NCBI RefSeq assembly: GCF_040536835.1
Contig: NZ_CP159578.1
Location: 1,302,001 to 1,366,000 of the forward strand
Source: Salinicola endophyticus
GTDB taxonomy: Bacteria; Pseudomonadota; Gammaproteobacteria; Pseudomonadales; Halomonadaceae
Reading direction: 5' to 3'
Length of the DNA stretch: 64,000 nucleotides
Under the pieces are notes generated by a model. That model was given only the letters and a program-made list of their open reading frames with translations. It was not told where the DNA came from and searched no databases. This document shows positions 1-64,000 of this stretch, piece after piece. How positions within the stretch are numbered: position 1 is the stretch's first letter; every line of letters starts with the position of its first letter. The position numbers and the translations under genes are program-made.

Positions 1-736
1 TGGGCGAGCTGGCGGCGGCCATCAGGGTGCGCCCGACGAAGCGGTTGAGACGCCGCGCCCAGCCGTACTTCATCGGCCGCTCGATATCGCAGAACAGAAT
101 CAGGCGGTCCTGATCCGAGCCGTTCTCCGCGCGGTGCAGGTAGGTCTCGTCGAACATCACCGCTTCACCGTCGCGCCAGCTGTACTTCTCGCCGTCGACA
201 TCGATATAGCAGCGGTCGTCGTTGGGTGTCACCAGCCCCAGGTGGTAGCGCAGCGAACCGGCGTAGGGGTCGCGGTGCAGGGTCAGATGGCTGCCGGCGG
301 GCAGCTCGGCGAACATCGCCGCCTTGACGTTGGGAATGCCGGCGAGCAGCTCGGTGGTACGCGGGCAGAGCTGGCGCGCGGAGGGGTGGCTCTCGCCGTA
401 CCACTTGAGATAGAAGCGCTTCCAGCCGCGGCGGAAGAAGGAGTTGAAGCCGGCATCGTCATAGCGCGAGGAGGCCTTGATATGGTCCTGCAGCGCCATC
501 GCCTCGTCGCGAATCTCCTGCCAGTTGCCGGTCAGACGCTCCAGCTCCGGGTAGTTGCCGAGGTCGTGATAGGGCTGGTCCTTGTCGCGGCCGAAGAGGG
601 TCATCAGCGCATTGATCGGCGCCATGAAGGTCGAGTGGTCGGAGATCTGACGCAGCGGCCGATGGCGCACTCGACCCCGATAGTGGGTATAGAGCACGCT
701 GGCAATGAACAGCAGGATGAGAATCCACTTGATCAT
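1..736 (-). CDS. lpxO: Lipid A 2-hydroxylase LpxO (aspartyl/asparaginyl beta-hydroxylase family), partial
   Basis: LpxO is an inner-membrane Fe(II)/2-oxoglutarate dioxygenase that adds a 2-hydroxyl to the secondary acyl chain of lipid A. The ATG at 736 opens MIKWILILLFIASVLY, a membrane anchor. About 245 residues are visible before the left edge cuts off the C-terminus; the family is usually near 300. The core carries the HRDPYAGSLRYHLGL block with the iron-binding H-x-D, then the DDRCYIDVDGEKYSWRDGE and FDETYLHRAEN blocks with the distal His, closely matching the enterobacterial LpxO pattern from memory. It stands alone on the minus strand, with about 110 bases separating it from the next gene. 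Confidence 0.9.
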   Translation of the reverse strand, partial: MIKWILILLFIASVLYTHYRGRVRHRPLRQISDHSTFMAPINALMTLFGRDKDQPYHDLGNYPELERLTGNWQEIRDEAMALQDHIKASSRYDDAGFNSFFRRGWKRFYLKWYGESHPSARQLCPRTTELLAGIPNVKAAMFAELPAGSHLTLHRDPYAGSLRYHLGLVTPNDDRCYIDVDGEKYSWRDGEAVMFDETYLHRAENGSDQDRLILFCDIERPMKYGWARRLNRFVGRTLMAAASSP

Positions 737-845
737 GGAGAGTCCGTTTCCATAGCAGAAGGTGTAAGGGTCAGGTGTCGGATATGAGAGTCAGGTCTCG
801 GGCGAGCGTCTCAGGGGATAGTGTGAGAGATAACTTTTTGCCTGC

Positions 846-1637
846 TCACGATTGTCGCGGAATCGTGACCAGCGTCAAGTGATAGCCATCCACCCGTGCC
901 ACCTGGCCAGTGAGCCTACGCCCCGCCGGCCACTGCGGTGACAGCGTCTTGCCCAGCTCCAGCGTGACCGCACCGGCGGCGGGCTGCCACGCGACCAGCC
1001 GAGCGTGGGGAAAGTAGAAGCGCTGGCGCACCAGCGGATAGAGCGCCTTGAACAGGCTCTCCTTGAGCGAGAACACCTGGGTCACGAAGGCCGCCTGCTG
1101 CGCCGGCGGCAGGCTTGCCAGCCACTCGCGCTCGCTCTCCACCAGAATCTGCGGCGCCAGGCGCTGCGCGCGGGCCGGGTCGAGCTCGCCCTCGGCATCC
1201 AGGCCGATACCGGCAAGGCACGAGCGCTTTGCCACCACGCTCGCTGCCAACCCCTGGCTATGGGTGATCGAGCCCACGCAGCCCGCGGGCCACAGCGGCA
1301 GGCGTTCGCTATCCGCCTGCGGCGTGGCGGGCGTGCCGGTGAGCGCGCCCAGCGCCTGCCGCGCGCACAAACGCCCGGCCAGATACTCGGCGCGGCGCTT
1401 GGCGGCGGCACTGGCCAGACGCTCCGGCAGGGCGACCTGCCACGCCGAGAGATCCGCCTCGCTCAGTGCATCGACAGCAAAGTGGAGCCGGGCACAGTGC
1501 GCCCCCGCGAGCGGCTGCGGCCAGGGCCAGGCGGTGCTTTCACCCTGGCAACCCGGCGGCAGCGTCTCAGATGAAGCGCTCGTGCTCACGGGCGCATCGG
1601 CGCCCATCCTCGGGCTCATACCGGCAGGCCCACTCAT
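846..1637 (-). CDS. 4'-phosphopantetheinyl transferase (EntD/Sfp superfamily)
   Basis: This 263-residue protein should transfer the phosphopantetheine arm of CoA to a serine of acyl- or peptidyl-carrier proteins. The superfamily motifs appear in order: GSITHSQG (EntD-type N-terminal block), GIGLDAE (Mg2+-binding Asp/Glu) and FSLKESLFKAL (the W/F-xxKES/A motif). EntD-type enzymes serve siderophore synthetases, but no NRPS is visible here, so the carrier protein is unknown. Its start lies 3 bases after the stop of the upstream YceI-like gene, so the two are probably co-transcribed. The first 40 residues are low complexity, and an internal Met could be the true start. Confidence 0.85.
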   Translation of the reverse strand: MSGPAGMSPRMGADAPVSTSASSETLPPGCQGESTAWPWPQPLAGAHCARLHFAVDALSEADLSAWQVALPERLASAAAKRRAEYLAGRLCARQALGALTGTPATPQADSERLPLWPAGCVGSITHSQGLAASVVAKRSCLAGIGLDAEGELDPARAQRLAPQILVESEREWLASLPPAQQAAFVTQVFSLKESLFKALYPLVRQRFYFPHARLVAWQPAAGAVTLELGKTLSPQWPAGRRLTGQVARVDGYHLTLVTIPRQS

Positions 1638-1640
1638 GAA

Positions 1641-2249
1641 TCAGCGGTCGACCAGCAGGGCATCGAGCGTGACCGGCACTTCATCGCCGATCTGCTGATA
1701 GCCCAGCAGCGAGAGGATCGTGCGCACGGTGCCGTTCTTCATCAGCTGCTTGCCATCCAGCGACACCGGCTCGGCGTTGCGCACTCGGACCCGATCCTCG
1801 GCCTCGCGGGTGAAGCGCACCGGCAGGCGCTCCTGGCGCTGCTCGCCGTTGGCATCGGTGCGCAGCTTCAGCACCTCGACGGTGGACTGCCCCACGCGCA
1901 GCGAGTTGATGCGCTCCGGCGGCAGCTGGGTCACCACCGTGACCAGGGTGGAGTTGGTCAGCGACGACATCCACGGCGGCAGTTGGCCCAGCCGATCCAG
2001 CAGATCGGTCTGGTTGAGCCGCACCGGCAGCCGCAGCGTGCCATCCGCGCTGATCTCGCCCTCCATGCGCTGGAGCGCGTGCTGATGGGGGATCCGCTGG
2101 CCGCTGCTGGTGATCTCGGTCACCTCCGCGGTGACCTTTGAGTGGCTGGGGTCCATCTGCCACGCCGCCTGCGCCACACCGCCGAACGCCGACGCGGCGC
2201 TCAGCAGGACGACGCCGGCAACGCGGCGTAAAAGCGTATTCGATGACAT
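1641..2249 (-). CDS. Secreted YceI-like periplasmic protein
   Basis: The ATG at 2249 is chosen over the longer frame because a GGGAGGA ribosome site sits just upstream and because it opens a clean Sec signal peptide (MSSNTLLRRVAGVVLLSAAS, cleavage near AQA-A). The mature part of about 175 residues begins WQMDPSHSKV, the usual opening of YceI lipocalin-like domains, which bind isoprenoid or amphiphilic ligands in the periplasm. The rest diverges from classical YceI, so the family call rests mainly on that opening and the beta-rich pattern. Ligand unknown. Confidence 0.6.
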   Translation of the reverse strand: MSSNTLLRRVAGVVLLSAASAFGGVAQAAWQMDPSHSKVTAEVTEITSSGQRIPHQHALQRMEGEISADGTLRLPVRLNQTDLLDRLGQLPPWMSSLTNSTLVTVVTQLPPERINSLRVGQSTVEVLKLRTDANGEQRQERLPVRFTREAEDRVRVRNAEPVSLDGKQLMKNGTVRTILSLLGYQQIGDEVPVTLDALLVDR

Positions 2250-2332
2250 GGTGTCCTCCCTGGACAGAGACGAGCGGGGCAACGTCTGGTCTGCGCCCCC
2301 GGCTTTGGGTATCATACGGCTCCCGCGTTTCA

Positions 2333-2409
<77 letters not shown>

Positions 2410-2786
2410 CAGTTTCCCGTCTTTCAGGTCTACCCCGGACCATTTCAGGGCTCGAGTGCCTACTCTCGAACTGCCTATATCCAAGCACCAGCTTCTCCAA
2501 CTGATGCGCTTCGCGCGCTCGACCCCGCGATTGGCGCTATGCCGTGCTGCCCGCGCAGACGAACGGCGTGCCGGGCCGATCTCTTGGGCAACGCCCAGGC
2601 GGTTCGGTTCAGCGCGTTGTGCTGTTCAGAGGGGGCATGGAATGCCTGGCTGGTAGATCAGCGAAGAGCGCGAGGGATGTTAAGTCCCTCGTCAGGTTGT
2701 ATTGGCTGACGCGACTTCGCTTGCTGGGGAAGGCTACGCGCGGCAGCGGTGGCATCGTTGGTTAGGGGAAAACAGGACTTCGCCCC
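2410..2786. other. Intergenic, no gene seen
   Basis: This stretch lies between the tRNA and the nuclease gene. The only ORFs are short and lack ribosome sites or recognisable content. A 7-bp inverted repeat (CGAGGGA at 2671-2677, TCCCTCG at 2685-2691) has no T-tract. No integrase remnant or attachment-site duplication was recognised. Confidence 0.5.
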
Positions 2787-3896
2787 TCAGTTGATGCCCC
2801 AGGCCTGCTTCAAACGGGTAACGGTGTGTTCCCACTTCGGGGTTGTCGGCTTGCACACGGTGTTCTGGTTGCCGAATAGACCCACCTCGCTGAATGCCTG
2901 CGATGTAGGGAATGAGGTTACCCAGCGAACAGGCACGAGGTACTCCGCTGTCTCCTCCTCTCCCTCTGCCACCGATCGGTGGATGTGCGGATATTCGTTC
3001 AGGGTGACGATCTCTTGTAGCCGAGAGGGCCCCTGTTCCGTCTCGACCATGAATTGATCGGCGCGGCAGCGCTCTCCCATCACCTCGGCGACTCCGACAT
3101 AGCCGGTTTTGGGGATGTTGACCCAGACACGGTCTCCCTCCGAGAGCATCGCCAACGTTTTCGAGTACCAGGCCGCACCGCCGCCCGCGATGAAGCCATA
3201 GCGGCGTGCCAGCTCCCAAGGCCGGTCATCGCCGAAGGAGGCGTAGAACTCGCCGTTCCAGGGCGATTTACGTGTCTTGCGCACGGCTGGTTGAGTGGGT
3301 TCGTCCGGGTCGATCATCCAGGCGCGACTGAGATAGTGGTTACCCTGATCCTCGAAGGCTGAGAAGAACATGGCATTGATCGAGAGCTGGGCATGCGCGT
3401 TGAGGTAGTTGATGATCCGTTCGCTACTGGCGTCGAGCTGGGTGGCGACGACGACCAGTTGGTGATTCTCGTTGAGGGTGACGCTATCCAGCGGGATGCC
3501 GAACTTGGCCTCGAACGCCTCCTCGAGAGACGCGTGAGGGCGCTGATGGCGTTCGGCGAAGGCCTGGTATATCTCGATCAGCTGGTAGTCGGCCAGGGTG
3601 ACGATCCAGGAGGCATAGTCGATGGCCTGAGCCACCACGTCGCGGGGCGTCTTGTCGCGCTTGAGCTCGATGACGATGACCGTGCCGTTGGCGTCGATGG
3701 CCAGCAGGTCGATCAGCTTGTCGAAGCCGGTGCGTACCTGCCGGCCGATTAGCAGCCAGTCTCGATTGAGGATCGAGACATCCTGCATGATCTGCTCTTC
3801 CAGCAGCCCCTCGTCAGCCAAGCCCGTAGGCCGCAGTTTTTGCGGCAACTCGCCCGTCGTACCTGCCAGCTTCCAGATGCCTTGCTCAATGGCCAT
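2787..3896 (-). CDS. PD-(D/E)XK nuclease, DUF91/NucS-like, in the restriction island
   Basis: This 369-residue protein has an N-terminal endonuclease domain of the DUF91/NucS kind. E34 precedes the core, D63 sits in FDKLIDLLAID, the E-x-K pair is E77-L-K79 in VIVIELKRD, and Q90-xxx-Y94 follows, the arrangement of a PD-(D/E)XK active site. The C-terminal 150 residues (WYSKTLAMLSEGDRVWVN, GYVGVAEV) look like a small beta-barrel that could bind nucleic acid; this is inference. It lies downstream of hsdRMS on the same strand, separated by a decayed segment of about 340 bases, and is likely another defence or DNA-repair nuclease. Substrate unknown. Confidence 0.7.
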   Translation of the reverse strand: MAIEQGIWKLAGTTGELPQKLRPTGLADEGLLEEQIMQDVSILNRDWLLIGRQVRTGFDKLIDLLAIDANGTVIVIELKRDKTPRDVVAQAIDYASWIVTLADYQLIEIYQAFAERHQRPHASLEEAFEAKFGIPLDSVTLNENHQLVVVATQLDASSERIINYLNAHAQLSINAMFFSAFEDQGNHYLSRAWMIDPDEPTQPAVRKTRKSPWNGEFYASFGDDRPWELARRYGFIAGGGAAWYSKTLAMLSEGDRVWVNIPKTGYVGVAEVMGERCRADQFMVETEQGPSRLQEIVTLNEYPHIHRSVAEGEEETAEYLVPVRWVTSFPTSQAFSEVGLFGNQNTVCKPTTPKWEHTVTRLKQAWGIN

Positions 3897-4238
3897 TTAG
3901 GCGCCTTCTTGCGGTTTGGTTGTGAATAGCGTTGCTTAGCCCATGGGGGATGCTATTTCATGGTTGTCTACACGGCCCCCGCTTCTTGGCTCTCACGAGC
4001 TTACGCGGGGGCTTGGTTGTATTCTCGCCGCCTTACTTGGTTCACCAGCGCGCCCAGCCCGATGGAGCTCCCATATCCTCCAGCGATAGCCTCCGCCTGG
4101 AATGCGGCACAACGAGCCTGCAACCGTCGATGCCACCCGGTATTGAGCAGACTGCCTTGATGACATTACGCCCAATGCTTCTTAGGGTGAGCAGCGCCAA
4201 CGGCTCTTGAAACGACTTCCACGGGCGATCGTAAGCCA
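3897..4238. other. Decayed segment between hsdS and the nuclease gene
   Basis: The minus strand holds the truncated Abi-like start described separately. In another frame a stop-to-stop fragment ends RRREYNQAPA-stop and reads like the C-terminus of a lost gene. A nested hairpin lies at 3975-4012. No intact gene is seen. The mixture suggests a past deletion or mobile-element excision. Confidence 0.4.
3975..4012 (-). other. Nested hairpin with GNRA-type tetraloop
   Basis: On the minus strand an 8-bp stem GCCCCCGC/GCGGGGGC encloses an internal loop and then a 4-bp stem GCTC/GAGC capped by GTGA, a GNRA tetraloop. There is no T-tract, so it is a weak candidate as a simple terminator. It may be the end of a former mobile element or a structured 3' end. 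Confidence 0.4.
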
Positions 4239-4239
4239 T
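4042..4239 (-). pseudogene. Truncated Abi_2-like ORF overlapping the hsdS stop
   Basis: The ORF starts at an ATG overlapping the hsdS stop as TGATG, the usual coupling for a real operon gene. Its first 16 residues, MAYDRPWKSFQEPLAL, look like the start of the Abi_2 (AbiD/AbiF) abortive-infection family. After that the similarity vanishes and the frame stops at 65 residues, whereas the family runs near 300. I read it as the 5' stump of a phage-defence gene whose body was deleted. Confidence 0.4.
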
Positions 4240-6020
4240 CAGCCCACCGCCTGTTCCACTACCGTTTCGATAAGGTGTTTGCGGGTCTCGCCGGCCTTGG
4301 CCAGGCGAACCTTGAGCTGGTCGCAGAGGGCCATCAGCTTGTCGACTTTATCGACGATGCGCTTTTGCTCTTCAAATGGGGGCAGCGGAGTAGATGCACT
4401 CCTTATGAGACCGACATTCAATGTTGGCTGTGCCAAAGTTCGCGTATCCTTGCCGAACCTAACTTGCATGAACTCTGTTTGCAATAGCATCAGGATATAG
4501 CTTTCTGAAACCAGCTTGGTGGGCATGATTCGGCAAATCGCTCGTGCAATATTCGCTCCCTTCCAGCTGTTTGGAGCTACACCAAGTTTTCCGATGCTTC
4601 CCACGACACAGAGAAGGATCTCTCCTCCATTAAGTCGAGTCTTAGCGAATTTTTTGTCAACCTCATGGGAGATGCTTTTCTCTGGCTGATCAGAAGGGTT
4701 GCTCAAAGACAGGTCAGCAACCCTAACTAAAGGGACGCCATTTTTTGGCTCAGGACCAGGAACAAGTACGCCGTAAGAAATAGAAAATTTCGGATCTACA
4801 ATATTTTCAAACCGAGTCCAGGCCCAATCTTTTGGAAGTTCAAAGAGAAAGTCATCTTCAGTTACGTCAGGAATTTTCTTTGTCTTCTTGATCTTCCCCT
4901 CCTTGACCAGTTGCGCCTTCTCCTCGGCAATTCTTTCCAGCAGCACACTGGCGGGCTCGTCGCCGGGGTCCTGCTCCACCAGTCGTCCCATCACCGCCAA
5001 TTGGAGGATGGTCTTCTTGAGCTTGTCGATGCTGGCTTCTGTGGTGAACAGGGTATCGAAGTGCTCGGCTACGCGGGCCCAATTCTCGGTTGATTCGGCG
5101 GCATCCGTGGAGCGGGTGAGGGCATCGAGCAGGGTATCGACCAACACCTCATGGGCTTCAAGCTGATCGCCGACCTGCTGCTCTAGGCGGTCGCAGAGGG
5201 CCATTAGCTCGTCGACTTTTTCTACGATGCGGTGTTGTTCACTCAAGGGAGGTAATGGAACTGCAAGCAGCTTTACTGAACCTGAGTTTAATTCAACTTG
5301 TTTAGTGCTTCCTGATACCAAGGAGTCTTTATGGTCAGGCTCTATTCTTTTCTGAATGCTGGGAGATGAAATGTAATTCAGGATATGACATGGCTCGGTA
5401 ATCAGTGGGCGAACTATTGTCACATGTGAATCGACAACAGTTGAGTGCTGCGGCTCTTTAACTACAATGGCTCGGCCAACAGTACCTGTGCCTGTAGAGT
5501 TCCAGAGGATGTCGTTTTTTCGGATATATCGCTCATCCTGATAGCCATTCAGGCTGTTGTCATCGACAAAGCGCGTGGTGCTTAGATTCAATCCTGACCA
5601 TTGGACGCATTTCTGAGAAATAACCCGTACCTTGCCTGATTCTGCGTATTTCGGGCCCTTTCCACGCTGGATATATTCACTGACGGCCTCCATGCGAGCC
5701 CAAGCCCACCCTTCTGGCAGCCCAAACGGTTTCTCTTCGTCCGCCACTTCCTTCAGGTTCTTCGGCTTCTTGATCTTCCCTTCCTTGACCAGCCGGGTCT
5801 TTTCTTCGGCGATACGATCCAATAGCACGCTGGCGGGCTCTTCGCTCGGGTCTTGCTCCACCAGTTTGCCGCGCACGGCGAGCTCCAGGATCAGCTCGCG
5901 CAGCTTCTTGATACCGGTGAGTTCGATTTTCCCGTTGTTGCCACGCCCCGTGCCGCTTTTGTGCGTCACGGCGCCGGTCCAGAGGTCGAGATGGTCGGTT
6001 ATCAGCTCCTTAGTGCTCAT
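4239..6020 (-). CDS. hsdS: Type I restriction-modification specificity subunit HsdS
   Basis: HsdS sets the DNA target of the type I complex through two target recognition domains. The 593-residue protein shows the two-fold repeat plan. A conserved block near residues 40-90 (LILELAVRGKLVEQDP, then EEPASVLLDRIAEEK) recurs near residue 335 (ILQLAVMGRLVEQDPGDEP). Each variable domain ends in a helical dimerisation spacer (EQHRIVEKVDELMALCDRL and EQKRIVDKVDKLMALCDQL). The variable domains (about 4380-4860 and 5230-5690) are visibly poorer in GC than the rest, as expected for exchanged recognition domains. Its ATG overlaps the hsdM stop by 3 bases, indicating translational coupling. Confidence 0.95.
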   Translation of the reverse strand: MSTKELITDHLDLWTGAVTHKSGTGRGNNGKIELTGIKKLRELILELAVRGKLVEQDPSEEPASVLLDRIAEEKTRLVKEGKIKKPKNLKEVADEEKPFGLPEGWAWARMEAVSEYIQRGKGPKYAESGKVRVISQKCVQWSGLNLSTTRFVDDNSLNGYQDERYIRKNDILWNSTGTGTVGRAIVVKEPQHSTVVDSHVTIVRPLITEPCHILNYISSPSIQKRIEPDHKDSLVSGSTKQVELNSGSVKLLAVPLPPLSEQHRIVEKVDELMALCDRLEQQVGDQLEAHEVLVDTLLDALTRSTDAAESTENWARVAEHFDTLFTTEASIDKLKKTILQLAVMGRLVEQDPGDEPASVLLERIAEEKAQLVKEGKIKKTKKIPDVTEDDFLFELPKDWAWTRFENIVDPKFSISYGVLVPGPEPKNGVPLVRVADLSLSNPSDQPEKSISHEVDKKFAKTRLNGGEILLCVVGSIGKLGVAPNSWKGANIARAICRIMPTKLVSESYILMLLQTEFMQVRFGKDTRTLAQPTLNVGLIRSASTPLPPFEEQKRIVDKVDKLMALCDQLKVRLAKAGETRKHLIETVVEQAVG

Positions 6021-7522
6021 ACCGACTCCTCAGTTTGTTGCTGTTCGGCCTGGTCTTGAGGCGTTCGGCTGAGCGCGTCGCCGAGCACGGTCTTCAACTG
6101 ATCGCGCAGCTCCTGGATCTCGGCCTGCTGGCGAGCGTATTGTGCGAGTAGCTCGTCGGGGTCGTGGCTGACCTGCTCTTCCTGCCAGGGGTTCTTGATG
6201 TCCAGGTTGTAGTTGCGCGCCTTGATCTCCTCGATGCCGACCTTCCAGGCCTGCTCGGTTTCCTGGCGGCTGGCGAAGCCATCGGCCTCGTCGCCCCACC
6301 AGTCGATCTCGGTGGCGAACTCCTCGACGCGCATAGGCTTGGTCTTGTTGTAGTTCTTATAGCCCTCTGGATAGGGGTGCTCGTAGTACCACACCTGTTC
6401 GGTCGGCTGGCCCTTGGTGAAAAACAGCAGGTTGGTCTTGATGCCGGTGTAGGGGTTGAACACGCCGTTGGGCAGGCGAACGATGGTGTGCAGGTTGCAC
6501 TCGCTGAGCAGCTTTTCCTTGAGGCGCGTCTTCATGCCCTCGCCGAACAGGAAACCGTCCGGCAGCACCACGGCGGCGCGGCCTTCATATTTCAGCAGGC
6601 GGATGAACAGCGCCAGGAACAGATCGGCGGTTTCACGAGTGCGGAATTCCGCCGGGAAGTTGTTCTCGATGCCATCTTCTTCGGTGCCACCAAACGGTGG
6701 GTTAGCGACGATGACATCGACACGTTCCTTCGGACCCCAGTCACGGTAAGGGCGATTCAGGGTGTTGTCGTGACGAATCTGGCTGGGCACCTCGATGCCG
6801 TGCAGGATCATGTTGGTGGTGGCCAACAGGTGCGGCAGCGGTTTCTTCTCCCAGCCGTAGATGCTGCGTTGCAGTGTTTGCTCGTCGTCCGGGGTCTGCA
6901 CATAGTGCTTGCGCTTGTGTTCGATGGCGCAGGTCAGGAAGCCACCAGTGCCGCAGGCCGGATCCAGCACGGTCTCGGCGAGCTTGGGATCGATGCGGTT
7001 GACCATGAACTCGGTCACGGCGCGCGGTGTGTAGAACTCACCGGCATTACCGGCGCTTTGCAGGTCCTTGAGGATCTGCTCGTACATGTCGCCGAAGGCG
7101 TGACGCTGCTGAGAGGCGTTGAAGTCGATACCGTCTTCGATGCGGTTGATCACCTGGCGCAGCAGTTGGCCGGACTTCATGTAGTTGTAGGCGTCTTCGA
7201 ACACGCTGCGGATGACGGCGGCGCGGGCGTCGCCGCCGGCATCCAGCTGTTGCAACCTTGGAAAGAGGGTGTTGTCGATGAAGCCCTTCAGGCCATCGCC
7301 AGTCAGCCCCTCCGAGTTAGCGGCCCAGCTTCTCCAGCGCAATTGCTCGGGGATGGGGCTCACGTAGTCGTCATAGACCAGCTCCCATTCCCGTTCACGG
7401 TCATCGTAGATTTTCAGGAACAGCATCCAGACCAGCTGGCCGATGCGCTGGGCGTCGCCGTCGACGCCGACGTCTTTGCGCATGATGTCCTGGATGCTCT
7501 TGATGGTGGTGCTGATGCTCAT
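6017..7522 (-). CDS. hsdM: Type I restriction-modification methyltransferase HsdM
   Basis: HsdM is the N6-adenine methyltransferase of the complex. The start at 7522 (MSISTTIKSIQDIMRKD) is preferred over an ATG 18 bases upstream because it matches the usual HsdM N-terminus. The AdoMet-binding motif I is DPACGTGGF (188-196) and catalytic motif IV is NPPFGG (274-279), in the N-x-x-x order of gamma-class amino-methyltransferases. The helical N-terminal HsdM_N domain and a coiled C-terminus for HsdS contact are present. The 501-residue length is normal. The next gene downstream is hsdS, with an overlapping start. Confidence 0.95.
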   Translation of the reverse strand: MSISTTIKSIQDIMRKDVGVDGDAQRIGQLVWMLFLKIYDDREREWELVYDDYVSPIPEQLRWRSWAANSEGLTGDGLKGFIDNTLFPRLQQLDAGGDARAAVIRSVFEDAYNYMKSGQLLRQVINRIEDGIDFNASQQRHAFGDMYEQILKDLQSAGNAGEFYTPRAVTEFMVNRIDPKLAETVLDPACGTGGFLTCAIEHKRKHYVQTPDDEQTLQRSIYGWEKKPLPHLLATTNMILHGIEVPSQIRHDNTLNRPYRDWGPKERVDVIVANPPFGGTEEDGIENNFPAEFRTRETADLFLALFIRLLKYEGRAAVVLPDGFLFGEGMKTRLKEKLLSECNLHTIVRLPNGVFNPYTGIKTNLLFFTKGQPTEQVWYYEHPYPEGYKNYNKTKPMRVEEFATEIDWWGDEADGFASRQETEQAWKVGIEEIKARNYNLDIKNPWQEEQVSHDPDELLAQYARQQAEIQELRDQLKTVLGDALSRTPQDQAEQQQTEESV

Positions 7523-7532
7523 GAAATAGGGG

Positions 7533-8678
7533 TCATCCAAGGTGGGAAATAAGCCATGGCCACAATTCTACAGCATGGGTGGCGACCCATGAATAGAAAC
7601 GTGTTAGCAAAGAAAACCACTCCTGAAGTGATCTGTAAATGTCGGAAGGCGTTGTGCTGAGCGTTGCGATGGCTGTAAAGATTACCGTTATGATCACAAG
7701 GACGATGTTTAGTTTTTTGTACTGTTTTTCGACTCTTTGCTGGCTGGCCGCTTGTGCCTCTTTCTGTTCCCGGTACGCGTTGGTGAGCCTCTTGTGATTC
7801 AATATTTCCTGCTCGAATCTTTCTCGTTCTTCAGCGTGCAATTGCTTCAGGCGCTGGTTCTCTTGATGCCAAAGTTGTTGCTCTTTCTGCCAGGCTTTAT
7901 TTTGATTTGCGTAAAATTGGTGCCTTTGTTGGATGTCTTCTTTCTTGCGTTCCTCTTCAATGAGTTCGGCAATGCCTGATAGTTGCTGGACTAGTTCGTT
8001 GTGCAGTTCATCGATGTGCCAGTGTGTTTTTAGTTTTTTCCAAACGGCCAAAAGCTCGTGCCGGTCGAGCTCGACAGGTTGGCCAAAGTAGTCAGTGGCA
8101 TTGTAGGAGAGCACCTCCTTGTAAAGCTTGGAAAGCTCTGAAGAGTTGCCGCTGTTGATGGAGTCGACCAGCTTTTCTATGCAGCGTTGAATCACTCTGC
8201 CATAGGCTACCGTTAGCGCAAGGCATAATAGGACGCGATGAAATTGGTGTTCGTCATTGGATACGTAGACAAGCCCTTTTCTGTCTGTGACAAAATCGCG
8301 ATCTCGAGTTGTCTCTACAAAGCTGGATAGCCCCAGGGCATTAGAATGCCTCAAGAATTCGGAAGACTGGCGGCGCATGTCTTCTCTGGAAACAGCCTGT
8401 TCTCGAGGCAGCCACATGGCCTTGGCTAAATAATTGCTTTCTTCGTCCGCAGCTTTGGGGGAGTCCGAGAACTCGACTTTCAGCTCTATCTTGAAAAGGC
8501 TTCGGCTAAATTTTTTTTGGAAGAAGCCCAGGTGCCAGATTTTTCCATCATGGCTCTCTGTAAAACTAGCGCTTCTGAGAATTGGCGCTAGCAAGAAGCC
8601 AATGCCTTTGTCATCGATCCTGAGCCATTTTTCATGGCTTTCGTTTGCAGATGATTTCGAAATATAGGCGTATCTCAA
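7533..8678 (-). CDS. Unknown coiled-coil membrane protein inside the hsd operon
   Basis: I do not recognise this 381-residue protein. It appears to start at TTG 8678, preceded by AAGAG at 9 bases, 22 bases after the hsdR stop; it ends 10 bases before hsdM. Residues 1-220 look globular. Residues about 222-320 are a highly charged, Gln/Glu/Arg-rich coiled coil. Residues about 324-341 (LNIVLVIITVIFTAIATL) form a transmembrane helix, and the Trp-rich tail may insert as well. The gene is clearly lower in GC than its neighbours, suggesting separate acquisition. Its place between hsdR and hsdM suggests a defence-related role such as membrane anchoring or an abortive effector, but nothing in the sequence proves one. 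Confidence 0.75.
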   Translation of the reverse strand: MRYAYISKSSANESHEKWLRIDDKGIGFLLAPILRSASFTESHDGKIWHLGFFQKKFSRSLFKIELKVEFSDSPKAADEESNYLAKAMWLPREQAVSREDMRRQSSEFLRHSNALGLSSFVETTRDRDFVTDRKGLVYVSNDEHQFHRVLLCLALTVAYGRVIQRCIEKLVDSINSGNSSELSKLYKEVLSYNATDYFGQPVELDRHELLAVWKKLKTHWHIDELHNELVQQLSGIAELIEEERKKEDIQQRHQFYANQNKAWQKEQQLWHQENQRLKQLHAEERERFEQEILNHKRLTNAYREQKEAQAASQQRVEKQYKKLNIVLVIITVIFTAIATLSTTPSDIYRSLQEWFSLLTRFYSWVATHAVELWPWLISHLG

Positions 8679-8700
8679 GGTGTCATGCTCTTATTGATCT

Positions 8701-11112
8701 TTAGCTGGCGTAAATTTGCATCTCAAGTTCCCGCACGGCTTCGTGATAGCCGGCCTTGCCACCGAAGGCACCGGCCAGTTCCACGACGGTGCCGAGCCGG
8801 TCCAGCGGTGCCATCTGTAGGACTTTAGTGTCCTCGATCGTGGCCACGCCGTTGTCGGCGTACTTGTCGAGCAGCGCGTCCAGCACGGCGCGGGCCTGAC
8901 CCTCGTAACGCTCGAAGTAATCCGACTGGCGGGCCTTGGCCGCGCGCTGGCGGCGGGTGAGTGCGGGTTGGCCGTAGACAATGTGCAAAATGGCGTCGAA
9001 GGGATCTGGCGCATCGCCGAGGGTCTTCTCGACCTCGCTGGTAAGGTCTTCCCAGAACACGCCTTGCTCTGCCAATTCATCCAGCACGGCTTGTTTGCGG
9101 TCGCTGGCTTCCCAGTGACGTAGGAAGTCACTCAGAGTGGCGTAATGAGCGCGTACCGTCTTGCGGGTGTAATCGGTCAGCTCTTCGGTGATCAGCTTGC
9201 CATCTGGGCCCATATACTGCACGCGTCGGCCAATGACCGCCACGGTGACGTTATCCACTATGTACCTTCTGCGCGGCTCGCCGATGACAAGCCCCTCGTC
9301 ATCTTCTCCGGTGGGGTAGGGATACGTCGGTGACTCATCATCAGGAGAGACGACATCTTCGTCCGTAGGATCACTCCCGTCATCCGTGTCTTCGGTATCG
9401 TCGTCTTCTATGGGCAGTAGTGGGTCGTTGGCGCCTGGCACGTAGACCTTTTCTGGTTCGCCATCGAAGGCGGGATCGGCAAACAGCTCCGTGGCCTTAC
9501 GGAAGTCCAGAATCGTGAACCAAAACTTATCGTGCTCTGCATCAATCCGCGTACCGCGCCCGATGATTTGCTTGAACTCGGTCATCGACTGAATGCGCTG
9601 GTCGAGCACGATCAGCTTGCAGGTCTTGGCGTCGACGCCGGTGGTCATCAGCTTGCTGGTGACGGCGATCACCGGATAAGGCTCTTCGGGGTCGATGAAG
9701 TGATCCAGTTCGGCCTTACCCTCGAGCTCATCCCCGGTGATACGCATCACGTATTTACGATTCCTGGCCACGTGCTCAGGGTTGAGATTGACCAACGCTT
9801 GGCGCATCCGCTCGGCATGATCGATGTTCTCGCAGAAGACGATGGTCTTTTGCATCGGGTCGGTCTGGGTCAGGTAATCGGTGACGGTGCGCGCGACCAG
9901 CTCGGTGCGTTGCGTCAGAATTAGATTGCGGTCGAAGTCGCGCTGGTTATAGATACGATCCTCGATCAACTCTCCATAAATATCAGTCTGGCCCTCACTG
10001 GGGCGCCATCCTTGCAGGTCGCGGTCCAGATCGATCCGAATCACCTTATAGGGTGCCAGGTAGCCGTCGTCGATGCCTTGCTTGAGTGAGTAGGTATAGA
10101 TGGGCTCGCCAAAGTAGTGAATATTGGAAACCTCGTTGGTCTCCTTGGGCGTCGCGGTCAGCCCGATATGTGTCGCCCCGCTGAAGTAGTCCAGAATGGC
10201 GCGCCAGGCGGAGTCTTCGGCGGCGCTGCCCCGGTGGCATTCGTCGATGACGATCAGGTCGAAGAAGTCCGGGCTGAACTGCTTGTAGATGTTCTGCTCT
10301 TCTTCGCTGCCGGTGACGGCCTGATACAGCGAGAGGTAGATCTCGTGAGATTTCTCTACCTGGCGCTTGGTGATCTTGGTCATGGCCGCGCCGAAGGGCT
10401 TGAAGTCGCCACTCTTGGTCTGGTCGACGAGTACGTTACGGTCGGCCAGAAACAGGATGCGCTGCTTGCGCCCGGCCTTCCACAGTCGCCAGATCAGCTG
10501 GAAAGCGGTGTAGGTCTTGCCAGTGCCGGTGGCCATCACCAGCAGCAGGCGATCCTGCCCTTTGGCGATGGCTTCGACCGTGCGATTGACCGCGACCATC
10601 TGGTAGTAGCGGGGCGTGCGGCCGCTGCCGTCGTCGTAGAAGGGCTGCTCGACGACCGGGCGTGCCTCTTCACTTAGGCCTTTCCAGCGGCGGTAGCCGT
10701 GCCAGAGCGCATCGGGCCCGGGGAGCTGATCGAGCGCCAGTGTGGTCTCGGCCTGATCGAAGACCAGGCGGTGGGGGTCGCTGAACAGGAAGCCGCTGCC
10801 GTTGGAGCTAATGGCGAAGGGGACATCGAGTTTCTCTGCGTAGGCCTGGGCCTGCTGCATGCCATGGCCCAGGCTGTGGCTGGAGTCCTTGGCCTCGATA
10901 ACGGCGATGGGTTGGTTTTTCTGGAAAGACAGCACGTAATCCGCCCGACGTGGGTGCGCCCGGTGGTGCATGCGACCGCGTACCGTGATGCGGCCATCAC
11001 TGACGGGATACTCCTCGCGCACCTGGGTATGAATATCCCACCCAGCCTGCTGGATAGCGGGGGTGATGTACTTGGTGCAGATATCCCGTTCGCTTAGCGC
11101 TGTCTTTCCCAT
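8701..11112 (-). CDS. hsdR: Type I restriction endonuclease subunit HsdR (EcoEI-like)
   Basis: HsdR provides ATP-driven translocation and cleavage. The 803-residue protein opens with a PD-(D/E)XK nuclease domain (D58 in RADYVLSF, E73-A-K75 in VIEAKD). SF2 helicase motifs follow: Walker A ATGTGKT (194-200), Walker B IDECHRGS and GLTATP, with IIGRGTRID as motif VI. The C-terminal region is the EcoEI-type HsdM/S contact domain. Some 60 residues before it (about 575-630) are an unusually acidic low-complexity linker rich in Asp and Glu. It is the first gene of the operon, reading into the unknown coiled-coil gene, hsdM and hsdS. Confidence 0.95.
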   Translation of the reverse strand: MGKTALSERDICTKYITPAIQQAGWDIHTQVREEYPVSDGRITVRGRMHHRAHPRRADYVLSFQKNQPIAVIEAKDSSHSLGHGMQQAQAYAEKLDVPFAISSNGSGFLFSDPHRLVFDQAETTLALDQLPGPDALWHGYRRWKGLSEEARPVVEQPFYDDGSGRTPRYYQMVAVNRTVEAIAKGQDRLLLVMATGTGKTYTAFQLIWRLWKAGRKQRILFLADRNVLVDQTKSGDFKPFGAAMTKITKRQVEKSHEIYLSLYQAVTGSEEEQNIYKQFSPDFFDLIVIDECHRGSAAEDSAWRAILDYFSGATHIGLTATPKETNEVSNIHYFGEPIYTYSLKQGIDDGYLAPYKVIRIDLDRDLQGWRPSEGQTDIYGELIEDRIYNQRDFDRNLILTQRTELVARTVTDYLTQTDPMQKTIVFCENIDHAERMRQALVNLNPEHVARNRKYVMRITGDELEGKAELDHFIDPEEPYPVIAVTSKLMTTGVDAKTCKLIVLDQRIQSMTEFKQIIGRGTRIDAEHDKFWFTILDFRKATELFADPAFDGEPEKVYVPGANDPLLPIEDDDTEDTDDGSDPTDEDVVSPDDESPTYPYPTGEDDEGLVIGEPRRRYIVDNVTVAVIGRRVQYMGPDGKLITEELTDYTRKTVRAHYATLSDFLRHWEASDRKQAVLDELAEQGVFWEDLTSEVEKTLGDAPDPFDAILHIVYGQPALTRRQRAAKARQSDYFERYEGQARAVLDALLDKYADNGVATIEDTKVLQMAPLDRLGTVVELAGAFGGKAGYHEAVRELEMQIYAS

Positions 11113-11592
11113 GTCACCGTTTCCCTACGCTGGGGCTATTATCATATCTTGAAGATACGTAAATTTTACCATTCTCTCCGCTAGTCCGGGACAAGATAGA
11201 TGCAGTCTGTCAGCCGGGGAGCGTATGGCCCTCTCCAAGAGCGCTGTGATCGGTGGAGTGGAGTACATGTCAGATGCTTGTGTTGTTTGGGAAAAACCCA
11301 AGCAACTGATTTTGTTGTTTTTTTAGGGGTGGTGGGTTTTTGTTCTGGATTTCAGAGGCTTGTTGTTTGATAAGCGAGTAAATGACTTCTCGGTCTTCGG
11401 GGCCGGTGCTACTTGGTCCGATATCGAGTCGGTGATATAGCACTTTTCCGTCCGCCTCTCTGCTACCTCTCCAGGCATCACCGACGTCCGTTCTTCGCGT
11501 GAGACCACCTACCCACAAGCCGCAAGCAGCGGCGCTGCTAATCAGCGCCAAGCCAAGCCGCTAATCTCGTCGGCAGCACATCGCGGCCCCAC
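11113..11592. other. Intergenic region upstream of hsdR
   Basis: The right part of the gap is bounded by the 3' end of the sigma-54 regulator. An AT-rich patch at 11140-11175 (TTATCATATCTTGAAGATAC and following) is the likely hsdR promoter region. A 93-codon minus-strand ORF at 11270-11551 needs a TTG start, has no clear ribosome site and ends in a low-complexity K/P/Q tract; I do not call it. The run of T and G around 11300-11340 is simple sequence. Confidence 0.45.
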
Positions 11593-13437
11593 TCATGTGT
11601 CATTGGGGTACCGATACCGACTGGGCTCCAGCCCCAGCTTCTGCAGCCGATAGGCCAGCTTGGCCCGGGTGATGCCCAGGTCGCGGGCGGCCTGGGAGAC
11701 GTTGCCTTCGGCGTTGCCGAGTACACGTTCGAGCATCTGCCTTTCCCGTTCTGTCACGGTGTCTTCGGCGTGGCTCGCGGTAGGGGGTTCCTTGGGGCGA
11801 GATAGCGAGACCTCTTCGGGCTCGGCGGTCTCGAGATCGCCCGCGGCGTTGATTCTGAGCTTGGCGCCGGGGCTGGAGGAGAAGCCGGCATCCTCGAACA
11901 GATGAAAGGCGTCGATCGGCCCGCCGTCCAGGGCGTTGATCACGCCGCGCTCCACCAGGTTCTGCAGTTCGCGCACATTGCCGGGGTAGTCGTAGGCCAG
12001 CAGGGCATCGGAGGCCTGGCGTGTCAGCCCGGTGATCGATTTCCGATAGCGCTCGGCGTAGTGGCGTGAGAAGTGCTCGACCAACAGCGGGATGTCATCG
12101 CGTCGCTCCCGTAGTGGCGGCAGCCGGATCGGAAAGACGTTGAGGCGGTAGTAGAGGTCCTCACGGAAGCGCCCGGCCTGCACCTCCTGGAACAGATCCT
12201 TGTTGGCGGCGGCGACGATGCGCACGTCGACCCGGATCGGCTGGTTGCCACCGACCCGCTCGATCTCGCCATCCTGCAGCGTGCGCAGCAGCTTGCCCTG
12301 GGCTTCCAGGCTCAGCGAGGGAATTTCGTCGAGAAACAGGGTGCCGCCGTCGGCGCGTTCGAAGCGCCCGGGGCGGCTGCGCTCGGCGCCGGTGAAGGCA
12401 CCTTTCTCCACCCCGAACAGCTCGGCTTCGATCAAGGTATCGGGGATCGCCGCGCAGTTGAGCGCGACGAAGGGGCCCTTGGCCAGCAGGCTACTGCGGT
12501 GCAGGGCATTGGCGAAAAGATCCTTGCCCACCCCCGACTCGCCGTTGAGCAGTACCGTGGCCGGCGTGGGGGCGACACGCTCGATCTTCTGCAGGGCGAT
12601 GCTGACCGCCGCGGAGACCCCCACGATCCGCTGAGCGCTGCTTCCATGAGGTTCGATGCCGGTGGCACCGGTTTCCGCAGCGTCATGGCGTGGCGAGGGG
12701 GAAGTCGCGACGGCTTGCCGGCGTGCGGTGCGTGGCTGTGCTGTGGCGGGTGAAAGCCGCTGGCGGTCGAGCTGCAGCCAGTCGAGATCGTCGTCCGCTT
12801 CCATGCGCTCGCTGGTCGTTTCGCCCACGATGCGGCAGTGCGCGGCGCCGCAGCCGGCGCACTCGAGTTCGCGATAGATCACGCGCTTGCCGTAGAAGGC
12901 GCTGGCATAGCCGCTGGCGTAGCCGAGCTGCATCCAGCACACCGGTTCGGGGGAGAGCCCGTGGGCCTTGAGATGCTCGGCGGCCTCGATGGAGTCGTGC
13001 CACAGGAATTCGGCATCGAAGGTGCCGTTGGGGATGTCATGATCGCGGCGGATGGTCTCGACCTTCACCATGCCCATCACCGCATGCAAGCGCTCACCCG
13101 CGCTCAAGACGCCGGCGTCGTCGCTGTCCGGCCAGTGCTTGCGCACGAAGGCGGCATCCGAGGCGCCGGCCGAGAAGCCGACGCGCATCAGCAGGTCGCG
13201 TGCCCCTGCGGGCCCCAGGGTTTCGATCAGCTCGCGCCGCAGGGCGCCGAACGAGTGGGCACCGAACAGCAGCATGCGGCGGGTGTCGAACCAGATCCGC
13301 CCGTCGTTGGGCGTGAACCGCAGGCTTTCGGTCAGGTCGTGCAGCGTCGGCGGGTCTCCAGCATGCAGCGCATCTTTTATAGATCTTGCTTGATCAGCCT
13401 TCGCCGTTATTTCCGATAGACGCAGTTTTCCAGGCAT
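11593..13437 (-). CDS. Aromatic-sensing sigma-54-dependent activator (XylR/DmpR/MopR type)
   Basis: This 614-residue protein has the three-part design of phenol- and toluene-sensing enhancer-binding proteins. A XylR_N/V4R sensor spans about 30-205, an AAA+ domain about 270-500, and a Fis-type helix-turn-helix closes the C-terminus ([20 protein letters not shown]). In the sensor, C167, E190, C193 and C201 reproduce the spacing (23, 3, 8) of the zinc site known in MopR. The AAA+ part has Walker A GESGVGKD (299-306), the sigma-54 contact loop GAFTGA (346-351) and [10 protein letters not shown]. It is divergent from the cupin operon, whose promoter is of the -24/-12 class, so it is the likely activator. 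The effector is probably phenolic. Confidence 0.9.
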
Positions 13438-13644
13438 GGATTTACCCTACCAAAGTCGCAGAAAAAAGGGCGCCATTTCCGCTTTTTATCTGTCGTTTTT
13501 TATAAAAATGATGAATTTTATCAATCTTAATAAAACACGATCCCTCTTGCCGTTATCCCTTGGTCTTCCGGGTGAATGACTTTTTGCTGGTTTGGCGGTG
13601 GCTTAGCCGCCTTGCTTAGACATAGGTCTACGCCTGCACGCCGA

Positions 13645-13660
13645 TGGCATGTGGCTTGCT
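13645..13660 (+). promoter_or_regulatory. Sigma-54 (-24/-12) promoter of the cupin-SDR-ADH operon
   Basis: TGGCATG-N4-TTGCT matches the consensus TGGCACG-N4-TTGCW with one mismatch. The essential GG (13646-13647) and GC (13658-13659) are correctly spaced. The predicted transcript start near 13671 leaves a leader of about 37 bases before the ATG at 13708. Upstream, 13500-13640 contains partly palindromic patches (TGATGAATTTTATCAA near 13510; GGCGG..CCGCC at 13594-13611) that could be activator sites. Confidence 0.8.
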
Positions 13661-13707
13661 CCGTATTGATGGGAAGCAGACCGATTCCATCCAAGAGGAG
13701 AAAGACC

Positions 13708-14235
13708 ATGTCCAATGCACCTGCCAGTACGGCTTATCGCATCGTCGAAGTGCCGGAGCCGATGAAGGCAATGCAGGATCGATTCGGGCGCGAGGGGAGC
13801 TATGTCGGGCTCTCGGAAACGGAAAGCCCATGGGTCCCATTCGGTGAAAACGCCGCCATACGCCATCTCGCTTTCGATGTTCGCAACAACGTCTACTGCA
13901 ATATCCTGTGGATCAAGGGCCCTGGCGTGATCGGCACGCACCGTCACCGTGGCATGGTCTGGGCGGTGGGGATGGAGGGGACTTTCCGCTATCTGGAGTA
14001 CGACTGGACCTGCGGCCCCGGCGAATTCATCACCGAAATGCCCGGCCAGGCGCATACCCTGGTGACCGATGAGCCGAACGGTATGAAGGCGCTGTTCTGG
14101 ATGCAGGGCGCCAATGAGTTCTTCGACGAAAATGGCGAATGGGCGGAGACGCTGGACGTTTTCTGGTTCATCAATCACTACGTGACTCACTGCGAAGCCC
14201 ACGGCATTCCCATCAACGAACAGCTGTTTCTGTGA
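13708..14235 (+). CDS. Cupin dioxygenase, 2,4'-dihydroxyacetophenone dioxygenase family
   Basis: This is a 175-residue single-domain cupin. The family type enzyme is an Fe(II) dioxygenase that splits the C-C bond between carbonyl and hydroxymethyl carbons of 2,4'-dihydroxyacetophenone, giving 4-hydroxybenzoate and formate. The metal ligands H78-R-H80 in GTHRHRG and H116 in PGQAHTL have the spacing (2, then 36) I recall for that family. The start is fixed by AAGAGGAG at 13692-13699. First gene of the sigma-54 operon, 10 bases before the SDR. The true substrate may be a related aryl alpha-hydroxyketone; assignment beyond the family is inference. Confidence 0.8.
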   Translation: MSNAPASTAYRIVEVPEPMKAMQDRFGREGSYVGLSETESPWVPFGENAAIRHLAFDVRNNVYCNILWIKGPGVIGTHRHRGMVWAVGMEGTFRYLEYDWTCGPGEFITEMPGQAHTLVTDEPNGMKALFWMQGANEFFDENGEWAETLDVFWFINHYVTHCEAHGIPINEQLFL

Positions 14236-14245
14236 GGGAATGCCC

Positions 14246-15064
14246 ATGCATGTTTTCGAACAGTTCAGCGTCGAGGGACGTTCGGCACTGGTCACGGGGG
14301 GCGCCTCGGGTCTGGGGCTGGCCTATGTCGAGGTGCTGGCGGAGAACGGCGCCAGCGTCACCCTCGCGGATATCGATATCGATACCGCCGAGCGTGAAGC
14401 GGCACGGCTGAGAGAGCAGGGGTTCGCGGTGCAGGCGCAGGCCCTCGATGTGGCTGACCGGGCGCAAATGGCCCAGGCCTTCGAGGCCCATGTCGGCCGC
14501 CATGCGGGGCTGGATATCGTCTTCGCCAATGCGGGGATCGACCCCGGCGCCGGATTCTGGAACCCGGGCGGCTGGCGCAACGAAGAGGGGCAGGTCGATA
14601 CCCTCGATCCCGAGCGCTGGGACCGCACGATCGCGATCAATCTGACCGGGACCTTCAATACCCTGCGCCTGGCGGCGTCCTACATGAAGCCCCAGCGCCG
14701 CGGTGCCATCGTGGTCACCTCGTCGAATGCCGCCATCATCACCGAGCCGGTGGTCGGGCTGCCGTACATGCCGGCCAAGGCCGGTGTGTCCCACATGGTG
14801 CGTCAGTTGGCGCTGGAACTCGCCGAGTTCGGCATTCGCGTCAATACCATCGCGCCGGGTGGCTTCGTCACCAATATCGGCGGCGGCTGGCTGAAAGATC
14901 CGGACGTGCGCCGGAGCTGGGATGCCAAGGTGCCGCTGGGGCAGCTGGCGGAGCCCGAGCAGATCAAGGCGCTCGCGCTCTATCTGGCCTCGGATGCGTC
15001 CGCCTATATGACCGGCGCGCAGCTGGTCATCGATGGCGGGACCTCACTGGGGAGGGTTGGCTGA
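14246..15064 (+). CDS. Short-chain dehydrogenase/reductase
   Basis: A classical SDR of 272 residues. The NAD(P)-binding TGGASGLG (17-24), the D-I-D pair after beta-2 (favouring NAD), the NAG motif (FANAGI) and a catalytic Ser with YMPAK are all visible. The start at 14246 is preferred over the ATG at 14240 because GAGG at 14234-14237 is too close to the first. Its stop overlaps the start of the next dehydrogenase as TGATG. In this operon it probably oxidises or reduces a side-chain alcohol or ketone of the aromatic substrate; this is inference from context. Confidence 0.88.
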   Translation: MHVFEQFSVEGRSALVTGGASGLGLAYVEVLAENGASVTLADIDIDTAEREAARLREQGFAVQAQALDVADRAQMAQAFEAHVGRHAGLDIVFANAGIDPGAGFWNPGGWRNEEGQVDTLDPERWDRTIAINLTGTFNTLRLAASYMKPQRRGAIVVTSSNAAIITEPVVGLPYMPAKAGVSHMVRQLALELAEFGIRVNTIAPGGFVTNIGGGWLKDPDVRRSWDAKVPLGQLAEPEQIKALALYLASDASAYMTGAQLVIDGGTSLGRVG

Positions 15065-16080
15065 TGCGGGCAGCCGTTTTCCATGCGCTGCACCGGCCTC
15101 TGGAGGTCCGCGAGCTTACCGACCCCACGCCGGGGGCTGATGAGGTCGTCGTCCAGGTAGAGCGCTGCGGCATCTGTGGCTCCGACCTGCACATGACCGA
15201 AGACGCCGTGTTCGGCCTGTGCCCCGGCGATGTGCTGGGTCATGAGTACGCCGGTGAGATCGTGGGCTGCGGCCAGGAGGTGACGAGTCTGCGTCCGGGG
15301 CAGCGGGTCTCGGTGATGCCGTTTCGTAGCTGCGGGCGCTGTCTCTCCTGTCTCTCCGGGGAGCCGGCCTGGTGTCGGCAGATGGTGCTCGAGGGTGGCG
15401 GTTACGGCGAGTACGCGGCCACCGCCGCGCGCCAGTGCATCCCGCTGCCCGAGGGCGTGAGCACGCGTGACGGGGCGATCGTCGAGCCGCTGGCCGTGGC
15501 GCTCCACGGGGTCCAGCTCTCCGGCCTGCGACCCGGCGACCGCGTGCTGATTCTCGGCGCCGGCCCCATCGGCCTGGCGGTGGCGTTCTGGGCGCGCCGC
15601 TTCGGCGCCAGGCAGGTGGTGGTCCAGGACATCGCCCGCTATCAGGAGGCGCGGGCCGGTGACATGGGCGCTACCGGCTTCGTCTGTGCGCCGGATGAGC
15701 CGGTGGCCGCGGCGACACGCCAGCTCGGTGGCGAGGCGGATATCGTCTTCGAGTGTGCCGGCGTCCCCGGGCTGATTGCCCAGGCCATCGAGCAGGTCAG
15801 GCCCCACGGCACCATTCTGCTCCTCGGCCTGTGCACTCGGCCGGATGCGTTCGTTCCCTTCGCCGCACTATCGAAGGAGATACGCCTGCAGACCGCCGCC
15901 TTCTTCTCCCGACGCGAATACGAAAGTGCCCTGGATGTGCTCGATGCCGGCGCTGTAGAACCGCGCCATTTGATTACCGAAATGGTGCCGCTAGCCAACG
16001 TGCCAGCGGTATTCGAGGCCCTGAAAAGCCGCACTCGTCAATGCAAGGTACTCATCAGCCATGAACAACAACAACTCTGA
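15064..16080 (+). CDS. Zinc-dependent alcohol dehydrogenase (MDR family)
   Basis: This 338-residue medium-chain dehydrogenase carries a catalytic zinc site (CGICGSD at the N-terminus, GHEYAGEI), a structural zinc lobe (CGRCLSCLSGEPAWC) and a Rossmann motif (ILGAGPIGLA). It resembles threonine, sorbitol or butanediol dehydrogenases and should oxidise a secondary alcohol with NAD. It overlaps the SDR upstream by one base, and the MFS gene starts inside its last 20 bases, so the four genes are tightly coupled. The substrate is presumably an intermediate of the same aromatic route. Confidence 0.88.
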   Translation: MRAAVFHALHRPLEVRELTDPTPGADEVVVQVERCGICGSDLHMTEDAVFGLCPGDVLGHEYAGEIVGCGQEVTSLRPGQRVSVMPFRSCGRCLSCLSGEPAWCRQMVLEGGGYGEYAATAARQCIPLPEGVSTRDGAIVEPLAVALHGVQLSGLRPGDRVLILGAGPIGLAVAFWARRFGARQVVVQDIARYQEARAGDMGATGFVCAPDEPVAAATRQLGGEADIVFECAGVPGLIAQAIEQVRPHGTILLLGLCTRPDAFVPFAALSKEIRLQTAAFFSRREYESALDVLDAGAVEPRHLITEMVPLANVPAVFEALKSRTRQCKVLISHEQQQL

Positions 16081-17380
16081 TGTAACAGCCAACGCCACAG
16101 CCAACGTCACAACTGATTCCACAGCCGACGTGACACCCAAGGCGCGCCGCAGCTCACGCTATCAAATTCTGCTGGTGGCACTGCTGAGTTTGAACTTCGG
16201 TATCGTCTTTTTCGACAGGAACGCGCTCAATTTCCTGATGCCTTTCGTTCAGCCCGATCTCGGGCTGTCGAATACGGAAATCGGCCTGACCGCCTCCGCG
16301 CTCTCGATCACCTGGGCCATTTCCGGGCTGATCTTCGGCGCGATGTCGGATCGCAGCGGGCGGCGCAAGATCTTTCTCGTGATCGCCACGCTCATCTTCT
16401 CGCTCTGCTCCTTTCTGACCGGGCTCGCCACCTCCTTTCTGCTGCTGCTCGGTGCGCGGCTGCTCATGGGGATCGCCGAAGGGCCCATCCTGCCGATCTC
16501 GCAGACGGTGACAGCGATAGAAGTCTCGCCCAAGCGTCGCGGTGTGGCCATGGGGGTGATGCAGAACTTCGGCTCCAACCTGCTCGGCTCCTTCGCCGCG
16601 CCGGTGGTGCTGGTCGCCGTCGCCACGGCCTTCGGCTGGCGTGAGGCGTTCTTTCTCGCCGGTGTGCCCGGGCTGCTCGCCGCCGGGCTGATCTGGTGGC
16701 TGATGCGCGAACCCGGCACGGCATCGGTGCCGGCCACCGTGGCCGAACGGCCGGCGCCACGCCGACCGAGTATCCGCGAGATGCTCGCCCATCGGAACAT
16801 GCTCATCTGCTCGCTGATGGCGATCCTGCTGATCGGTTACCTGGTGGTCTGCTGGTCCTTCATGCCGATCTATCTCACCAGCGTGCGCGGTTACTCACCG
16901 CAGGAGATGGGCTGGCTGATGGGGGTGCTGGGGCTCTCGGCGGCCGTGGGGAGCTTCGTGGTCAGCGGGATTTCCGACCGGATCGGGCGCAAGCCGGTGA
17001 TGATCATCACGCCGTTCATGGGGCTGGTCCTGACCCTGGGCGCGATGTACTTCCAGGGCAGTGCGGTGATTCTGGCCATTCTGTTCTTCTTCGGCTGGTC
17101 GCTGAACGGCATCTTCCCGCTGTTCATGGCCATCGTCCCCTCAGAGACGGTCGACCCGCGCTATATCGCCACCGCCCTCGGTTTCGTCTGTGGTGTCGGT
17201 GAAGTGCTGGGGGGCGGCATCCTGCCCACGGTGGCCGGGGCTGCGGCCGATCTCGCCGGGCATGCGGCGCCGCTGTGGCTGATGAGCGTCATCTGTGTCG
17301 TGGCCGGCTTTCTTGCCATGGGGCTCGAGGAGACGGCGCCGGTGGTGGTTGCCAGGCGGTCACAGGCTGCGCTCGCGTAG
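16061..17380 (+). CDS. MFS transporter (anion:cation symporter type)
   Basis: Twelve predicted membrane segments follow an N-terminal low-complexity tail rich in Asn, Thr and Ala. The signature loop between segments 2 and 3 is GAMSDRSGRRK, and FDRNALNF near the first segment is typical of the ACS branch, which carries organic anions such as hexuronates and aromatic acids. The gene begins within the end of the alcohol dehydrogenase gene and is expected to import the substrate of the upstream enzymes. Its TAG stop is also the first bases of an intergenic palindrome. Confidence 0.88.
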   Translation: MNNNNSDVTANATANVTTDSTADVTPKARRSSRYQILLVALLSLNFGIVFFDRNALNFLMPFVQPDLGLSNTEIGLTASALSITWAISGLIFGAMSDRSGRRKIFLVIATLIFSLCSFLTGLATSFLLLLGARLLMGIAEGPILPISQTVTAIEVSPKRRGVAMGVMQNFGSNLLGSFAAPVVLVAVATAFGWREAFFLAGVPGLLAAGLIWWLMREPGTASVPATVAERPAPRRPSIREMLAHRNMLICSLMAILLIGYLVVCWSFMPIYLTSVRGYSPQEMGWLMGVLGLSAAVGSFVVSGISDRIGRKPVMIITPFMGLVLTLGAMYFQGSAVILAILFFFGWSLNGIFPLFMAIVPSETVDPRYIATALGFVCGVGEVLGGGILPTVAGAAADLAGHAAPLWLMSVICVVAGFLAMGLEETAPVVVARRSQAALA

Positions 17381-17533
17381 GCTTTGCACGAAAACTGTCT
17401 GCGCTCGGCAATACGGCGTTAAAAATCGACTCAAAATGCTCATTTACAGCCCGTAAACTCCGCTTTTTCGTCGATTTTTGCCTTAGCTACGCGCTCCGGT
17501 CTGGCCTTCGCTCGCCGAGTTTTCGTAAAAGCC
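17380..17533 (+). repeat. Intergenic palindromic element, family 1, copy A
   Basis: The element begins at the last base of the MFS stop codon. The outer arms are GGCTTT and ACGAAAACT (17388-17396) against AGTTTTCGT (17518-17526) and AAAGCC. The middle arms are AAAAATCGAC and GTCGATTTTT. The core is ATGCTCAT followed by TTTAC-loop-GTAAA and ACTCCGC. The A-tract/T-tract middle stem would act as a bidirectional terminator. Copies B and C lie at 38199-38342 and 44438-44651. Confidence 0.85.
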
Positions 17534-17611
17534 TGAGTCATTTTTTTGAAAACTGCTGCCCCCGTCATTCCTGCGTTAAGCGCATCTCAATCGATGATAA
17601 GGATAATAATA

Positions 17612-19063
17612 ATGTCCTCACGTTATGCACGTCTTCACGCCAAATACCCGCGCGGCCTCGGCAGTCGGCCCGCGCCTCGATCCCGCATGATGAAGCTGGC
17701 CAAGCCGATGCTCTCGGCAGCCGTGATCATGGCTTTCTCGGTCAACGCCTGGGCTCAGACGTCAGAAGTCTCGGCGCGGCTCGACGATAATCAGGAAATG
17801 CCACGTTATACCCAGGGTAAGCCCCTGTTCGCGGATATGGGCAGCGGGCTGGAAGCGGCCGGCATCACACCACATCTCTCACTCTGGTCGCTGTGGGTCG
17901 GTAACCCGTCGACCGGCCCCAGGCAGGGGAGCCACGCCATCACCAACGATATCTTCGCGGGCGCCGACTTCGACCTGCAGAAGATGCTGAACATTCCCGA
18001 TGCGACCTTCCATCTGGAATATACCTTCTTCCCCGGCAACCATAACGTCGGGCAGCCGACGCCGCCTGCCTATGCGGGGGCGGCGGGGAGCTACTTTGGT
18101 GGGTCGCCGGCGCGCAACGATATTTCCAGCGGCTATCTCTCCGAATTCTCTTATGAGCAGAACTATTTCGGCGGGCGCTTGAAAGCCGTGCTGGGGCGCA
18201 CCAATGCCCGGCGCTACTTCTTCGAGAACAACTGCTCCAGTGTCGTGGCCTGCAACGACCCCATCTGGGACTTCGCCACCGGCTCACTGCCGCCACCCTA
18301 CGCCTCGTGGGGCGCGTTCGGGCAGCTTCAGCTCGGCAACCACAAGAGCCTGAAGCTGGGTGTGTTCGAATCCGACCCGCAGCAGTATCTGGACAAGGGG
18401 CATGGCTTCGACTGGAACCCCTCGGATTCAGCCGGGGAGAGCATTCTGGCCGCGATAGGGCACGAGACGACCTTCTCGGATGAGGCGTATCCCGGCCGCT
18501 ACGAGCTCATCGGCTTCTACAACACCAGTGATCAGTACGACCCGCGCAGCGGTGAGCGCGATGGCAGCGGCACCGCCGGCGCCATGTTCAAGTTCCGCCA
18601 GGCGGTCTGGCGCCCGGACGGCGGCAGGGGCGGCATAGCAGATCCCCAGGCGCTGCTGGTGTTCGGGTCGGTGGAGGCGGCGCCCGGTGACAACCAACCC
18701 TACCAGGCGTTCATCGAGACCGGTCTCACCTACTTGAAGCCCTTCGACAGGTCGGCCGACATGGCCAACATCAAGGCGAGCTACGCCCGCCTGGGCAGCC
18801 GCCAGATCGAGGCGCAGCGCGATGCCCGCGTGGCCAATGGCGGCACTGACGAGCGGGGTTCCCGAGACGTGTTCCGCATCGAGACGAATTACCATCTCGG
18901 CCTGCCGGCTTACATGTTCCTCGAGCCGTCGGTGCAGTACGTCATCAACCCCAGCAACTTCTTCAATCCGGCAGCCCCGCGTCTCAACGATGATGGAGTC
19001 GTCGTGGCACTGCAGTTCGGCATCGATCTGGGCAAGGCCATGGGGCTGAGCGCGGCCGATTGA
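17612..19063 (+). CDS. OprB-family carbohydrate-selective porin
   Basis: This 483-residue outer-membrane beta-barrel follows AAGGA at 17600. The N-terminus is long; a Sec signal peptide (MMKLAKPMLSAAVIMAFSVN, cleavage after AWA) begins at residue 26, and an internal start at 17687 is possible but lacks a ribosome site. Alternating beta-strand segments, aromatic girdles and a C-terminal strand region agree with the OprB family, which admits sugars and other polar solutes. It follows the MFS gene after a 230-base gap holding a terminator-like palindrome, so it may be separately transcribed yet serve the same uptake route. Confidence 0.8.
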   Translation: MSSRYARLHAKYPRGLGSRPAPRSRMMKLAKPMLSAAVIMAFSVNAWAQTSEVSARLDDNQEMPRYTQGKPLFADMGSGLEAAGITPHLSLWSLWVGNPSTGPRQGSHAITNDIFAGADFDLQKMLNIPDATFHLEYTFFPGNHNVGQPTPPAYAGAAGSYFGGSPARNDISSGYLSEFSYEQNYFGGRLKAVLGRTNARRYFFENNCSSVVACNDPIWDFATGSLPPPYASWGAFGQLQLGNHKSLKLGVFESDPQQYLDKGHGFDWNPSDSAGESILAAIGHETTFSDEAYPGRYELIGFYNTSDQYDPRSGERDGSGTAGAMFKFRQAVWRPDGGRGGIADPQALLVFGSVEAAPGDNQPYQAFIETGLTYLKPFDRSADMANIKASYARLGSRQIEAQRDARVANGGTDERGSRDVFRIETNYHLGLPAYMFLEPSVQYVINPSNFFNPAAPRLNDDGVVVALQFGIDLGKAMGLSAAD

Positions 19064-19078
19064 GTCGCGACAGGCGCC

Positions 19079-19105
19079 GGGCCGGCACGCCGCAGCGGCC
19101 GGCCC
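19079..19105. terminator. Hairpin between convergent porin and kynA genes
   Basis: GGGCCGGC (19079-19086) pairs with GCCGGCCC (19098-19105) around an 11-base loop, in the gap between two convergent genes. Only a weak T-rich stretch follows on the plus side. It is probably a bidirectional terminator. Confidence 0.45.
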
Positions 19106-19141
19106 GGTGCTTTATTCGAGCCAACGGAGGCGGCGGTGACG

Positions 19142-20002
19142 TTATAGCTCGCCTCTCACTGCCCATAGTTCCGGGAAGAACTTGAGCGCCAGCGCTTTCT
19201 CGAGATAGGCCACACCCGAGGTGCCGCCGGTGCCGCTGCGCTGGCCGATGATGCGCTCGACCGTCTTCATGTGGCTGAAGCGCCATTTGTGGAAGTTGTA
19301 CTCGGTATCGATCAGCTTCTCGGCGAGTTCGTAGAGATCCCAGTAGCGGTCGGGGTGGCGATAGATGCTCGACCAGGCGGCTTCGACCTCGGGCGAGGCG
19401 ACGTAGGGTGTCGACCAGTCGCGCTGAAGGTGCGTCTGCGGCAGCTCGAAGCCGCGTCGCGCCAGTAGCTGCAGGCAGACATCGTAGAGGCTGGGGCTGG
19501 CGAGCACCTCGTGCAGCCGCTGGTAGTGCGCGGGATGGCGGCGATGTGCTTCGGCCAGGCGCGGGTGCTTGTTGCCGAGCAGAAACTCCAGCTCGCGGTA
19601 CTGATACGACTGAAAGCCCGAGCTCTGGCCGAGACTGTCGCGGAAGGCGAGATAGTCGGAAGGCGTCATGGTGGCGAGCACTTCCCAGGCATTGATCATC
19701 TGCGCCTGGATGCGTGCCACCCGGGTGAGCATCTTGAACGCCGGGCGCAGCGCGTCGGTGCTGATCGCCCGCGCTGCCGCGTGCGCCTCGTGCAGGCACT
19801 GCTTCAGCCACAGCTCCGAGACCTGATGGATGATCACGAACAGCATCTCGTCGTGCTGGTCGCTGATCGGGTTCTGGCAGGCGAGCAGCGGCGCCAGGTC
19901 CAGATACTCGCCGTAGCTCATGTGCTGGTCCCAGTGCACCTGCGGCTCGTCGGCCAGATCGACGGCGCCGGGGGCGCGTGGGGTCGGAGTATCGTCGTGC
20001 AT
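19142..20002 (-). CDS. kynA: Tryptophan 2,3-dioxygenase
   Basis: KynA is the cytosolic haem enzyme that opens the indole ring of L-tryptophan to N-formylkynurenine. The 286-residue protein shows family blocks MSYGEYLDL, DEMLFVIIHQVSELWLKQ (with the distal His), SSGFQSYQYRELEF and, near the C-terminus, HKWRFSHMKTVERIIG with the proximal haem His, then GTGGTSG for substrate contact. It is the last gene of a three-gene operon, kynU - formamidase - kynA, and starts 5 bases after the formamidase stop. Confidence 0.95.
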   Translation of the reverse strand: MHDDTPTPRAPGAVDLADEPQVHWDQHMSYGEYLDLAPLLACQNPISDQHDEMLFVIIHQVSELWLKQCLHEAHAAARAISTDALRPAFKMLTRVARIQAQMINAWEVLATMTPSDYLAFRDSLGQSSGFQSYQYRELEFLLGNKHPRLAEAHRRHPAHYQRLHEVLASPSLYDVCLQLLARRGFELPQTHLQRDWSTPYVASPEVEAAWSSIYRHPDRYWDLYELAEKLIDTEYNFHKWRFSHMKTVERIIGQRSGTGGTSGVAYLEKALALKFFPELWAVRGEL

Positions 20003-20007
20003 AGGGT

Positions 20008-20826
20008 TTACCCCCTTGTCTCTGTCGGACGCAGTTCCAGCGCCTCACCGGCGTACTCGAGAATGTCGAAATGATCGCGTCCCGGCATCAGGGTGACCGT
20101 CGCCGTGACGCCGTCGCGTTCGGCCTGGGCCGCGAGCGCCTCGCCCTGGCGCTGAAATACCGGTGGGTCCTGCTCACCGTGGACCAGATCCAGGTGAGGC
20201 AGGCCGGCCAGTGACTGGCACAGCGGGCTCAGGCGGTGGGCGCGGGCTTGGTCCAGGTCGAGCGGCTGGGCGATCGAGGTGCCGAGCAGCGGGCGCAGGT
20301 CATAGACGCCGCTGATCAGCCACAGCGCTTCGATCGTTTTCGGACACTCGGGGGCGAGGCAGCTCATCAGCGCCAGATGGGCGCCGGCGCTGTGACCGCC
20401 GAGGCGCACGCGGCCACTCAGGCCGAGCGGCTCGCACTGGTCGAGCAGGTAGCGCACGCCCTGGGTGCTCTCGGCGATCAGTGTCTCCAGCGTGGCCGCG
20501 GGGGCCAGCGGGTAGTTCAGCGAAGCGAAGGCCCAGCCGCGCGCCAGCCAGCTGGTGGCCATGAAGTCGGTGGCGGTGGCGTCCAGCGCCTTCCAGTAGC
20601 CGCCGTGGAGAAAGATCATCAGCGGCCAGGGGCCATCGCCCGCCGGCCGGTGCAGATGCAGCCAGGCGTGGTCGGCGTCGCCATAGGCGAGACGTTGCGG
20701 CGGGTTAGCCTCGCGCAGCGTGCGCCCCAGCTCGGCCTGGTGAGCCAGGCTCGCCTCGGCATCGTGTGCCCAGCGGCGTGGCGAATGGTCATGCTCGCGG
20801 GCTTCGAGACTTTGGGTATCGGACAT
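20008..20826 (-). CDS. Alpha/beta hydrolase, probable kynurenine formamidase
   Basis: The gene starts at ATG 20826, behind GGAGGTGA, overlapping the kynU stop (TGATG). The 272-residue alpha/beta hydrolase has the oxyanion-hole motif HGGYW, the nucleophile elbow GGHSAGAHLA and a late GRDHFDI providing the catalytic His. HGG-W and GHSAG are the signatures of the esterase-like arylformamidases. Position between kynU and kynA supports hydrolysis of N-formylkynurenine to kynurenine. It is not homologous to the metal-dependent bacterial KynB, so I give no symbol. Confidence 0.85.
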   Translation of the reverse strand: MSDTQSLEAREHDHSPRRWAHDAEASLAHQAELGRTLREANPPQRLAYGDADHAWLHLHRPAGDGPWPLMIFLHGGYWKALDATATDFMATSWLARGWAFASLNYPLAPAATLETLIAESTQGVRYLLDQCEPLGLSGRVRLGGHSAGAHLALMSCLAPECPKTIEALWLISGVYDLRPLLGTSIAQPLDLDQARAHRLSPLCQSLAGLPHLDLVHGEQDPPVFQRQGEALAAQAERDGVTATVTLMPGRDHFDILEYAGEALELRPTETRG

Positions 20827-22058
20827 CAGGTCACCTCCGTGCGGGTCTGGAAACGCGGGTCGCGGTACTCGGCGCTCTCCACCACCTCGCGCAACTGCGC
20901 GGCGGCGTGCCAGACATCGACATGGCTGAGATAGAGCGGGGTGAAGCCGAAGCGCATCAGCCCCGGTTCGCGATAGTCGCCGATCACGCCTCGCGCGATC
21001 AGGGCCTGGACGATGGCGTAGCCGTGCTCGCGCTGGACCAGCCCCACCTGGCTGCCGCGCTCTCCCGGGGGCGGGGTGATGTCCTCGATGCCATGGGGCG
21101 CGAACAGATCTTCGATGCAGGCGCGGAAGAGGTCGGCCAGCGCCAGGCTCTTGGCGCGCAGCGCGCTCATGTCCACCCGCTGCCATAGTCTCAGCGAGGC
21201 TTCGAGTGGGGCGTAGGCCAGCGCCGAATGGGTGCCGGTGCGAAAACGCGTCATCCCCGCGGCGGGGGCATAGTCTGTCTCGAAGATGAAGGGCTGGTGA
21301 TGGCCATGCCAGCCCGAGAGCGGCTGCCGTCCTGCTTGCTGGCAATCGCCGCGGACATAGAGGAAGCCGGGTGAACCCGGGCCGCCGTTGAGATATTTGT
21401 AGGTGCAGCCGACCGCATAGCGCACGTCGCTGCCGGCGAGATCGACCGCCAACGCGCCCGCTGAGTGGGCCAGATCCCAGATCACCTCGGCGCCCTGAGC
21501 GTGGATGCGGCGAGTGGTATCGGCCATGTCGCGTAGCCGGCCGGTGCGATAATTGACCTGGCTCAGCACCACCACTGCCACCTGCTCGTCCAGATGCGCC
21601 TCCAGCGGGGCGCCCTCGGGCAGTAAGCGATGGGTGAAACCGGCGCTACGGCAGAAACCCTCGGCGATGTAGCCATCGGCGGGGAAATTGCCGCCTTCGC
21701 TGAGGATGACCGGCCGGGCGCGCCCCTGGCCCTCGGTGATGTGGCCGAGCAGCTTGTAGAGATTGAGGGTGATGCTGTCGCTGACCAGCACCTCGCCTGC
21801 GCGGGCGCCGATCAGCGGTGCCAGCAGCTCACCGAGACGTTCGGGGGCATCGAACCAGCCCTGGTTCCAGCCACCGACCAGTGCATCGCGCCACTGATCC
21901 CGGGTCGCCTCGAGCGCGTCGCGGGCGGCCCGCGGCTGTGCTCCCAGCGAGTTGCCATCCAGATAGAGCACACCCTCGGGCAGGGCGAAGTGAGCCTTGA
22001 AGTCGGCGAGCGGGTCCTGGCTGTCCAGGTCGCTGGCCTCGGTAAGCGTCGGGCGCAT
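20826..22058 (-). CDS. kynU: Kynureninase
   Basis: KynU is the PLP enzyme that cleaves kynurenine to anthranilate and alanine. I choose ATG 22058 because the GGAG at 22065-22068 is 7 bases away; the ATG 6 bases earlier touches it. The protein has the family opening YLDGNSLG, the PLP-lysine motif CTYKYLNGGPGSPGF, WDLAHSAGAL for the cofactor Asp, and RTGTHSALAY. It is the first gene of the tryptophan degradation operon. No anthranilate-degrading gene is in the window, so the fate of anthranilate (quinolones, excretion or ring cleavage) cannot be told. Confidence 0.93.
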   Translation of the reverse strand: MRPTLTEASDLDSQDPLADFKAHFALPEGVLYLDGNSLGAQPRAARDALEATRDQWRDALVGGWNQGWFDAPERLGELLAPLIGARAGEVLVSDSITLNLYKLLGHITEGQGRARPVILSEGGNFPADGYIAEGFCRSAGFTHRLLPEGAPLEAHLDEQVAVVVLSQVNYRTGRLRDMADTTRRIHAQGAEVIWDLAHSAGALAVDLAGSDVRYAVGCTYKYLNGGPGSPGFLYVRGDCQQAGRQPLSGWHGHHQPFIFETDYAPAAGMTRFRTGTHSALAYAPLEASLRLWQRVDMSALRAKSLALADLFRACIEDLFAPHGIEDITPPPGERGSQVGLVQREHGYAIVQALIARGVIGDYREPGLMRFGFTPLYLSHVDVWHAAAQLREVVESAEYRDPRFQTRTEVT

Positions 22059-22233
22059 CGGCATCTCCTGTCGTGCCAAGAGCATTCATGCCATAGCGTA
22101 AGCCGAACGCGAAGCTACCGGGGTATGTTCTTTTGCGTATTGTCGCAAGACAGGGCAACGGAGACGCTGCTTTTTTCATGCGCGTGGCAGCCGCATCTAG
22201 CTCGGCATGCAGGGGGATGCTGCGTGCAAGAGA

Positions 22234-22376
22234 CAAAAAATCCCGGCCGACGCAGACCCGAAGGTGAGCATCCAAGCCGGGCAAAAGAGGGGCCTATTGC
22301 TACCCATCACGAATGAGGGGAGATAGGAGACACGTGACTTCTTGGCCAAGTCACAGGCTCAGAATGGCGCAATCCT
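22234..22376 (-). ncRNA. Candidate small RNA upstream of kynU
   Basis: On the minus strand a possible promoter (TTACAA at 22413-22408, 18-base spacer, TTACTA at 22389-22384) precedes a stretch of about 140 bases without an ORF. It ends in CCCGGC/GCCGGG arms (22276-22281 and 22242-22247) plus T6. It could also be a leader attenuating kynU, though 175 bases separate it from the start codon. Confidence 0.3.
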
Positions 22377-22441
22377 TTAGCATTAGTAAGAGCTAAATTG
22401 AAGACTTTTGTAAGCGATACGTATCGGATGGAATCGGCTAC

Positions 22442-22491
22442 AAAAAAGACCCGATAAGGGCGACGGGGTTGTCCGTGCGACCAGTCGGGTC
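22442..22491 (-). terminator. Intrinsic terminator, minus strand, no gene upstream
   Basis: GACCCGA/TCGGGTC, a perfect 7-bp stem (22485-22491 with 22448-22454) around a 30-base loop, followed on the minus strand by six T. Confidence 0.5.
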
Positions 22492-22701
22492 GAGGCGGTC
22501 GCAGGGAGCAACCCAAAGCGTGTGGCCGAATCTTTTTCTCGGCCACGCGGGGCAGCCTCGGACGGGGCTTCATGGGAGGAGCACCGCTGAGGTCGCCGTG
22601 TATCTCTGCGGCTTCCTGAACTTATCGGCCGTGGCTCCCAGGAGTTGAGGCGTGGGTAACTTTTTTTTGCTGGCTGCACCGTCAGGGTGGGAGAGGCTGA
22701 C

Positions 22702-22849
22702 GAGCATACAAAATAGCCGGGAGCGGTTTTGAACGTCGCGCAGCGACGGCCCGAAGGGGGCTCGCCAGGGACGGCGAGCATACAAAATAGCCGGGAGTGA
22801 TTTTGAACGTCGCGCAGCGACGGCCCGAAGGGGGCTCGCCAGGGACGGC
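22702..22849. repeat. 74-bp tandem repeat, two full units plus partial third
   Basis: Units at 22702-22775 and 22776-22849 differ at only about two positions (GAGCGG against GAGTGA). A decayed third unit begins at 22850 and runs into the terminator. Each unit contains two perfect hairpins, CGTCGC-GCA-GCGACG and GCTCGCC-loop-GGCGAGC. The GAACGTC..GACGGCCCG-AGGG core recurs inside the palindromic element at 44.5 kb. Confidence 0.9.
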
Positions 22850-22854
22850 GAGCA

Positions 22855-22893
22855 TAAAAAAAGCCCGGTAGCAGGAGTTGCCTGCAGCCGGGC
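22855..22893 (-). terminator. Strong intrinsic terminator of a probable small RNA
   Basis: Reading the minus strand, GCCCGG and GCAGG pair with CCTGC and CCGGGC (outer and inner stems, 22863-22893) and eight T or near-T follow (22862-22855). It is about as strong as any terminator in the window. The transcript it ends would lie between 22894 and the ybiI terminator at 23128 and has no ORF. Confidence 0.7.
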
Positions 22894-23127
22894 ATAAAGA
22901 TCGCGAGATCGCGACCATGAACCTGGTAGGACGACGGTCACGGCTTTATCGAGATACGACAAAAGTGTAAGCCGTGAATGCCGCGTCGCTTCTATCGTAC
23001 TTTACTCAATAATGAAGACTGCGGAATGGATGAAAAAGGCACTCAAACACTCGTTTATTGACGCAAGGCTAACAGTGTTTTCACGGAAAGAAAAAAAGAA
23101 TATCGATGCTTGTTTAGCCGGGCATAG

Positions 23128-23160
23128 TAAAAAATCGCGGCCGCCGTTTTGGGGCGGCCG
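23128..23160 (-). terminator. Intrinsic terminator of the ybiI-like gene
   Basis: CGGCCGCC/GGCGGCCG 8-bp stem (23138-23145 with 23153-23160) followed on the minus strand by six T, 25 bases after the stop codon. Confidence 0.8.
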
Positions 23161-23185
23161 TATCGATAATCCGAGCAGATAGGGG

Positions 23186-23455
23186 TCAGCGCAGCTGGCT
23201 ATCCTTGCTGCCGCGGCGGTTGTACCCCGACTGGTGGGTATGGTGCTTGTCGGCTTCGGCCTGACATGCCACGCAGAGCCTGACGCCAGGTACGGCTTCA
23301 CGCCGCGCCTGGGGTATCGGTTCTTCGCATTCTTCGCAGTGTGTCAGGCTCGGACCGCGCCGTTCGAGCCGCCTGCGCACTTCGTCGATACCGTCGTTCA
23401 CGGTCGTGTCGATCTGATCCTGTACCGCGCCGTCGTGTGCCCAGCCTCCGGCCAT
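23186..23455 (-). CDS. ybiI: DksA/TraR-family C4 zinc finger protein (YbiI-like)
   Basis: The gene starts at ATG 23455 behind GAGAGGAGC. The 89-residue protein matches the small YbiI-type DksA relatives: MAGGWAHDGAVQDQID at the N-terminus, a C4 zinc finger (CEEC with CVAC) around PIPQARREAVPGVRLC, and the near-invariant tail GYNRRGSKDSQLR. Members are thought to bind in the RNA polymerase secondary channel, but the role of YbiI itself is not settled. It has its own terminator and appears monocistronic. Confidence 0.9.
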   Translation of the reverse strand: MAGGWAHDGAVQDQIDTTVNDGIDEVRRRLERRGPSLTHCEECEEPIPQARREAVPGVRLCVACQAEADKHHTHQSGYNRRGSKDSQLR

Positions 23456-23573
23456 GGTGATGCTCCTCTCTCGAGACCCGTGCTCTCTTGCCGATCCGCT
23501 GCCAGTCCATCTCATCACAAGATGGTGTCGAATCGCTCCGACGACAAGCCCTGGGCAAGCCACGGGGGCGAGA

Positions 23574-24068
23574 TCAGACCGACTGGGTGCCGGTCGGACG
23601 CGCGTGTTCCCGCGGCGGCTCGTGCACGCAGAGCACGCGGCAGGGGGCGAGATGGGTCACCTTGTGCGACACGCTGCCCATCATGAGACCTTGCAGCTGG
23701 CCGAGGCCGCGGCTGCCCATGACGATGGCGTCGACGCCCAGGCGCTCGGCCACGGCGACGATCACCCGGGTCGGGTAGCCCTGCTCGATCAGCAGATCGA
23801 ACTCGCCGTTGTAGCCGGGGAAAGAGGGCAGAGTGTCGAGGGCGGCGTCCAGTACCGCACGCCCCTCGCGCTGCGCCGTCTCCACCGAGGCGGCCTTGAG
23901 TGCTGCCTCGACGCTGATCAGCTCTCCTTGATGCAGGGGCGGGAAAGGCTCGCGCACGTTGAGCAGGTGCAACTTGCCCTGGACCGGCGCGGCCAACTGG
24001 CAGGCGACGTTCAACGCGATATGGGAGTCCGGCGATCCATCGATGGGAATCAGCAGTGACTTGAACAT
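23574..24068 (-). CDS. Universal stress protein, UspA family
   Basis: ATG 24068 follows AAGGAGG. The 164-residue cytosolic protein opens MFKSLLIPIDGSPDS with the nucleotide-binding Asp. It ends with the ATP-binding loop of the UspFG type, GSRGLGQLQGLMMGSVSHKV, fitting G-2x-G-9x-G-(S/T). A single domain, probably dimeric. Monocistronic, with about 145 bases upstream. The C-terminal extension after VLCVH is short and rich in Arg and Thr. Confidence 0.92.
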   Translation of the reverse strand: MFKSLLIPIDGSPDSHIALNVACQLAAPVQGKLHLLNVREPFPPLHQGELISVEAALKAASVETAQREGRAVLDAALDTLPSFPGYNGEFDLLIEQGYPTRVIVAVAERLGVDAIVMGSRGLGQLQGLMMGSVSHKVTHLAPCRVLCVHEPPREHARPTGTQSV

Positions 24069-24302
24069 GACGACCTCCTTGCAGGCCCGATCGGCTCGGG
24101 CGGGGTCAGGTCCGGCACCGTGGTTCGGCTGCCGTGGTCGCGGGCGCGACCGCACCCGCTAAAACCACGATAGGCCAGGTGGGCGCACCCGCCCAGTGCG
24201 CGATTGTCGCACCCGCGAGCGCCGACCGGCGACTCGATGGTGCGTGGCGCGTCAGCCGGCGCTCAGGTCAATAAGAGGCTGTGTCAATCCCAGGGCCGGA
24301 GA

Positions 24303-25436
24303 TCAGCCCCCCTGATGACGGGCAGCGTCGACCTCATCGAGCCAGCTCCGGGGGCCGACGCTGTCGATCACCCGCAGATGCTCTCCGCTGCCTTGCGCAC
24401 TGAGCGGCGCATCGGTGGCCACCAGCACGCTGCCGGGGACCAGCAACGGCAGCAGGCGCGCCTTGAAGGCGTCCGGCAGGCTGACCTGATTGACCACGCT
24501 GGCGGGGACGCGCTGGCCGGCGTACTGCTCGGCGCCGGGCACCCCGATCGCGATCCAGCTCGGCATCGCCGTGTTGCGGTCCGGCGCGGCCGCAGCCGCA
24601 GGCTCTGTGGTGGTCGACGCGTCGGTCGTGGTGCCTTCGACGATATAGGCGCGGGTGCCGCCGTGCTCGTCGGGGCGTGCCAGCTCGACCCGTGAGCGCC
24701 CGATCTCGATGCCGTTGCGGTAGACCACCAGCAGCCGGTCGCTGCGGCTCAAGATCATCGAGATCGGCCCCTCGCTGGGCGGCGAGAGCGCCCACGCCCA
24801 GGGCTGGCCGTTGGCCAGCGGCGGGCTGTCGATATCGGCGCCGGTATGGGGGTCGATGGGGCTGGCAGGGCCGGGGTGTACCAGCGATACCGGCGCCTCG
24901 CCGGCCTTGGACACGACCACCGTCATGCCCAGGTTGGAGGCGTCGAACAGGTGGCGGGCGAAGGCGCTCGGCAGATGCACGCAGCCATGGGACTCCGGGT
25001 AGCCCGGCAGACCGCCGGCGTGCAGCGCGATACCGTCCCAGGTCAGCCGCTGCTGGAAGGGCATCGGCGCATCGTTGTAGAGGTTGGAGTGGTGGTCACG
25101 GTCCTTCTGCAGCACCGTGAACACCCCGGTGGGGGTCTCGTAGCCGGGGCGGCCGCTGCTGATCGTGCTCACGCCGATCAGCACTCCGTTGCGATAGACG
25201 TAGGCGCGCTGCTCGGTGAGGCTTACCACCACCGCCATGGGGCCGCCACGCTCGTCATCGCCACCCCAGATCCAGGCGCCCGGCGCCAGGTCGTCCAGCG
25301 GGGTATCCACCGGGCTCGACTGGCGCTCGCCCCAGAACGGCGCTGCCAGGCTCGGCAGTGGCGCCGCGAGCAGGGTGACCAGTAGCCAGGTAGCGATTCG
25401 CCGCGGTCGCGCGGTCGCGCTCCGGTACCTTTCCAT
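24303..25436 (-). CDS. L,D-transpeptidase (YkuD) with a degenerate second copy of the domain
   Basis: This 377-residue periplasmic protein has a signal peptide (residues about 11-32, cleavage near LAA-A). The catalytic YkuD motif has H139, then ESHGCVHLP with H150 and C152. Such enzymes make 3-3 crosslinks in peptidoglycan or attach lipoproteins to it. The second half repeats the fold: LTEQRAYVYRNGVLIG (first copy) resembles SRSDRLLVVYRNGIEIG (second), and HLPSAFARHLF resembles SLPDAFKARLL, but no SHGC motif survives. The second copy may bind substrate or a partner. Next to another YkuD-type gene upstream. Confidence 0.88.
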   Translation of the reverse strand: MERYRSATARPRRIATWLLVTLLAAPLPSLAAPFWGERQSSPVDTPLDDLAPGAWIWGGDDERGGPMAVVVSLTEQRAYVYRNGVLIGVSTISSGRPGYETPTGVFTVLQKDRDHHSNLYNDAPMPFQQRLTWDGIALHAGGLPGYPESHGCVHLPSAFARHLFDASNLGMTVVVSKAGEAPVSLVHPGPASPIDPHTGADIDSPPLANGQPWAWALSPPSEGPISMILSRSDRLLVVYRNGIEIGRSRVELARPDEHGGTRAYIVEGTTTDASTTTEPAAAAAPDRNTAMPSWIAIGVPGAEQYAGQRVPASVVNQVSLPDAFKARLLPLLVPGSVLVATDAPLSAQGSGEHLRVIDSVGPRSWLDEVDAARHQGG

Positions 25437-25556
25437 GTCGTCTCCATAACCGAGGCGGTTGACTTCCGATAGGACCTTTCAGAGGGTGACTCTGACCCTC
25501 TACTTTACTCTGGTACGTCAGCGCGCGCCTCGCAACTCGGGCGGGGCAGTGTCGAC

Positions 25557-26303
25557 TCAGCGTGCACCGAGCATACGCTCGCGACTCTGGGTACGGGCCA
25601 TCCGGGCCTGGCCGCAGCGGGTCAGGGCGGCATGCAGCAGCCAGTCGCGCTGGGGATAGTAGGCGAACACGAACTGACCCTCCTTGAGCACGTCGATCAC
25701 CCCACCGGCGATCTCCGGCCGCAGCGCCGGGCAGCCCCAGCTGCGGCCCAGGCGGCCCTGGGCGGCGTCGCGGGTCGGGTCCACGTAGCTGGCACCATGC
25801 ATCACGATCGCCCGACTCATGGCGGCGTCGTTGAAGCCGGGTTCGAGCCCGTCCAGGCGCAGCGAATAGCCGTTCTTGCCCTGATAGGTCTGGCGAGTGA
25901 CGAAAAGCCCGAGGCTGGAGGCGTGGGAGCCATCGCGGTTGGAGAAGTGCGCGGGAATATCGCCGCCGGAGCCCTGGCCGTGCGCCACCACCTCGCGATA
26001 GAGCAGGCGCCGGTGGGCCAGATCGAACACCCACAGCCGCGGCGCCAGCGACGAGCGGCTGTAGTCGATCACCGCCAGCCGCGCGGCGTCTTCGGCGACC
26101 CCGTGGTGCTGCGCGCACTGCATGGTGGCGAGCCCCAGCGCCAGCACCTCGGGGTCGGCATCCGGGGCCAGGCGCGCGAGCGTCTCGGCCGAGAGCTGGG
26201 GCACGGTGGCGGCGCGGGCGAGCAGGTCGGGCGCTGGTGCCGCAAGGGCAACGGGGGCACAGGGCAGCAGCGCCAGCAGCAGGGCAGTCAGCGAGATCTT
26301 CAT
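25557..26303 (-). CDS. Murein L,D-transpeptidase catalytic domain family protein (YkuD_2)
   Basis: The 248-residue protein starts with a signal peptide (MKISLTALLLALLPCAPVAL). It carries the YkuD_2 pattern: IDYSRSSLAPRLWVFDL, NRDGSHASSLGLF, IVMHGASYV with the catalytic His, and LGRSWGCPAL with the nucleophile Cys. It is probably periplasmic and acts on murein. About 120 bases separate it from the second L,D-transpeptidase gene downstream, so the two may share a transcript. Confidence 0.88.
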   Translation of the reverse strand: MKISLTALLLALLPCAPVALAAPAPDLLARAATVPQLSAETLARLAPDADPEVLALGLATMQCAQHHGVAEDAARLAVIDYSRSSLAPRLWVFDLAHRRLLYREVVAHGQGSGGDIPAHFSNRDGSHASSLGLFVTRQTYQGKNGYSLRLDGLEPGFNDAAMSRAIVMHGASYVDPTRDAAQGRLGRSWGCPALRPEIAGGVIDVLKEGQFVFAYYPQRDWLLHAALTRCGQARMARTQSRERMLGAR

Positions 26304-26528
26304 CGGCGGGGAGCGTGGGCGGTCGCGTAAAGCGCCAGCATGCGCGAGAAGCGCCGGGGAGACAAGCCGGCTGCGGCGCTCTTCGTGGCCTGGCTGCCAC
26401 TAAAGTCTAGCTGCTTTCATTCTGTTACCTAAGTACATTGAGGCCGGACCGGGCGGCGGCCCGCACGGGGCTGCGCGTAATTCCCGCCTGACGCTCACGA
26501 GGCGTTCTCTCCATACCAGGGGCCATTC

Positions 26529-28001
26529 ATGATCACATTCATCGCATCGATCCTGCTATTGATAGCGGGCTACTTCACCTATGGAAAATTCGTGGAGCGT
26601 GTCTTTGTCGCCGATCGCAAGCGGCGTACGCCAGCCTTCACCATGCGCGACAACATCGACTACGTGCCGATGAATTCCACGCGCAACTCGCTGATCCAAC
26701 TACTCAACATCGCCGGGGTGGGGCCGATCTTCGGGCCTATCCTGGGGGCGCTATATGGGCCGGTCGCCTTCGTCTGGATCGTCATCGGCTGCATCTTCGC
26801 CGGTGCTGTGCACGACTATCTCACCGGGATGATCTCGATCCGCAACCATGGCGCGCACCTGCCGCAGCTGGCGGGCAAGTTCCTGGGCAAGGCGATGAAG
26901 CACGTGGTCAACGGCTTCGCCATCCTGCTGCTGCTGCTGGTGGGGACGGTCTTCGTCACCTCGCCGGCGGCGCTGCTGGCCAACATGACGCCGCTCTCGA
27001 TCACGCTGATCACCATGGTGATCTTCGCCTACTACCTGCTGGCGACCCTGCTGCCGATCGATAAGATCATCGGCCGTATCTACCCCTACTTCGGCGCACT
27101 GCTGCTGTTCAGCGCGCTGGGGATCGGTCTGGGCATGATCTTTACCGGGGCGCCGATTCCGGAGCTGTCGTTCGAGAACATGCATCCGCAGCATGCGCCG
27201 ATCTTCCCGCTGCTGTTCCTGACCATCTCCTGCGGTGCGCTCTCCGGTTTCCACGCCACCCAGACCCCGATCATCTCGCGCACCACCGAGAACGAGGGCA
27301 GCGGGCGCAAGATCTTCTACGGCATGATGATCACCGAAGGGGTCATCGCCATGATCTGGGCCGCCGCCGCGATGAGCCTGTTCCACGGTGACCAGACTCT
27401 TTCCGACGTGCTCGCCGCCGGTGGCCCCGCTGCTGTGGTCAGCCAGGTCTCCACCACCATGCTCGGCGCTGTCGGTGGCACCCTGGCGGTGCTCGGCGTC
27501 ATCGTGCTGCCGATCACCTCCGGCGATACGGCCTTCCGTAGCGCGCGCATGATCATCGCCGACTACCTCAAGGTCGACCAGCGTCCGCTGGTGCGCCGTC
27601 TGCTGATCGCCGCGCCGCTGTTCGTGATCTCCTACGCGCTGACCCATATCGACTTCACCCTGCTGTGGCGCTACTTCTCCTGGGCCAACCAGACCACCGC
27701 GGTGATCGCGCTGTGGGTCGCCACCATGTACCTGGTGCTGTCGCGCAAGCCGTACCTGATCACCCTGATCCCGGCGCTGTTCATGACCATGGCCACCTTC
27801 ACCTACCTGGCCTACGCGCCGATCGGTTTCGGCCTGACGCTGCAGGTGAGCTACGTGGTCGCGGCGATCGGTACGCTGATCTGCGTGGCGCTGTTCATGA
27901 AGCGCGTGCGCCGGCTGAGCGGCGGCATCTTCGCCGTCGACGAGCCGGAGGCGCCGCGCCGCAAGGCCAACGGCCAGCTCGGCGAGCTGGCGACCGACTG
28001 A
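26529..28001 (+). CDS. cstA: CstA-family carbon starvation protein (peptide/pyruvate transporter)
   Basis: A polytopic membrane protein of 490 residues with about 12-13 hydrophobic segments. CstA-family blocks include NSTRNSLIQLLNIAGVGPIFG, the AGAVHDYLTGMISIRNHG loop, SGFHATQTPIISRTTENE and ITSGDTAFRSARMIIADY. It is shorter than E. coli CstA (about 700 residues), belonging to the compact branch. The family imports peptides or pyruvate. It ends in a perfect terminator shared with the convergent icd gene. Confidence 0.9.
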   Translation: MITFIASILLLIAGYFTYGKFVERVFVADRKRRTPAFTMRDNIDYVPMNSTRNSLIQLLNIAGVGPIFGPILGALYGPVAFVWIVIGCIFAGAVHDYLTGMISIRNHGAHLPQLAGKFLGKAMKHVVNGFAILLLLLVGTVFVTSPAALLANMTPLSITLITMVIFAYYLLATLLPIDKIIGRIYPYFGALLLFSALGIGLGMIFTGAPIPELSFENMHPQHAPIFPLLFLTISCGALSGFHATQTPIISRTTENEGSGRKIFYGMMITEGVIAMIWAAAAMSLFHGDQTLSDVLAAGGPAAVVSQVSTTMLGAVGGTLAVLGVIVLPITSGDTAFRSARMIIADYLKVDQRPLVRRLLIAAPLFVISYALTHIDFTLLWRYFSWANQTTAVIALWVATMYLVLSRKPYLITLIPALFMTMATFTYLAYAPIGFGLTLQVSYVVAAIGTLICVALFMKRVRRLSGGIFAVDEPEAPRRKANGQLGELATD

Positions 28002-28101
28002 GTCGAGGTGCGGCCCAGCCGGGCCGCGCCTGGCGCCTTCGAGCCAGAGCTGGCGAGACAGGCGCTCGAACGCGGGAGACGCAGACGAGCGTGACACAGA
28101 A

Positions 28102-28134
28102 AAACGGGCCCGTGCCATTGGCACGGGCCCGTTT
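28102..28134. terminator. Bidirectional terminator between cstA and icd
   Basis: A perfect 15-bp stem (28102-28116 with 28120-28134) around a 3-base loop, with AAA and TTT at its ends. It serves both convergent genes. Confidence 0.9.
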
Positions 28135-28235
28135 CTATGGGAAAGGCTGAATCCAGAAGGGCCGGCTTGAATGAGCGTGGCCGGCTCTGCCTGGCGTTGA
28201 GAGCGCGCCGGTAGCAGGGCTGCCGGCGCGCCGCC

Positions 28236-30804
<2,569 letters not shown>

Positions 30805-31869
30805 TCAGCGTGCCAGGGTGACGATCTCGATCCAGTTGGCCTTGTTACCGGCCGGCGCGTCGCTGGCATGGGTCAGTTCGCCGCTGGCGGCATCGACCCG
30901 GTAGAGCGCGAGATGATCGCTGCGCTCGCCGGCGGCGACCAGGAACTCGCCCTGCGGGTCGATCTCGAAACCGCGCGGCTGGGCCACCGTGGGCTGATTG
31001 GTGACGAAGGTCAGGCTGCCGCTCTCGGGGTCGACGCGCAGGGTGCTCAGGGTGCTGGTGGTGCGCTCCGACAGATAGAGGTGGCGGCCATCCGGGCTGA
31101 CATGCAGATCCGCGGCCCAGATCCGCGGGGTGTCGTCGCCCTGCGGGATCTCTTCGCGCGGCATGCCGCGGGCCAGCTCGCTCTCCGGCGGCAGGCCGGC
31201 ACACACGCCGAGCCGGCTGAGGGTGCCGCTGTCGGCATCCAGGGCGAAGGTGGTGACGCTGGCATCGAACTCGCCGAGCACGTAGACGAAGCGCCCGCAG
31301 GGAGAGAACACGAAGTGGCGTGGGCCGACGTTGGCGTCGGTGGCGGCGGCGTCCGGCGTGTTCGGGGTCAACTGGCCATCGAAGCGGAACTGCGCCAGGC
31401 GGTCGTCGCCGAGATTGGTAGCGAGCACATGGCGGTCGTCCGGGGTCGCAAGAATGGCGTGGGCGCGGCTGCCGGTAGGGCAGGTCTGACTGGCGTCGCC
31501 GACCACACCGTCGGCACCGATCGGGCTGACGCTGACCACGCTGTCGCCGTAGGAGGCGGCGAGCAGATGGCGCCCGCTGCGGTCGGTGGCGATATACGCC
31601 ATGCTGCCGTCGAGGCGGCCGCTGCCCAGCGGCGTGAGCGCACCGTCGTCCTCGATGCGGTAGCTCAGCACGCGCAGCGGCTGGCTGCGAATGGCGGCAT
31701 ACAGGAAGCGGCGGTCCGGGCTGATCGCCAGTGGCATCACGTTCTCCGCAGCCGGCGTGGTGGCGAGCGGCTCGAGCCGGCCGTGTTCGCGGTGCAGGCG
31801 ATAGCTGCCGATGGTTCCGTCGCCGGCATTGGCCACGTAGACGACGGTATCGAAATCGGATGACGACAT
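30805..31869 (-). CDS. Lactonase family seven-bladed beta-propeller (6-phosphogluconolactonase-like)
   Basis: ATG 31869 follows GAGGAG. The 354-residue protein is built of repeated blades such as VYVANAGDGTIGSYRL, PDRRFLYAAIR, PDDRHVLATNLGDDRLAQFRF and PDGRHLYLSERTTSTLSTL, typical of the Pgl/CarB-type lactonases. It may hydrolyse 6-phosphogluconolactone or another sugar lactone. No signal peptide is seen, suggesting a cytosolic site. No pentose-phosphate neighbour supports a firm pgl name. Confidence 0.82.
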   Translation of the reverse strand: MSSSDFDTVVYVANAGDGTIGSYRLHREHGRLEPLATTPAAENVMPLAISPDRRFLYAAIRSQPLRVLSYRIEDDGALTPLGSGRLDGSMAYIATDRSGRHLLAASYGDSVVSVSPIGADGVVGDASQTCPTGSRAHAILATPDDRHVLATNLGDDRLAQFRFDGQLTPNTPDAAATDANVGPRHFVFSPCGRFVYVLGEFDASVTTFALDADSGTLSRLGVCAGLPPESELARGMPREEIPQGDDTPRIWAADLHVSPDGRHLYLSERTTSTLSTLRVDPESGSLTFVTNQPTVAQPRGFEIDPQGEFLVAAGERSDHLALYRVDAASGELTHASDAPAGNKANWIEIVTLAR

Positions 31870-31957
31870 GCGCGCTCCTCGGGTGGGCGAAAAGGGTTCT
31901 TGTTTTAGCATCGCACGTGCCTCGGCGTCGATTGGCGACTCGGCGGGGGCGAGGCGT

Positions 31958-32971
31958 TCACGCCCCCTCGCGCTTCAGGCGGCTGCGCAGCAGCTCGAGG
32001 ATGGCACGCTCGTCGGGGCTGGTCAGCGTCTCGCCATGGTCGATCTCGGCCTCCACCAGCTGGCGGAAGTGCGACAGCGTACGTCCGTCGAGATAGCTCT
32101 CCACCACCCGCGGGTCGATATAGCTCGCCTTGGCGATGCTGGGAGTGTTGCCGAGCCGTTCGGCTACCCGCGCCACCGCCTCGCGCACGTTCTTCTCGCT
32201 GCTCTGATCGTCTTCGCCCAGGCCCAGCTCGTCGAGCGCCAGGGCGGCGATCGAGGTGCCCGCCCAGGTGCGAAAATCCTTGGCGCTGAAGCGCTCGCCC
32301 ATCACCTCGTGGATATAGTCGTTGAGGTCGTGGCTGTCGACGCGGGTCTTGTTCCCGGCATCGTCGAAGTACTTGAAGATCTCGTAGCCGGGAATGTCGT
32401 CGAGTTCGGCGACGATCGCCGCCAGGCGCGCGTCCTCGACCACCCGGTGCTGCTGCTGGCCGCTCTTGCCCTGGTAGTCGAAGATGAGTTCGTCCCCGTC
32501 GATGGTGAGGTGCTTCGAGCGCATGGTGGTGAGCCCGTAGGAGTCGTTCTCCTGGCGGTAGCGCTCGCTGCCGGGGCGAAAGTAGGCGCTGTCGATCAGG
32601 CGTACCATGCACGCCAGCACCTTCTCCCGGGGCATGCCGTCGAGGGTCAGGTGCTGTCCGGTGACCCGGCGCATGCGGGTCAGACGGCCGGCGAACTCGA
32701 CCATGCGGTCGAACTTCTCGAGTTCGCGCTGCTCGCGCCAGTCGTCGTTGTAGACATACTGCTTGCGCCCGGCACTGTCGCGGCCGGTGGCGTGGATCCG
32801 ATGGCGCCTGTCGAGGAACACCTCCACGTCGCGCCAGGCCGGCGGGATGGCGAGCTCGGCGATCCACTCGCGCCAGCGCTTGTCCTTGAGGGTGTTGCCG
32901 TCGGGGGTGCGATAGGTGAAGCCTTTGCCGCAGCGGTGGCGCGTGACGCGCCGCGGGGTCGAAGAGGGCAT
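31958..32971 (-). CDS. DNA topoisomerase IB
   Basis: A poxvirus-like bacterial type IB topoisomerase of 337 residues that relaxes DNA through a 3'-phosphotyrosyl link. The N-terminal domain (RHRCGKGFTYRTPDG, DKRWREWIAELAIPPAW, GRDSAGRKQYVY) precedes the catalytic core with Arg-rich SKHLTIDGDEL and FSAKDFRTWAGT. The active-site tyrosine is in KASYIDPRVVESYLDG. Monocistronic, on the minus strand. Confidence 0.95.
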   Translation of the reverse strand: MPSSTPRRVTRHRCGKGFTYRTPDGNTLKDKRWREWIAELAIPPAWRDVEVFLDRRHRIHATGRDSAGRKQYVYNDDWREQRELEKFDRMVEFAGRLTRMRRVTGQHLTLDGMPREKVLACMVRLIDSAYFRPGSERYRQENDSYGLTTMRSKHLTIDGDELIFDYQGKSGQQQHRVVEDARLAAIVAELDDIPGYEIFKYFDDAGNKTRVDSHDLNDYIHEVMGERFSAKDFRTWAGTSIAALALDELGLGEDDQSSEKNVREAVARVAERLGNTPSIAKASYIDPRVVESYLDGRTLSHFRQLVEAEIDHGETLTSPDERAILELLRSRLKREGA

Positions 32972-33231
32972 GGCAAGCTCCTTTTGCCGATGAAGAGAGC
33001 GCAGGGCAGGGCGGTAGCGCCGACTTCCTGTCGGCTACACCGCCTCAATGCATTCAGGATAGTCGGCGTCGGCGCGGCCGGTGTGTGAACCGGCCGTATC
33101 GGCAGAGGCGGCGCCGGTATCATCGGATGCCCCCGGCCGTGCGCCAGCGGGGCTGGGTAAACGCTGCCGTGTGGGGTAGTCTCGGACACTTCGCGGTCTG
33201 AGCGCCGTGTCCGGTCAGGAGGTGGGTGGCG

Positions 33232-33942
33232 GTGCCAGAGGCTGTGTCCCAGATGCCCTGCGAGGGGGGCGAGTTTCGTCTCGGGGTGATGATGCTCGCA
33301 ACGCGTTTTCCGCGCCCGCTCGGCGACATCGGCAACCCTGCCAGCTTCACCTATCCGGTGCGCCATATGACCGTGGCCGCGGCCAGTGTGCCCGCCGTGG
33401 TCAGCGCGCAGATCGCCGAGCCGGTGGTTTCCGCCTTCGTCGGCGTGGGGCAGCGGTTGATCGCTGCCGGTGTGGACTGCCTGGCGACCTCCTGCGGCTT
33501 CGTCTGCGCCATTCACGATCGCCTGCAGGCGCAGCTGCCGGTGCCGCTGGTCTCCTCGGCACTCAATCTGGTTCCATGGCTGCATGCGCGGCATGCCGCC
33601 CAGGGGCCGATCGGTATTCTCACCTTCGATGCCGATACCTTGAGCCGTGCCCACTTCGGCCGTTTCTGGCGCGAGGGCTGCGTCATCCACGGGCTGCAGC
33701 ACAGCGCCCACTTCTACCCCACCATCCGCTTCGATCGCCCGCAATGGAACACCGATCAGGTGGCATGCGAGGTGCTCGAGGCGGCGTTGTCATTGCAACG
33801 TCGCCAGCCCGACATGGCGGCGCTGCTGCTAGAGTGCACCAATCTGTCGCCCTACCGGCAGCGATTGGCGGCCGCGCTCGGCCTGCCGGTCTACGACATT
33901 CACGACGCCATCGCCATGACTCGTCGGGGTGGCGCAGCATGA
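33232..33942 (+). CDS. Aspartate/glutamate racemase-family protein
   Basis: Start GTG 33232 is chosen because AGGAGG at 33217-33222 is 9 bases away; the GTG 6 bases earlier is too close. The 236-residue protein has two cysteines in racemase-like settings, TSCGF in the N-half and LLECTNLSPY in the C-half, as in the two-lobed Asp/Glu/hydantoin racemases. Context supports an amino-acid or hydantoin role: a permease and a D-amino acid dehydrogenase follow on the same strand. Maleate isomerase-like chemistry cannot be excluded. Confidence 0.75.
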   Translation: MPEAVSQMPCEGGEFRLGVMMLATRFPRPLGDIGNPASFTYPVRHMTVAAASVPAVVSAQIAEPVVSAFVGVGQRLIAAGVDCLATSCGFVCAIHDRLQAQLPVPLVSSALNLVPWLHARHAAQGPIGILTFDADTLSRAHFGRFWREGCVIHGLQHSAHFYPTIRFDRPQWNTDQVACEVLEAALSLQRRQPDMAALLLECTNLSPYRQRLAAALGLPVYDIHDAIAMTRRGGAA

Positions 33943-34085
33943 GCCGTGTGTGCGCGTCCGGGCCAGACAAGGTCACCTCATGCGGCGAGAGTCTGCTGGC
34001 GCTGTCTGCTGGGCAAAAACCGCTTTTTACCCCCGTGTTTTCCAACAATAACCGGGCTTTCCAACAATAAAAGGACGCTTTCGCC

Positions 34086-35435
34086 ATGTGGCTGGTACTC
34101 GTTCCGATGGCGCTGCTGTTCGCCATCATTCTGCTACCGCTCCCGCGTATCGGTGGCAATGTCATGCTGGGGCTGCTGGCCGCGGCGCTGGCTGCCGCGC
34201 TGCTCGGCGGCCTGGGGCCGATGGCCTTGATGACGGCCGCCATCAGCGGCATCGACAAGCTCTCCTGGGTGATCATGCTGTCGATCTTCGGCAGCCTCTA
34301 CGCCGAGGCGCAGGTGCGCATCGGTGCCATGCAGACCGCCCTGGACGGCTTTCGCGCGCTGTTCGGACGCTCGACCACGGGGCTGGTGTGTGCGGTGATC
34401 CTGACCCTGGTGCTGAGCGGCTCGCTGCTTGGCGATGCCATCGCCGCGGCGACCGTGATCGGGCTGCTGGTGGTGCCGACACTGGCGTCGCTCAAGCTGA
34501 GCGGCGAGCGTATCGCGGTGATCATCGTGATGGGGGCGGTGATCGGCTCCGGCATGCCGCCGATCTCGCAGTCGTTCTTCCTGGCGGCATCGCTGACCGG
34601 CATCGAGCCTGGTCAGATTCTGGGCTGGGCCTATGCCACCATGAGCGTCAGCGTGGTGCTGGCGATGGTCGTCGGCGCGTGGCTGGCGCGCGGACACACC
34701 TCGACTGCGCTGCTGACCGCCCCCGAGCCGCTGCTGCAGGTGCTCGTCCAGCGCTGGCGGACGCTGATTCCGATGGCGGTGCTGCTGGTGATCGTGATCT
34801 CCGCCTCGCTCGGCTTCAACGTGTTCGAGCGCACCCCGGGGCTTGCCGAACTGGTCGCTTGGCTCGAGCGTATTCCCATCGTCAAGGGGCTGGCGTTCCG
34901 GGTGGTGCTGGCGGTGATCGTGGCTCTGGCAGTGAGTTTCGCCTTCCGGGCGGTGCGCCGACAGGCGGGGGCGGTGTTCTCCTCGGGGCTGAAGAATGTC
35001 GCCAAGACGGTGCAGATCCAGCTCTGCGCCGGAGTCATGGTGGGGGTCTTCTACCAGGCCGGCTTGATCGACCTGGTGCAGCAGGCCACTGCCCACCTGG
35101 CTGCCCACTGGATGGCCGCCGCCGGTGGCCTGGCGACCCTCGCCGTGGGCATGCTCACCGGCTCGCAGACCACCTCCCAGACCATGATCGTGAGCATGAT
35201 GGCGCCGGCGCTGACCCATCTTGGCAGTGATCCGACGCATGTGGCGGTGGGCGCGGCGCATCTGGCCATGGCCGGGCAGTCGATGCCGCCGGTGGGGTTG
35301 ACCACCTTCGTGGTGACGGGGCTGGTAGGCGGTATCGTGGGGGTCAAGGTCGATCCGGTGAAGACCATGCTGCTGGCGCTGCCGGTGACGGTCTACTTCA
35401 CCCTGGTCGGGTTCGTGTTCTGGTTCATGGGGTAG
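34086..35435 (+). CDS. TRAP-type large permease / ion transporter superfamily membrane protein
   Basis: A 449-residue protein with about 12 membrane segments. Loops such as SGSLLGDAIAAATVIGLLVVPT, MGAVIGSGMPPISQSFFLA (hairpin 1) and GMLTGSQTTSQTMIVSMMAPA (hairpin 2), with AGQSMPPVGLTTFV near the end, fit the DctM/IT superfamily two-fold architecture. No small TRAP subunit or binding protein lies nearby, so it may work alone as a secondary transporter. The neighbours suggest an amino acid or related acid as substrate. Confidence 0.75.
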   Translation: MWLVLVPMALLFAIILLPLPRIGGNVMLGLLAAALAAALLGGLGPMALMTAAISGIDKLSWVIMLSIFGSLYAEAQVRIGAMQTALDGFRALFGRSTTGLVCAVILTLVLSGSLLGDAIAAATVIGLLVVPTLASLKLSGERIAVIIVMGAVIGSGMPPISQSFFLAASLTGIEPGQILGWAYATMSVSVVLAMVVGAWLARGHTSTALLTAPEPLLQVLVQRWRTLIPMAVLLVIVISASLGFNVFERTPGLAELVAWLERIPIVKGLAFRVVLAVIVALAVSFAFRAVRRQAGAVFSSGLKNVAKTVQIQLCAGVMVGVFYQAGLIDLVQQATAHLAAHWMAAAGGLATLAVGMLTGSQTTSQTMIVSMMAPALTHLGSDPTHVAVGAAHLAMAGQSMPPVGLTTFVVTGLVGGIVGVKVDPVKTMLLALPVTVYFTLVGFVFWFMG

Positions 35436-35499
35436 AGAGGAGGCACTGGATGGGGCGGGTGAGTCGACGGACAGGCGGGATGAGGCGACGGAACGAACG

Positions 35500-36735
35500 A
35501 TGAATACACGCGCCATTGCAGTGGTCGGCGGCGGTATCGTCGGCCTGTGTACCGCACTCTCGCTGCAGCAGCGCGGTTTTGCGGTGACCCTGGTGGCCCC
35601 CGAGGCGCCGCGGGAGATGACCTCCTATGGCAACGCCGGGGTGATCACCCAGGCGTCGGTCATTCCGCTCAATATTCCCGGGCTGCTCGGCAAGGTGCCG
35701 CGCTACCTGCTCAATCGCGACCCGGCGCTGCGCATCGCGCCGGGTTTTCTGCCGCGGGCCATGCCCTGGCTGCTGCGCTTCATGCGTGGCTGTCAGGCGG
35801 AGTCGGTGGCCAGTCGTGCCGCCGCGCTGGCGCGCCTGATCCGGCCCGCGCTCGCGGCGCACCGCCACTGGGCGCGGGAGGCGGGCGCCGAGTCGCTGTT
35901 CCACGTAACCGGCTGGACCAAGCTCTACCGTCATCCACAGGCGCGTGAACGCGTACGCCGGGAGTGCCAGCTGTGGGAGGCCAACGATGTCGCCTATGAG
36001 CCCCTCACCGGGGCGGCACTGGAGCAGGTCTTCCACGGCGCCTCGCGCCATTACAGCCTTGGGCTGCGTATTCCCGATACCGCCTATGTGGATACCCCCG
36101 GGGCACTGGTGGCGCGCTATCGTGACCTTTTCGTGGCCCGCGGCGGGCGCTGGCAGTGCGCCAGCGTGGCGGGCATCGAAGCGGTCTCCGGCGGTTTTCG
36201 GCTGCAGGGCGGCGATACCCGCTATGCCCAGGTGGCCATCTGTGCCGGGCCCTGGTCGCGGGAGCTGGTGGCGCCGCTGGGCTATCGCCCCCCGCTGGCG
36301 TTCGAGCGTGGCTATCACCAGGCGTTCGCGCTGGGTACCGAGCAGGGCCTGGCGATGCCGTTCCACGACGTCGAGGGGGCCTTCGTGTGCACGCCGATGA
36401 ACGGCGGGGTGCGCGTGCTCACCGGGATCGAGTTCGACGCTCGCGACCGCAAGCCGACGCCGCGCCAGCTCGAGCGCGTGCTGCCACGGGTTCGCCAGGT
36501 ACTGGCGCTGGGTGAACCCCAGGGGGAGCCCTGGCTGGGTCGCCGCCCCTCGCTGCCGGACGGTCTGCCGATGATCGGCGCTGCGCCGCGCCACCCCGGT
36601 CTCTGGTTCGCCTTCGGCCACGGCCATATCGGGCTGTCGACGGGGGCGGTCACCGGCGAGTGGCTGGCCGAGGACATTCTGCGTGGCGGTGAGGATCCCC
36701 AGCGCGGTGCCTTCAGTCCGGCGCGCTACGTCTAG
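35500..36735 (+). CDS. FAD-dependent D-amino acid dehydrogenase (DadA-like)
   Basis: This 411-residue flavoprotein has the dinucleotide fold IAVVGGGIVGLCTAL at the N-terminus, SYGNAGVITQASVIPL and the late block GRRPSLPDGLPMIGA with FAFGHGHIGLSTG, all characteristic of the DadA branch of the DAO superfamily. It should oxidise D-amino acids to 2-oxo acids, passing electrons to the quinone pool. It ends the three-gene set racemase - permease - dehydrogenase, which looks like uptake and racemisation followed by oxidation of an amino acid. Confidence 0.85.
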   Translation: MNTRAIAVVGGGIVGLCTALSLQQRGFAVTLVAPEAPREMTSYGNAGVITQASVIPLNIPGLLGKVPRYLLNRDPALRIAPGFLPRAMPWLLRFMRGCQAESVASRAAALARLIRPALAAHRHWAREAGAESLFHVTGWTKLYRHPQARERVRRECQLWEANDVAYEPLTGAALEQVFHGASRHYSLGLRIPDTAYVDTPGALVARYRDLFVARGGRWQCASVAGIEAVSGGFRLQGGDTRYAQVAICAGPWSRELVAPLGYRPPLAFERGYHQAFALGTEQGLAMPFHDVEGAFVCTPMNGGVRVLTGIEFDARDRKPTPRQLERVLPRVRQVLALGEPQGEPWLGRRPSLPDGLPMIGAAPRHPGLWFAFGHGHIGLSTGAVTGEWLAEDILRGGEDPQRGAFSPARYV

Positions 36736-36853
36736 CGCGCTTCGTCTGGATGTCTCGGCTACCCTAAGAGCCAACGGTCGTCCATGGCGCGGCTGGCCGC
36801 AGACCGGCTGGCAGCCCGACCCGGAGAATGGCGATAGCGAGGAGTAGCCGCGC

Positions 36854-38116
36854 ATGATGGGACGTTTTCAATGGATCTGGCGACGGCTCCACCGCTCGCT
36901 GTGGTATCGGGCCTCGCTCTACTCGCTGGCGGGGGTGGTGACCGCCCTGGTCGCCTGGGTGCTGACGCCGTGGCTGACGCTGCCCGAGTTCTTCACCATC
37001 GGCGCCAAGGCGGTGGACAGCATCCTCGACATCATCGCCTCGAGCATGCTCGCGGTGACCACCTTCTCGCTCAGCGCCATGGTCACCGCCTACGGCTCGG
37101 CGACCAGTAACGTCAGCCCGCGGGCGACCCTGCTGCTGATCGAGGACCGGATCACCCAGAACACCCTGGCCACCTTCATCGGCGCCTTCCTGTTCAGTCT
37201 GGTGGGGATCGTGGCACTGGCGGCGGGGGTCTACGACGCCGACGGGCGCACGCTGCTGTTTGCCGCCACCCTGGTGGTGATCGTGCTGGTGGTCTATCAG
37301 CTGATCAAGTGGGCGGGATATCTCACCCGGCTGGGTCGCGTGCGCGACACCATCGGCAAGGTAGAGCGGGCCGCCAGCGCCGCCCTCCAGGCGCGTATAG
37401 ACAACCCCTATCTGGGCGGCGAGGCGATGCCCGCCAACTTGCCCTCTGGGTTGCGCCAGGTGCGGGCGCAGCAGGTGGGCTACGTGCAGCATATCGACAC
37501 CGCGCGACTCGGCACGCTGGCCGAGGACGCGGAAACCGCGATCTACGTGCAGGCGCTGCCGGGCAGCTTCGTCGATCGTGATGCCGGGTTGGCCGCCAGC
37601 CCTGGCCTCGACGAGACGCGTGCGGCGTCGATCCGGGCAGCCTTCACCATCGGGCCGTCGCGGCATTTCGACCAGGACCCGCGCTTCGGCCTGATCGTGA
37701 TGGCCGAGGTCGCCTCGCGCGCGCTCTCACCCGGCATCAATGATTCCGGTACGGCGATCGACGCGATCGGCTGCATGGTGCGCGTGCTGACCCCCTGGGT
37801 CGAGCACGCCAAGGATGGGATCGACGAACCCGAGGCGCCGATTCGTCATGTCTATGTCGCGGCGCTGTCGAGTCAGGATCTGTTCGATGACTTCTTTACC
37901 CCGGTGGGGCGGGATGGCGCCGGCAGCGTCGAGGTCGGCATTCGCCTGCAGAAGGCGCTGCGCGCGCTGGCGGCGGCGGGGGATGCGCCCATTCAGGCGC
38001 TGGCCCGGGAGCATATGCAGCTGCTGGTGGCGCGCTGCGAGCAGGCCATGTCGCTGGAGGCGGATCGCGCGCGGGTGCGCGCGCTGCTGGAGCCGGAGCC
38101 CGTCCGTCACGCCTGA
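36854..38116 (+). CDS. DUF2254 family membrane protein
   Basis: A 420-residue protein of unknown function. Four hydrophobic segments occupy about residues 20-160 (SLYSLAGVVTALVAWVL, ILDIIASSMLAVTTFSLSAM, TLATFIGAFLFSLVGIVAL, TLVVIVLVVYQLIKW). A soluble C-terminal half follows, with HIDTARLGTLAE and LSPGINDSGTAIDAIG, the DUF2254 hallmarks. Probably inner-membrane. It stands alone; its stop is about 80 bases before an intergenic palindrome that belongs to the opposite gene. Confidence 0.85.
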   Translation: MMGRFQWIWRRLHRSLWYRASLYSLAGVVTALVAWVLTPWLTLPEFFTIGAKAVDSILDIIASSMLAVTTFSLSAMVTAYGSATSNVSPRATLLLIEDRITQNTLATFIGAFLFSLVGIVALAAGVYDADGRTLLFAATLVVIVLVVYQLIKWAGYLTRLGRVRDTIGKVERAASAALQARIDNPYLGGEAMPANLPSGLRQVRAQQVGYVQHIDTARLGTLAEDAETAIYVQALPGSFVDRDAGLAASPGLDETRAASIRAAFTIGPSRHFDQDPRFGLIVMAEVASRALSPGINDSGTAIDAIGCMVRVLTPWVEHAKDGIDEPEAPIRHVYVAALSSQDLFDDFFTPVGRDGAGSVEVGIRLQKALRALAAAGDAPIQALAREHMQLLVARCEQAMSLEADRARVRALLEPEPVRHA

Positions 38117-38198
38117 TGCGGGATATCCAGGGCCGGGGCCGCAGACTGGCGCCCGGCCGTCCTGGGGACGGGAGGCGCCAGCCGAGGCCTCGGTGGTT

Positions 38199-38342
38199 TA
38201 GGCCTTGTCTGAAAAGTTGTCGAGCGCAGCCCAGACAAGGCAAAAATCGGCGAAAGAGCGGAGTTTACGGGGTGTAAATGAGCATCTTGAGCCGATTTTT
38301 AACGCCGTATGGGCAAGCGCAGTACTTTTCAGTCATGGCCTA
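38199..38342 (-). repeat. Intergenic palindromic element, family 1, copy B
   Basis: Oriented with the upstream efe gene, it begins at that gene's TAG stop (minus strand, 38342-38340). The arms are CTGAAAAGT/ACTTTTCAG (38324-38332 and 38209-38217) and AAAAATCGGC/GCCGATTTTT, with the core ATGCTCAT-TTTAC..GTAAA-ACTCCGC. Between convergent genes it could terminate both. Confidence 0.85.
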
Positions 38343-39179
38343 GTTCAGGCCGAGCAGCCCACGCAAGGTCGACAGATCTTCCGCCAGCACATTGACCGGG
38401 CCGGTCATGGCACGGCGGTCGGCGTCGCTGACCTTGTCGTAGGAGACGAAGCCTTTCTTGGGGTCCTGGGGATCGACGCGGTAGTCGGCCAGGATCGCCT
38501 CGACGTCATCGAAGTTGCCCTGCACGCGCTTGACGAAGTCGGCGTTCTCCTTGGCCGCCAGCGGCTTGAACAGCTCGAAGATCTCCTGGGCGCCATCCAC
38601 GTTGCCCTGGAAATCCCACAGGTCGGTGCGGCTGTAGCGGTCCTCTTCACCGGAGACCTTGGTCGCCGCGACCTCCTCCATCAGTGCTGCGGCACCACCC
38701 ACCACGGTCGAGGGCGGGAAGGTGAGCCCTTGCACGCGCTGGTCGAGATCGTCGACGTCATCCATCAGCCGCTTGGCGTAGGGGGCGAGACCCTGAGTGC
38801 TGTCGTCGTGGAAGAGACCGTACTCGAGGCGGTGGAAGCCGGTGAAGTCGGGATCCTTGACGCCGTGTTCGTAGTCGTCCTCGCGCGCGTCGATGCTGGC
38901 ATCGAGATCGGCGAACAGCTCGGCGATCGGTTCGATGCGCTCGTAGTAGACGCGGGTGGGGGCGTACAGCGCCTGGGCCTTGTCCAGATCGCCCTGATCG
39001 ATCGCCTGGGTGAACTCGCGGGTATGCGCGACCAGCTGTTCCAGGTTGTCGAGCACGTAAAGCTTGTACTCGGCGACCGGACCGACCAGCGCATCGGCGG
39101 TGACGGCGGCCTGGGCAGGGGCGTTGAGCGCCATCAGCGCCAGGGCGCTGACGCTGATCCAGCGGGAGAGCGGTTGCAT
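38340..39179 (-). CDS. efeO: EfeO/EfeM imelysin-domain iron uptake lipoprotein-like protein (M75 only)
   Basis: A periplasmic protein of 279 residues with a signal peptide (MQPLSRWISVSALALMALNA, cleavage AQA-A) and a complete M75/imelysin domain. It has the metal-binding HRLE (116-119) in PDFTGFHRLEYGLF and the acidic stretch YYERIEPIAELF. It lacks the N-terminal cupredoxin domain, so it corresponds to the EfeM form. It is the last gene of the cluster efeU - cupredoxin efeO - efeB - this gene. EfeO-type proteins bind ferric or ferrous iron and deliver it to the EfeU permease. Confidence 0.9.
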   Translation of the reverse strand: MQPLSRWISVSALALMALNAPAQAAVTADALVGPVAEYKLYVLDNLEQLVAHTREFTQAIDQGDLDKAQALYAPTRVYYERIEPIAELFADLDASIDAREDDYEHGVKDPDFTGFHRLEYGLFHDDSTQGLAPYAKRLMDDVDDLDQRVQGLTFPPSTVVGGAAALMEEVAATKVSGEEDRYSRTDLWDFQGNVDGAQEIFELFKPLAAKENADFVKRVQGNFDDVEAILADYRVDPQDPKKGFVSYDKVSDADRRAMTGPVNVLAEDLSTLRGLLGLN

Positions 39180-39290
39180 GGTGAAGCTCCTTTCGATGAT
39201 CCGTGGTGATGATTTTTCAGACGCTGCCGGGGCAGCGTCGGGTCGATGCCATGTTGCTAGCCGTGTGGTCTTGGCCGGGGCCCGTCTTCG

Positions 39291-39350
39291 CGGGCCTTGT
39301 CTTTACGGGCCTTTTCTTTACGGGCCTTTTCTTTACGGGCCTGGTCTGTG
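39291..39350 (-). repeat. Four 15-bp tandem repeats between efeB and the downstream efeO
   Basis: Units of CGGGCCTTTTCTTTA at 39291, 39306, 39321 and 39336; the two middle units are identical and the outer two diverge. They begin 16 bases beyond the efeB stop. In one minus-strand frame they read as Ala-Arg-Lys-Glu-Lys repeats, out of frame with efeB. Confidence 0.85.
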
Positions 39351-39365
39351 AGCGCGCGAGCCCCG

Positions 39366-40718
39366 TCAGGCGGTGGCTGCCATCAGCCCCCGCCCCAGGT
39401 AGTCCTGCTCGTCCCGGGCGCCGGGCAGCACGAAGAAGTAGCCGCCGCCCACCGGTTTGATGTACTCCTCCAGCGGTTCGCCATCCAGGCGCTTCTGTAC
39501 CGTGATGAAGCCCGCTGCCAAGTCCGCCTGGAAGCAGATGAACAGCAGGCCCATGTCGAGCTGGCCGTTGGGCTCGACCCCGTTGGAGTAGTTGAACGGG
39601 CGGCGCAGGATACGGTTCTTCTCGGTCGCCGGGGTACGCGGGTTGGCCAGGCGGATATGCGCATCGAGCGGGGTGATCTTGCCTTCGGGGTCGCTGGCGT
39701 AGTCCGGCACGTCCTGTTCGACCCCGCCGGATAGCGGCGCACCGCTCATCTTCTCGCGGCCGAAGATCGCCTCCTGTTCGCCCAGCGGGGTGCGATCCCA
39801 GCGCTCGACGTAGTTGCGGATGATGCGCACCGCCATGTAGCTGCCGCCCACCGCCCACTCGGGTTCGCCGCGCTGTGAATCGATCCAGATCAACTCGTTC
39901 ATCAGCGCCTGGTCCTGGGCGCTGGGGTTGGCGGTCCCGTCGCGGAAGCCGAGAAAGTTGCGCGCGCTGCCGTCGATGTCGCCCGGCGAGGGCGGCAGCA
40001 GTGGCACGCTGCCCTCCTGCTTCCAGCGCACCAGCAGGCTACCCGGGGTGTGCTTGATGATGTCGCGCAGCGCGTGATAGGCGGTATCCAGAGTGTTGGC
40101 GCAGATCTGCAGCGCCAGGTCGCCGTGGCAGCGCGCGGCGTCGAGGGCATCATTGGGGAACCCTTGCATGCGCTCGAGGTGCTTGGGGCGGGCGGTGTCG
40201 AGGCCGAAGCGCGCGTCGAACAAGGATGCACCCAGTGCCACTGTCACGCTCAGGCCGTCCGGTGCGATACGCGGGCCGAGGATGCCGGAGTCCGGCGGCG
40301 GGAAGCGCGGATCGCGCTGGGGATAGGCGCCGCCCTGGGTCAGAAAGGCGATACGCGCGGTCAGCGTGCGCAGCAGTGCATCCAGCCCCTCGCGGTCGCG
40401 CGCCAGCACGTCGAAGGAGACCAGCATGCCGCTGGCCTGGCGTGGCGTGGTCACGCCCTGCTGATGCGCGCCATGGAAGGGGTAGGCGAGTTCGGCGTCC
40501 TGGGTCAGCGGGGCGCTGGTGACTTCTGCGCTGCGCGCGGTGTGGCCGGCGGTGTCCGCGCTGGACGGAGTGGCCAGCGCCTGGCCGGGGCAGAGTCCGG
40601 CGAGCCCCAGGCCGAGCCCGGTGGCGCCGGCGCCGCGCAGAAAGCCGCGGCGGTCCAGGCGGGTGTCACTATCGCTAGAGAATCCAAACGGGCAGCGGGA
40701 AGAAGACGTGTCACTCAT
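39366..40718 (-). CDS. efeB: Deferrochelatase/peroxidase EfeB (Dyp type, Tat-exported)
   Basis: A 450-residue haem peroxidase of the Dyp family acting in the periplasm, oxidising ferrous iron or extracting iron from haem for EfeUO. Residues 22-49 form a Tat signal ([11 protein letters not shown], hydrophobic core, cleavage near ALA). The Dyp signature GFRDGTANP carries the catalytic Asp, and the proximal haem ligand His lies in the later [13 protein letters not shown] region. It lies between the two EfeO-type genes, 38 bases after the upstream one. Confidence 0.93.
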
Positions 40719-40756
40719 GGCTGTTTGACTCTATACGGTAACGATTGACGATGAAC

Positions 40757-42007
40757 TCATCCGCTCAGGGCGAGCGCGTGATTGACCGCCGCCAGCGCCT
40801 TGGCCAGCGCCTCGCTGTCCGCGAGCAGACGCTGCGCGGTGGCTTGCGGCAGGGCACCGGCGGCGAGCAGCGCTTGGGGCGCATCGGAGGCCGCTGACTC
40901 CGCCGTGGATGGGCTGCCATCGGCGCCTGGCGGGGAGGCCTCGGCCAGCGCTTGCTGCAGCGCGGCCAGGGCCTGGTCGAGCTGGTTTTGGATCGACGGT
41001 GCCTGACGTGCCAGCAGCGGGTCGACCAGCGACACGATCTTGGCGCTGCCTTCGCTGAGGCCGATCAGGTCATTGAGCGCCAGTGGCGTCATCTCACCGT
41101 CAGCGGTGCGGTCATGCCAGGTCTGTAGCGCGCGGGCACTGCCATTGGCCAGCTGCGCCGGTGGCACCGACGCCTGGGCGAGGCGCTGGGAGAGGGTATC
41201 GAGATCCGCCACCAGTTGCTTGGCCACCGGCGCCAGCCCGGCTGTGGTGTCCCCGGCTGTGGTATCGGCGCCGAACAGACCCAGCGCCAGCCGCGGAAAG
41301 CCGCCGAAATCCGGATCCTTCTCGCGCCCGGCGTAATAGTCGGCGGGGGCGTTGAGGCGCTGGTCGAGATCGCCGAACAGGCCGATCGGCATCGCCAGAC
41401 GCTGGTCGATGCGCCGGGCCTGGAGATAGGCCGTGCGCGCGGCGGTCAGGTCGCCGGCGGCGATGGCCTGCTCGAGCGTCGCGCTGGCACGTTCGAGCTT
41501 GCGCATCTGCAGTGTGGTGTAGACGCGCAGCTCGGCCAGCGCGCCGACGAAGTCGTGCGCCGCCAGCGCCCGGGCGGGCCCGGCATCGCCGCTCGGTGTC
41601 ACGTGCAGCTCGCCGTGGGGGTTGCTCAACAGCCCGCAGGTCATGGCGTAGTCGCCCGCGGTCAGGTCGACGCGCAGCGGCTGGCGCATCCCGGGGGCGA
41701 TGTTCTCGCGCTCGGCCAGCACCATGACGCCGTCGATCACCTCCCACTCGATGGCGCGATCCGAGCGGTTGACGATGGTGAAGGTGCGCTCGCCCGCCGG
41801 CACCTCGACCCGGGCCGGCTGGCAGCCCTTGGCGCTGATCGTGATCAGCGTGCCGTCGTCGCTGCCGCTCTCGACGGCGCGCAGCGACAGCGCGAACACC
41901 CCGAGGGCGATCAGCATGAGCAGAAAGGAAATCACCAGACCCAGACGCAGCAGGCGCGGTGAGGGCGCGTGGTGGGCGGTGCTCGACGTGGTGTGGGTGG
42001 TGCTCAT
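40757..42007 (-). CDS. efeO: EfeO with cupredoxin domain and degenerate M75 metal motif
   Basis: The start at 42007 overlaps the efeU stop (ATGA). An N-terminal membrane helix (residues about 20-43) is followed by an EfeO-type cupredoxin (about 55-137: GCQPARVEVPAG, EWEVIDGVMVLAERENIAPG, MTCGLLSNPHG with the Cu/Fe-binding Cys) and an M75 imelysin domain of about 270 residues. Where the motif should read HxxE, the sequence is PDFGGFPRLALGLF: His and Glu are replaced by Pro238 and Ala241, and the acidic ERIE block is lost too. The cupredoxin may still bind metal while the M75 half is structural. The downstream EfeM-like gene keeps the intact motif. Confidence 0.88.
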   Translation of the reverse strand: MSTTHTTSSTAHHAPSPRLLRLGLVISFLLMLIALGVFALSLRAVESGSDDGTLITISAKGCQPARVEVPAGERTFTIVNRSDRAIEWEVIDGVMVLAERENIAPGMRQPLRVDLTAGDYAMTCGLLSNPHGELHVTPSGDAGPARALAAHDFVGALAELRVYTTLQMRKLERASATLEQAIAAGDLTAARTAYLQARRIDQRLAMPIGLFGDLDQRLNAPADYYAGREKDPDFGGFPRLALGLFGADTTAGDTTAGLAPVAKQLVADLDTLSQRLAQASVPPAQLANGSARALQTWHDRTADGEMTPLALNDLIGLSEGSAKIVSLVDPLLARQAPSIQNQLDQALAALQQALAEASPPGADGSPSTAESAASDAPQALLAAGALPQATAQRLLADSEALAKALAAVNHALALSG

Positions 42008-42837
42008 CCCTGGCTCTCCGCGGTGGCCAGGGTGTGCGTCTGGCGTCGCGGGCGCAGCAGCCACAGGGCGATCAGCAGATAGCCCAGATAGACGACGACC
42101 TCACTCAGGGTGGGCGCCGGCTGATAACCGAAGATCCCGGCGAACAGCGAACCCAGCGGGGTATCCAGCGGCAATACGCTGCTGAGATCGAACACCACCT
42201 GCTGGGCGTGGTTCCACAGCCCCGCTTCGTGCAGTGCGCGCACCGAACCGGCGAGCAGCCCGGCGGCGACCAGCAGGATGAACACGCCGGTGACGCGGAA
42301 GAAGTGGCCCAGCGGCAGGCGCAGGCTGCCGCGGTAGATCGCCAGCCCGGCGATCACCGCCACGGCGATACCCAGCAGAGCCCCCAGTGGGGCGGCGCTG
42401 CTCGTACTCTGCTGAAACACCGCCAGCAGGAAGAAGATCGATTCCAGCCCCTCCCGCGCCACCGCCAGGAAGACCATGCCGATCAGCGCCCAGGTGTGGC
42501 TGCCGCCGCGAAAGGCCTGATCGAGCGCCGACGTCAGCTCGCGCTTCATGCCGGCGGCGGCGCGACGCATCCACAGCACCATCCAGGTCAGCATGCCCAC
42601 CGCGAGCAGCCCGACCACGGCCTCGAACAGCTCCTGCTGGCGCTGGGGGAATTCGGCACTGGCGAACTGCAGGCCGGCACCCACCAGCAGGGCCAGTGCC
42701 ACCGCCAGGAAGATGCCGGTCCAGACGGCGGGCATCCAGGCCTGGCGCTGGGTCTGATGCAGATAGGTGGCAATGATGCCGACGATCAGCGCGGCCTCGA
42801 GGCCTTCACGCAGCATGATGAGAAAGGGGATGAGCAT
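42004..42837 (-). CDS. efeU: Ferrous/ferric iron permease EfeU (FTR1 family)
   Basis: ATG 42837 opens MLIPFLIMLREGLEAALIVG. The 277-residue membrane protein has seven predicted helices and both REGLE motifs (LREGLEAALI near residue 10 and AREGLESIFFL near residue 145), the ferric-iron ligands of the FTR1/EfeU family. It is the first gene of the efe operon, coupled to the cupredoxin EfeO. A weak Fur-like site at 42894-42912 lies upstream. In oxygenic, mildly acidic conditions the system imports iron after oxidation by EfeB/EfeO. Confidence 0.93.
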   Translation of the reverse strand: MLIPFLIMLREGLEAALIVGIIATYLHQTQRQAWMPAVWTGIFLAVALALLVGAGLQFASAEFPQRQQELFEAVVGLLAVGMLTWMVLWMRRAAAGMKRELTSALDQAFRGGSHTWALIGMVFLAVAREGLESIFFLLAVFQQSTSSAAPLGALLGIAVAVIAGLAIYRGSLRLPLGHFFRVTGVFILLVAAGLLAGSVRALHEAGLWNHAQQVVFDLSSVLPLDTPLGSLFAGIFGYQPAPTLSEVVVYLGYLLIALWLLRPRRQTHTLATAESQG

Positions 42838-43315
42838 GTGTCGAACCTGACGCGGGTGAAGAGGATGAATGATAAGAGAGAAACACTTCGTTGCGCGAAT
42901 GATACTTGTTTCCAACTCAATGGAGTAACAGTTTGTTGCCGATTGCGCAAGCGCAGGCGGGTCGGCGGCGGGTCCTGTGGGGGCGCAGAGGGGGGCGGCG
43001 TGGCGCTATCGGGAGCCCGAGAGCGACCTTGGCATCGCTCATGGCGCAGAAAATGTTCCAGAAGCGACACTTTTCGTCCTGTGGGCGGTTATGCTGTCGC
43101 AGACAGGTAAAAAAGCATGCGTCGCGTTGTCACACGATTTAGAGTCGATTCAAGGCCGAAAAACGATCCAGGAAGTGCAAAGATACGGCCAGTTTCAGCC
43201 TCTCCTGAGGGCGCCTGCCGTGACGGGCTGACGGTGCAATGCGCCCGCAGGAGCGACCGACGCCAGGGACGCGCGATAAGAATAACCACCTGACACTGTG
43301 ATGGAGTGACCTGAC
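42838..43315. other. Divergent promoter region of efeU and gbdR
   Basis: No gene seen. GCGAATGATACTTGTTTCC at 42894-42912 resembles a degenerate Fur box (AATGATA..T) and is well placed for efeU. An earlier AATGATAAG at 42869 may be a second half-site. The right half near 43130-43300 would hold the gbdR promoter; nothing distinctive was found. Confidence 0.35.
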
Positions 43316-44440
43316 ATGGCGATTTCCTCTCCCGTTTCCCGCGAACGGGATCTGGGGGTATCCGAACCCCAGACCCTCGGCTTCCTGTTGCTGGACAACT
43401 TCACCCTGATCTCCCTGGCGTCGGCGATCGAACCCCTGCGCATGGCCAATCAGCTGGCCGGCCGCGAGCTCTACCGCTGGTACATCATTACCCTGGACGG
43501 CGCCCCTGTGCGTGCCAGCGACGGCATGCAGGTGACCCCCGACGCCAGCACCCAGGCACCCCTGAATCTCGACTGGCTGGTGGTGTGCGGCGGCGTGGCG
43601 CCGCAGCGCGCGGTATCGCCGGCGCTGCTGAACTGGCTGCAGAGTCGCGGGCGCACGCTGCGGCGCGTCGGCTCGGTGTGTACCGGCAGCTGGGCGCTGG
43701 CCCAGGCCGGCCTGCTGGATGGCTACGAAGCGAGCATTCACTGGGAGTGCCTGGCTGCAATGCAGGAGGCGTACCCGCGCACCGCCTGGAGCACGCGCCT
43801 GTTCTCGATCGACCGCGACCGCTTCACCGCCTCCGGCGGCACTGCGCCGCTGGACATGATGCTCAACCTGATCGGGCGCGATCACGGCCGCGAGCTGTCG
43901 GCGGCGATCTCGGAGATGTTCATCTGCGAGCGCGTGCGCGGCGAAGAGGATCAGCAGCGGGTACCGCTCAAGCATGTACTCGGCACCACCCAGCCCAAGC
44001 TGCTGGAGATCGTGGCGCTGATGGAAGCCAATATCGAGGAGCCGATCGAGCTCGATGAGCTGGCCAGCTATGTCGATGTCTCGCGTCGCCAGCTCGAGCG
44101 CCTGTTCCAGCGCCATCTGCACTGCTCGCCGTCGCGCTACTATCTCAAGCTGCGCCTGACGCGGGCACGCCAGCTGCTCAAGCAGACCCCGCTGCCGATC
44201 ATCGAGATCGCCTCCGCCTGTGGCTTCGTCTCCACGCCGCACTTCTCCAAGTGCTACCGCGAGTACTTCGGTACGCCGCCGCGGGAGGATCGTGGCGAGT
44301 CGGTGAAGATCCGGCGTCTGGAGCCGATTCTGCGCCAGCCCACGCCGGAAGAGGGTGCGTTGATGCAGTTCAGCAGCGCCAGCGTCGCGCTCAACCACGC
44401 GCGCGGTGAGCCCACCTACGCCAGCGTCACGCTGAACTAG
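43316..44440 (+). CDS. gbdR: GbdR-like AraC/GlxA-family regulator of glycine betaine catabolism
   Basis: This 374-residue activator combines an N-terminal DJ-1/PfpI-like class I glutamine amidotransferase fold (about 20-205; nucleophile region VGSVCTGSWALAQAGLL) with a C-terminal AraC helix-turn-helix (VDVSRRQLERLFQRH, IIEIASACGFVSTPHFSKCYREYFGTPP). In Pseudomonas GbdR senses glycine betaine and dimethylglycine and activates gbcAB, dgcAB and the dipeptidase operon. The same genes lie in this window, which supports the name. Its TAG stop is the first base set of a family 1 palindrome. Confidence 0.85.
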   Translation: MAISSPVSRERDLGVSEPQTLGFLLLDNFTLISLASAIEPLRMANQLAGRELYRWYIITLDGAPVRASDGMQVTPDASTQAPLNLDWLVVCGGVAPQRAVSPALLNWLQSRGRTLRRVGSVCTGSWALAQAGLLDGYEASIHWECLAAMQEAYPRTAWSTRLFSIDRDRFTASGGTAPLDMMLNLIGRDHGRELSAAISEMFICERVRGEEDQQRVPLKHVLGTTQPKLLEIVALMEANIEEPIELDELASYVDVSRRQLERLFQRHLHCSPSRYYLKLRLTRARQLLKQTPLPIIEIASACGFVSTPHFSKCYREYFGTPPREDRGESVKIRRLEPILRQPTPEEGALMQFSSASVALNHARGEPTYASVTLN

Positions 44441-44651
44441 GCACTTTCTGAAAAGTACTGCGCTCGCCCATACGGCGTTAAAAATCGGCTCACTGAACAA
44501 CGTTCAGAACGTCCGTAGGACGGCCCGGAGGGCGAGCGGAGCGAGTCACATGCTCATTTACACCCCGTAAACTCCGCGTTTTCGCCGATTTTTGCCTTAG
44601 CTGCGCGCCCCGGCCTTGCCTTCGCTCGTCGACTTTTCAGGCAGCACCTAG
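44438..44651 (+). repeat. Intergenic palindromic element, family 1, copy C, with a nested insert
   Basis: It begins with the gbdR TAG stop. The arms are CTGAAAAGT (44448-44456)/ACTTTTCAG (44632-44640) and AAAAATCGGC (44480-44489)/GCCGATTTTT (44584-44593). A 56-base insert (about 44494-44549), flanked by TCAC, separates the left arm from the core. Both outer ends read CTAG. Confidence 0.85.
44494..44549 (+). repeat. Insert inside copy C, related to the 22.7-kb tandem repeat
   Basis: The insert carries hairpins TGAAC-AAC-GTTCA and CGTCC-GTA-GGACG followed by GCCCGGAGGG. The 22.7-kb unit has GAACGTC-stem-GACGGCCCGAAGGG in the same order. It is flanked by TCAC direct repeats. Confidence 0.6.
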
Positions 44652-44760
44652 CGCCGAGGCTCTTGGTATGGGGTAAAGATCGCGGCGGCAGTGTTCTCAC
44701 TGCCGCCGCGTTGCTTTCGCCACCCCAACGATTGCCTGCCCTAGCGCCTGTCCGTGCTGC

Positions 44761-45099
44761 TCAACGCAGCAGCAGGACCACTGCGGCAAAGCTCGCTACC
44801 CCGACAACCACCGGCAGCCCCAGCGAACGGGTGCGCCGCCATACCAGCAGGGTCGCCAGCAGGCCTAACCCGGTGGCGTACCAGCCGCTGCTGTCCAGTG
44901 TCCTGGGCACCAGCGATACCCCGAGCACCGCGGCGATCATCATCGGCCCGAGCACACCCAGCCACGCCGGCGTTGATTCCGTCCCCGCGCGCTCGCGGGA
45001 GTGGCGCAGGCGGCGCTGCATCCAGAGTAGTGGCAGCAGCCGAATGAGGTAGGTGCCGAGGGCGCCGGCGAGCAGGGCGAGCCAGAGTTCGATGCTCAT
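44761..45099 (-). CDS. azlD: Branched-chain amino acid exporter small subunit AzlD
   Basis: The 112-residue membrane protein (MSIELWLALLAGALGTYLIR, three to four hydrophobic segments) is the small partner of AzlC in branched-chain amino acid export. Its ATG overlaps the azlC stop (ATGA), the usual azlCD coupling. The operon is xre-cupin regulator - azlC - azlD. Confidence 0.88.
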   Translation of the reverse strand: MSIELWLALLAGALGTYLIRLLPLLWMQRRLRHSRERAGTESTPAWLGVLGPMMIAAVLGVSLVPRTLDSSGWYATGLGLLATLLVWRRTRSLGLPVVVGVASFAAVVLLLR

Positions 45100-45824
45100 C
45101 GCTGGCCTCCCGGCAGGCGCGGGGCCCGCAGCGTGAAGAAGCAGAGGCCGCCGAGGGCCGCCGCCAGGGGGATGCCGACGTTGGCCAGGCCGCCCAGGGT
45201 GAAGGCCAGCGCCGCGACGATGCACACGCACAGTGCCAGTGCCCAGCGCGGCGAAGTGAAGCGCGGTGCCACCAGTACCAGGAATAGCGCCGGCAAGGCG
45301 AAGGGCATCACCTCGCCGAGCAGCGGCCACTGTGTCATCAGCCACTCCCCGGCGAGGGCGCCGAGCAGCGAGCCGGCGATCCAGCTCAGCCAGGCGAGCA
45401 GCGCCGCGCCGCAGAACCAGCCGACCCGCTGGCGTTCGGCGAGCTGGGGCAGGCGGGCGAGGGCCAGGGCGAAGACCTGGTCGGTCAAGCCATGCATCAG
45501 CCACGGCCACCACCGGCTCGGCGGTAGCCAGGGGGCGAGGTTGGGCGCATAGACGACGTGGCGCAGATTGATCAGCAGGGTCATGGCGACCGCCAGCCAC
45601 AGTGGTGCGCCGCCGGCCACCATGCCCACGAACACGAACTGCGAGGCGCCGGCGTAGATCAACCCCGAGATCGCCAGCGTCTCCAGGCTGCTGAAGCCGG
45701 CCTGGGTGGCGACCAGCCCGAACGAGACGGCGACCGGGATATAGCCACTCAGCAGCGGCAGCGAGTCGCGCACGCCCCCCACCCAGGCCGATGCGGCGGA
45801 GGTGGCGCTGTCGTGATCAGACAT
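45096..45824 (-). CDS. azlC: Branched-chain amino acid exporter large subunit AzlC
   Basis: The 242-residue membrane protein has LLSGYIPVAVSFGLVATQAGF and SGLIYAGASQFVFVGMVAGG, the diagnostic AzlC (LIV-E) block, followed by NLRHVVYAPNLAPWLP. The family exports branched-chain amino acids or their analogues with AzlD. Its start at 45824 overlaps the regulator stop by 8 bases, so all three genes are coupled. Confidence 0.9.
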   Translation of the reverse strand: MSDHDSATSAASAWVGGVRDSLPLLSGYIPVAVSFGLVATQAGFSSLETLAISGLIYAGASQFVFVGMVAGGAPLWLAVAMTLLINLRHVVYAPNLAPWLPPSRWWPWLMHGLTDQVFALALARLPQLAERQRVGWFCGAALLAWLSWIAGSLLGALAGEWLMTQWPLLGEVMPFALPALFLVLVAPRFTSPRWALALCVCIVAALAFTLGGLANVGIPLAAALGGLCFFTLRAPRLPGGQR

Positions 45825-46350
45825 GGGCGGCGGGCTCCGGCAGATAGACGATGGTGACCAGCAGCGCGGCACCGCTGTCGCCGCTGAGATAAGCGTGTGG
45901 CACGTCGCTTGCGAAGGTGTAGCACTCGCCGACATCGAGCTGGCGGCTATCCGCCGGCGGCCCCACCGTCAGGCTACCCTCGATCAGCTGCACCGTCTCA
46001 CGGGTGCCGGCGGTGTGCGCCTCGGCCTCGCGCCGGTGATGCGGGGCCAGGCGCATCAGATAGGCGTCCACCGGGACGTCGCTGCGGCTCTGCATGATCA
46101 GCTGCACGCTGGCCCCGGCGTCATCGACCGCGGCGGCGAGCGGGGCGACCAGGGTACCGAAGGGGACGCCGAGCTGGCGCGCCAGCCGCCACAGGGTATC
46201 GAGAGTGGGGTTGCCGTCGCCCTGTTCCAGCCGCGACAGGTTCGACTTGGCGACCTTGGCCTCGGCGGCCAGCTGCGACAGCGACAGCCCGCGGGCCTGG
46301 CGCAGTGTCTGCAGATGCTGGCCGAGGGTGTGGCGTGAGATCGAATCCAT
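45817..46350 (-). CDS. XRE-family regulator with C-terminal cupin
   Basis: A 177-residue regulator: residues about 10-65 form an XRE helix-turn-helix (LRQARGLSLSQLAAEAKVAKSNLSRLEQGDGNPTL in part), and residues 95-175 form a cupin sensor. It is first in the azlCD operon, and such proteins usually repress their own exporter operon until an amino acid is bound. Two abutting palindromes at 46470-46501 are its likely operator. Confidence 0.87.
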   Translation of the reverse strand: MDSISRHTLGQHLQTLRQARGLSLSQLAAEAKVAKSNLSRLEQGDGNPTLDTLWRLARQLGVPFGTLVAPLAAAVDDAGASVQLIMQSRSDVPVDAYLMRLAPHHRREAEAHTAGTRETVQLIEGSLTVGPPADSRQLDVGECYTFASDVPHAYLSGDSGAALLVTIVYLPEPAAHV

Positions 46351-46774
46351 GGCAGCAGGCTCCTGAGCGGCGTTATGGCGTTACGAAGTTTCGGTGCTGT
46401 GGCGCCAGGAGGCGGTGGCGCCGAGAACAGTCGCGGCATGTCGCGATTGGAATCGCGTTACGGGCGGTTGTTCTATTAAGAGAACGTTCTACAAAAGGAA
46501 CAACTGCGCGTCAAGCGCGCTGGCGCCGCGGCTGGCGAGCAGCGGGCCGGCAAGTGCGACGCCGAGTCGCGAAATCGGGGCATCGGTGGCCCCCGGGAAG
46601 CGTGCGCCGGGGCGTCGTGGAGAGAACGTCCGCCGTGACGCAATCGGAACACTCGGATTCGCTTTCGGTCGGCGAGCGGGCAGGGCGCAGGGATATGCTG
46701 CGCGGAACAGTCGCTCTCGCCGCTTCATCATCGTGATGCCAAACCGGGAGCGCGCAACCGAGGAGGATTTCCGC
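46351..46774. other. Divergent promoter region of the XRE-azlCD operon and the dipeptidase operon
   Basis: No gene seen. It contains the two XRE-type palindromes (46470-46501), a 7-bp inverted repeat CGCGATT-GG-AATCGCG (46442-46457) and, on the right, the ribosome site GAGGAGG of the dipeptidase gene. GbdR sites are expected here but none was identified with confidence. Confidence 0.4.
46470..46501. promoter_or_regulatory. Two abutting 16-bp palindromes, probable XRE-cupin operator
   Basis: GTTCTATTAAGAGAAC (46470-46485, perfect GTTCT/AGAAC arms) is followed at once by GTTCTACAAAAGGAAC (46486-46501, GTTC/GAAC). Spacing, length and position 120 bases upstream of the XRE gene fit an operator for two repressor dimers. 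Confidence 0.7.
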
Positions 46775-47752
46775 ATGTCGACGTCATCCGTGCACGACGA
46801 TGCCATCATCATCGACGGCCTGATCATTGCCAAATGGGACCGCGCCCTGTTCGAGGACATGCGCAAGGGCGGCCTGACCGCGGCCAACTGCACGGTGTCG
46901 GTGTGGGAGGATTTCGAAGCCACCGTCGACAACATCGTCGCCGTCAACCAGCTGATGCGCGACAACGCCGAGCTGGTGCGCCCGGTGCACACCACCCGCG
47001 ACATCACCCGGGCCAAGGAAGAGGGCAAGACCGGCATCATCCTCGGGTTCCAGAACGCCTACGCCTTCGAAGACAAGCTGGGCTACATCGAGATCTTCAA
47101 GAAGCTCGGCGTGGGCATCACCCAGCTCTGCTACAACACCCAGAACCTGGTCGGTACCGGCTGCTACGAGCGCGACGGCGGGCTCTCCGGCTACGGCCGT
47201 GAAGTGATCGCCGAGATGAACCGGGTCGGCATGATGTGCGATCTTTCCCACGTCGGCTCGAAGACCTCCGAGGAGATCATTCTCGAATCGAGCAAGCCGG
47301 TCTGCTACTCCCACTGCCTGCCCAGCGGGCTCAAGGAGCACCCGCGCAACAAGTCCGACGCGGAGCTCAAGTTCATCGCCGACCACGGTGGCTTCGTCGG
47401 CGTGACCATGTTCACGCCCTTCCTCAAGGCGGGTGTCAACGCCACCGTCGAGGATTACGTCGAGGCGATCGTCTACATCATGAACATCGTCGGTGAGGAT
47501 GCCATCGGTATCGGTACCGACTTCACCCAGGGCCAGGACGAAGCCTTCTTCGAGTGGCTGACCCACGACAAGGGCTACGCCCGCCGCCTGACCCGCTTCG
47601 GCGAGATCATCAATCCCAAGGGCATCCGCACCATCGGTGAGTTCCCCAACCTGACCCAGGCGCTGCTGGACCACGGCCTGTCCGAGCCGGTGGTGCGCAA
47701 GATCATGGGGGAGAACTGGGTGCGGACGTTGAAAGATGTCTGGGGCGAGTAA
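46775..47752 (+). CDS. Membrane dipeptidase family (M19) protein of the glycine betaine regulon
   Basis: ATG 46775 follows GAGGAGG. The 325-residue zinc peptidase-like protein has NAYAFEDKLGYIEIF, LTYNTQ-like LCYNTQNLVGTGCYE, CDLSHVGSKTSEEI, SHCLPSGLKEHPRNKSD and IGIGTDFTQGQDE, the usual landmarks of the M19 renal dipeptidase family. In Pseudomonas the ortholog sits at the head of the GbdR-activated dgc operon (as here) and its exact substrate is unknown. A family 2 palindromic element follows its stop. Confidence 0.88.
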   Translation: MSTSSVHDDAIIIDGLIIAKWDRALFEDMRKGGLTAANCTVSVWEDFEATVDNIVAVNQLMRDNAELVRPVHTTRDITRAKEEGKTGIILGFQNAYAFEDKLGYIEIFKKLGVGITQLCYNTQNLVGTGCYERDGGLSGYGREVIAEMNRVGMMCDLSHVGSKTSEEIILESSKPVCYSHCLPSGLKEHPRNKSDAELKFIADHGGFVGVTMFTPFLKAGVNATVEDYVEAIVYIMNIVGEDAIGIGTDFTQGQDEAFFEWLTHDKGYARRLTRFGEIINPKGIRTIGEFPNLTQALLDHGLSEPVVRKIMGENWVRTLKDVWGE

Positions 47753-47764
47753 ACCACCGAGCCT

Positions 47765-47873
47765 ATTGCGCTCGCGGGCGCGTTGTTGCGCATCGGGTCG
47801 CCATGCTCATGAACAAACACGTTCACTCCGCTGGCTCCCCAATCCGCGCCTAGCGCCCGCTTCGCTCATGACG
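47765..47873 (+). repeat. Intergenic palindromic element, family 2, copy a
   Basis: It begins ATTGCGCTCGC, 12 bases after the dipeptidase stop. The outer arms are GCGGGCGC (47774-47781)/GCGCCCGC (47853-47860) and the inner arms GAAC (47811-47814)/GTTC (47821-47824) around AAACAC. The core is ATGCTCAT and ACTCCGCTGGCTC. Confidence 0.85.
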
Positions 47874-47976
47874 GCTCCGCAAGACTAGCGGAGTCGGCTG
47901 GAGCCCCCAAGCCATCATTCTGCTCTTAGCCCGCGGCTGGAAGCGCCGCCCAAGAACAACTTCAGAGGTGACCGAT

Positions 47977-48507
47977 ATGACCCAGATGGCTCCCGAACTG
48001 CCGATCAATGTCGATAGCGACACCGGTATCTGGACCACCGATGCGCTGCCGATGCTCTACGTGCCGCGTCACTTCTTCATCAACAACCACGTCGCCATCG
48101 AAGAGGCGCTGGGGGCCGAGGCCTACGCCAAGATTCTCTACGACGCCGGCTACAAGTCCGCCTGGCACTGGTGCGAGAAGGAAGCCGAGCTGCACGGTCT
48201 CGAGGGTGTGGCGGTCTTCGAACACTACATGAAGCGCCTGTCGCAGCGCGGCTGGGGGCTGTTCATCACCGAGGCGATCGATCTCGACGCCGGCACCGCC
48301 AAGGTGCGCCTGGAGCACTCCTGTTTCGTCTATCAGCTGGGCAAGACCGGCAAGAAGGAAGAGTACATGTTCACCGGCTGGTTCGCCGGCGCCATGGACC
48401 AGATTCTTAAGGCCCGCGGCAGCAGCCTGCGCACCCGTGCCGAGCAGACCCAGAGCGGGGCCGAGGCGGGCTGCGAGGTTGGTTACTTCGAAGTGACGCC
48501 ACGCTGA
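47977..48507 (+). CDS. DUF5943 family protein (V4R-like), glycine betaine regulon
   Basis: ATG 47977 follows AGAGG at 8 bases. The 176-residue soluble protein (NVDSDTGIWTTDALPMLYVP, RHFFINNHVAIEEALGAEAY, GCEVGYFEVTPR) corresponds to the conserved gene between the dipeptidase and dgcA in Pseudomonas. Its fold recalls 4-vinyl reductase (V4R) sensor domains, also seen in the 11.6-kb regulator. Role unknown; perhaps ligand sensing or handling of one-carbon units. It is flanked on both sides by family 2 palindromes. Confidence 0.8.
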   Translation: MTQMAPELPINVDSDTGIWTTDALPMLYVPRHFFINNHVAIEEALGAEAYAKILYDAGYKSAWHWCEKEAELHGLEGVAVFEHYMKRLSQRGWGLFITEAIDLDAGTAKVRLEHSCFVYQLGKTGKKEEYMFTGWFAGAMDQILKARGSSLRTRAEQTQSGAEAGCEVGYFEVTPR

Positions 48508-48625
48508 CGGCGGCGCCGACACGCCCCGCGACAGCGACCCATAATTCAAGCAATTCCGTGTACTGAAGAACTCTTGGCGGCCGCGCCTCTCCCGGCGCGG
48601 TGCGAGTTCGAGGAGATGACCGGCC

Positions 48626-50695
48626 ATGGCCCATGAAGCGCTATTCAAGCCGATTCAAATCGGCAAGCTGACGATCCGCAACCGTGTGGTCAGTACCGCC
48701 CACGCCGAGGTGCATGCCACCGACGGCGGCATGACCACCGATCGCTACGTCAAGTATTACGAAGAGAAGTCGAAAGGTGGCTGTGGGCTCTGTATCTGCG
48801 GCGGTTCCTCGCCGGTCTCCATCGACAGCCCGCAGCAGTGGTGGAGCTCGGTCAACGTCTCCACCGATCGCATCATTCCGTATTTCCAGAATCTCGCCGA
48901 TGCCGTGCACAAGCATGGCGGCAAGATCATGATCCAGATCACCCACATGGGGCGGCGTTCGCGCTGGGACGGCCACAACTGGTCGACCCTGGTCTCGCCC
49001 TCCGGGATCCGGGAGCCGGTTCACCGCGCCACCTGCAAGACCATCGAAGAAGAAGAGATCTGGCGCATCATCAGTGATTTCGCCCAGGGTGCACGGCGGG
49101 TCAAGGAGGGCGGGCTCGACGGCTGCGAACTCTCCGCGGTCCACCAGCACCTGATCGACCAGTTCTGGAGCCCGCGCGTCAACAAGCGTACCGACCAGTG
49201 GGGCGGCAGCTTCGAGAACCGCATGCGCTTCGGCATGGAAGTGCTCAAGGCGGTGCGTGCAGAAGTCGGCGACGACTTCTGCGTCGGCATGCGCATCTGC
49301 GGCGACGAGTTCCATCCCGATGGCCTGTCGCACGACGACATGAAGCAGATCGCCGCCTACTACGATGCCACCGGCATGGTCGACTTCTTCGGCGTGATCG
49401 GCTCCGGCTGTGATACCCACGACACCCTGGCCAACGTCATCCCCAATATGTCCTACCCGCCGGAGCCGTTTCTGCACTTGGCGGCGGGCATCAAGGAGGT
49501 GGTCTCGGTCCCGGTCATCCACGCCCAGAACATCAAGGATCCGACCCAGGCCGAGCGTATCCTCGAAGGCGGCTACGTCGACCTGGTGGGGATGACCCGG
49601 GCGCACATCGCCGACCCGCACATCATCGCCAAGATCAAGGATGGCCAGACCGACCAGATTCGTCAGTGTGTGGGTGCCAACTACTGCATCGACCGCCAGT
49701 ACCAGGGCCTCGACGTGCTCTGCATCCAGAACGCGGCGACCTCGCGCGAGTACATGGGCCTGCCGCACATCATCGAGAAGACCAGCGGACCCAAGCGCAA
49801 GGTGGTGGTGGTCGGCGGCGGCCCCGCCGGCATGGAGGCGGCCCGCGTCAGCGCCGAGCGTGGTCACGACGTGACCCTGATCGAAGCCCAGTCCCAGCTC
49901 GGCGGCCAGATCACCCTGGCTGCGCGGGCACCGCAGCGCGATCAGATCGCCGGTATCACCCGCTGGTACGAGATGGAGCTTTCGCGCCTCGGCGTCGATG
50001 TCCAGCTCGACACCCGCGCCGACGACTCGATGGTGCGCGACCTGCAGCCCGACGTGGTGGTGCTGGCCAACGGCGGCCATCCGTTCCTCGAACAGGTGCC
50101 GGAGTGGGGCTACTCGGAAAATCCTGAGGAGAGCCTGGCTGTCAGCAGCTGGGACATCCTCAGCGGCAAGGTCGAGCCGGGCAAGAACGTGCTGGTCTAC
50201 GACACCATGTGCGAGTTCAGCGGCATGTCCACCGCCGACTATCTCGCCAGCAAGGGCGCCACGGTGGAGATCGTCACCGACGACACCAAGCCCGGTGTGG
50301 CGATTGGTGGCACCACCTTCCCGACCTACTACCGCAGCCTCTATCAGCAGTCGGTGGTGATGACCGGCGACCTGGGGCTGCACAAGGTCTACCGCGAAGG
50401 TGACAAGCTGGTTGCGCTGTTCGAGAACGAGTACACCGGCGAGCACGAGGAGCGGGTGGTCGATCAGGTGGTGATCGAGAACGGCGTGCGTCCGGACGAG
50501 TCGCTCTACTACGCACTCAAGTCGCGTTCGCGCAACCACGGCCAGATCGATATCGAGGCGCTGTATGCGATCGCGCCCCAGCCGACCCTGGCCGAGAGCG
50601 GCGAGTTCGCGCTGTTCCGGATCGGTGACTGTGTGGCGCAGCGCAATACGCATGCGGCGATCTACGACGCCCTGCGGCTGTGCATGCACTTTTAG
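48626..50695 (+). CDS. dgcA: Dimethylglycine demethylase subunit DgcA
   Basis: DgcA is the FMN/FAD enzyme that oxidatively demethylates N,N-dimethylglycine to sarcosine. The 689-residue protein has an OYE-type TIM barrel (about 5-380; LSAVHQHLIDQFWSPRVNKR, DQWGGSFENR). A cysteine cluster follows at CVGANYC and DVLCIQNAATSRE; the usual C-x2-C of the Fe-S motif is reduced, as in related betaine demethylases. A C-terminal FAD domain has VVVVGGGPAGMEAA and the NAD-binding region. ETF genes and dgcB follow. A family 2 palindrome lies 10 bases after the stop. Confidence 0.95.
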   Translation: MAHEALFKPIQIGKLTIRNRVVSTAHAEVHATDGGMTTDRYVKYYEEKSKGGCGLCICGGSSPVSIDSPQQWWSSVNVSTDRIIPYFQNLADAVHKHGGKIMIQITHMGRRSRWDGHNWSTLVSPSGIREPVHRATCKTIEEEEIWRIISDFAQGARRVKEGGLDGCELSAVHQHLIDQFWSPRVNKRTDQWGGSFENRMRFGMEVLKAVRAEVGDDFCVGMRICGDEFHPDGLSHDDMKQIAAYYDATGMVDFFGVIGSGCDTHDTLANVIPNMSYPPEPFLHLAAGIKEVVSVPVIHAQNIKDPTQAERILEGGYVDLVGMTRAHIADPHIIAKIKDGQTDQIRQCVGANYCIDRQYQGLDVLCIQNAATSREYMGLPHIIEKTSGPKRKVVVVGGGPAGMEAARVSAERGHDVTLIEAQSQLGGQITLAARAPQRDQIAGITRWYEMELSRLGVDVQLDTRADDSMVRDLQPDVVVLANGGHPFLEQVPEWGYSENPEESLAVSSWDILSGKVEPGKNVLVYDTMCEFSGMSTADYLASKGATVEIVTDDTKPGVAIGGTTFPTYYRSLYQQSVVMTGDLGLHKVYREGDKLVALFENEYTGEHEERVVDQVVIENGVRPDESLYYALKSRSRNHGQIDIEALYAIAPQPTLAESGEFALFRIGDCVAQRNTHAAIYDALRLCMHF

Positions 50696-50704
50696 TGCAA
50701 AGCG

Positions 50705-50813
50705 ATTGCGCTCGCTCAGGCATTGTTGAAGTCCGGCTCGCCATGCTCATGGACAAACACGTCCACTCCGCTGGCTCGCCGTCCTTCGCCGCGCCTGAGC
50801 GTCGCTCATGACG
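50705..50813 (+). repeat. Intergenic palindromic element, family 2, copy b
   Basis: It begins ATTGCGCTCGC, 10 bases after the dgcA stop. The outer arms are GCTCAGGC (50714-50721)/GCCTGAGC (50793-50800) and the inner arms GGAC (50751-50754)/GTCC (50761-50764) around AAACAC. Compared with copy a, both arm pairs change together. Confidence 0.85.
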
Positions 50814-50916
50814 CTTTCTCTAGCCTGGTGACAGGGCGGTACGCGCTTTTTCGACCGCCTCTCGCCAACCCGATCCGATACGCTTTCATGGTCGGTGCGA
50901 TTTCCGGAGAAGTCCG

Positions 50917-52899
50917 ATGCTGCAGACGCTACTCCCCATTCTGATCTTTGCCGCGCTGGCGGTGGGTGCGGCGGGCGCGGTGCGCCGCATCCGGCTGTGG
51001 CGCCAGGGGCGGCGCACGCCGATGCGTTGGCATCGGCTCGTGCTGATGCCCAAGCGCTATCTCAACGACCTGCACCATGTGGTCGCCCGCGACAAGGCGA
51101 TCGCGCACACCCACGTGGCCACCGCCGGCGGCTTCGTCGCTGCCATGGCGCTGGCGCTGGTGGTTCACGGCTTCGGCTGGCGCAACCCGATTCTGGGCGG
51201 GCTGCTGCTGGCGGCGAGCCTGTGCATGTTCATCGGCGCGCTGGCGGTCAACCGCCGGCGTATCGATCCGCCGGCCAAGCTCTCCAAGGGGCCGTGGCAG
51301 CGGCTGTCGAAGAGTCTGCTGGCCTACTCGGTGGGCATGTTCCTGGTCAGCCTGCCGCTGGTGGGCGTGGCGCCGACCGTACTGGGTGGCGGCGTGCTGG
51401 CGCTGATCCTGCTGGCACTGGTCGCCTGGGGCCTGGCCGAGATGCTGATCGGCATGGGCTGGGGCGGGCCGATGAAGCACGCCTTCGCCGGTACCTTCCA
51501 TCTGGCCTTTCATCGCCGCCCCGAGCGGTTCGACGATCAGCACCGCGACGTGGCGCACGATGTGCATCGTGGCAGCCGCTCCACCGCGCTCTTTCCGCTC
51601 GATCTCACGGCGAAGACGCTGGGCGTGGAGAAGCCCGCCGATTTCCAGTGGGAGCAACTGCTCGGTTTCGACGCCTGCGTCCAGTGCGGCCGCTGCCAGA
51701 ACGTCTGCCCGGCCTACGCCGCCGGCCAGCCGCTCAACCCCAAGAAGCTGATCCAGGATATGGTCGTGGGCATGGCCGGCGGCAGTGACGCCCGCTATGC
51801 CGGCTCCGGTTATCCCGGCATCGAGGTCGGCAAGCACCATGGCGGGCCGACTGATGCCATCGTGCCGCAGCTGGTCGAGGCGCAGACGCTGTGGGCGTGC
51901 ACCACGTGCCGCGCCTGTGTCGAGGAGTGCCCGATGATGATCGAGCACGTCGATGCCATCGTCGACATGCGCCGCTTCATCACCCTGGAGCGGGGCGAGA
52001 CCCCGGAGAAGGGTGCCGCGGCGATCGACAATCTGATCGCCACCGACAACCCCGGCGGGCTCGACAACGCCTCGCGCCTGGACTGGGCGGCGGACCTCGA
52101 TATCCCGCGTATCCAGCAGCGCCCGGAAGGAGTCGACGTGCTGCTGTGGCTGGGCGACGGCGCCTTCGACATGCGCAACCAGCGCACCCTGCGCGCCCTG
52201 GTCAAGATCCTGCGCGCCGCCGAGGTCGACTTCGCCGTGCTGGGTGACGAAGAGCGCGACAGCGGCGACGTCGCCCGCCGCCTGGGTGACGAGGCCACCT
52301 TCCAGCGCCTCGCCGAGCGCAATATCGCCACGCTGTCGCGCTACCGCTTCCAGCGCATCGTCACCGCTGACCCGCACAGCTTCCATGTGCTGGGCCGCGA
52401 ATACGGTGCCTTCGGCGGGGACTACGTGGTCAAGCACCACTCGACCTTCATCGCCGAGCTGTTCGACGCCGGTCGGCTCAGCGTCAAGGCCGCCGAGCCG
52501 GGCGAGACGGTGACCTATCACGACCCCTGCTATCTGGGCCGCTACAACGGTGAGTTCGCCGCGCCGCGCCAGGTGCTCGCCGCGCTCGGCGTCGAAGTCG
52601 CCGAGATGGAGCGCTCCGGCTACCGCTCGCGCTGCTGTGGCGGCGGTGGCGGTGCCGCGCTCTCCGACGTGCCGGGCAAGGCGCGTATCCCCGACATGCG
52701 TATGGAGGACGTGCGCGAGACCGGGGCGACCACCGTGGCCGTGGCCTGCCCCCAGTGCACCGCGATGCTCGAGGGCGTGGTCGAGCCGCGGCCGCAGGTC
52801 AAGGATCTCGCCGAGCTGGTCGCCGCCGCACTGGCCGAGCCGGCTGCGGCGCCGACCGCGCGTAACAGCACCGAAGCCCCTGAGGAGGTTCCGGCATGA
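50917..52899 (+). CDS. dgcB: Dimethylglycine demethylase subunit DgcB (4Fe-4S, HdrD-like)
   Basis: A 660-residue protein that passes electrons from DgcA/ETF to the membrane. Several N-terminal membrane segments (about 1-190) are followed by two 4Fe-4S motifs (CVQCGRCQNVCP and CTTCRACVEECP) and two CCG-type cysteine-rich domains (YHDPCYLGRYNGEF and SRCCGGGGGAALS; VACPQCTAMLEG). This arrangement fits an ETF:quinone-like oxidoreductase. Its stop overlaps etfA (ATGA). The gap before it holds a family 2 palindrome. Confidence 0.92.
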   Translation: MLQTLLPILIFAALAVGAAGAVRRIRLWRQGRRTPMRWHRLVLMPKRYLNDLHHVVARDKAIAHTHVATAGGFVAAMALALVVHGFGWRNPILGGLLLAASLCMFIGALAVNRRRIDPPAKLSKGPWQRLSKSLLAYSVGMFLVSLPLVGVAPTVLGGGVLALILLALVAWGLAEMLIGMGWGGPMKHAFAGTFHLAFHRRPERFDDQHRDVAHDVHRGSRSTALFPLDLTAKTLGVEKPADFQWEQLLGFDACVQCGRCQNVCPAYAAGQPLNPKKLIQDMVVGMAGGSDARYAGSGYPGIEVGKHHGGPTDAIVPQLVEAQTLWACTTCRACVEECPMMIEHVDAIVDMRRFITLERGETPEKGAAAIDNLIATDNPGGLDNASRLDWAADLDIPRIQQRPEGVDVLLWLGDGAFDMRNQRTLRALVKILRAAEVDFAVLGDEERDSGDVARRLGDEATFQRLAERNIATLSRYRFQRIVTADPHSFHVLGREYGAFGGDYVVKHHSTFIAELFDAGRLSVKAAEPGETVTYHDPCYLGRYNGEFAAPRQVLAALGVEVAEMERSGYRSRCCGGGGGAALSDVPGKARIPDMRMEDVRETGATTVAVACPQCTAMLEGVVEPRPQVKDLAELVAAALAEPAAAPTARNSTEAPEEVPA

Positions 52900-54182
52900 G
52901 TGTCAGACGACTCGACCCGCACGCCGAACGCGCCCGGCGCAATCGGCTGCATCCGCGTCATCTCGAATTCGCACGGCCGGCGTGGCGCTGGACCAGTGCC
53001 GACGGCGTGACCCGGATCAATCCTCACGCCCTGGGCGCGATCGGCCCCAACGGCATCAAGCGCATCGACCGCAGCGGCGCCAGCGTCGAGGCGGCTGCGG
53101 CTGGGGGCCCCCAGGCCAGCGCCGAGCCGAGCCGGCGCCAGGTCACTATCGACACGCCCACGGCGTATGTCGCGGTGGTGCCGGAGTTGCCGGAAGGGCG
53201 CCTGAGCGATCACGACCGCGACCTGCTCGGGCTGGCGCGCCAGCTGGCCGAGGCCCGCGGCGGTGCCGAGGCGGGGGTGGCCGTGGTTGCGGTCGCCTTC
53301 CAGGCCGAGGTCGCCGGGCTCGAGGAGGCCGGCGCCGACCGCCGGATCGATCTGTCGTCGCGAGTCGACGCCGACAGCTACGCGCCTGAAGCGCGTCTGG
53401 CAGCGCTCGCGGCGGTGGAAACCGCGCTCGCCCCGGCGCACTGGATCTTTGCCGACGACTTCCCCGGTGGTGGCGATCTTGGCCGGCGCCTGGCCGCGCG
53501 GCTGGCGCTTGCCGGCGACGCCGCGGCGCGTGCGGCGACCCGGGTGTGGCAGCTCAGTGAGGGCCAGACGCTCTCCCGCGCCGGTGACCGCCAGGACATC
53601 CAGCGCGACGTGGCGCGGGTGCTGCTGGCACTGCCGGAGTGCGCCGAACCGGTCAGCGACACCCGCCATGCGGCGACGCTGCTGGATCTCGACGCCTCGG
53701 CGGGTGATGCGTCAGCGGCGCCGGGTGTCATCGACCGCGGCCGGGTCGCGGTGGACCCGCAGCAGATCCCGCTGGCCCAGGCGCCATTCATTCTCTCCGC
53801 CGGCCGCGGTGTGAGCGACTGGGACGGCTACCATCACGCCGCCAAGGTGCTGGGTGCCAGCGAGGGTGCCTCGCGGGTGGCCGTCGATGACGGCTACATG
53901 CCGCGCGCGCGCCAGGTCGGCGCCACCGGTACCTTCGTCAGCGCGAGCTGCTATGTCGCGGTGGGGATCTCCGGCGCGGTACAGCACCTGCAGGGCATCA
54001 CCAAGTGTCAGCGGGTGGTCGCGATCAACAGCGACCCGAGCTGCGACATGGTCAAGCGTGCCGACTTCGCCATCATCGGCGATGGCGACGCGGTGCTGGC
54101 GGCGGTCTGCGCCCAGCTGGGCCAACCCCAACCCGAGAGCGGCGACAGCCGGCACGAGGAGGTGCGCCATGACGCAGCCTGA
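52896..54182 (+). CDS. etfA: Electron transfer flavoprotein alpha subunit (FixB-like)
   Basis: The 428-residue protein has a non-standard, longer N-terminus and a canonical EtfA C-terminal FAD-binding domain: SAGRGVSDWDGYHHAAKVLG, RQVGATGTFVSAS, YVAVGISGAVQHLQGI and VVAINSDPSCDM. It accepts electrons from DgcA and hands them to the DgcB-type protein. Its end overlaps the etfB start by 14 bases. The order dgcA - dgcB - etfA - etfB is the one known for GbdR-regulated Pseudomonas operons. Confidence 0.92.
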   Translation: MSVRRLDPHAERARRNRLHPRHLEFARPAWRWTSADGVTRINPHALGAIGPNGIKRIDRSGASVEAAAAGGPQASAEPSRRQVTIDTPTAYVAVVPELPEGRLSDHDRDLLGLARQLAEARGGAEAGVAVVAVAFQAEVAGLEEAGADRRIDLSSRVDADSYAPEARLAALAAVETALAPAHWIFADDFPGGGDLGRRLAARLALAGDAAARAATRVWQLSEGQTLSRAGDRQDIQRDVARVLLALPECAEPVSDTRHAATLLDLDASAGDASAAPGVIDRGRVAVDPQQIPLAQAPFILSAGRGVSDWDGYHHAAKVLGASEGASRVAVDDGYMPRARQVGATGTFVSASCYVAVGISGAVQHLQGITKCQRVVAINSDPSCDMVKRADFAIIGDGDAVLAAVCAQLGQPQPESGDSRHEEVRHDAA

Positions 54183-55035
54183 GCGCAGCGCCAGCGCGGC
54201 CGGTGAGGCCAGGGTCGTCGCGCTGGTCTCCAGCGGCCGGCATCCGGTCTCCGGGCGCGCCGGACGAGCGCGGGAGGATGCCCGCGCGGTGGAGATGGGG
54301 CTGGCACTGGCGGGGGCCTCGCTGCATCTGGCCCACGCCGGCGATGCCGAGGATGCGGCGCTGCCGGAGTACCTGGGCATGTTCCACGGTCTCGAGGGTG
54401 CCGGCGGGCCCGGTGAGCTCTCGCTGCTGCCGATGGCCGCCGGCGACGATGCCGTGCCGCTGCTGGCGAACTGGCTCGAGGCCTATGGCGCCAACCTGGT
54501 GCTGACCGGGCAGCGCGCCGAGTGCGGCGAGGGCTCGGGCCTGCTGCCCTATCTGCTTGCCGAGCGGCTGGGCTGGGCGGTGGCCACCGGTGTCGCCGCG
54601 ATCGAGCACTACGCGGGCGACCGGGTCACCGTGCTGCAGGCGCTACCCCAGGGCCAGCGACGGCGGCTCGAGGTGCGCCTGCCGTGCCTGCTGTGCGTCG
54701 ACGGCGTGGCACCCATGCCGCGCCAGAGCGCCTTCGGTCCCTCCCGACGCGGGCGGGTGGAGGCGGTGGCGAATGTCACCGCCGAGCCCGATACGCTGCA
54801 GGCAGCGTGGCAGTGGCAGCCGGCGCGGGCCCGCCCCAAGCGTCTCAAGGTGGTCAAGTCGACCAACGCCCGCGACCGCTTCAAGGCGGCGGCGGCCAAG
54901 TCGGCGGCTTCCGGAGGGCAGGTGCTCACCGATCTCACGCCGGACGAGGCCGCACAGAAGCTGATCGACTATCTGCGCGCCGAGAAGGTGTTGCCGGCGG
55001 TACAGCCCGGAGAAGACGGGCAGCCTTCCGCCTGA
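54169..55035 (+). CDS. etfB: Electron transfer flavoprotein beta subunit (FixA-like)
   Basis: ATG 54169 follows GAGGAGG. The 288-residue EtfB-like protein has ARAVEMGLALAGA, GANLVLTGQRAECGEGSGLLPYLLAERLG and a Lys/Arg-rich C-terminal tail. The ADP-binding block (LTGQ..GEGSG) is visible but shorter than in housekeeping EtfB, matching the specialised form of betaine catabolism operons. Last gene of the operon; a hairpin at 55045-55065 follows. Confidence 0.88.
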   Translation: MTQPERSASAAGEARVVALVSSGRHPVSGRAGRAREDARAVEMGLALAGASLHLAHAGDAEDAALPEYLGMFHGLEGAGGPGELSLLPMAAGDDAVPLLANWLEAYGANLVLTGQRAECGEGSGLLPYLLAERLGWAVATGVAAIEHYAGDRVTVLQALPQGQRRRLEVRLPCLLCVDGVAPMPRQSAFGPSRRGRVEAVANVTAEPDTLQAAWQWQPARARPKRLKVVKSTNARDRFKAAAAKSAASGGQVLTDLTPDEAAQKLIDYLRAEKVLPAVQPGEDGQPSA

Positions 55036-55044
55036 GTGCGGCCA

Positions 55045-55065
55045 GCCGCTGGCGTTGCCAGCGGC
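55045..55065. terminator. Hairpin after etfB, probable operon end
   Basis: GCCGCTGGC-GTT-GCCAGCGGC, a perfect 9-bp stem 10 bases after the etfB stop. No T-tract follows on either side, so it may act as a 3' stabiliser or a Rho-assisted terminator. Confidence 0.45.
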
Positions 55066-55095
55066 GCTTGCCTCACCAGCGCAGCGGCGTTTGCC

Positions 55096-55728
55096 TCAGT
55101 AGTCGAGCAGTTTCGGCATTCTTTCCGAGAGCGGCTGGCCGCCGAGCACGATACGGCTCGGCGCCACCGGCTGGAAGGCGCCGTCTTGGAAGTAGGCGGC
55201 GTGGGTGCGGTCGAAGGTCACCAGCGGTTTCAGGTCGGTACGCTTCGACTCCGGCAGCATCATCAGCGTCAGATTGTCGAGGATCAGATGGCTGCCGTCG
55301 TCCTGGCGGTAGCGCAGTACCGCATGATAGGTCGGCGTGAGGGTGTCGTCGGCGGCGAGGAAATCCAGCCGTGCGGACGGTGTCCCCGCCTGGATCAGGA
55401 TCTGGTACTTGGCGATGGCGAAGTCCTCGCAATCGCCGTAGCCGTCTCTCACCAGACGGTCGAAGCCCTTCCAGGTATCCACCTTCTCGAACTGCTGGCG
55501 AGCGGCGTTGTTGACCACGCGGTTGACGTAGACCAGCCGTTTTTCACCGTGCAGCTGCCGGGCCTTGGCCACGAACTCGGCGCGCGTGAGGGTCACCGCC
55601 GAAGCGCTGGGGTCGTCCCAGTAGGTGAAGCTGCCGGCACTGGCCGCCGGGGCGATGGCGGCACCCAGCAGCAGAGAGAGGGCGATGACTCGCCGGTAGG
55701 GTGGGGGCTTGGCAGCGCGAGAGGGCAT
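55096..55728 (-). CDS. Transglutaminase-like cysteine peptidase (BTLCP/LapG-like)
   Basis: A 210-residue periplasmic protein with a signal peptide (about residues 1-31, cleavage SAG-S). The catalytic Cys is in RDGYGDCEDFAIAKY, the His in TYHAVLRYR and the Asp in LILDNLT, the BTLCP triad. Some members (LapG) cut surface adhesins under c-di-GMP control, but no LapA or LapD lies nearby, so the target is unknown. Confidence 0.85.
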   Translation of the reverse strand: MPSRAAKPPPYRRVIALSLLLGAAIAPAASAGSFTYWDDPSASAVTLTRAEFVAKARQLHGEKRLVYVNRVVNNAARQQFEKVDTWKGFDRLVRDGYGDCEDFAIAKYQILIQAGTPSARLDFLAADDTLTPTYHAVLRYRQDDGSHLILDNLTLMMLPESKRTDLKPLVTFDRTHAAYFQDGAFQPVAPSRIVLGGQPLSERMPKLLDY

Positions 55729-55943
55729 GCAGAGGTTTCCGTGGCGGACGTCGACTGTCCCGGGAGCGACAGTCAGACAATACGCGTATCGACCCGTCGC
55801 GGTCGAGTGCAGTAAATAGAGATCAGTGGCGTAAACAGCGACTCATGCGGTGGTAACGAGCCGCGGGCCCGGCGCCGAAACCTGGCCGAGCCCGGGCCAA
55901 GATCGGCAGGGCATGAGTCCGATCAGACCCGAGGAGGTGTTGC

Positions 55944-56189
55944 ATGATGATCGTCAATCTCGTCGACGGCGAGGATTTCCGCCAGCGGCTGGTCGCGCTG
56001 GGCATCCATGTGCCCGAAGCCGCCTGCCCGGACACCTGCGCCCGGCTGGCCGCCGGCTGCTACCGTGCCGGACGCGTGCCCGAACTGCCGGCGGCGATCC
56101 GCGAGCTGACCGAGCAGAGCGATATGCTCCTGCCATCGGTGAAAACCGCCATCGATCAGCACCTGCTGCCCGCCTTCGATGGGCACTGA
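55944..56189 (+). CDS. Hypothetical small protein
   Basis: An 81-residue soluble protein (MMIVNLVDGEDFRQRL...) with a good ribosome site (GAGGAGG at 55931-55937). It contains two cysteines close together (PEAACPDTCARLAAGC) that could bind a metal, and a C-terminal amphipathic region. I recognise no family. It lies between the transglutaminase gene and fhuB on the opposite strand. Confidence 0.6.
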   Translation: MMIVNLVDGEDFRQRLVALGIHVPEAACPDTCARLAAGCYRAGRVPELPAAIRELTEQSDMLLPSVKTAIDQHLLPAFDGH

Positions 56190-56256
56190 CGAGAAGCCCG
56201 CCTCCCTCTCCGCGGTGCCCATGTCCCGAGGTATCCGTGCCGGGCACCGCAGCTGC

Positions 56257-58290
56257 TCAAATCTTGCGCAAGCCCCACATAAAGTACATCCCCCCGATCA
56301 GCGCCGCGATCAGCCCCGCCGGTAGCTGGTAGGGGAAGAACAGATTGCGCCCCAGCCAGTCCGCTAGCACCATCACCACGATGCCCAGCAGTCCCGCCCC
56401 GAGCAGTTGGTGGCGGGCCCGATGCAGGCCCATCAGTCGCGCCATGTGCGGTGCCAGCAGGCCGATGAACGAGAGCGGCCCCACCACCAGGGTGGCGGCG
56501 ACGGTGAGCAGCGCCACCAGCGCCAGCAGCAAAAGCCGGCTGCGATCGACATCCACACCCAGCGCCCTGGCGGTGGGGGCGCCGAGCGGGAGTAGCGTCA
56601 GCCAGCGGCCCAGCGGCAGGGTGAGCGCGAACAGCACCAGTGCCACGACGGCGATCACCCCCGCCGAGGTGAGGCTGGCGTAGTAGGTCGAACCGCCCAG
56701 CCACGCCAGCAGCTGCTGGGCCCGCGGGTCGTTGCTCGACAGCACGATGGCGCGCAGGGCGTCCAGCAGGGCGGTGATCGCGATCCCGGTCAGCAGCAGC
56801 CGCTCCGGCACGAAGCCGCTGCGGCGGTTGCACGCCACCAGCACCAGCAGCGCGGCCACGGCGCCGGCAAAGCCGGTGATCCCGCCGCTCAGCGGCGCGA
56901 TCCCCAGCGGCAGCAGCATCAGTGCGATGACCCCGATGGCCACCCCGGCGCTGATCCCCAGCACCTCCGGGCTCGCCATGGGGTTGCCGGTCATGCGCTG
57001 CAGCAGGGTGCCGGCGGCGGCCAGCAGCAGCCCAGCGGCGGCGGCGGTGACGACCCGTGGCAGGCGCCAGTCGATCACCAGATCGAGCTGGCCCCAGCTC
57101 GCCCAGGCCGGATGGGCGCCGTGGGCATCGAGGCGGAAGCCGAAGCCCAGTGCCACCACCACGGCGAGGAGCGCCAGCGCGCCCAGTAGCCACAGCCGGC
57201 GGTGCGGGTCGGCGCGTCGCGGCAGGACCAGCCCGGCGCTCGGCTGGGGACGGGTGCCGGCGAGCTTGAGGCGGGGCAGCAGCCACAGCAGCAGCGGCGC
57301 GCCGAGGGCCGCGGTCATCGCTCCGGTGGGCAGCATCGAGGCGGTCAACGGCGAGAGTTGCTGCACCACCAGGTCGGTCAGCAGCAGCAGCAGGGCGCCG
57401 ATCGCCATCGACCAGCCCAACCGCTGGCCCAGGGTCCGCGCGCCGGCCAGGCGCGCGATGGCCGGCGCGGCGAGCCCGACGAAGCCGATCAAGCCGACCG
57501 CACTGACCACGCAGGCGGTGATGAAGATACCCAGCCCGAGCCCGGCGATACGCAGGTTGCGCATTGAGATACCCAGGCTCTTGGCGCCTTCTTCTTCGAG
57601 ATCGAGCAGCGCCAGCGGGCGCAGCAGAATACACGCCAGCCCCAGCGTGACGAGCAGGCGCGCGAGCAGGAAGCGGGTGTCCTCCCAGTTGTTCTGGGAC
57701 AGCGATCCCGAGCCCCAGATGAACAGCCCGGCGAGACTCTCCTGATGGAACAGCAGCAGTGCGCTGTTGAGAGCACTGATATAGAGACTCACCACCATGC
57801 CGGAGAGCACCACCACCATCGGCGCCAGCCGCCGGCGCCAGGAGAGCGCCAGTACCACCAGGGTGGCCAGCACCCCGCCGCCCAGCGCGATCCACTCACG
57901 TCCCGCCAGCAGCCAGCTCGGCCCCCACAGGGTGGCGATCACCAGCGCCAGCTGGGCGCCGCTGGTCACCCCCAGGGTGGCCGGCGAGGCGAGCGGATTG
58001 CGCAGCACCTGCTGCATCAGGCAGCCGGCCAGCGCCAGCCCGGCTCCGCCCAGCAGCGCCACGCACAGCCGCGGCAGAAAGGTGTAGTGGAGCACCACCT
58101 CGCGAATACTCCCGTCGTCGGGGGCGACCGCCGCCTGCCACCAGTGGCCGGCGAGATCCCCGAACTGTGACGCCAGAGTGAGATAGCCGAGCACGGCGGC
58201 GAGCACGCCCATGGCTGCCACCAGTCCCAGCGGGGAGTGACGCAGCGGCGAGGGGCGCAGGGCCGAGCCTGGCAAGGGATGTGTGCTCAT
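56257..58290 (-). CDS. fhuB: Fe(III)-hydroxamate siderophore ABC transporter permease FhuB (fused double permease)
   Basis: The 677-residue protein contains two BtuC-like permease halves of about 330 residues each with some 18-20 membrane segments, as in E. coli FhuB. Conserved loops occur in both halves (LRNPLASPATLGVTSGAQLAL and TGNPMASPEVLGISAGVAIGV; GLIGFVGLAAPAIARL and FIGLLAPHMARLMG), the EAA-type ATPase contacts. It starts inside the end of the fhuD gene. No fhuC ATPase follows it. Confidence 0.94.
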   Translation of the reverse strand: MSTHPLPGSALRPSPLRHSPLGLVAAMGVLAAVLGYLTLASQFGDLAGHWWQAAVAPDDGSIREVVLHYTFLPRLCVALLGGAGLALAGCLMQQVLRNPLASPATLGVTSGAQLALVIATLWGPSWLLAGREWIALGGGVLATLVVLALSWRRRLAPMVVVLSGMVVSLYISALNSALLLFHQESLAGLFIWGSGSLSQNNWEDTRFLLARLLVTLGLACILLRPLALLDLEEEGAKSLGISMRNLRIAGLGLGIFITACVVSAVGLIGFVGLAAPAIARLAGARTLGQRLGWSMAIGALLLLLTDLVVQQLSPLTASMLPTGAMTAALGAPLLLWLLPRLKLAGTRPQPSAGLVLPRRADPHRRLWLLGALALLAVVVALGFGFRLDAHGAHPAWASWGQLDLVIDWRLPRVVTAAAAGLLLAAAGTLLQRMTGNPMASPEVLGISAGVAIGVIALMLLPLGIAPLSGGITGFAGAVAALLVLVACNRRSGFVPERLLLTGIAITALLDALRAIVLSSNDPRAQQLLAWLGGSTYYASLTSAGVIAVVALVLFALTLPLGRWLTLLPLGAPTARALGVDVDRSRLLLLALVALLTVAATLVVGPLSFIGLLAPHMARLMGLHRARHQLLGAGLLGIVVMVLADWLGRNLFFPYQLPAGLIAALIGGMYFMWGLRKI

Positions 58291-59183
58291 GGCTGTGCCG
58301 CCGCTGCGGGCTGCAGCGCTGCCACCAGCTCACTCGCCAGGCGCGACAGCGAGGGCAGACCGCCGAAGGTCCACACCGGCTCGATCTCGCTGACGCGGCC
58401 GGCGCGCACCGCGGGCAACAGCTGCCAGACCCGGTTGTCGGCGAGTTCGGCGGCGACGTTGCGTGGGTAGGGTTTGATCACCACGATGCGCGCCTCGGGA
58501 TGCTCGGCCAGGCGGGTGATCGGCACGCTGGCGAAGCCCCAGCCGTTGGTCGGCCCCTGCCAGGCGTTGGTGAGCGGGGTGCGCTCGAACAGCGTGCCGA
58601 CCATGTTGCCGGCGCCGAAGACGCGCACGTGCTGGGCATCGGCGAACTGCACCACGTAGACCGGCCGGATGCTGTCGGCGAGCGCCTTCGCGGCCGACGC
58701 GAGCTCGAGCTCGGTGCGTGCGATCAACGCCTCGGCTGCCGCCTCCCGGCCCACCAGCTCGCCGATACGGCGGGTCATGGCGCAGGTGCCGGCGAAGTAG
58801 TCCTTGCCGGTATAGAAATTGTCCACGATCTCCACCGGCATCAGCCGTGTGAGGCGCTGATCGTCGCGTACGAACAGGGCGCTGGTCAGCAGCAGGTCCG
58901 GCGGGCGCTGGGCCAGCAGTTCGAGGTTGGGCTGGTTGCGCAGGCCCATATCGATGGTCTCCGCCGGTATCGCCGGCGCGCTGACCCACTTGCGGTAGTT
59001 GGCGATGTCCGCCACCGCGTAGGGGGCGACGCCGAGGGCGATCAGCGTCTCGGCGGAGGACCAGTTGGCGGCGGCGATGCGCGGCGTGGCGGCGGCCTGA
59101 GCGGCTGCCGTCAGCAGCCACACGCCCACCAGCAGCGCGATTCGGGTGACGACGGCTGGGCGTGAAGGGCGAACTCGCGGCAA
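58287..59183 (-). CDS. fhuD: Siderophore-binding periplasmic protein FhuD-like
   Basis: I place the start at TTG 59183: AGGA lies 9 bases upstream and a signal peptide (IALLVGVWLLTAAAQA) follows. The longer frame to 59303 would start inside the Fur box. The mature protein (about 270 residues) has AANWSSAETLIALGVAPYAVADI, LLAQRPPDLLLTSALF and RLAEHPEARIVVIKPYPRN, the two-lobe FhuD/FecB fold. It delivers the ferri-siderophore to FhuB. Its stop overlaps the fhuB start. Confidence 0.85.
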   Translation of the reverse strand: MPRVRPSRPAVVTRIALLVGVWLLTAAAQAAATPRIAAANWSSAETLIALGVAPYAVADIANYRKWVSAPAIPAETIDMGLRNQPNLELLAQRPPDLLLTSALFVRDDQRLTRLMPVEIVDNFYTGKDYFAGTCAMTRRIGELVGREAAAEALIARTELELASAAKALADSIRPVYVVQFADAQHVRVFGAGNMVGTLFERTPLTNAWQGPTNGWGFASVPITRLAEHPEARIVVIKPYPRNVAAELADNRVWQLLPAVRAGRVSEIEPVWTFGGLPSLSRLASELVAALQPAAAAQP

Positions 59184-59284
59184 CGTGACGGTTCCTGACA
59201 GCGGGATTCGAGCGCGGATGCCCGGCCTGGCGTGTCGGCATGGGCGGTTGAGGGGCCGTCTGCCGAGGCCGGCGACCGCGAATG

Positions 59285-59313
59285 ATGGTAGATCGAATGA
59301 CAATCGTTATCAA
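59285..59313 (-). promoter_or_regulatory. fhuD-fhuB promoter with Fur box in the spacer
   Basis: On the minus strand TTGATA (-35, 59313-59308) and TACCAT (-10, 59290-59285) are 17 bases apart. The intervening sequence forms a Fur box on the plus strand (59293-59311, AATGACAATCGTTATC, 14 of 16 core positions of the consensus). Iron-replete Fur would block the promoter directly. Confidence 0.75.
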
Positions 59314-59455
59314 TCGTCACACAAGAGATTGATGTGAGTACATCTAAGAAGCATTCGCATTTTCATCCAGCGTAAAGCGGTCTAGAATAGCCCGACGTGA
59401 CGTATACGTTCGATTCAGGCGCTCGACGAGCCAGGCGCCAAACCATTACGAACCA

Positions 59456-59507
59456 TTCGTCACAACAATTCGTCACAACGATTCATCAAAACTATTCATT
59501 AGAACAA
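59456..59507 (+). repeat. Four 13-bp tandem repeats before the TonB receptor gene
   Basis: Units TTCGTCACAACAA, TTCGTCACAACGA, TTCATCAAAACTA and TTCATTAGAACAA run from 59456 to 59507, ending 12 bases before the ATG at 59520. They lie in the 5' leader after a possible -10 (TAGAAT, 59383-59388). Confidence 0.8.
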
Positions 59508-59519
59508 TGGGTCTAGACC

Positions 59520-61688
59520 ATGTCATCAGGGAACTCTCCTTCGGCGAGCCGGCTTCAGGCTCGTCACGTGCTGACGATCGTTGCCATGGGGAGTGCACCC
59601 CTGGTGACACCGGCCTGGGCGCAGAGCGCAACGGATGGGCCCTCGCTGGACACCGTGACCGTCACCGGCACGGTGCCGACCTATGGCGATACCCCGCCGC
59701 CGGCCTTTGCCGGTGGCCAGATCGCCGCGGGTGGTCGTGTCGGCCTGCTGGGTGAAAAGGATGCGATGGACATCCCCTTCAGCGTCACCAGCTACACCAG
59801 CGAATTGATCGAGAATCAGCAGTCGCAAACCCTGGGCGATACGCTGCAGAACGATGCTTCCGTCAGCGTAGGTCAGGGGTACGGCATCTACGGCGAAGCC
59901 TTCAAGATTCGCGGCTTCAACCTGACCGGCGACGACGTGGCGTACGGCGGGCTCTACGGCGTGCTCCCGCGCCAGCTCATCAACACCGATATTGCCGAGC
60001 GTATCGAAGTCTTCAAGGGGGCCAGCGCCTTCACCTCGGGTATTCCCATCGGGGGGAATGGTGGCATCGGCGGCACCGTCAACATCGAGCCCAAGCACGC
60101 CGGTGATGAGCCGATGCTCAAGCTCTCCAGCGGCTATCGCTCCGACAGCTATGGTGAAGTGGGGGTCGATGCGAGCCGGCGCTTCGGTGATCAGAAGCAG
60201 TGGGGCGCGCGGGTCAGCGCTGTGCGTGGCCGCGGCGATACCGCCATCGATGACGAGAGTCAGCGTGACACCTCGGTGGTGGTCGGCCTCGACTATCGCG
60301 GCGAACGCGGACGTGTGCTGTTCGATGTCGGTCATCAGAAATCGACGCTGGAGGGCGCGCGCTCCAGCCTCTACACCGGGGCAGCGACGACAGTCCCCAC
60401 CGTGCCGGATGCCAGCTCGAACTACACGCCCGCCTTCGGTGGCTCCGCACTCGAGACCCATTTCGGCATGGTGCGTGGAGAGTACGACCTGAACGACGAC
60501 TGGACCGCCTTTGCCGCGGTCGGCGGGAACCGCACCATCGAGAATATCGTCTCGGCCAATCCGAGACTGACCGATGACAACGGCAATGCCAGCGTCAACG
60601 ATTTCGAGACCGGTAACCACATCGATAACTTCGCCAGTCAGGCGGGTGTGCGCGGTTATGTCCTGACTGGCCCGGTGAGCCACGATGTGACTCTTGGCTA
60701 CTCCAGTGCCTACCGCAAGTTCGATACCGACTGGAGCTTTCTGGCGGCGGGCACCACCAATATCTACGATCCGCAGGATCTGTCGCGGCCGCAAGGCGAT
60801 CCCTCTGTCGGTGGCAGCGTGACGCGGACGCGGTCTCAGGGTGTCACCCTGAGCGATACGCTGGGGTTCGTGAATGATCGCGTCTTACTGACCTTGGGGG
60901 CACGCTACCAGGAGCTGGAGGTCGACGAGCGCCCCAACGCCGGTGGTAACAACCGTTATGCCGACCGCCGAGTCACGCCCGCGGTGGGCGTCGTGTTCAA
61001 GGCGACTTCCAACGTGTCGCTCTACGCCAACTACGTCGAGGCCCTGCAGGATGGTGGCACCGTCAGCGATACCGCGGCCTCGAACTATGGCGAGTACCTG
61101 GGCATCGCCCACGCCAAGCAGTATGAAGTGGGCAGCAAGTTCGATTATGGCAACATCGGCGGCGGTATCAGCCTGTTTCAGATCGAGCTACCGACGGCAG
61201 CGGTCGTCGACGGTGTCGGCAGTCTGGACAACGAGCAGCGCAATCGTGGCCTCGAGCTCAGCCTTTACGGCGAACCCCTCGAGGGCCTGCGTCTGTTCAG
61301 CAGCGCGACCTGGATCGATGCCGAGCTGACCAAGACCCAGGATGGCACCGAGGGCAACCATGCGACCGGCGTGCCCGAGTACCGCGTCGTGCTGGGCACA
61401 GAGTGGGATATCCCGCATGTCGATCGCCTCACCGCGACAGGTCGTGTCATTCACACCGGGACGCAGTACGCCGATGCCAGCAACGATCTCGAACTGGACC
61501 CGTGGACGCGGCTGGACCTGGGCGTGCGCTACACCACGCCGATCGGTGGTGCCGATTGGGTGTGGCGTGCCGGTATCGACAACGTCACCGACGAGGACTA
61601 CTGGGCGGGTGCATCCACGGCCTTTGCCGGCTACCTGATTCAGGGCGAGCCGCGGACTTTGAAGCTGTCGGCAACGGTGGAGTTCTAG
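59520..61688 (+). CDS. TonB-dependent siderophore receptor
   Basis: The 722-residue outer-membrane receptor has a signal peptide (about residues 1-34, PAWA-Q). A TonB box-like LDTVTVTG follows, then the plug domain (about 60-200: DIPFSVTSYTSELIEN, YGEAFKIRGFNL, IAERIEVFKGASAFTSG, GGIGGTVNIEPK). A 22-strand barrel ends in the C-terminal LSATVEF with terminal Phe. Divergent from fhuDB, and under iron control by the Fur box, so a hydroxamate ferri-siderophore is the likely ligand; the identity of the siderophore is not visible. Confidence 0.93.
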   Translation: MSSGNSPSASRLQARHVLTIVAMGSAPLVTPAWAQSATDGPSLDTVTVTGTVPTYGDTPPPAFAGGQIAAGGRVGLLGEKDAMDIPFSVTSYTSELIENQQSQTLGDTLQNDASVSVGQGYGIYGEAFKIRGFNLTGDDVAYGGLYGVLPRQLINTDIAERIEVFKGASAFTSGIPIGGNGGIGGTVNIEPKHAGDEPMLKLSSGYRSDSYGEVGVDASRRFGDQKQWGARVSAVRGRGDTAIDDESQRDTSVVVGLDYRGERGRVLFDVGHQKSTLEGARSSLYTGAATTVPTVPDASSNYTPAFGGSALETHFGMVRGEYDLNDDWTAFAAVGGNRTIENIVSANPRLTDDNGNASVNDFETGNHIDNFASQAGVRGYVLTGPVSHDVTLGYSSAYRKFDTDWSFLAAGTTNIYDPQDLSRPQGDPSVGGSVTRTRSQGVTLSDTLGFVNDRVLLTLGARYQELEVDERPNAGGNNRYADRRVTPAVGVVFKATSNVSLYANYVEALQDGGTVSDTAASNYGEYLGIAHAKQYEVGSKFDYGNIGGGISLFQIELPTAAVVDGVGSLDNEQRNRGLELSLYGEPLEGLRLFSSATWIDAELTKTQDGTEGNHATGVPEYRVVLGTEWDIPHVDRLTATGRVIHTGTQYADASNDLELDPWTRLDLGVRYTTPIGGADWVWRAGIDNVTDEDYWAGASTAFAGYLIQGEPRTLKLSATVEF

Positions 61689-61713
61689 CCCGCGGATAGC
61701 ATGACCATCAATG

Positions 61714-61744
61714 AAAAGGCGCCTCTCTTGGGAGGCGCCTTTTT
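61714..61744 (+). terminator. Intrinsic terminator of the receptor gene
   Basis: AAAAGGCGCCTC/GAGGCGCCTTTT, a perfect 12-bp stem with a 6-base loop and T-tract, 26 bases after the stop. It also faces the 3' end of gbcA on the other strand. Confidence 0.9.
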
Positions 61745-61789
61745 CATGGGCGACCCTGGCGTCAGTGAGTCGCACTGAGCGCCATGGCG

Positions 61790-63079
61790 TTACTGCGAAG
61801 CCACCTGCAGCGGGGCAGAGGTTTGGACGCCGAGATTCTCGCGCATGGTTTCGCTGTACCAGTTGACGAAGTCGATGACACCGAACTCGTAGGTCTGCGA
61901 GTAGGGGCCGGGCTGATAGGCCAGCGAGTTGATGCCGAGCTGGTTCTCTTCCGCCAGGCGGCGATCCTGCTCGTTGGTGGCATCCCACACCTGGCGCAGG
62001 CGCGCCGGGTCGTAGTCGACACCTTCCACGGCATCCTTGTGCACCAGCCACTTGGTGGTGACCAGGGTTTCCTGCGGGCCCAGCGGCAGAACGCGGAAGA
62101 CCACTGCGTGGTCACCCATGAAGTGGTTCCACGAATTGGGTAGGTGCAGGATGCGCAGCGAGCCCATGTCGGCGTTGGGGATGTTGCCCATCAGCTTGTT
62201 GCAGCCGGGCTTGCCATCCAGGGTCATCGAAACGATGCCGTCGAGCAGCGGGGTGCGCGTCAGGCGGTTGCGCTTGCCGAAGCGCGCCAGCTGCCAGGGC
62301 ACCTCGCAGGCGGTCCAGTCGGCCTGCTTGCGCGCGACCAGATCACGGTACTCGCCGGTGGAGCGCGGGTCGTCGGTGTCGTCGAACTCGATCAGCGAGT
62401 TGAGCAGCTCCGGGTGCGAACCGCTGCAGTGGTAGCACTCGCGATTGTTCTCGATCACCAGCTTCCAGTTGCAGCGCTCGACGATGTTGGACTCCACCGC
62501 GACCTTGACGTTGTCCATGTCATAGGGTGAGAGGTAGTGCTCGAGCGAGACCAGGAAGTCGTCGATCGGCTCGGGGTTCTCGCTCAGGTTGATGAACACG
62601 AAACCGCCGGCGCTCTTCACCGCCACCGGCTTGAGGCCGAAAGCGCTCATGTCGAAGTCGTCGCCCATGTCGCTGCCGGCGAACAGCAGGCGGCCGTCGA
62701 GTTCGTAGGTCCACTGATGGTAGGGGCAGACCAGCTTGGCCACCTTGCCCTTGTCCTTGAGACACAGGCGCGAGCCGCGGTGACGGCAGACGTTGTGGAA
62801 GGCGTGAATCTTGTTCTCGGCGCCGCGCAGAATGATGATCGAGTTGCTGCCCACTTCGAGCTTGAAGTAGTTGCCCTTGGCGGGAATCTCGCAGCTCATG
62901 CCCGCGAACAGCCACTGCTTCTCGAAGATCTCCTCCATATCGACCTGGAACAGGCGCGGGTCGTTGTAGAAGGGTTGGGGCAGTGAATAGGTCGGGTTAC
63001 GCTGTTCCAGCATATCCGCCACGGCCTTGCGGGTCGCGCTGAGAGTGTCATCCAGGCTGTCGCGTGGAAGTGGTGACAT
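61790..63079 (-). CDS. gbcA: Glycine betaine monooxygenase oxygenase subunit GbcA
   Basis: GbcA is the Rieske non-haem iron oxygenase that removes a methyl group from glycine betaine, giving dimethylglycine and formaldehyde. ATG 63079 follows GAGGA. The 429-residue protein has the Rieske motif C98-x-H100...C118-xx-H121 (CRHRGSRLC, KLVCPYH) and the mononuclear iron site in NNRECYHCSGSHPELL (H217, H222). The linking Asp for electron transfer lies just before it. The divergent gbcB gene provides the reductase. Confidence 0.95.
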   Translation of the reverse strand: MSPLPRDSLDDTLSATRKAVADMLEQRNPTYSLPQPFYNDPRLFQVDMEEIFEKQWLFAGMSCEIPAKGNYFKLEVGSNSIIILRGAENKIHAFHNVCRHRGSRLCLKDKGKVAKLVCPYHQWTYELDGRLLFAGSDMGDDFDMSAFGLKPVAVKSAGGFVFINLSENPEPIDDFLVSLEHYLSPYDMDNVKVAVESNIVERCNWKLVIENNRECYHCSGSHPELLNSLIEFDDTDDPRSTGEYRDLVARKQADWTACEVPWQLARFGKRNRLTRTPLLDGIVSMTLDGKPGCNKLMGNIPNADMGSLRILHLPNSWNHFMGDHAVVFRVLPLGPQETLVTTKWLVHKDAVEGVDYDPARLRQVWDATNEQDRRLAEENQLGINSLAYQPGPYSQTYEFGVIDFVNWYSETMRENLGVQTSAPLQVASQ

Positions 63080-63437
63080 GGTCGCATCCTCATCAAACAA
63101 TATATTGTGGGTCTTTCCCGAGCCCATCGGCGGGATCGACCTGGGTGTGGCGGCGCGTGGCTAGGCTGTAGCGATTCGATCCGTTCGGCGGAGTGTCGCT
63201 CAGGCGATAGCTTGGAAGTTGTCCAGCCGCGACATTCGTCGATACCAGGGCGACCGGTGGCGTTTTCCCCGGGGCGCGACGCGGCGGCCAAATCGACGAA
63301 AGAGTGCCCGGGTTGGGGGTGGCTGGCATGCCCGTGTCGTTGACGGGAAAGTCGTACCCGGCCTGCGTGCTCAGAATCCGGCCATAAGGTAACCCACCGG
63401 AAGTGGGCGCTGTGGCCGCTTCCCCTGATCGAGTGCC
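63080..63437. other. Divergent promoter region of gbcA and gbcB
   Basis: No gene seen. A perfect 9-bp inverted repeat, TTCGTCGAT (63235-63243) and ATCGACGAA (63292-63300), separated by 48 bases, lies midway and could be a regulator site. GbdR is expected to act here. Confidence 0.5.
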
Positions 63438-64000
63438 ATGACGATGCAATTTTTCAATCCGGTCACAACTCAGACCTGGACCAACGGCCGCCACCAGGTG
63501 CGCTGCGTCAAAGTCATCCAAGAGACTTGGAACGTCAAGACTTTCTGTTTCATGGCCGATCAGCCGGTGATGTTCTTCTTCAAGCCGGGTCAGTTCGTCA
63601 CCCTGGAGCTTGAAATCGCGGGCAAGCCGGTGATGCGCTCCTACACCATCTCGAGCTCGCCCTCGATCCCCTACAGCTTCTCGATCACGGTCAAGCGCTT
63701 GCCGGGCGGCCAGGTCTCCAACTGGCTGCATGACAACCTCGGCGCCGGCGACGAGATGGTCGTGCACGGTCCGGTGGGCGACTTCAACGTCATCGACCAC
63801 CCGGCGGAGAAAGTGCTGATGCTCTCCGGCGGGGTCGGCATCACCCCGCTGATGTCGATGACCCGCTGGTTCTTCGATACCAATGCCGCGGTAGATCTGG
63901 AGTTCGTGCACTGCTCGCAGGCACCCAACGACATCATCTATCACCGCGAGCTGGTGCACATGTTCTCGCGGCTGCCGGAGTTCCGCCTGCATATCGTGTG
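63438..64000 (+). CDS. gbcB: Glycine betaine monooxygenase reductase subunit GbcB, partial
   Basis: The gene starts MTMQFFNPVTTQTW at 63438 (an ATG 6 bases later is also possible) and is cut by the right edge. The visible 188 residues hold the FAD-binding block RSYTISSSPS and the NAD-binding start LSGGVGITPLMSM of ferredoxin-NADP reductase-type proteins; the C-terminal [2Fe-2S] domain would follow. It supplies electrons to GbcA and is divergent from it, sharing the 357-base control region. Confidence 0.92.
   Translation, partial: MTMQFFNPVTTQTWTNGRHQVRCVKVIQETWNVKTFCFMADQPVMFFFKPGQFVTLELEIAGKPVMRSYTISSSPSIPYSFSITVKRLPGGQVSNWLHDNLGAGDEMVVHGPVGDFNVIDHPAEKVLMLSGGVGITPLMSMTRWFFDTNAAVDLEFVHCSQAPNDIIYHRELVHMFSRLPEFRLHIV

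Follow-up and report, generated by a model that had tools for sequence, protein, structure and literature searches.

The palindromic intergenic elements of Salinicola endophyticus are, on balance, probably an ERIC-like MITE (a non-autonomous transposable element), moved in trans and kept at stop codons in the direction that would harm the adjoining gene less. At least 87 copies are known in the genome (4.32 Mb, one contig), 74 found by a core pattern with up to three mismatches, which gave no match when reversed as a control, and 13 more by a covariance model. The genome-wide model search, proposed in the sequence-only reading that drew attention to these elements, gave at least 84 matches (150 of 680 candidates scored), 71 among the 74 and 13 new; BLAST with copy A gave at least 41 (40 of 107 candidates scored), the best other match having an E-value of 8e-52. 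Chance would not come near producing such numbers. Copies are 109–225 bp long, most uninterrupted ones 137–142 bp, and carry no transposase gene. At gathering and at permissive thresholds Rfam had no match to the element, reporting only tRNAs.

We call sense the strand that folds and bears GGAG, i.e. the one reading CGGAGTTTAC-N5-GTAAATGAGCA. From the outside, the order is a terminal inverted repeat, a helix, a GGC/AACGC box and a middle helix, which is AAAAATCGGC/GCCGATTTTT in many copies; inward of this follow a GA/GA mismatch, a four-pair helix with a bulged A and two G-C pairs, and innermost a GGAG/UGAG loop, a five-pair helix and a five-base loop. Three classes of ends occur in the genome, the body being alike in all three. 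Class a ends (GTGCTGTCTGAAAAGT) and class b ends (GGTTTGTACGAAAAGT) both adjoin TA within (C/T)TA(G/A), and class c ends (GAGGGTGTTTACAAA) adjoin a duplicated TNA, e.g. TCA/TCA, TAA/TAA or ATA/ATA. Identical 3-bp TNA flanks were present in 19 of 23 class c copies (one of 24 dropped), and 34 of 47 class a and b copies (three of 50 dropped) had TA at corresponding offsets on both sides.

Five copies lie in the window, the 64,000-nucleotide stretch of DNA that was analysed. Three of these, A, B and C, had been noted from the sequence alone, and their positions and relative strands were confirmed. Copy A (17381–17533, folding strand −, 91.1 bits against the model, core at 17437–17462 on the − strand) has class b terminal repeats and touches with its right end the TAG stop (17378–17380) of an MFS gene (16061–17380). 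Copy B (38202–38339, folding strand +, 117.5 bits) is class a and lies between TTAG and CTAG; its core (38259–38284, + strand) reads CGGAG-TTTAC-N5-GTAAA-TGAGCA, and its right end touches the TAG stop (complement of 38340–38342) of an imelysin-like gene (38340–39179). Copy C (44441–44647, folding strand −, 38.4 bits, core at 44551–44576 on the − strand), class a with an inserted module, is situated between CTAG at 44437–44440 and CTAG at 44648–44651, the right end touching the TAG stop (44438–44440) of a gene (43316–44440) with DJ-1/PfpI and AraC-type HTH matches in Pfam. The other two, both on the − strand and given here as the extent of the model match, belong to a diverged second subfamily: W1 (47759–47875, core helix UGAAC/GUUCA) follows the TAA of a peptidase M19 gene (46394–47752) at a distance of 6 nt, and W2 (50699–50815, core helix UGGAC/GUCCA) follows the TAG of an FMN-oxidoreductase gene (48626–50695) at 3 nt.

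The arms quoted earlier are present as described, the outer ones being ACGAAAACT/AGTTTTCGT in A versus CTGAAAAGT/ACTTTTCAG in B and C, and the middle ones ATCGAC/GTCGAT in A versus ATCGGC/GCCGAT in B and C. The outer-arm difference had been taken for point compensation; it is rather that A and B/C carry different terminal-repeat classes. Nor is length shared as had been thought, A, B and C measuring 153, 138 and 207 bp between the target copies, because some 60–70 additional bases adjoin the core in C, and A has a short additional piece.

Extra hairpin modules beside the core occur in copy C, in other genome copies and in Pseudomonas copies. The small-hairpin module of copy C spans 44490–44549 (− strand, limits approximate), and genome copies 48659, 1133563, 3063758 and 4256649 have similar modules on that side of the core. 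A recurring GACCGGGCTGGCGCTCCAG hairpin stands on one or both sides of the core in genome copies 2017569, 2061711, 3328124, 3681927 and others, and inserts similar to it adjoin the core in Pseudomonas copies. Copy 2061711 is a natural hybrid, its ends being of two terminal-repeat types, and may illustrate the way in which ends are swapped. Elsewhere in the window, at 22701–22848, a 74-bp unit stands twice in tandem, the two being 97% alike and made up of small hairpins (GTCGCGCAGCGAC, GGCCCGAAGGGG) that resemble the modules inserted in copy C, and at 39276–39335 15-base units (CGGGCCTTTTCTTTA and variants) stand head to tail.

The earlier claim of a conserved structure with compensatory changes is strongly supported by covariation. 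In an alignment of 46 diverse sequences, comprising one window copy, Gammaproteobacteria, Nitrosomonas-type genomes and Bacteroidota metagenome-assembled genomes (MAGs), 90.6% of cells pair and double-sided changes number 293 versus 88.1 ± 10.8 when shuffled; sliding the partner by one to three columns lowers pairing to 34–42%. These rows derive from 89 candidates prefiltered for AACG and AGGC-like boxes, of which 53 were kept as distinct and 46 aligned, hence the conservation of those boxes in the alignment is partly a product of selection. Likewise, 90.2% of cells pair among the 87 copies of the own genome, with 286 double-sided changes versus 78.8 ± 7.1 shuffled (model-fitted alignment, core helix included). 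Covariation thus lies far above the shuffled control, and the copies sit behind different genes across the genome; a lack of covariation or a single recent duplication had been named as findings that would speak against the original reading.

In copies found by pattern, the search itself dictates the core; variants of the core helix were taken from the covariance model instead. Compensatory types occur at four of the five core-helix pairs among the 87 own copies; in the window, GTGAAC/GTTCAT (47759–47875) and GTGGAC/GTCCAT (50699–50815) replace GTTTAC/GTAAAT. Such variants imply that the sequence of the core helix is free and that the GGAG/UGAG loop is what stays. Of the 64 own copies with at most two core mismatches, 51 and 52 retain the two GA/GA mismatch positions, as do 89 and 87 of 117 cross-taxon copies. 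These data bear on a rival account of the covariation, in which inverted repeats are kept identical for transposase binding or by recombination. The outer arms would suit it, as they are terminal repeats and differ by class; the inner and middle helices, however, are set far in from the ends, with as many as four Watson-Crick types at a position, and alternate with the conserved GA/GA mismatches, which perfect palindromy would remove. The retained mismatches largely refute this account, and we consider it very improbable.

The fold favours one strand. Predicted RNA folding of the sense strand was 10.3 kcal/mol stabler than that of its complement, in 47 of 48 copies (24 of 72 dropped for length). 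G-U versus A-C counts lean the same way, 35:21, or 93:42 on the model-fitted alignment, although position by position no strand lean is clear. As the lean to the sense strand is only mild, action of the conserved fold at the RNA level is suggested rather than proven.

Evidence for movement comes from a relative (G015, locus L239) that holds a clean empty site for copy C, next to a protein 99% identical to that in the window. The relative reads ..AACTAG|CGCCGAGG.. where the window reads AACTAG, element, CTAG and CGCCGAGG; the element therefore moves. In the same relative (L208), an end-like remnant lies behind the imelysin-like gene and is followed by a short tandem repeat CATGCCTGAGCCAGGA, as if decayed by slippage.

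Ends matching those of the element also bracket transposase genes in relatives of the genus. Class c ends, with one and two mismatches in 15, stand about 1.17 kb apart around a decayed PF01609 (DDE_Tnp_1) gene in genome G013 (L323), and copy 1062587 has GCTYTGTCTGAAAAA ends, which also flank a PF13340 transposase gene in genomes G001 and G012 (L199, L200). The G001 transposase, the copy tested, has two overlapping frames, each named IS5 family (NF033580). The own genome gave no match to PF13340 or PF01609, the two families searched for, and no transposase-bearing partner was found for class b ends; by eye, the 65 class c end sites of the own genome, some of them in unanalysed copies, contain no pair about 1 kb apart. 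One plasmid copy in P. amygdali adjoins an IS630 transposase gene; common ends were not shown, and IS630 was not retained as a partner. The MITE-like nature suspected at the outset is thus borne out by terminal inverted repeats, target duplication, an empty site and ends held in common with transposase-bearing elements in relatives.

The position of the copies relative to genes is strongly directional. Gene calls came from a codon model that had been trained on the window, and contact was defined as an element end within 2 nt of the stop codon of a gene reading into it. Among 72 copies (two of 74 dropped for poor ends), the right end touches such a stop in 28 and the left in 3 (binomial 4.6e-6). 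Right and left contacts number 7:0, 8:2 and 13:1 in classes a, b and c, 14 and 2 in convergent gaps (n = 24), and 14 of 20 versus 1 of 15 in tandem gaps. In the 13 further copies found by the model, inspected by eye, 10 right ends and one left end lie within a few nucleotides of a stop. Loci in other genomes (32 of 40 used, six lacking ends and two lacking genes; five of six genomes contribute) show 10 right and 2 left contacts within 8 nt using automatic ends, although a genome of the same family, G026, has no right contact in six and one left. The named cross-taxon copies, which include the Alistipes MAGs L081 and L153, add 16 right versus 4 left contacts at a threshold of at least 150 codons, and serve as support only, since edges were set automatically in 87 of 97 and many are wrong (lengths >200). 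As regards replication, sense strands lean mildly to one replichore direction (45 of 74, p = 0.08; 17 of 28 right-contact copies); this lean falls far short of the 28:3 rule, which replication thus does little to explain.

Contacts were also simulated by placing each copy at a random target motif in the same gap and in random direction, which gave 9.8 ± 2.4 right contacts with a maximum of 21 in 20,000 runs. Ignoring direction, the simulation gave 19.5 contacts, whereas the same 64 copies have 26 right and one left, i.e. 27; the eight of 72 dropped (seven without a candidate target, one for its gap) include two right and two left contacts. Hence position is mostly a matter of target supply with a modest excess, and direction is the part that remains to be explained. 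With its right end at the stop, an element contributes its complementary, weaker-folding strand to the mRNA of that gene.

The mechanism we propose starts from DDE-type transposases, by inference of the IS5 superfamily, which would be supplied in trans and recognise the terminal repeats, so that lineages of the same body would bear the repeats of different insertion sequences. Insertion would occur at TA or TNA targets, of which stop codons may form a large share of the safe ones in a genome as GC-rich as this, and duplication of the target would leave the stop codon in place. The body would be kept by its conserved one-strand fold and not by the terminal repeats, helix sequence being free while the G.A mismatches and core stay fixed. 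Copies at stop codons would then survive almost only where the mRNA of the gene carries the complementary strand: a strong fold directly behind the stop would cause the insertion to be lost, and the reverse orientation would be kept. Selection, rather than insertion, would thereby set the direction. Selection alone does not account for the rule in convergent gaps, where transcription may reach the element from both sides.

Those convergent gaps, where genes point in from both sides and right contacts still outnumber left by 14 to 2, fit a different explanation, namely that direction is set at insertion, the folded strand being recognised, in the form of single-stranded DNA or of RNA, while the target gene is transcribed, and the right end laid towards the upstream gene. 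Obedience of all three end classes also fits, implying that the rule follows the body and not the ends, and in the few class c copies that lie elsewhere than at a stop codon no TCA/TGA bias is obvious by eye. Ordinary DDE transposition, however, which inverted repeats and short duplications of fixed length indicate, is not known to us to read gene direction, and no enzyme for such recognition was seen. We regard direction set at insertion as possible, at about a one-in-four level of belief, and selection on copies inserted by DDE transposition as the preferred reading.

The first suggestion made for the element was a dispersed terminator acting in both directions. A bidirectional intrinsic terminator spread by transposition would accord with the A-tract/T-tract stem of class a and b copies and with the frequency of convergent gaps (25 of 74, versus 8 of 66 other gaps in the same loci). 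The T-run is not conserved, however: class c copies have it shortened or broken up, and Bacteroidota-labelled members lack it while keeping the remaining fold. Nor does a bidirectional terminator predict that one fixed end meets the stop codon. A terminator scan of copy B was empty, in a scan that allows loops of 3–8 bases and is blind to the middle stem. As a general function, termination is therefore unsupported and we hold it to be improbable; a terminator role is possible for classes a and b.

Slightly more credible, yet still unlikely, is that the fold is a functional RNA element, affecting mRNA stability or binding a protein, and is kept for its benefit to the host gene. The internal loops are conserved over large distances (in the 46 rows prefiltered for boxes), and in Yersinia ERIC alters the stability of upstream mRNA in a direction-dependent and ribosome-linked manner, a result of De Gregorio 2005 as related in part of the text of Delihas 2007 (PMC2229807). 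Against such a benefit, the core is absent behind the orthologous gene of copy C in all 19 relatives and behind that of copy B in 12 relatives, where the gene ends at the same codon in 11 and one codon earlier in one (the gene end was not located in one further relative). Furthermore, the five window copies sit behind unrelated genes, and the gene carries the complementary strand.

The closest known system is ERIC/IRU/RU-1 of Enterobacteriaceae and Vibrionaceae, likewise an intergenic imperfect palindrome with TA ends. Its centre, GGAG-CTTAC-N4-GTAAG-TGA, is in the same register as GGAG-TTTAC-N5-GTAAA-TGAG here, so that the GGAG-YTTAC..GTAAR-TGA centre by which ERIC is recognised is present in our element, and an AACGCAG box to the right of the centre is a further likeness. 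One own copy (L299) has a core intermediate to ERIC, GAG-CTTAT..ATAAG-TGAG. Among the E. coli loci inspected (eight regions at ybhJ-ybhI and one at cusC-cusF), the right end of ERIC lies 1 and 6 nt from the stop codon of the antisense gene at ybhI and cusC, respectively. ERIC, however, is 127 bp long with TATACTC.. ends, as against mostly 137–142 bp and other ends here, and our covariance model scored 13.0 bits on ERIC (E = 0.0026 on its 1238 bases alone, 0.14 together with the window). Kinship with ERIC is likely; given the differences in length and ends and the weak model score, the element is not filed as ERIC. By eye, class b copies seem to have a frame on the antisense strand that stays open over most of their length, which recalls the reverse complement of the ERIC consensus, whose open frame, along with the addition of ERIC to the 3' ends of genes, is described in part of another article by Delihas (PMC2759123).

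REP elements and REPINs are also intergenic palindromes, often near genes, and to our knowledge are without terminal repeats with 2–3 bp duplications; ISAba12, which shares its ends with a MITE in the same genome, belongs to the IS5 family. Partial accounts give REPs as 20–40 bp with GTAG or CGTC at one end, from which our element differs in length and ends. GTAG REPs often supply TAG stop codons, according to part of PMC3733652. MITEAba12 (about 113 bp) has ends in common with resident ISAba12 and differs from our element in its 9-bp duplications and weak predicted folding, no such core being reported in the parts of that article consulted (PMC6382973). The R0 to R200 repeats of P. fluorescens, compared by their description in part of Silby et al. 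2009 (PMC2718517), show a tail-repeat-tail bias as seen here, and two of these families have ends in common with resident insertion sequences. In the literature covered, mostly open-access text with supplements outside, we found no description of this family, of a core shared across phyla or of the direction at stop codons.

Copy A was matched in 41 of 58 genomes searched, the own genome counted, and the covariance model at E 1e-5 or better in 85 of 299 genomes drawn from the phylum, under stricter filters and scoring 12 candidates in each genome. When species genomes were scanned for the exact pattern, at least 119 stretches matched; among the matches listed (80 of the 119) were Pseudomonas, Stutzerimonas, Halomonas, Salinicola, Chromohalobacter, Marinospirillum, Methylophaga, Nitrosomonas-type genomes and others, together with several Alistipes, Rikenellaceae, Tidjanibacter and Lentimicrobiaceae MAGs. 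The Bacteroidota cases among the matches listed are MAGs throughout, including several independent Alistipes and Tidjanibacter bins with versions of their own; a Pedobacter-labelled copy (L109) resembles a Pseudomonas-type copy and may be misbinned. The fold, purine-rich core included (GGAG, helix, UGAG, with GA/GA mismatches), is met again in Pseudomonas, Nitrosomonas-type genomes and Bacteroidota MAGs, whereas the terminal repeats of distant members, for example AACAGGCCGTTGAAAAAC among the Pseudomonas types and GAGGTTGAATAAAAAG among the Bacteroidota types, are unrelated to the local ones. Seven plasmid records match the element, six from Pseudomonas and one from Halomonas, and phage records contain no match.

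Bacterial MITEs are usually described in one host group and recognised by their ends. Our results raise the broader idea, which we offer tentatively and with belief somewhat short of even, that ERIC and these elements form one ancient folded mobile superfamily spanning at least Pseudomonadota and Bacteroidota, in which a one-strand fold with purine loops would be inherited, terminal repeats would be exchanged between transposases, and copies would be laid at stop codons in a fixed direction through a fold read by a host factor or the integration machinery. Interchangeable ends around an inside conserved over very large distances would reverse the usual view of what propagates in such elements. 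Directional contact with stop codons would provide a handle on whether insertion or an effect on mRNA shapes ERIC-type repeats, and close relatives that differ in whether a copy follows a given gene would serve as natural experiments.
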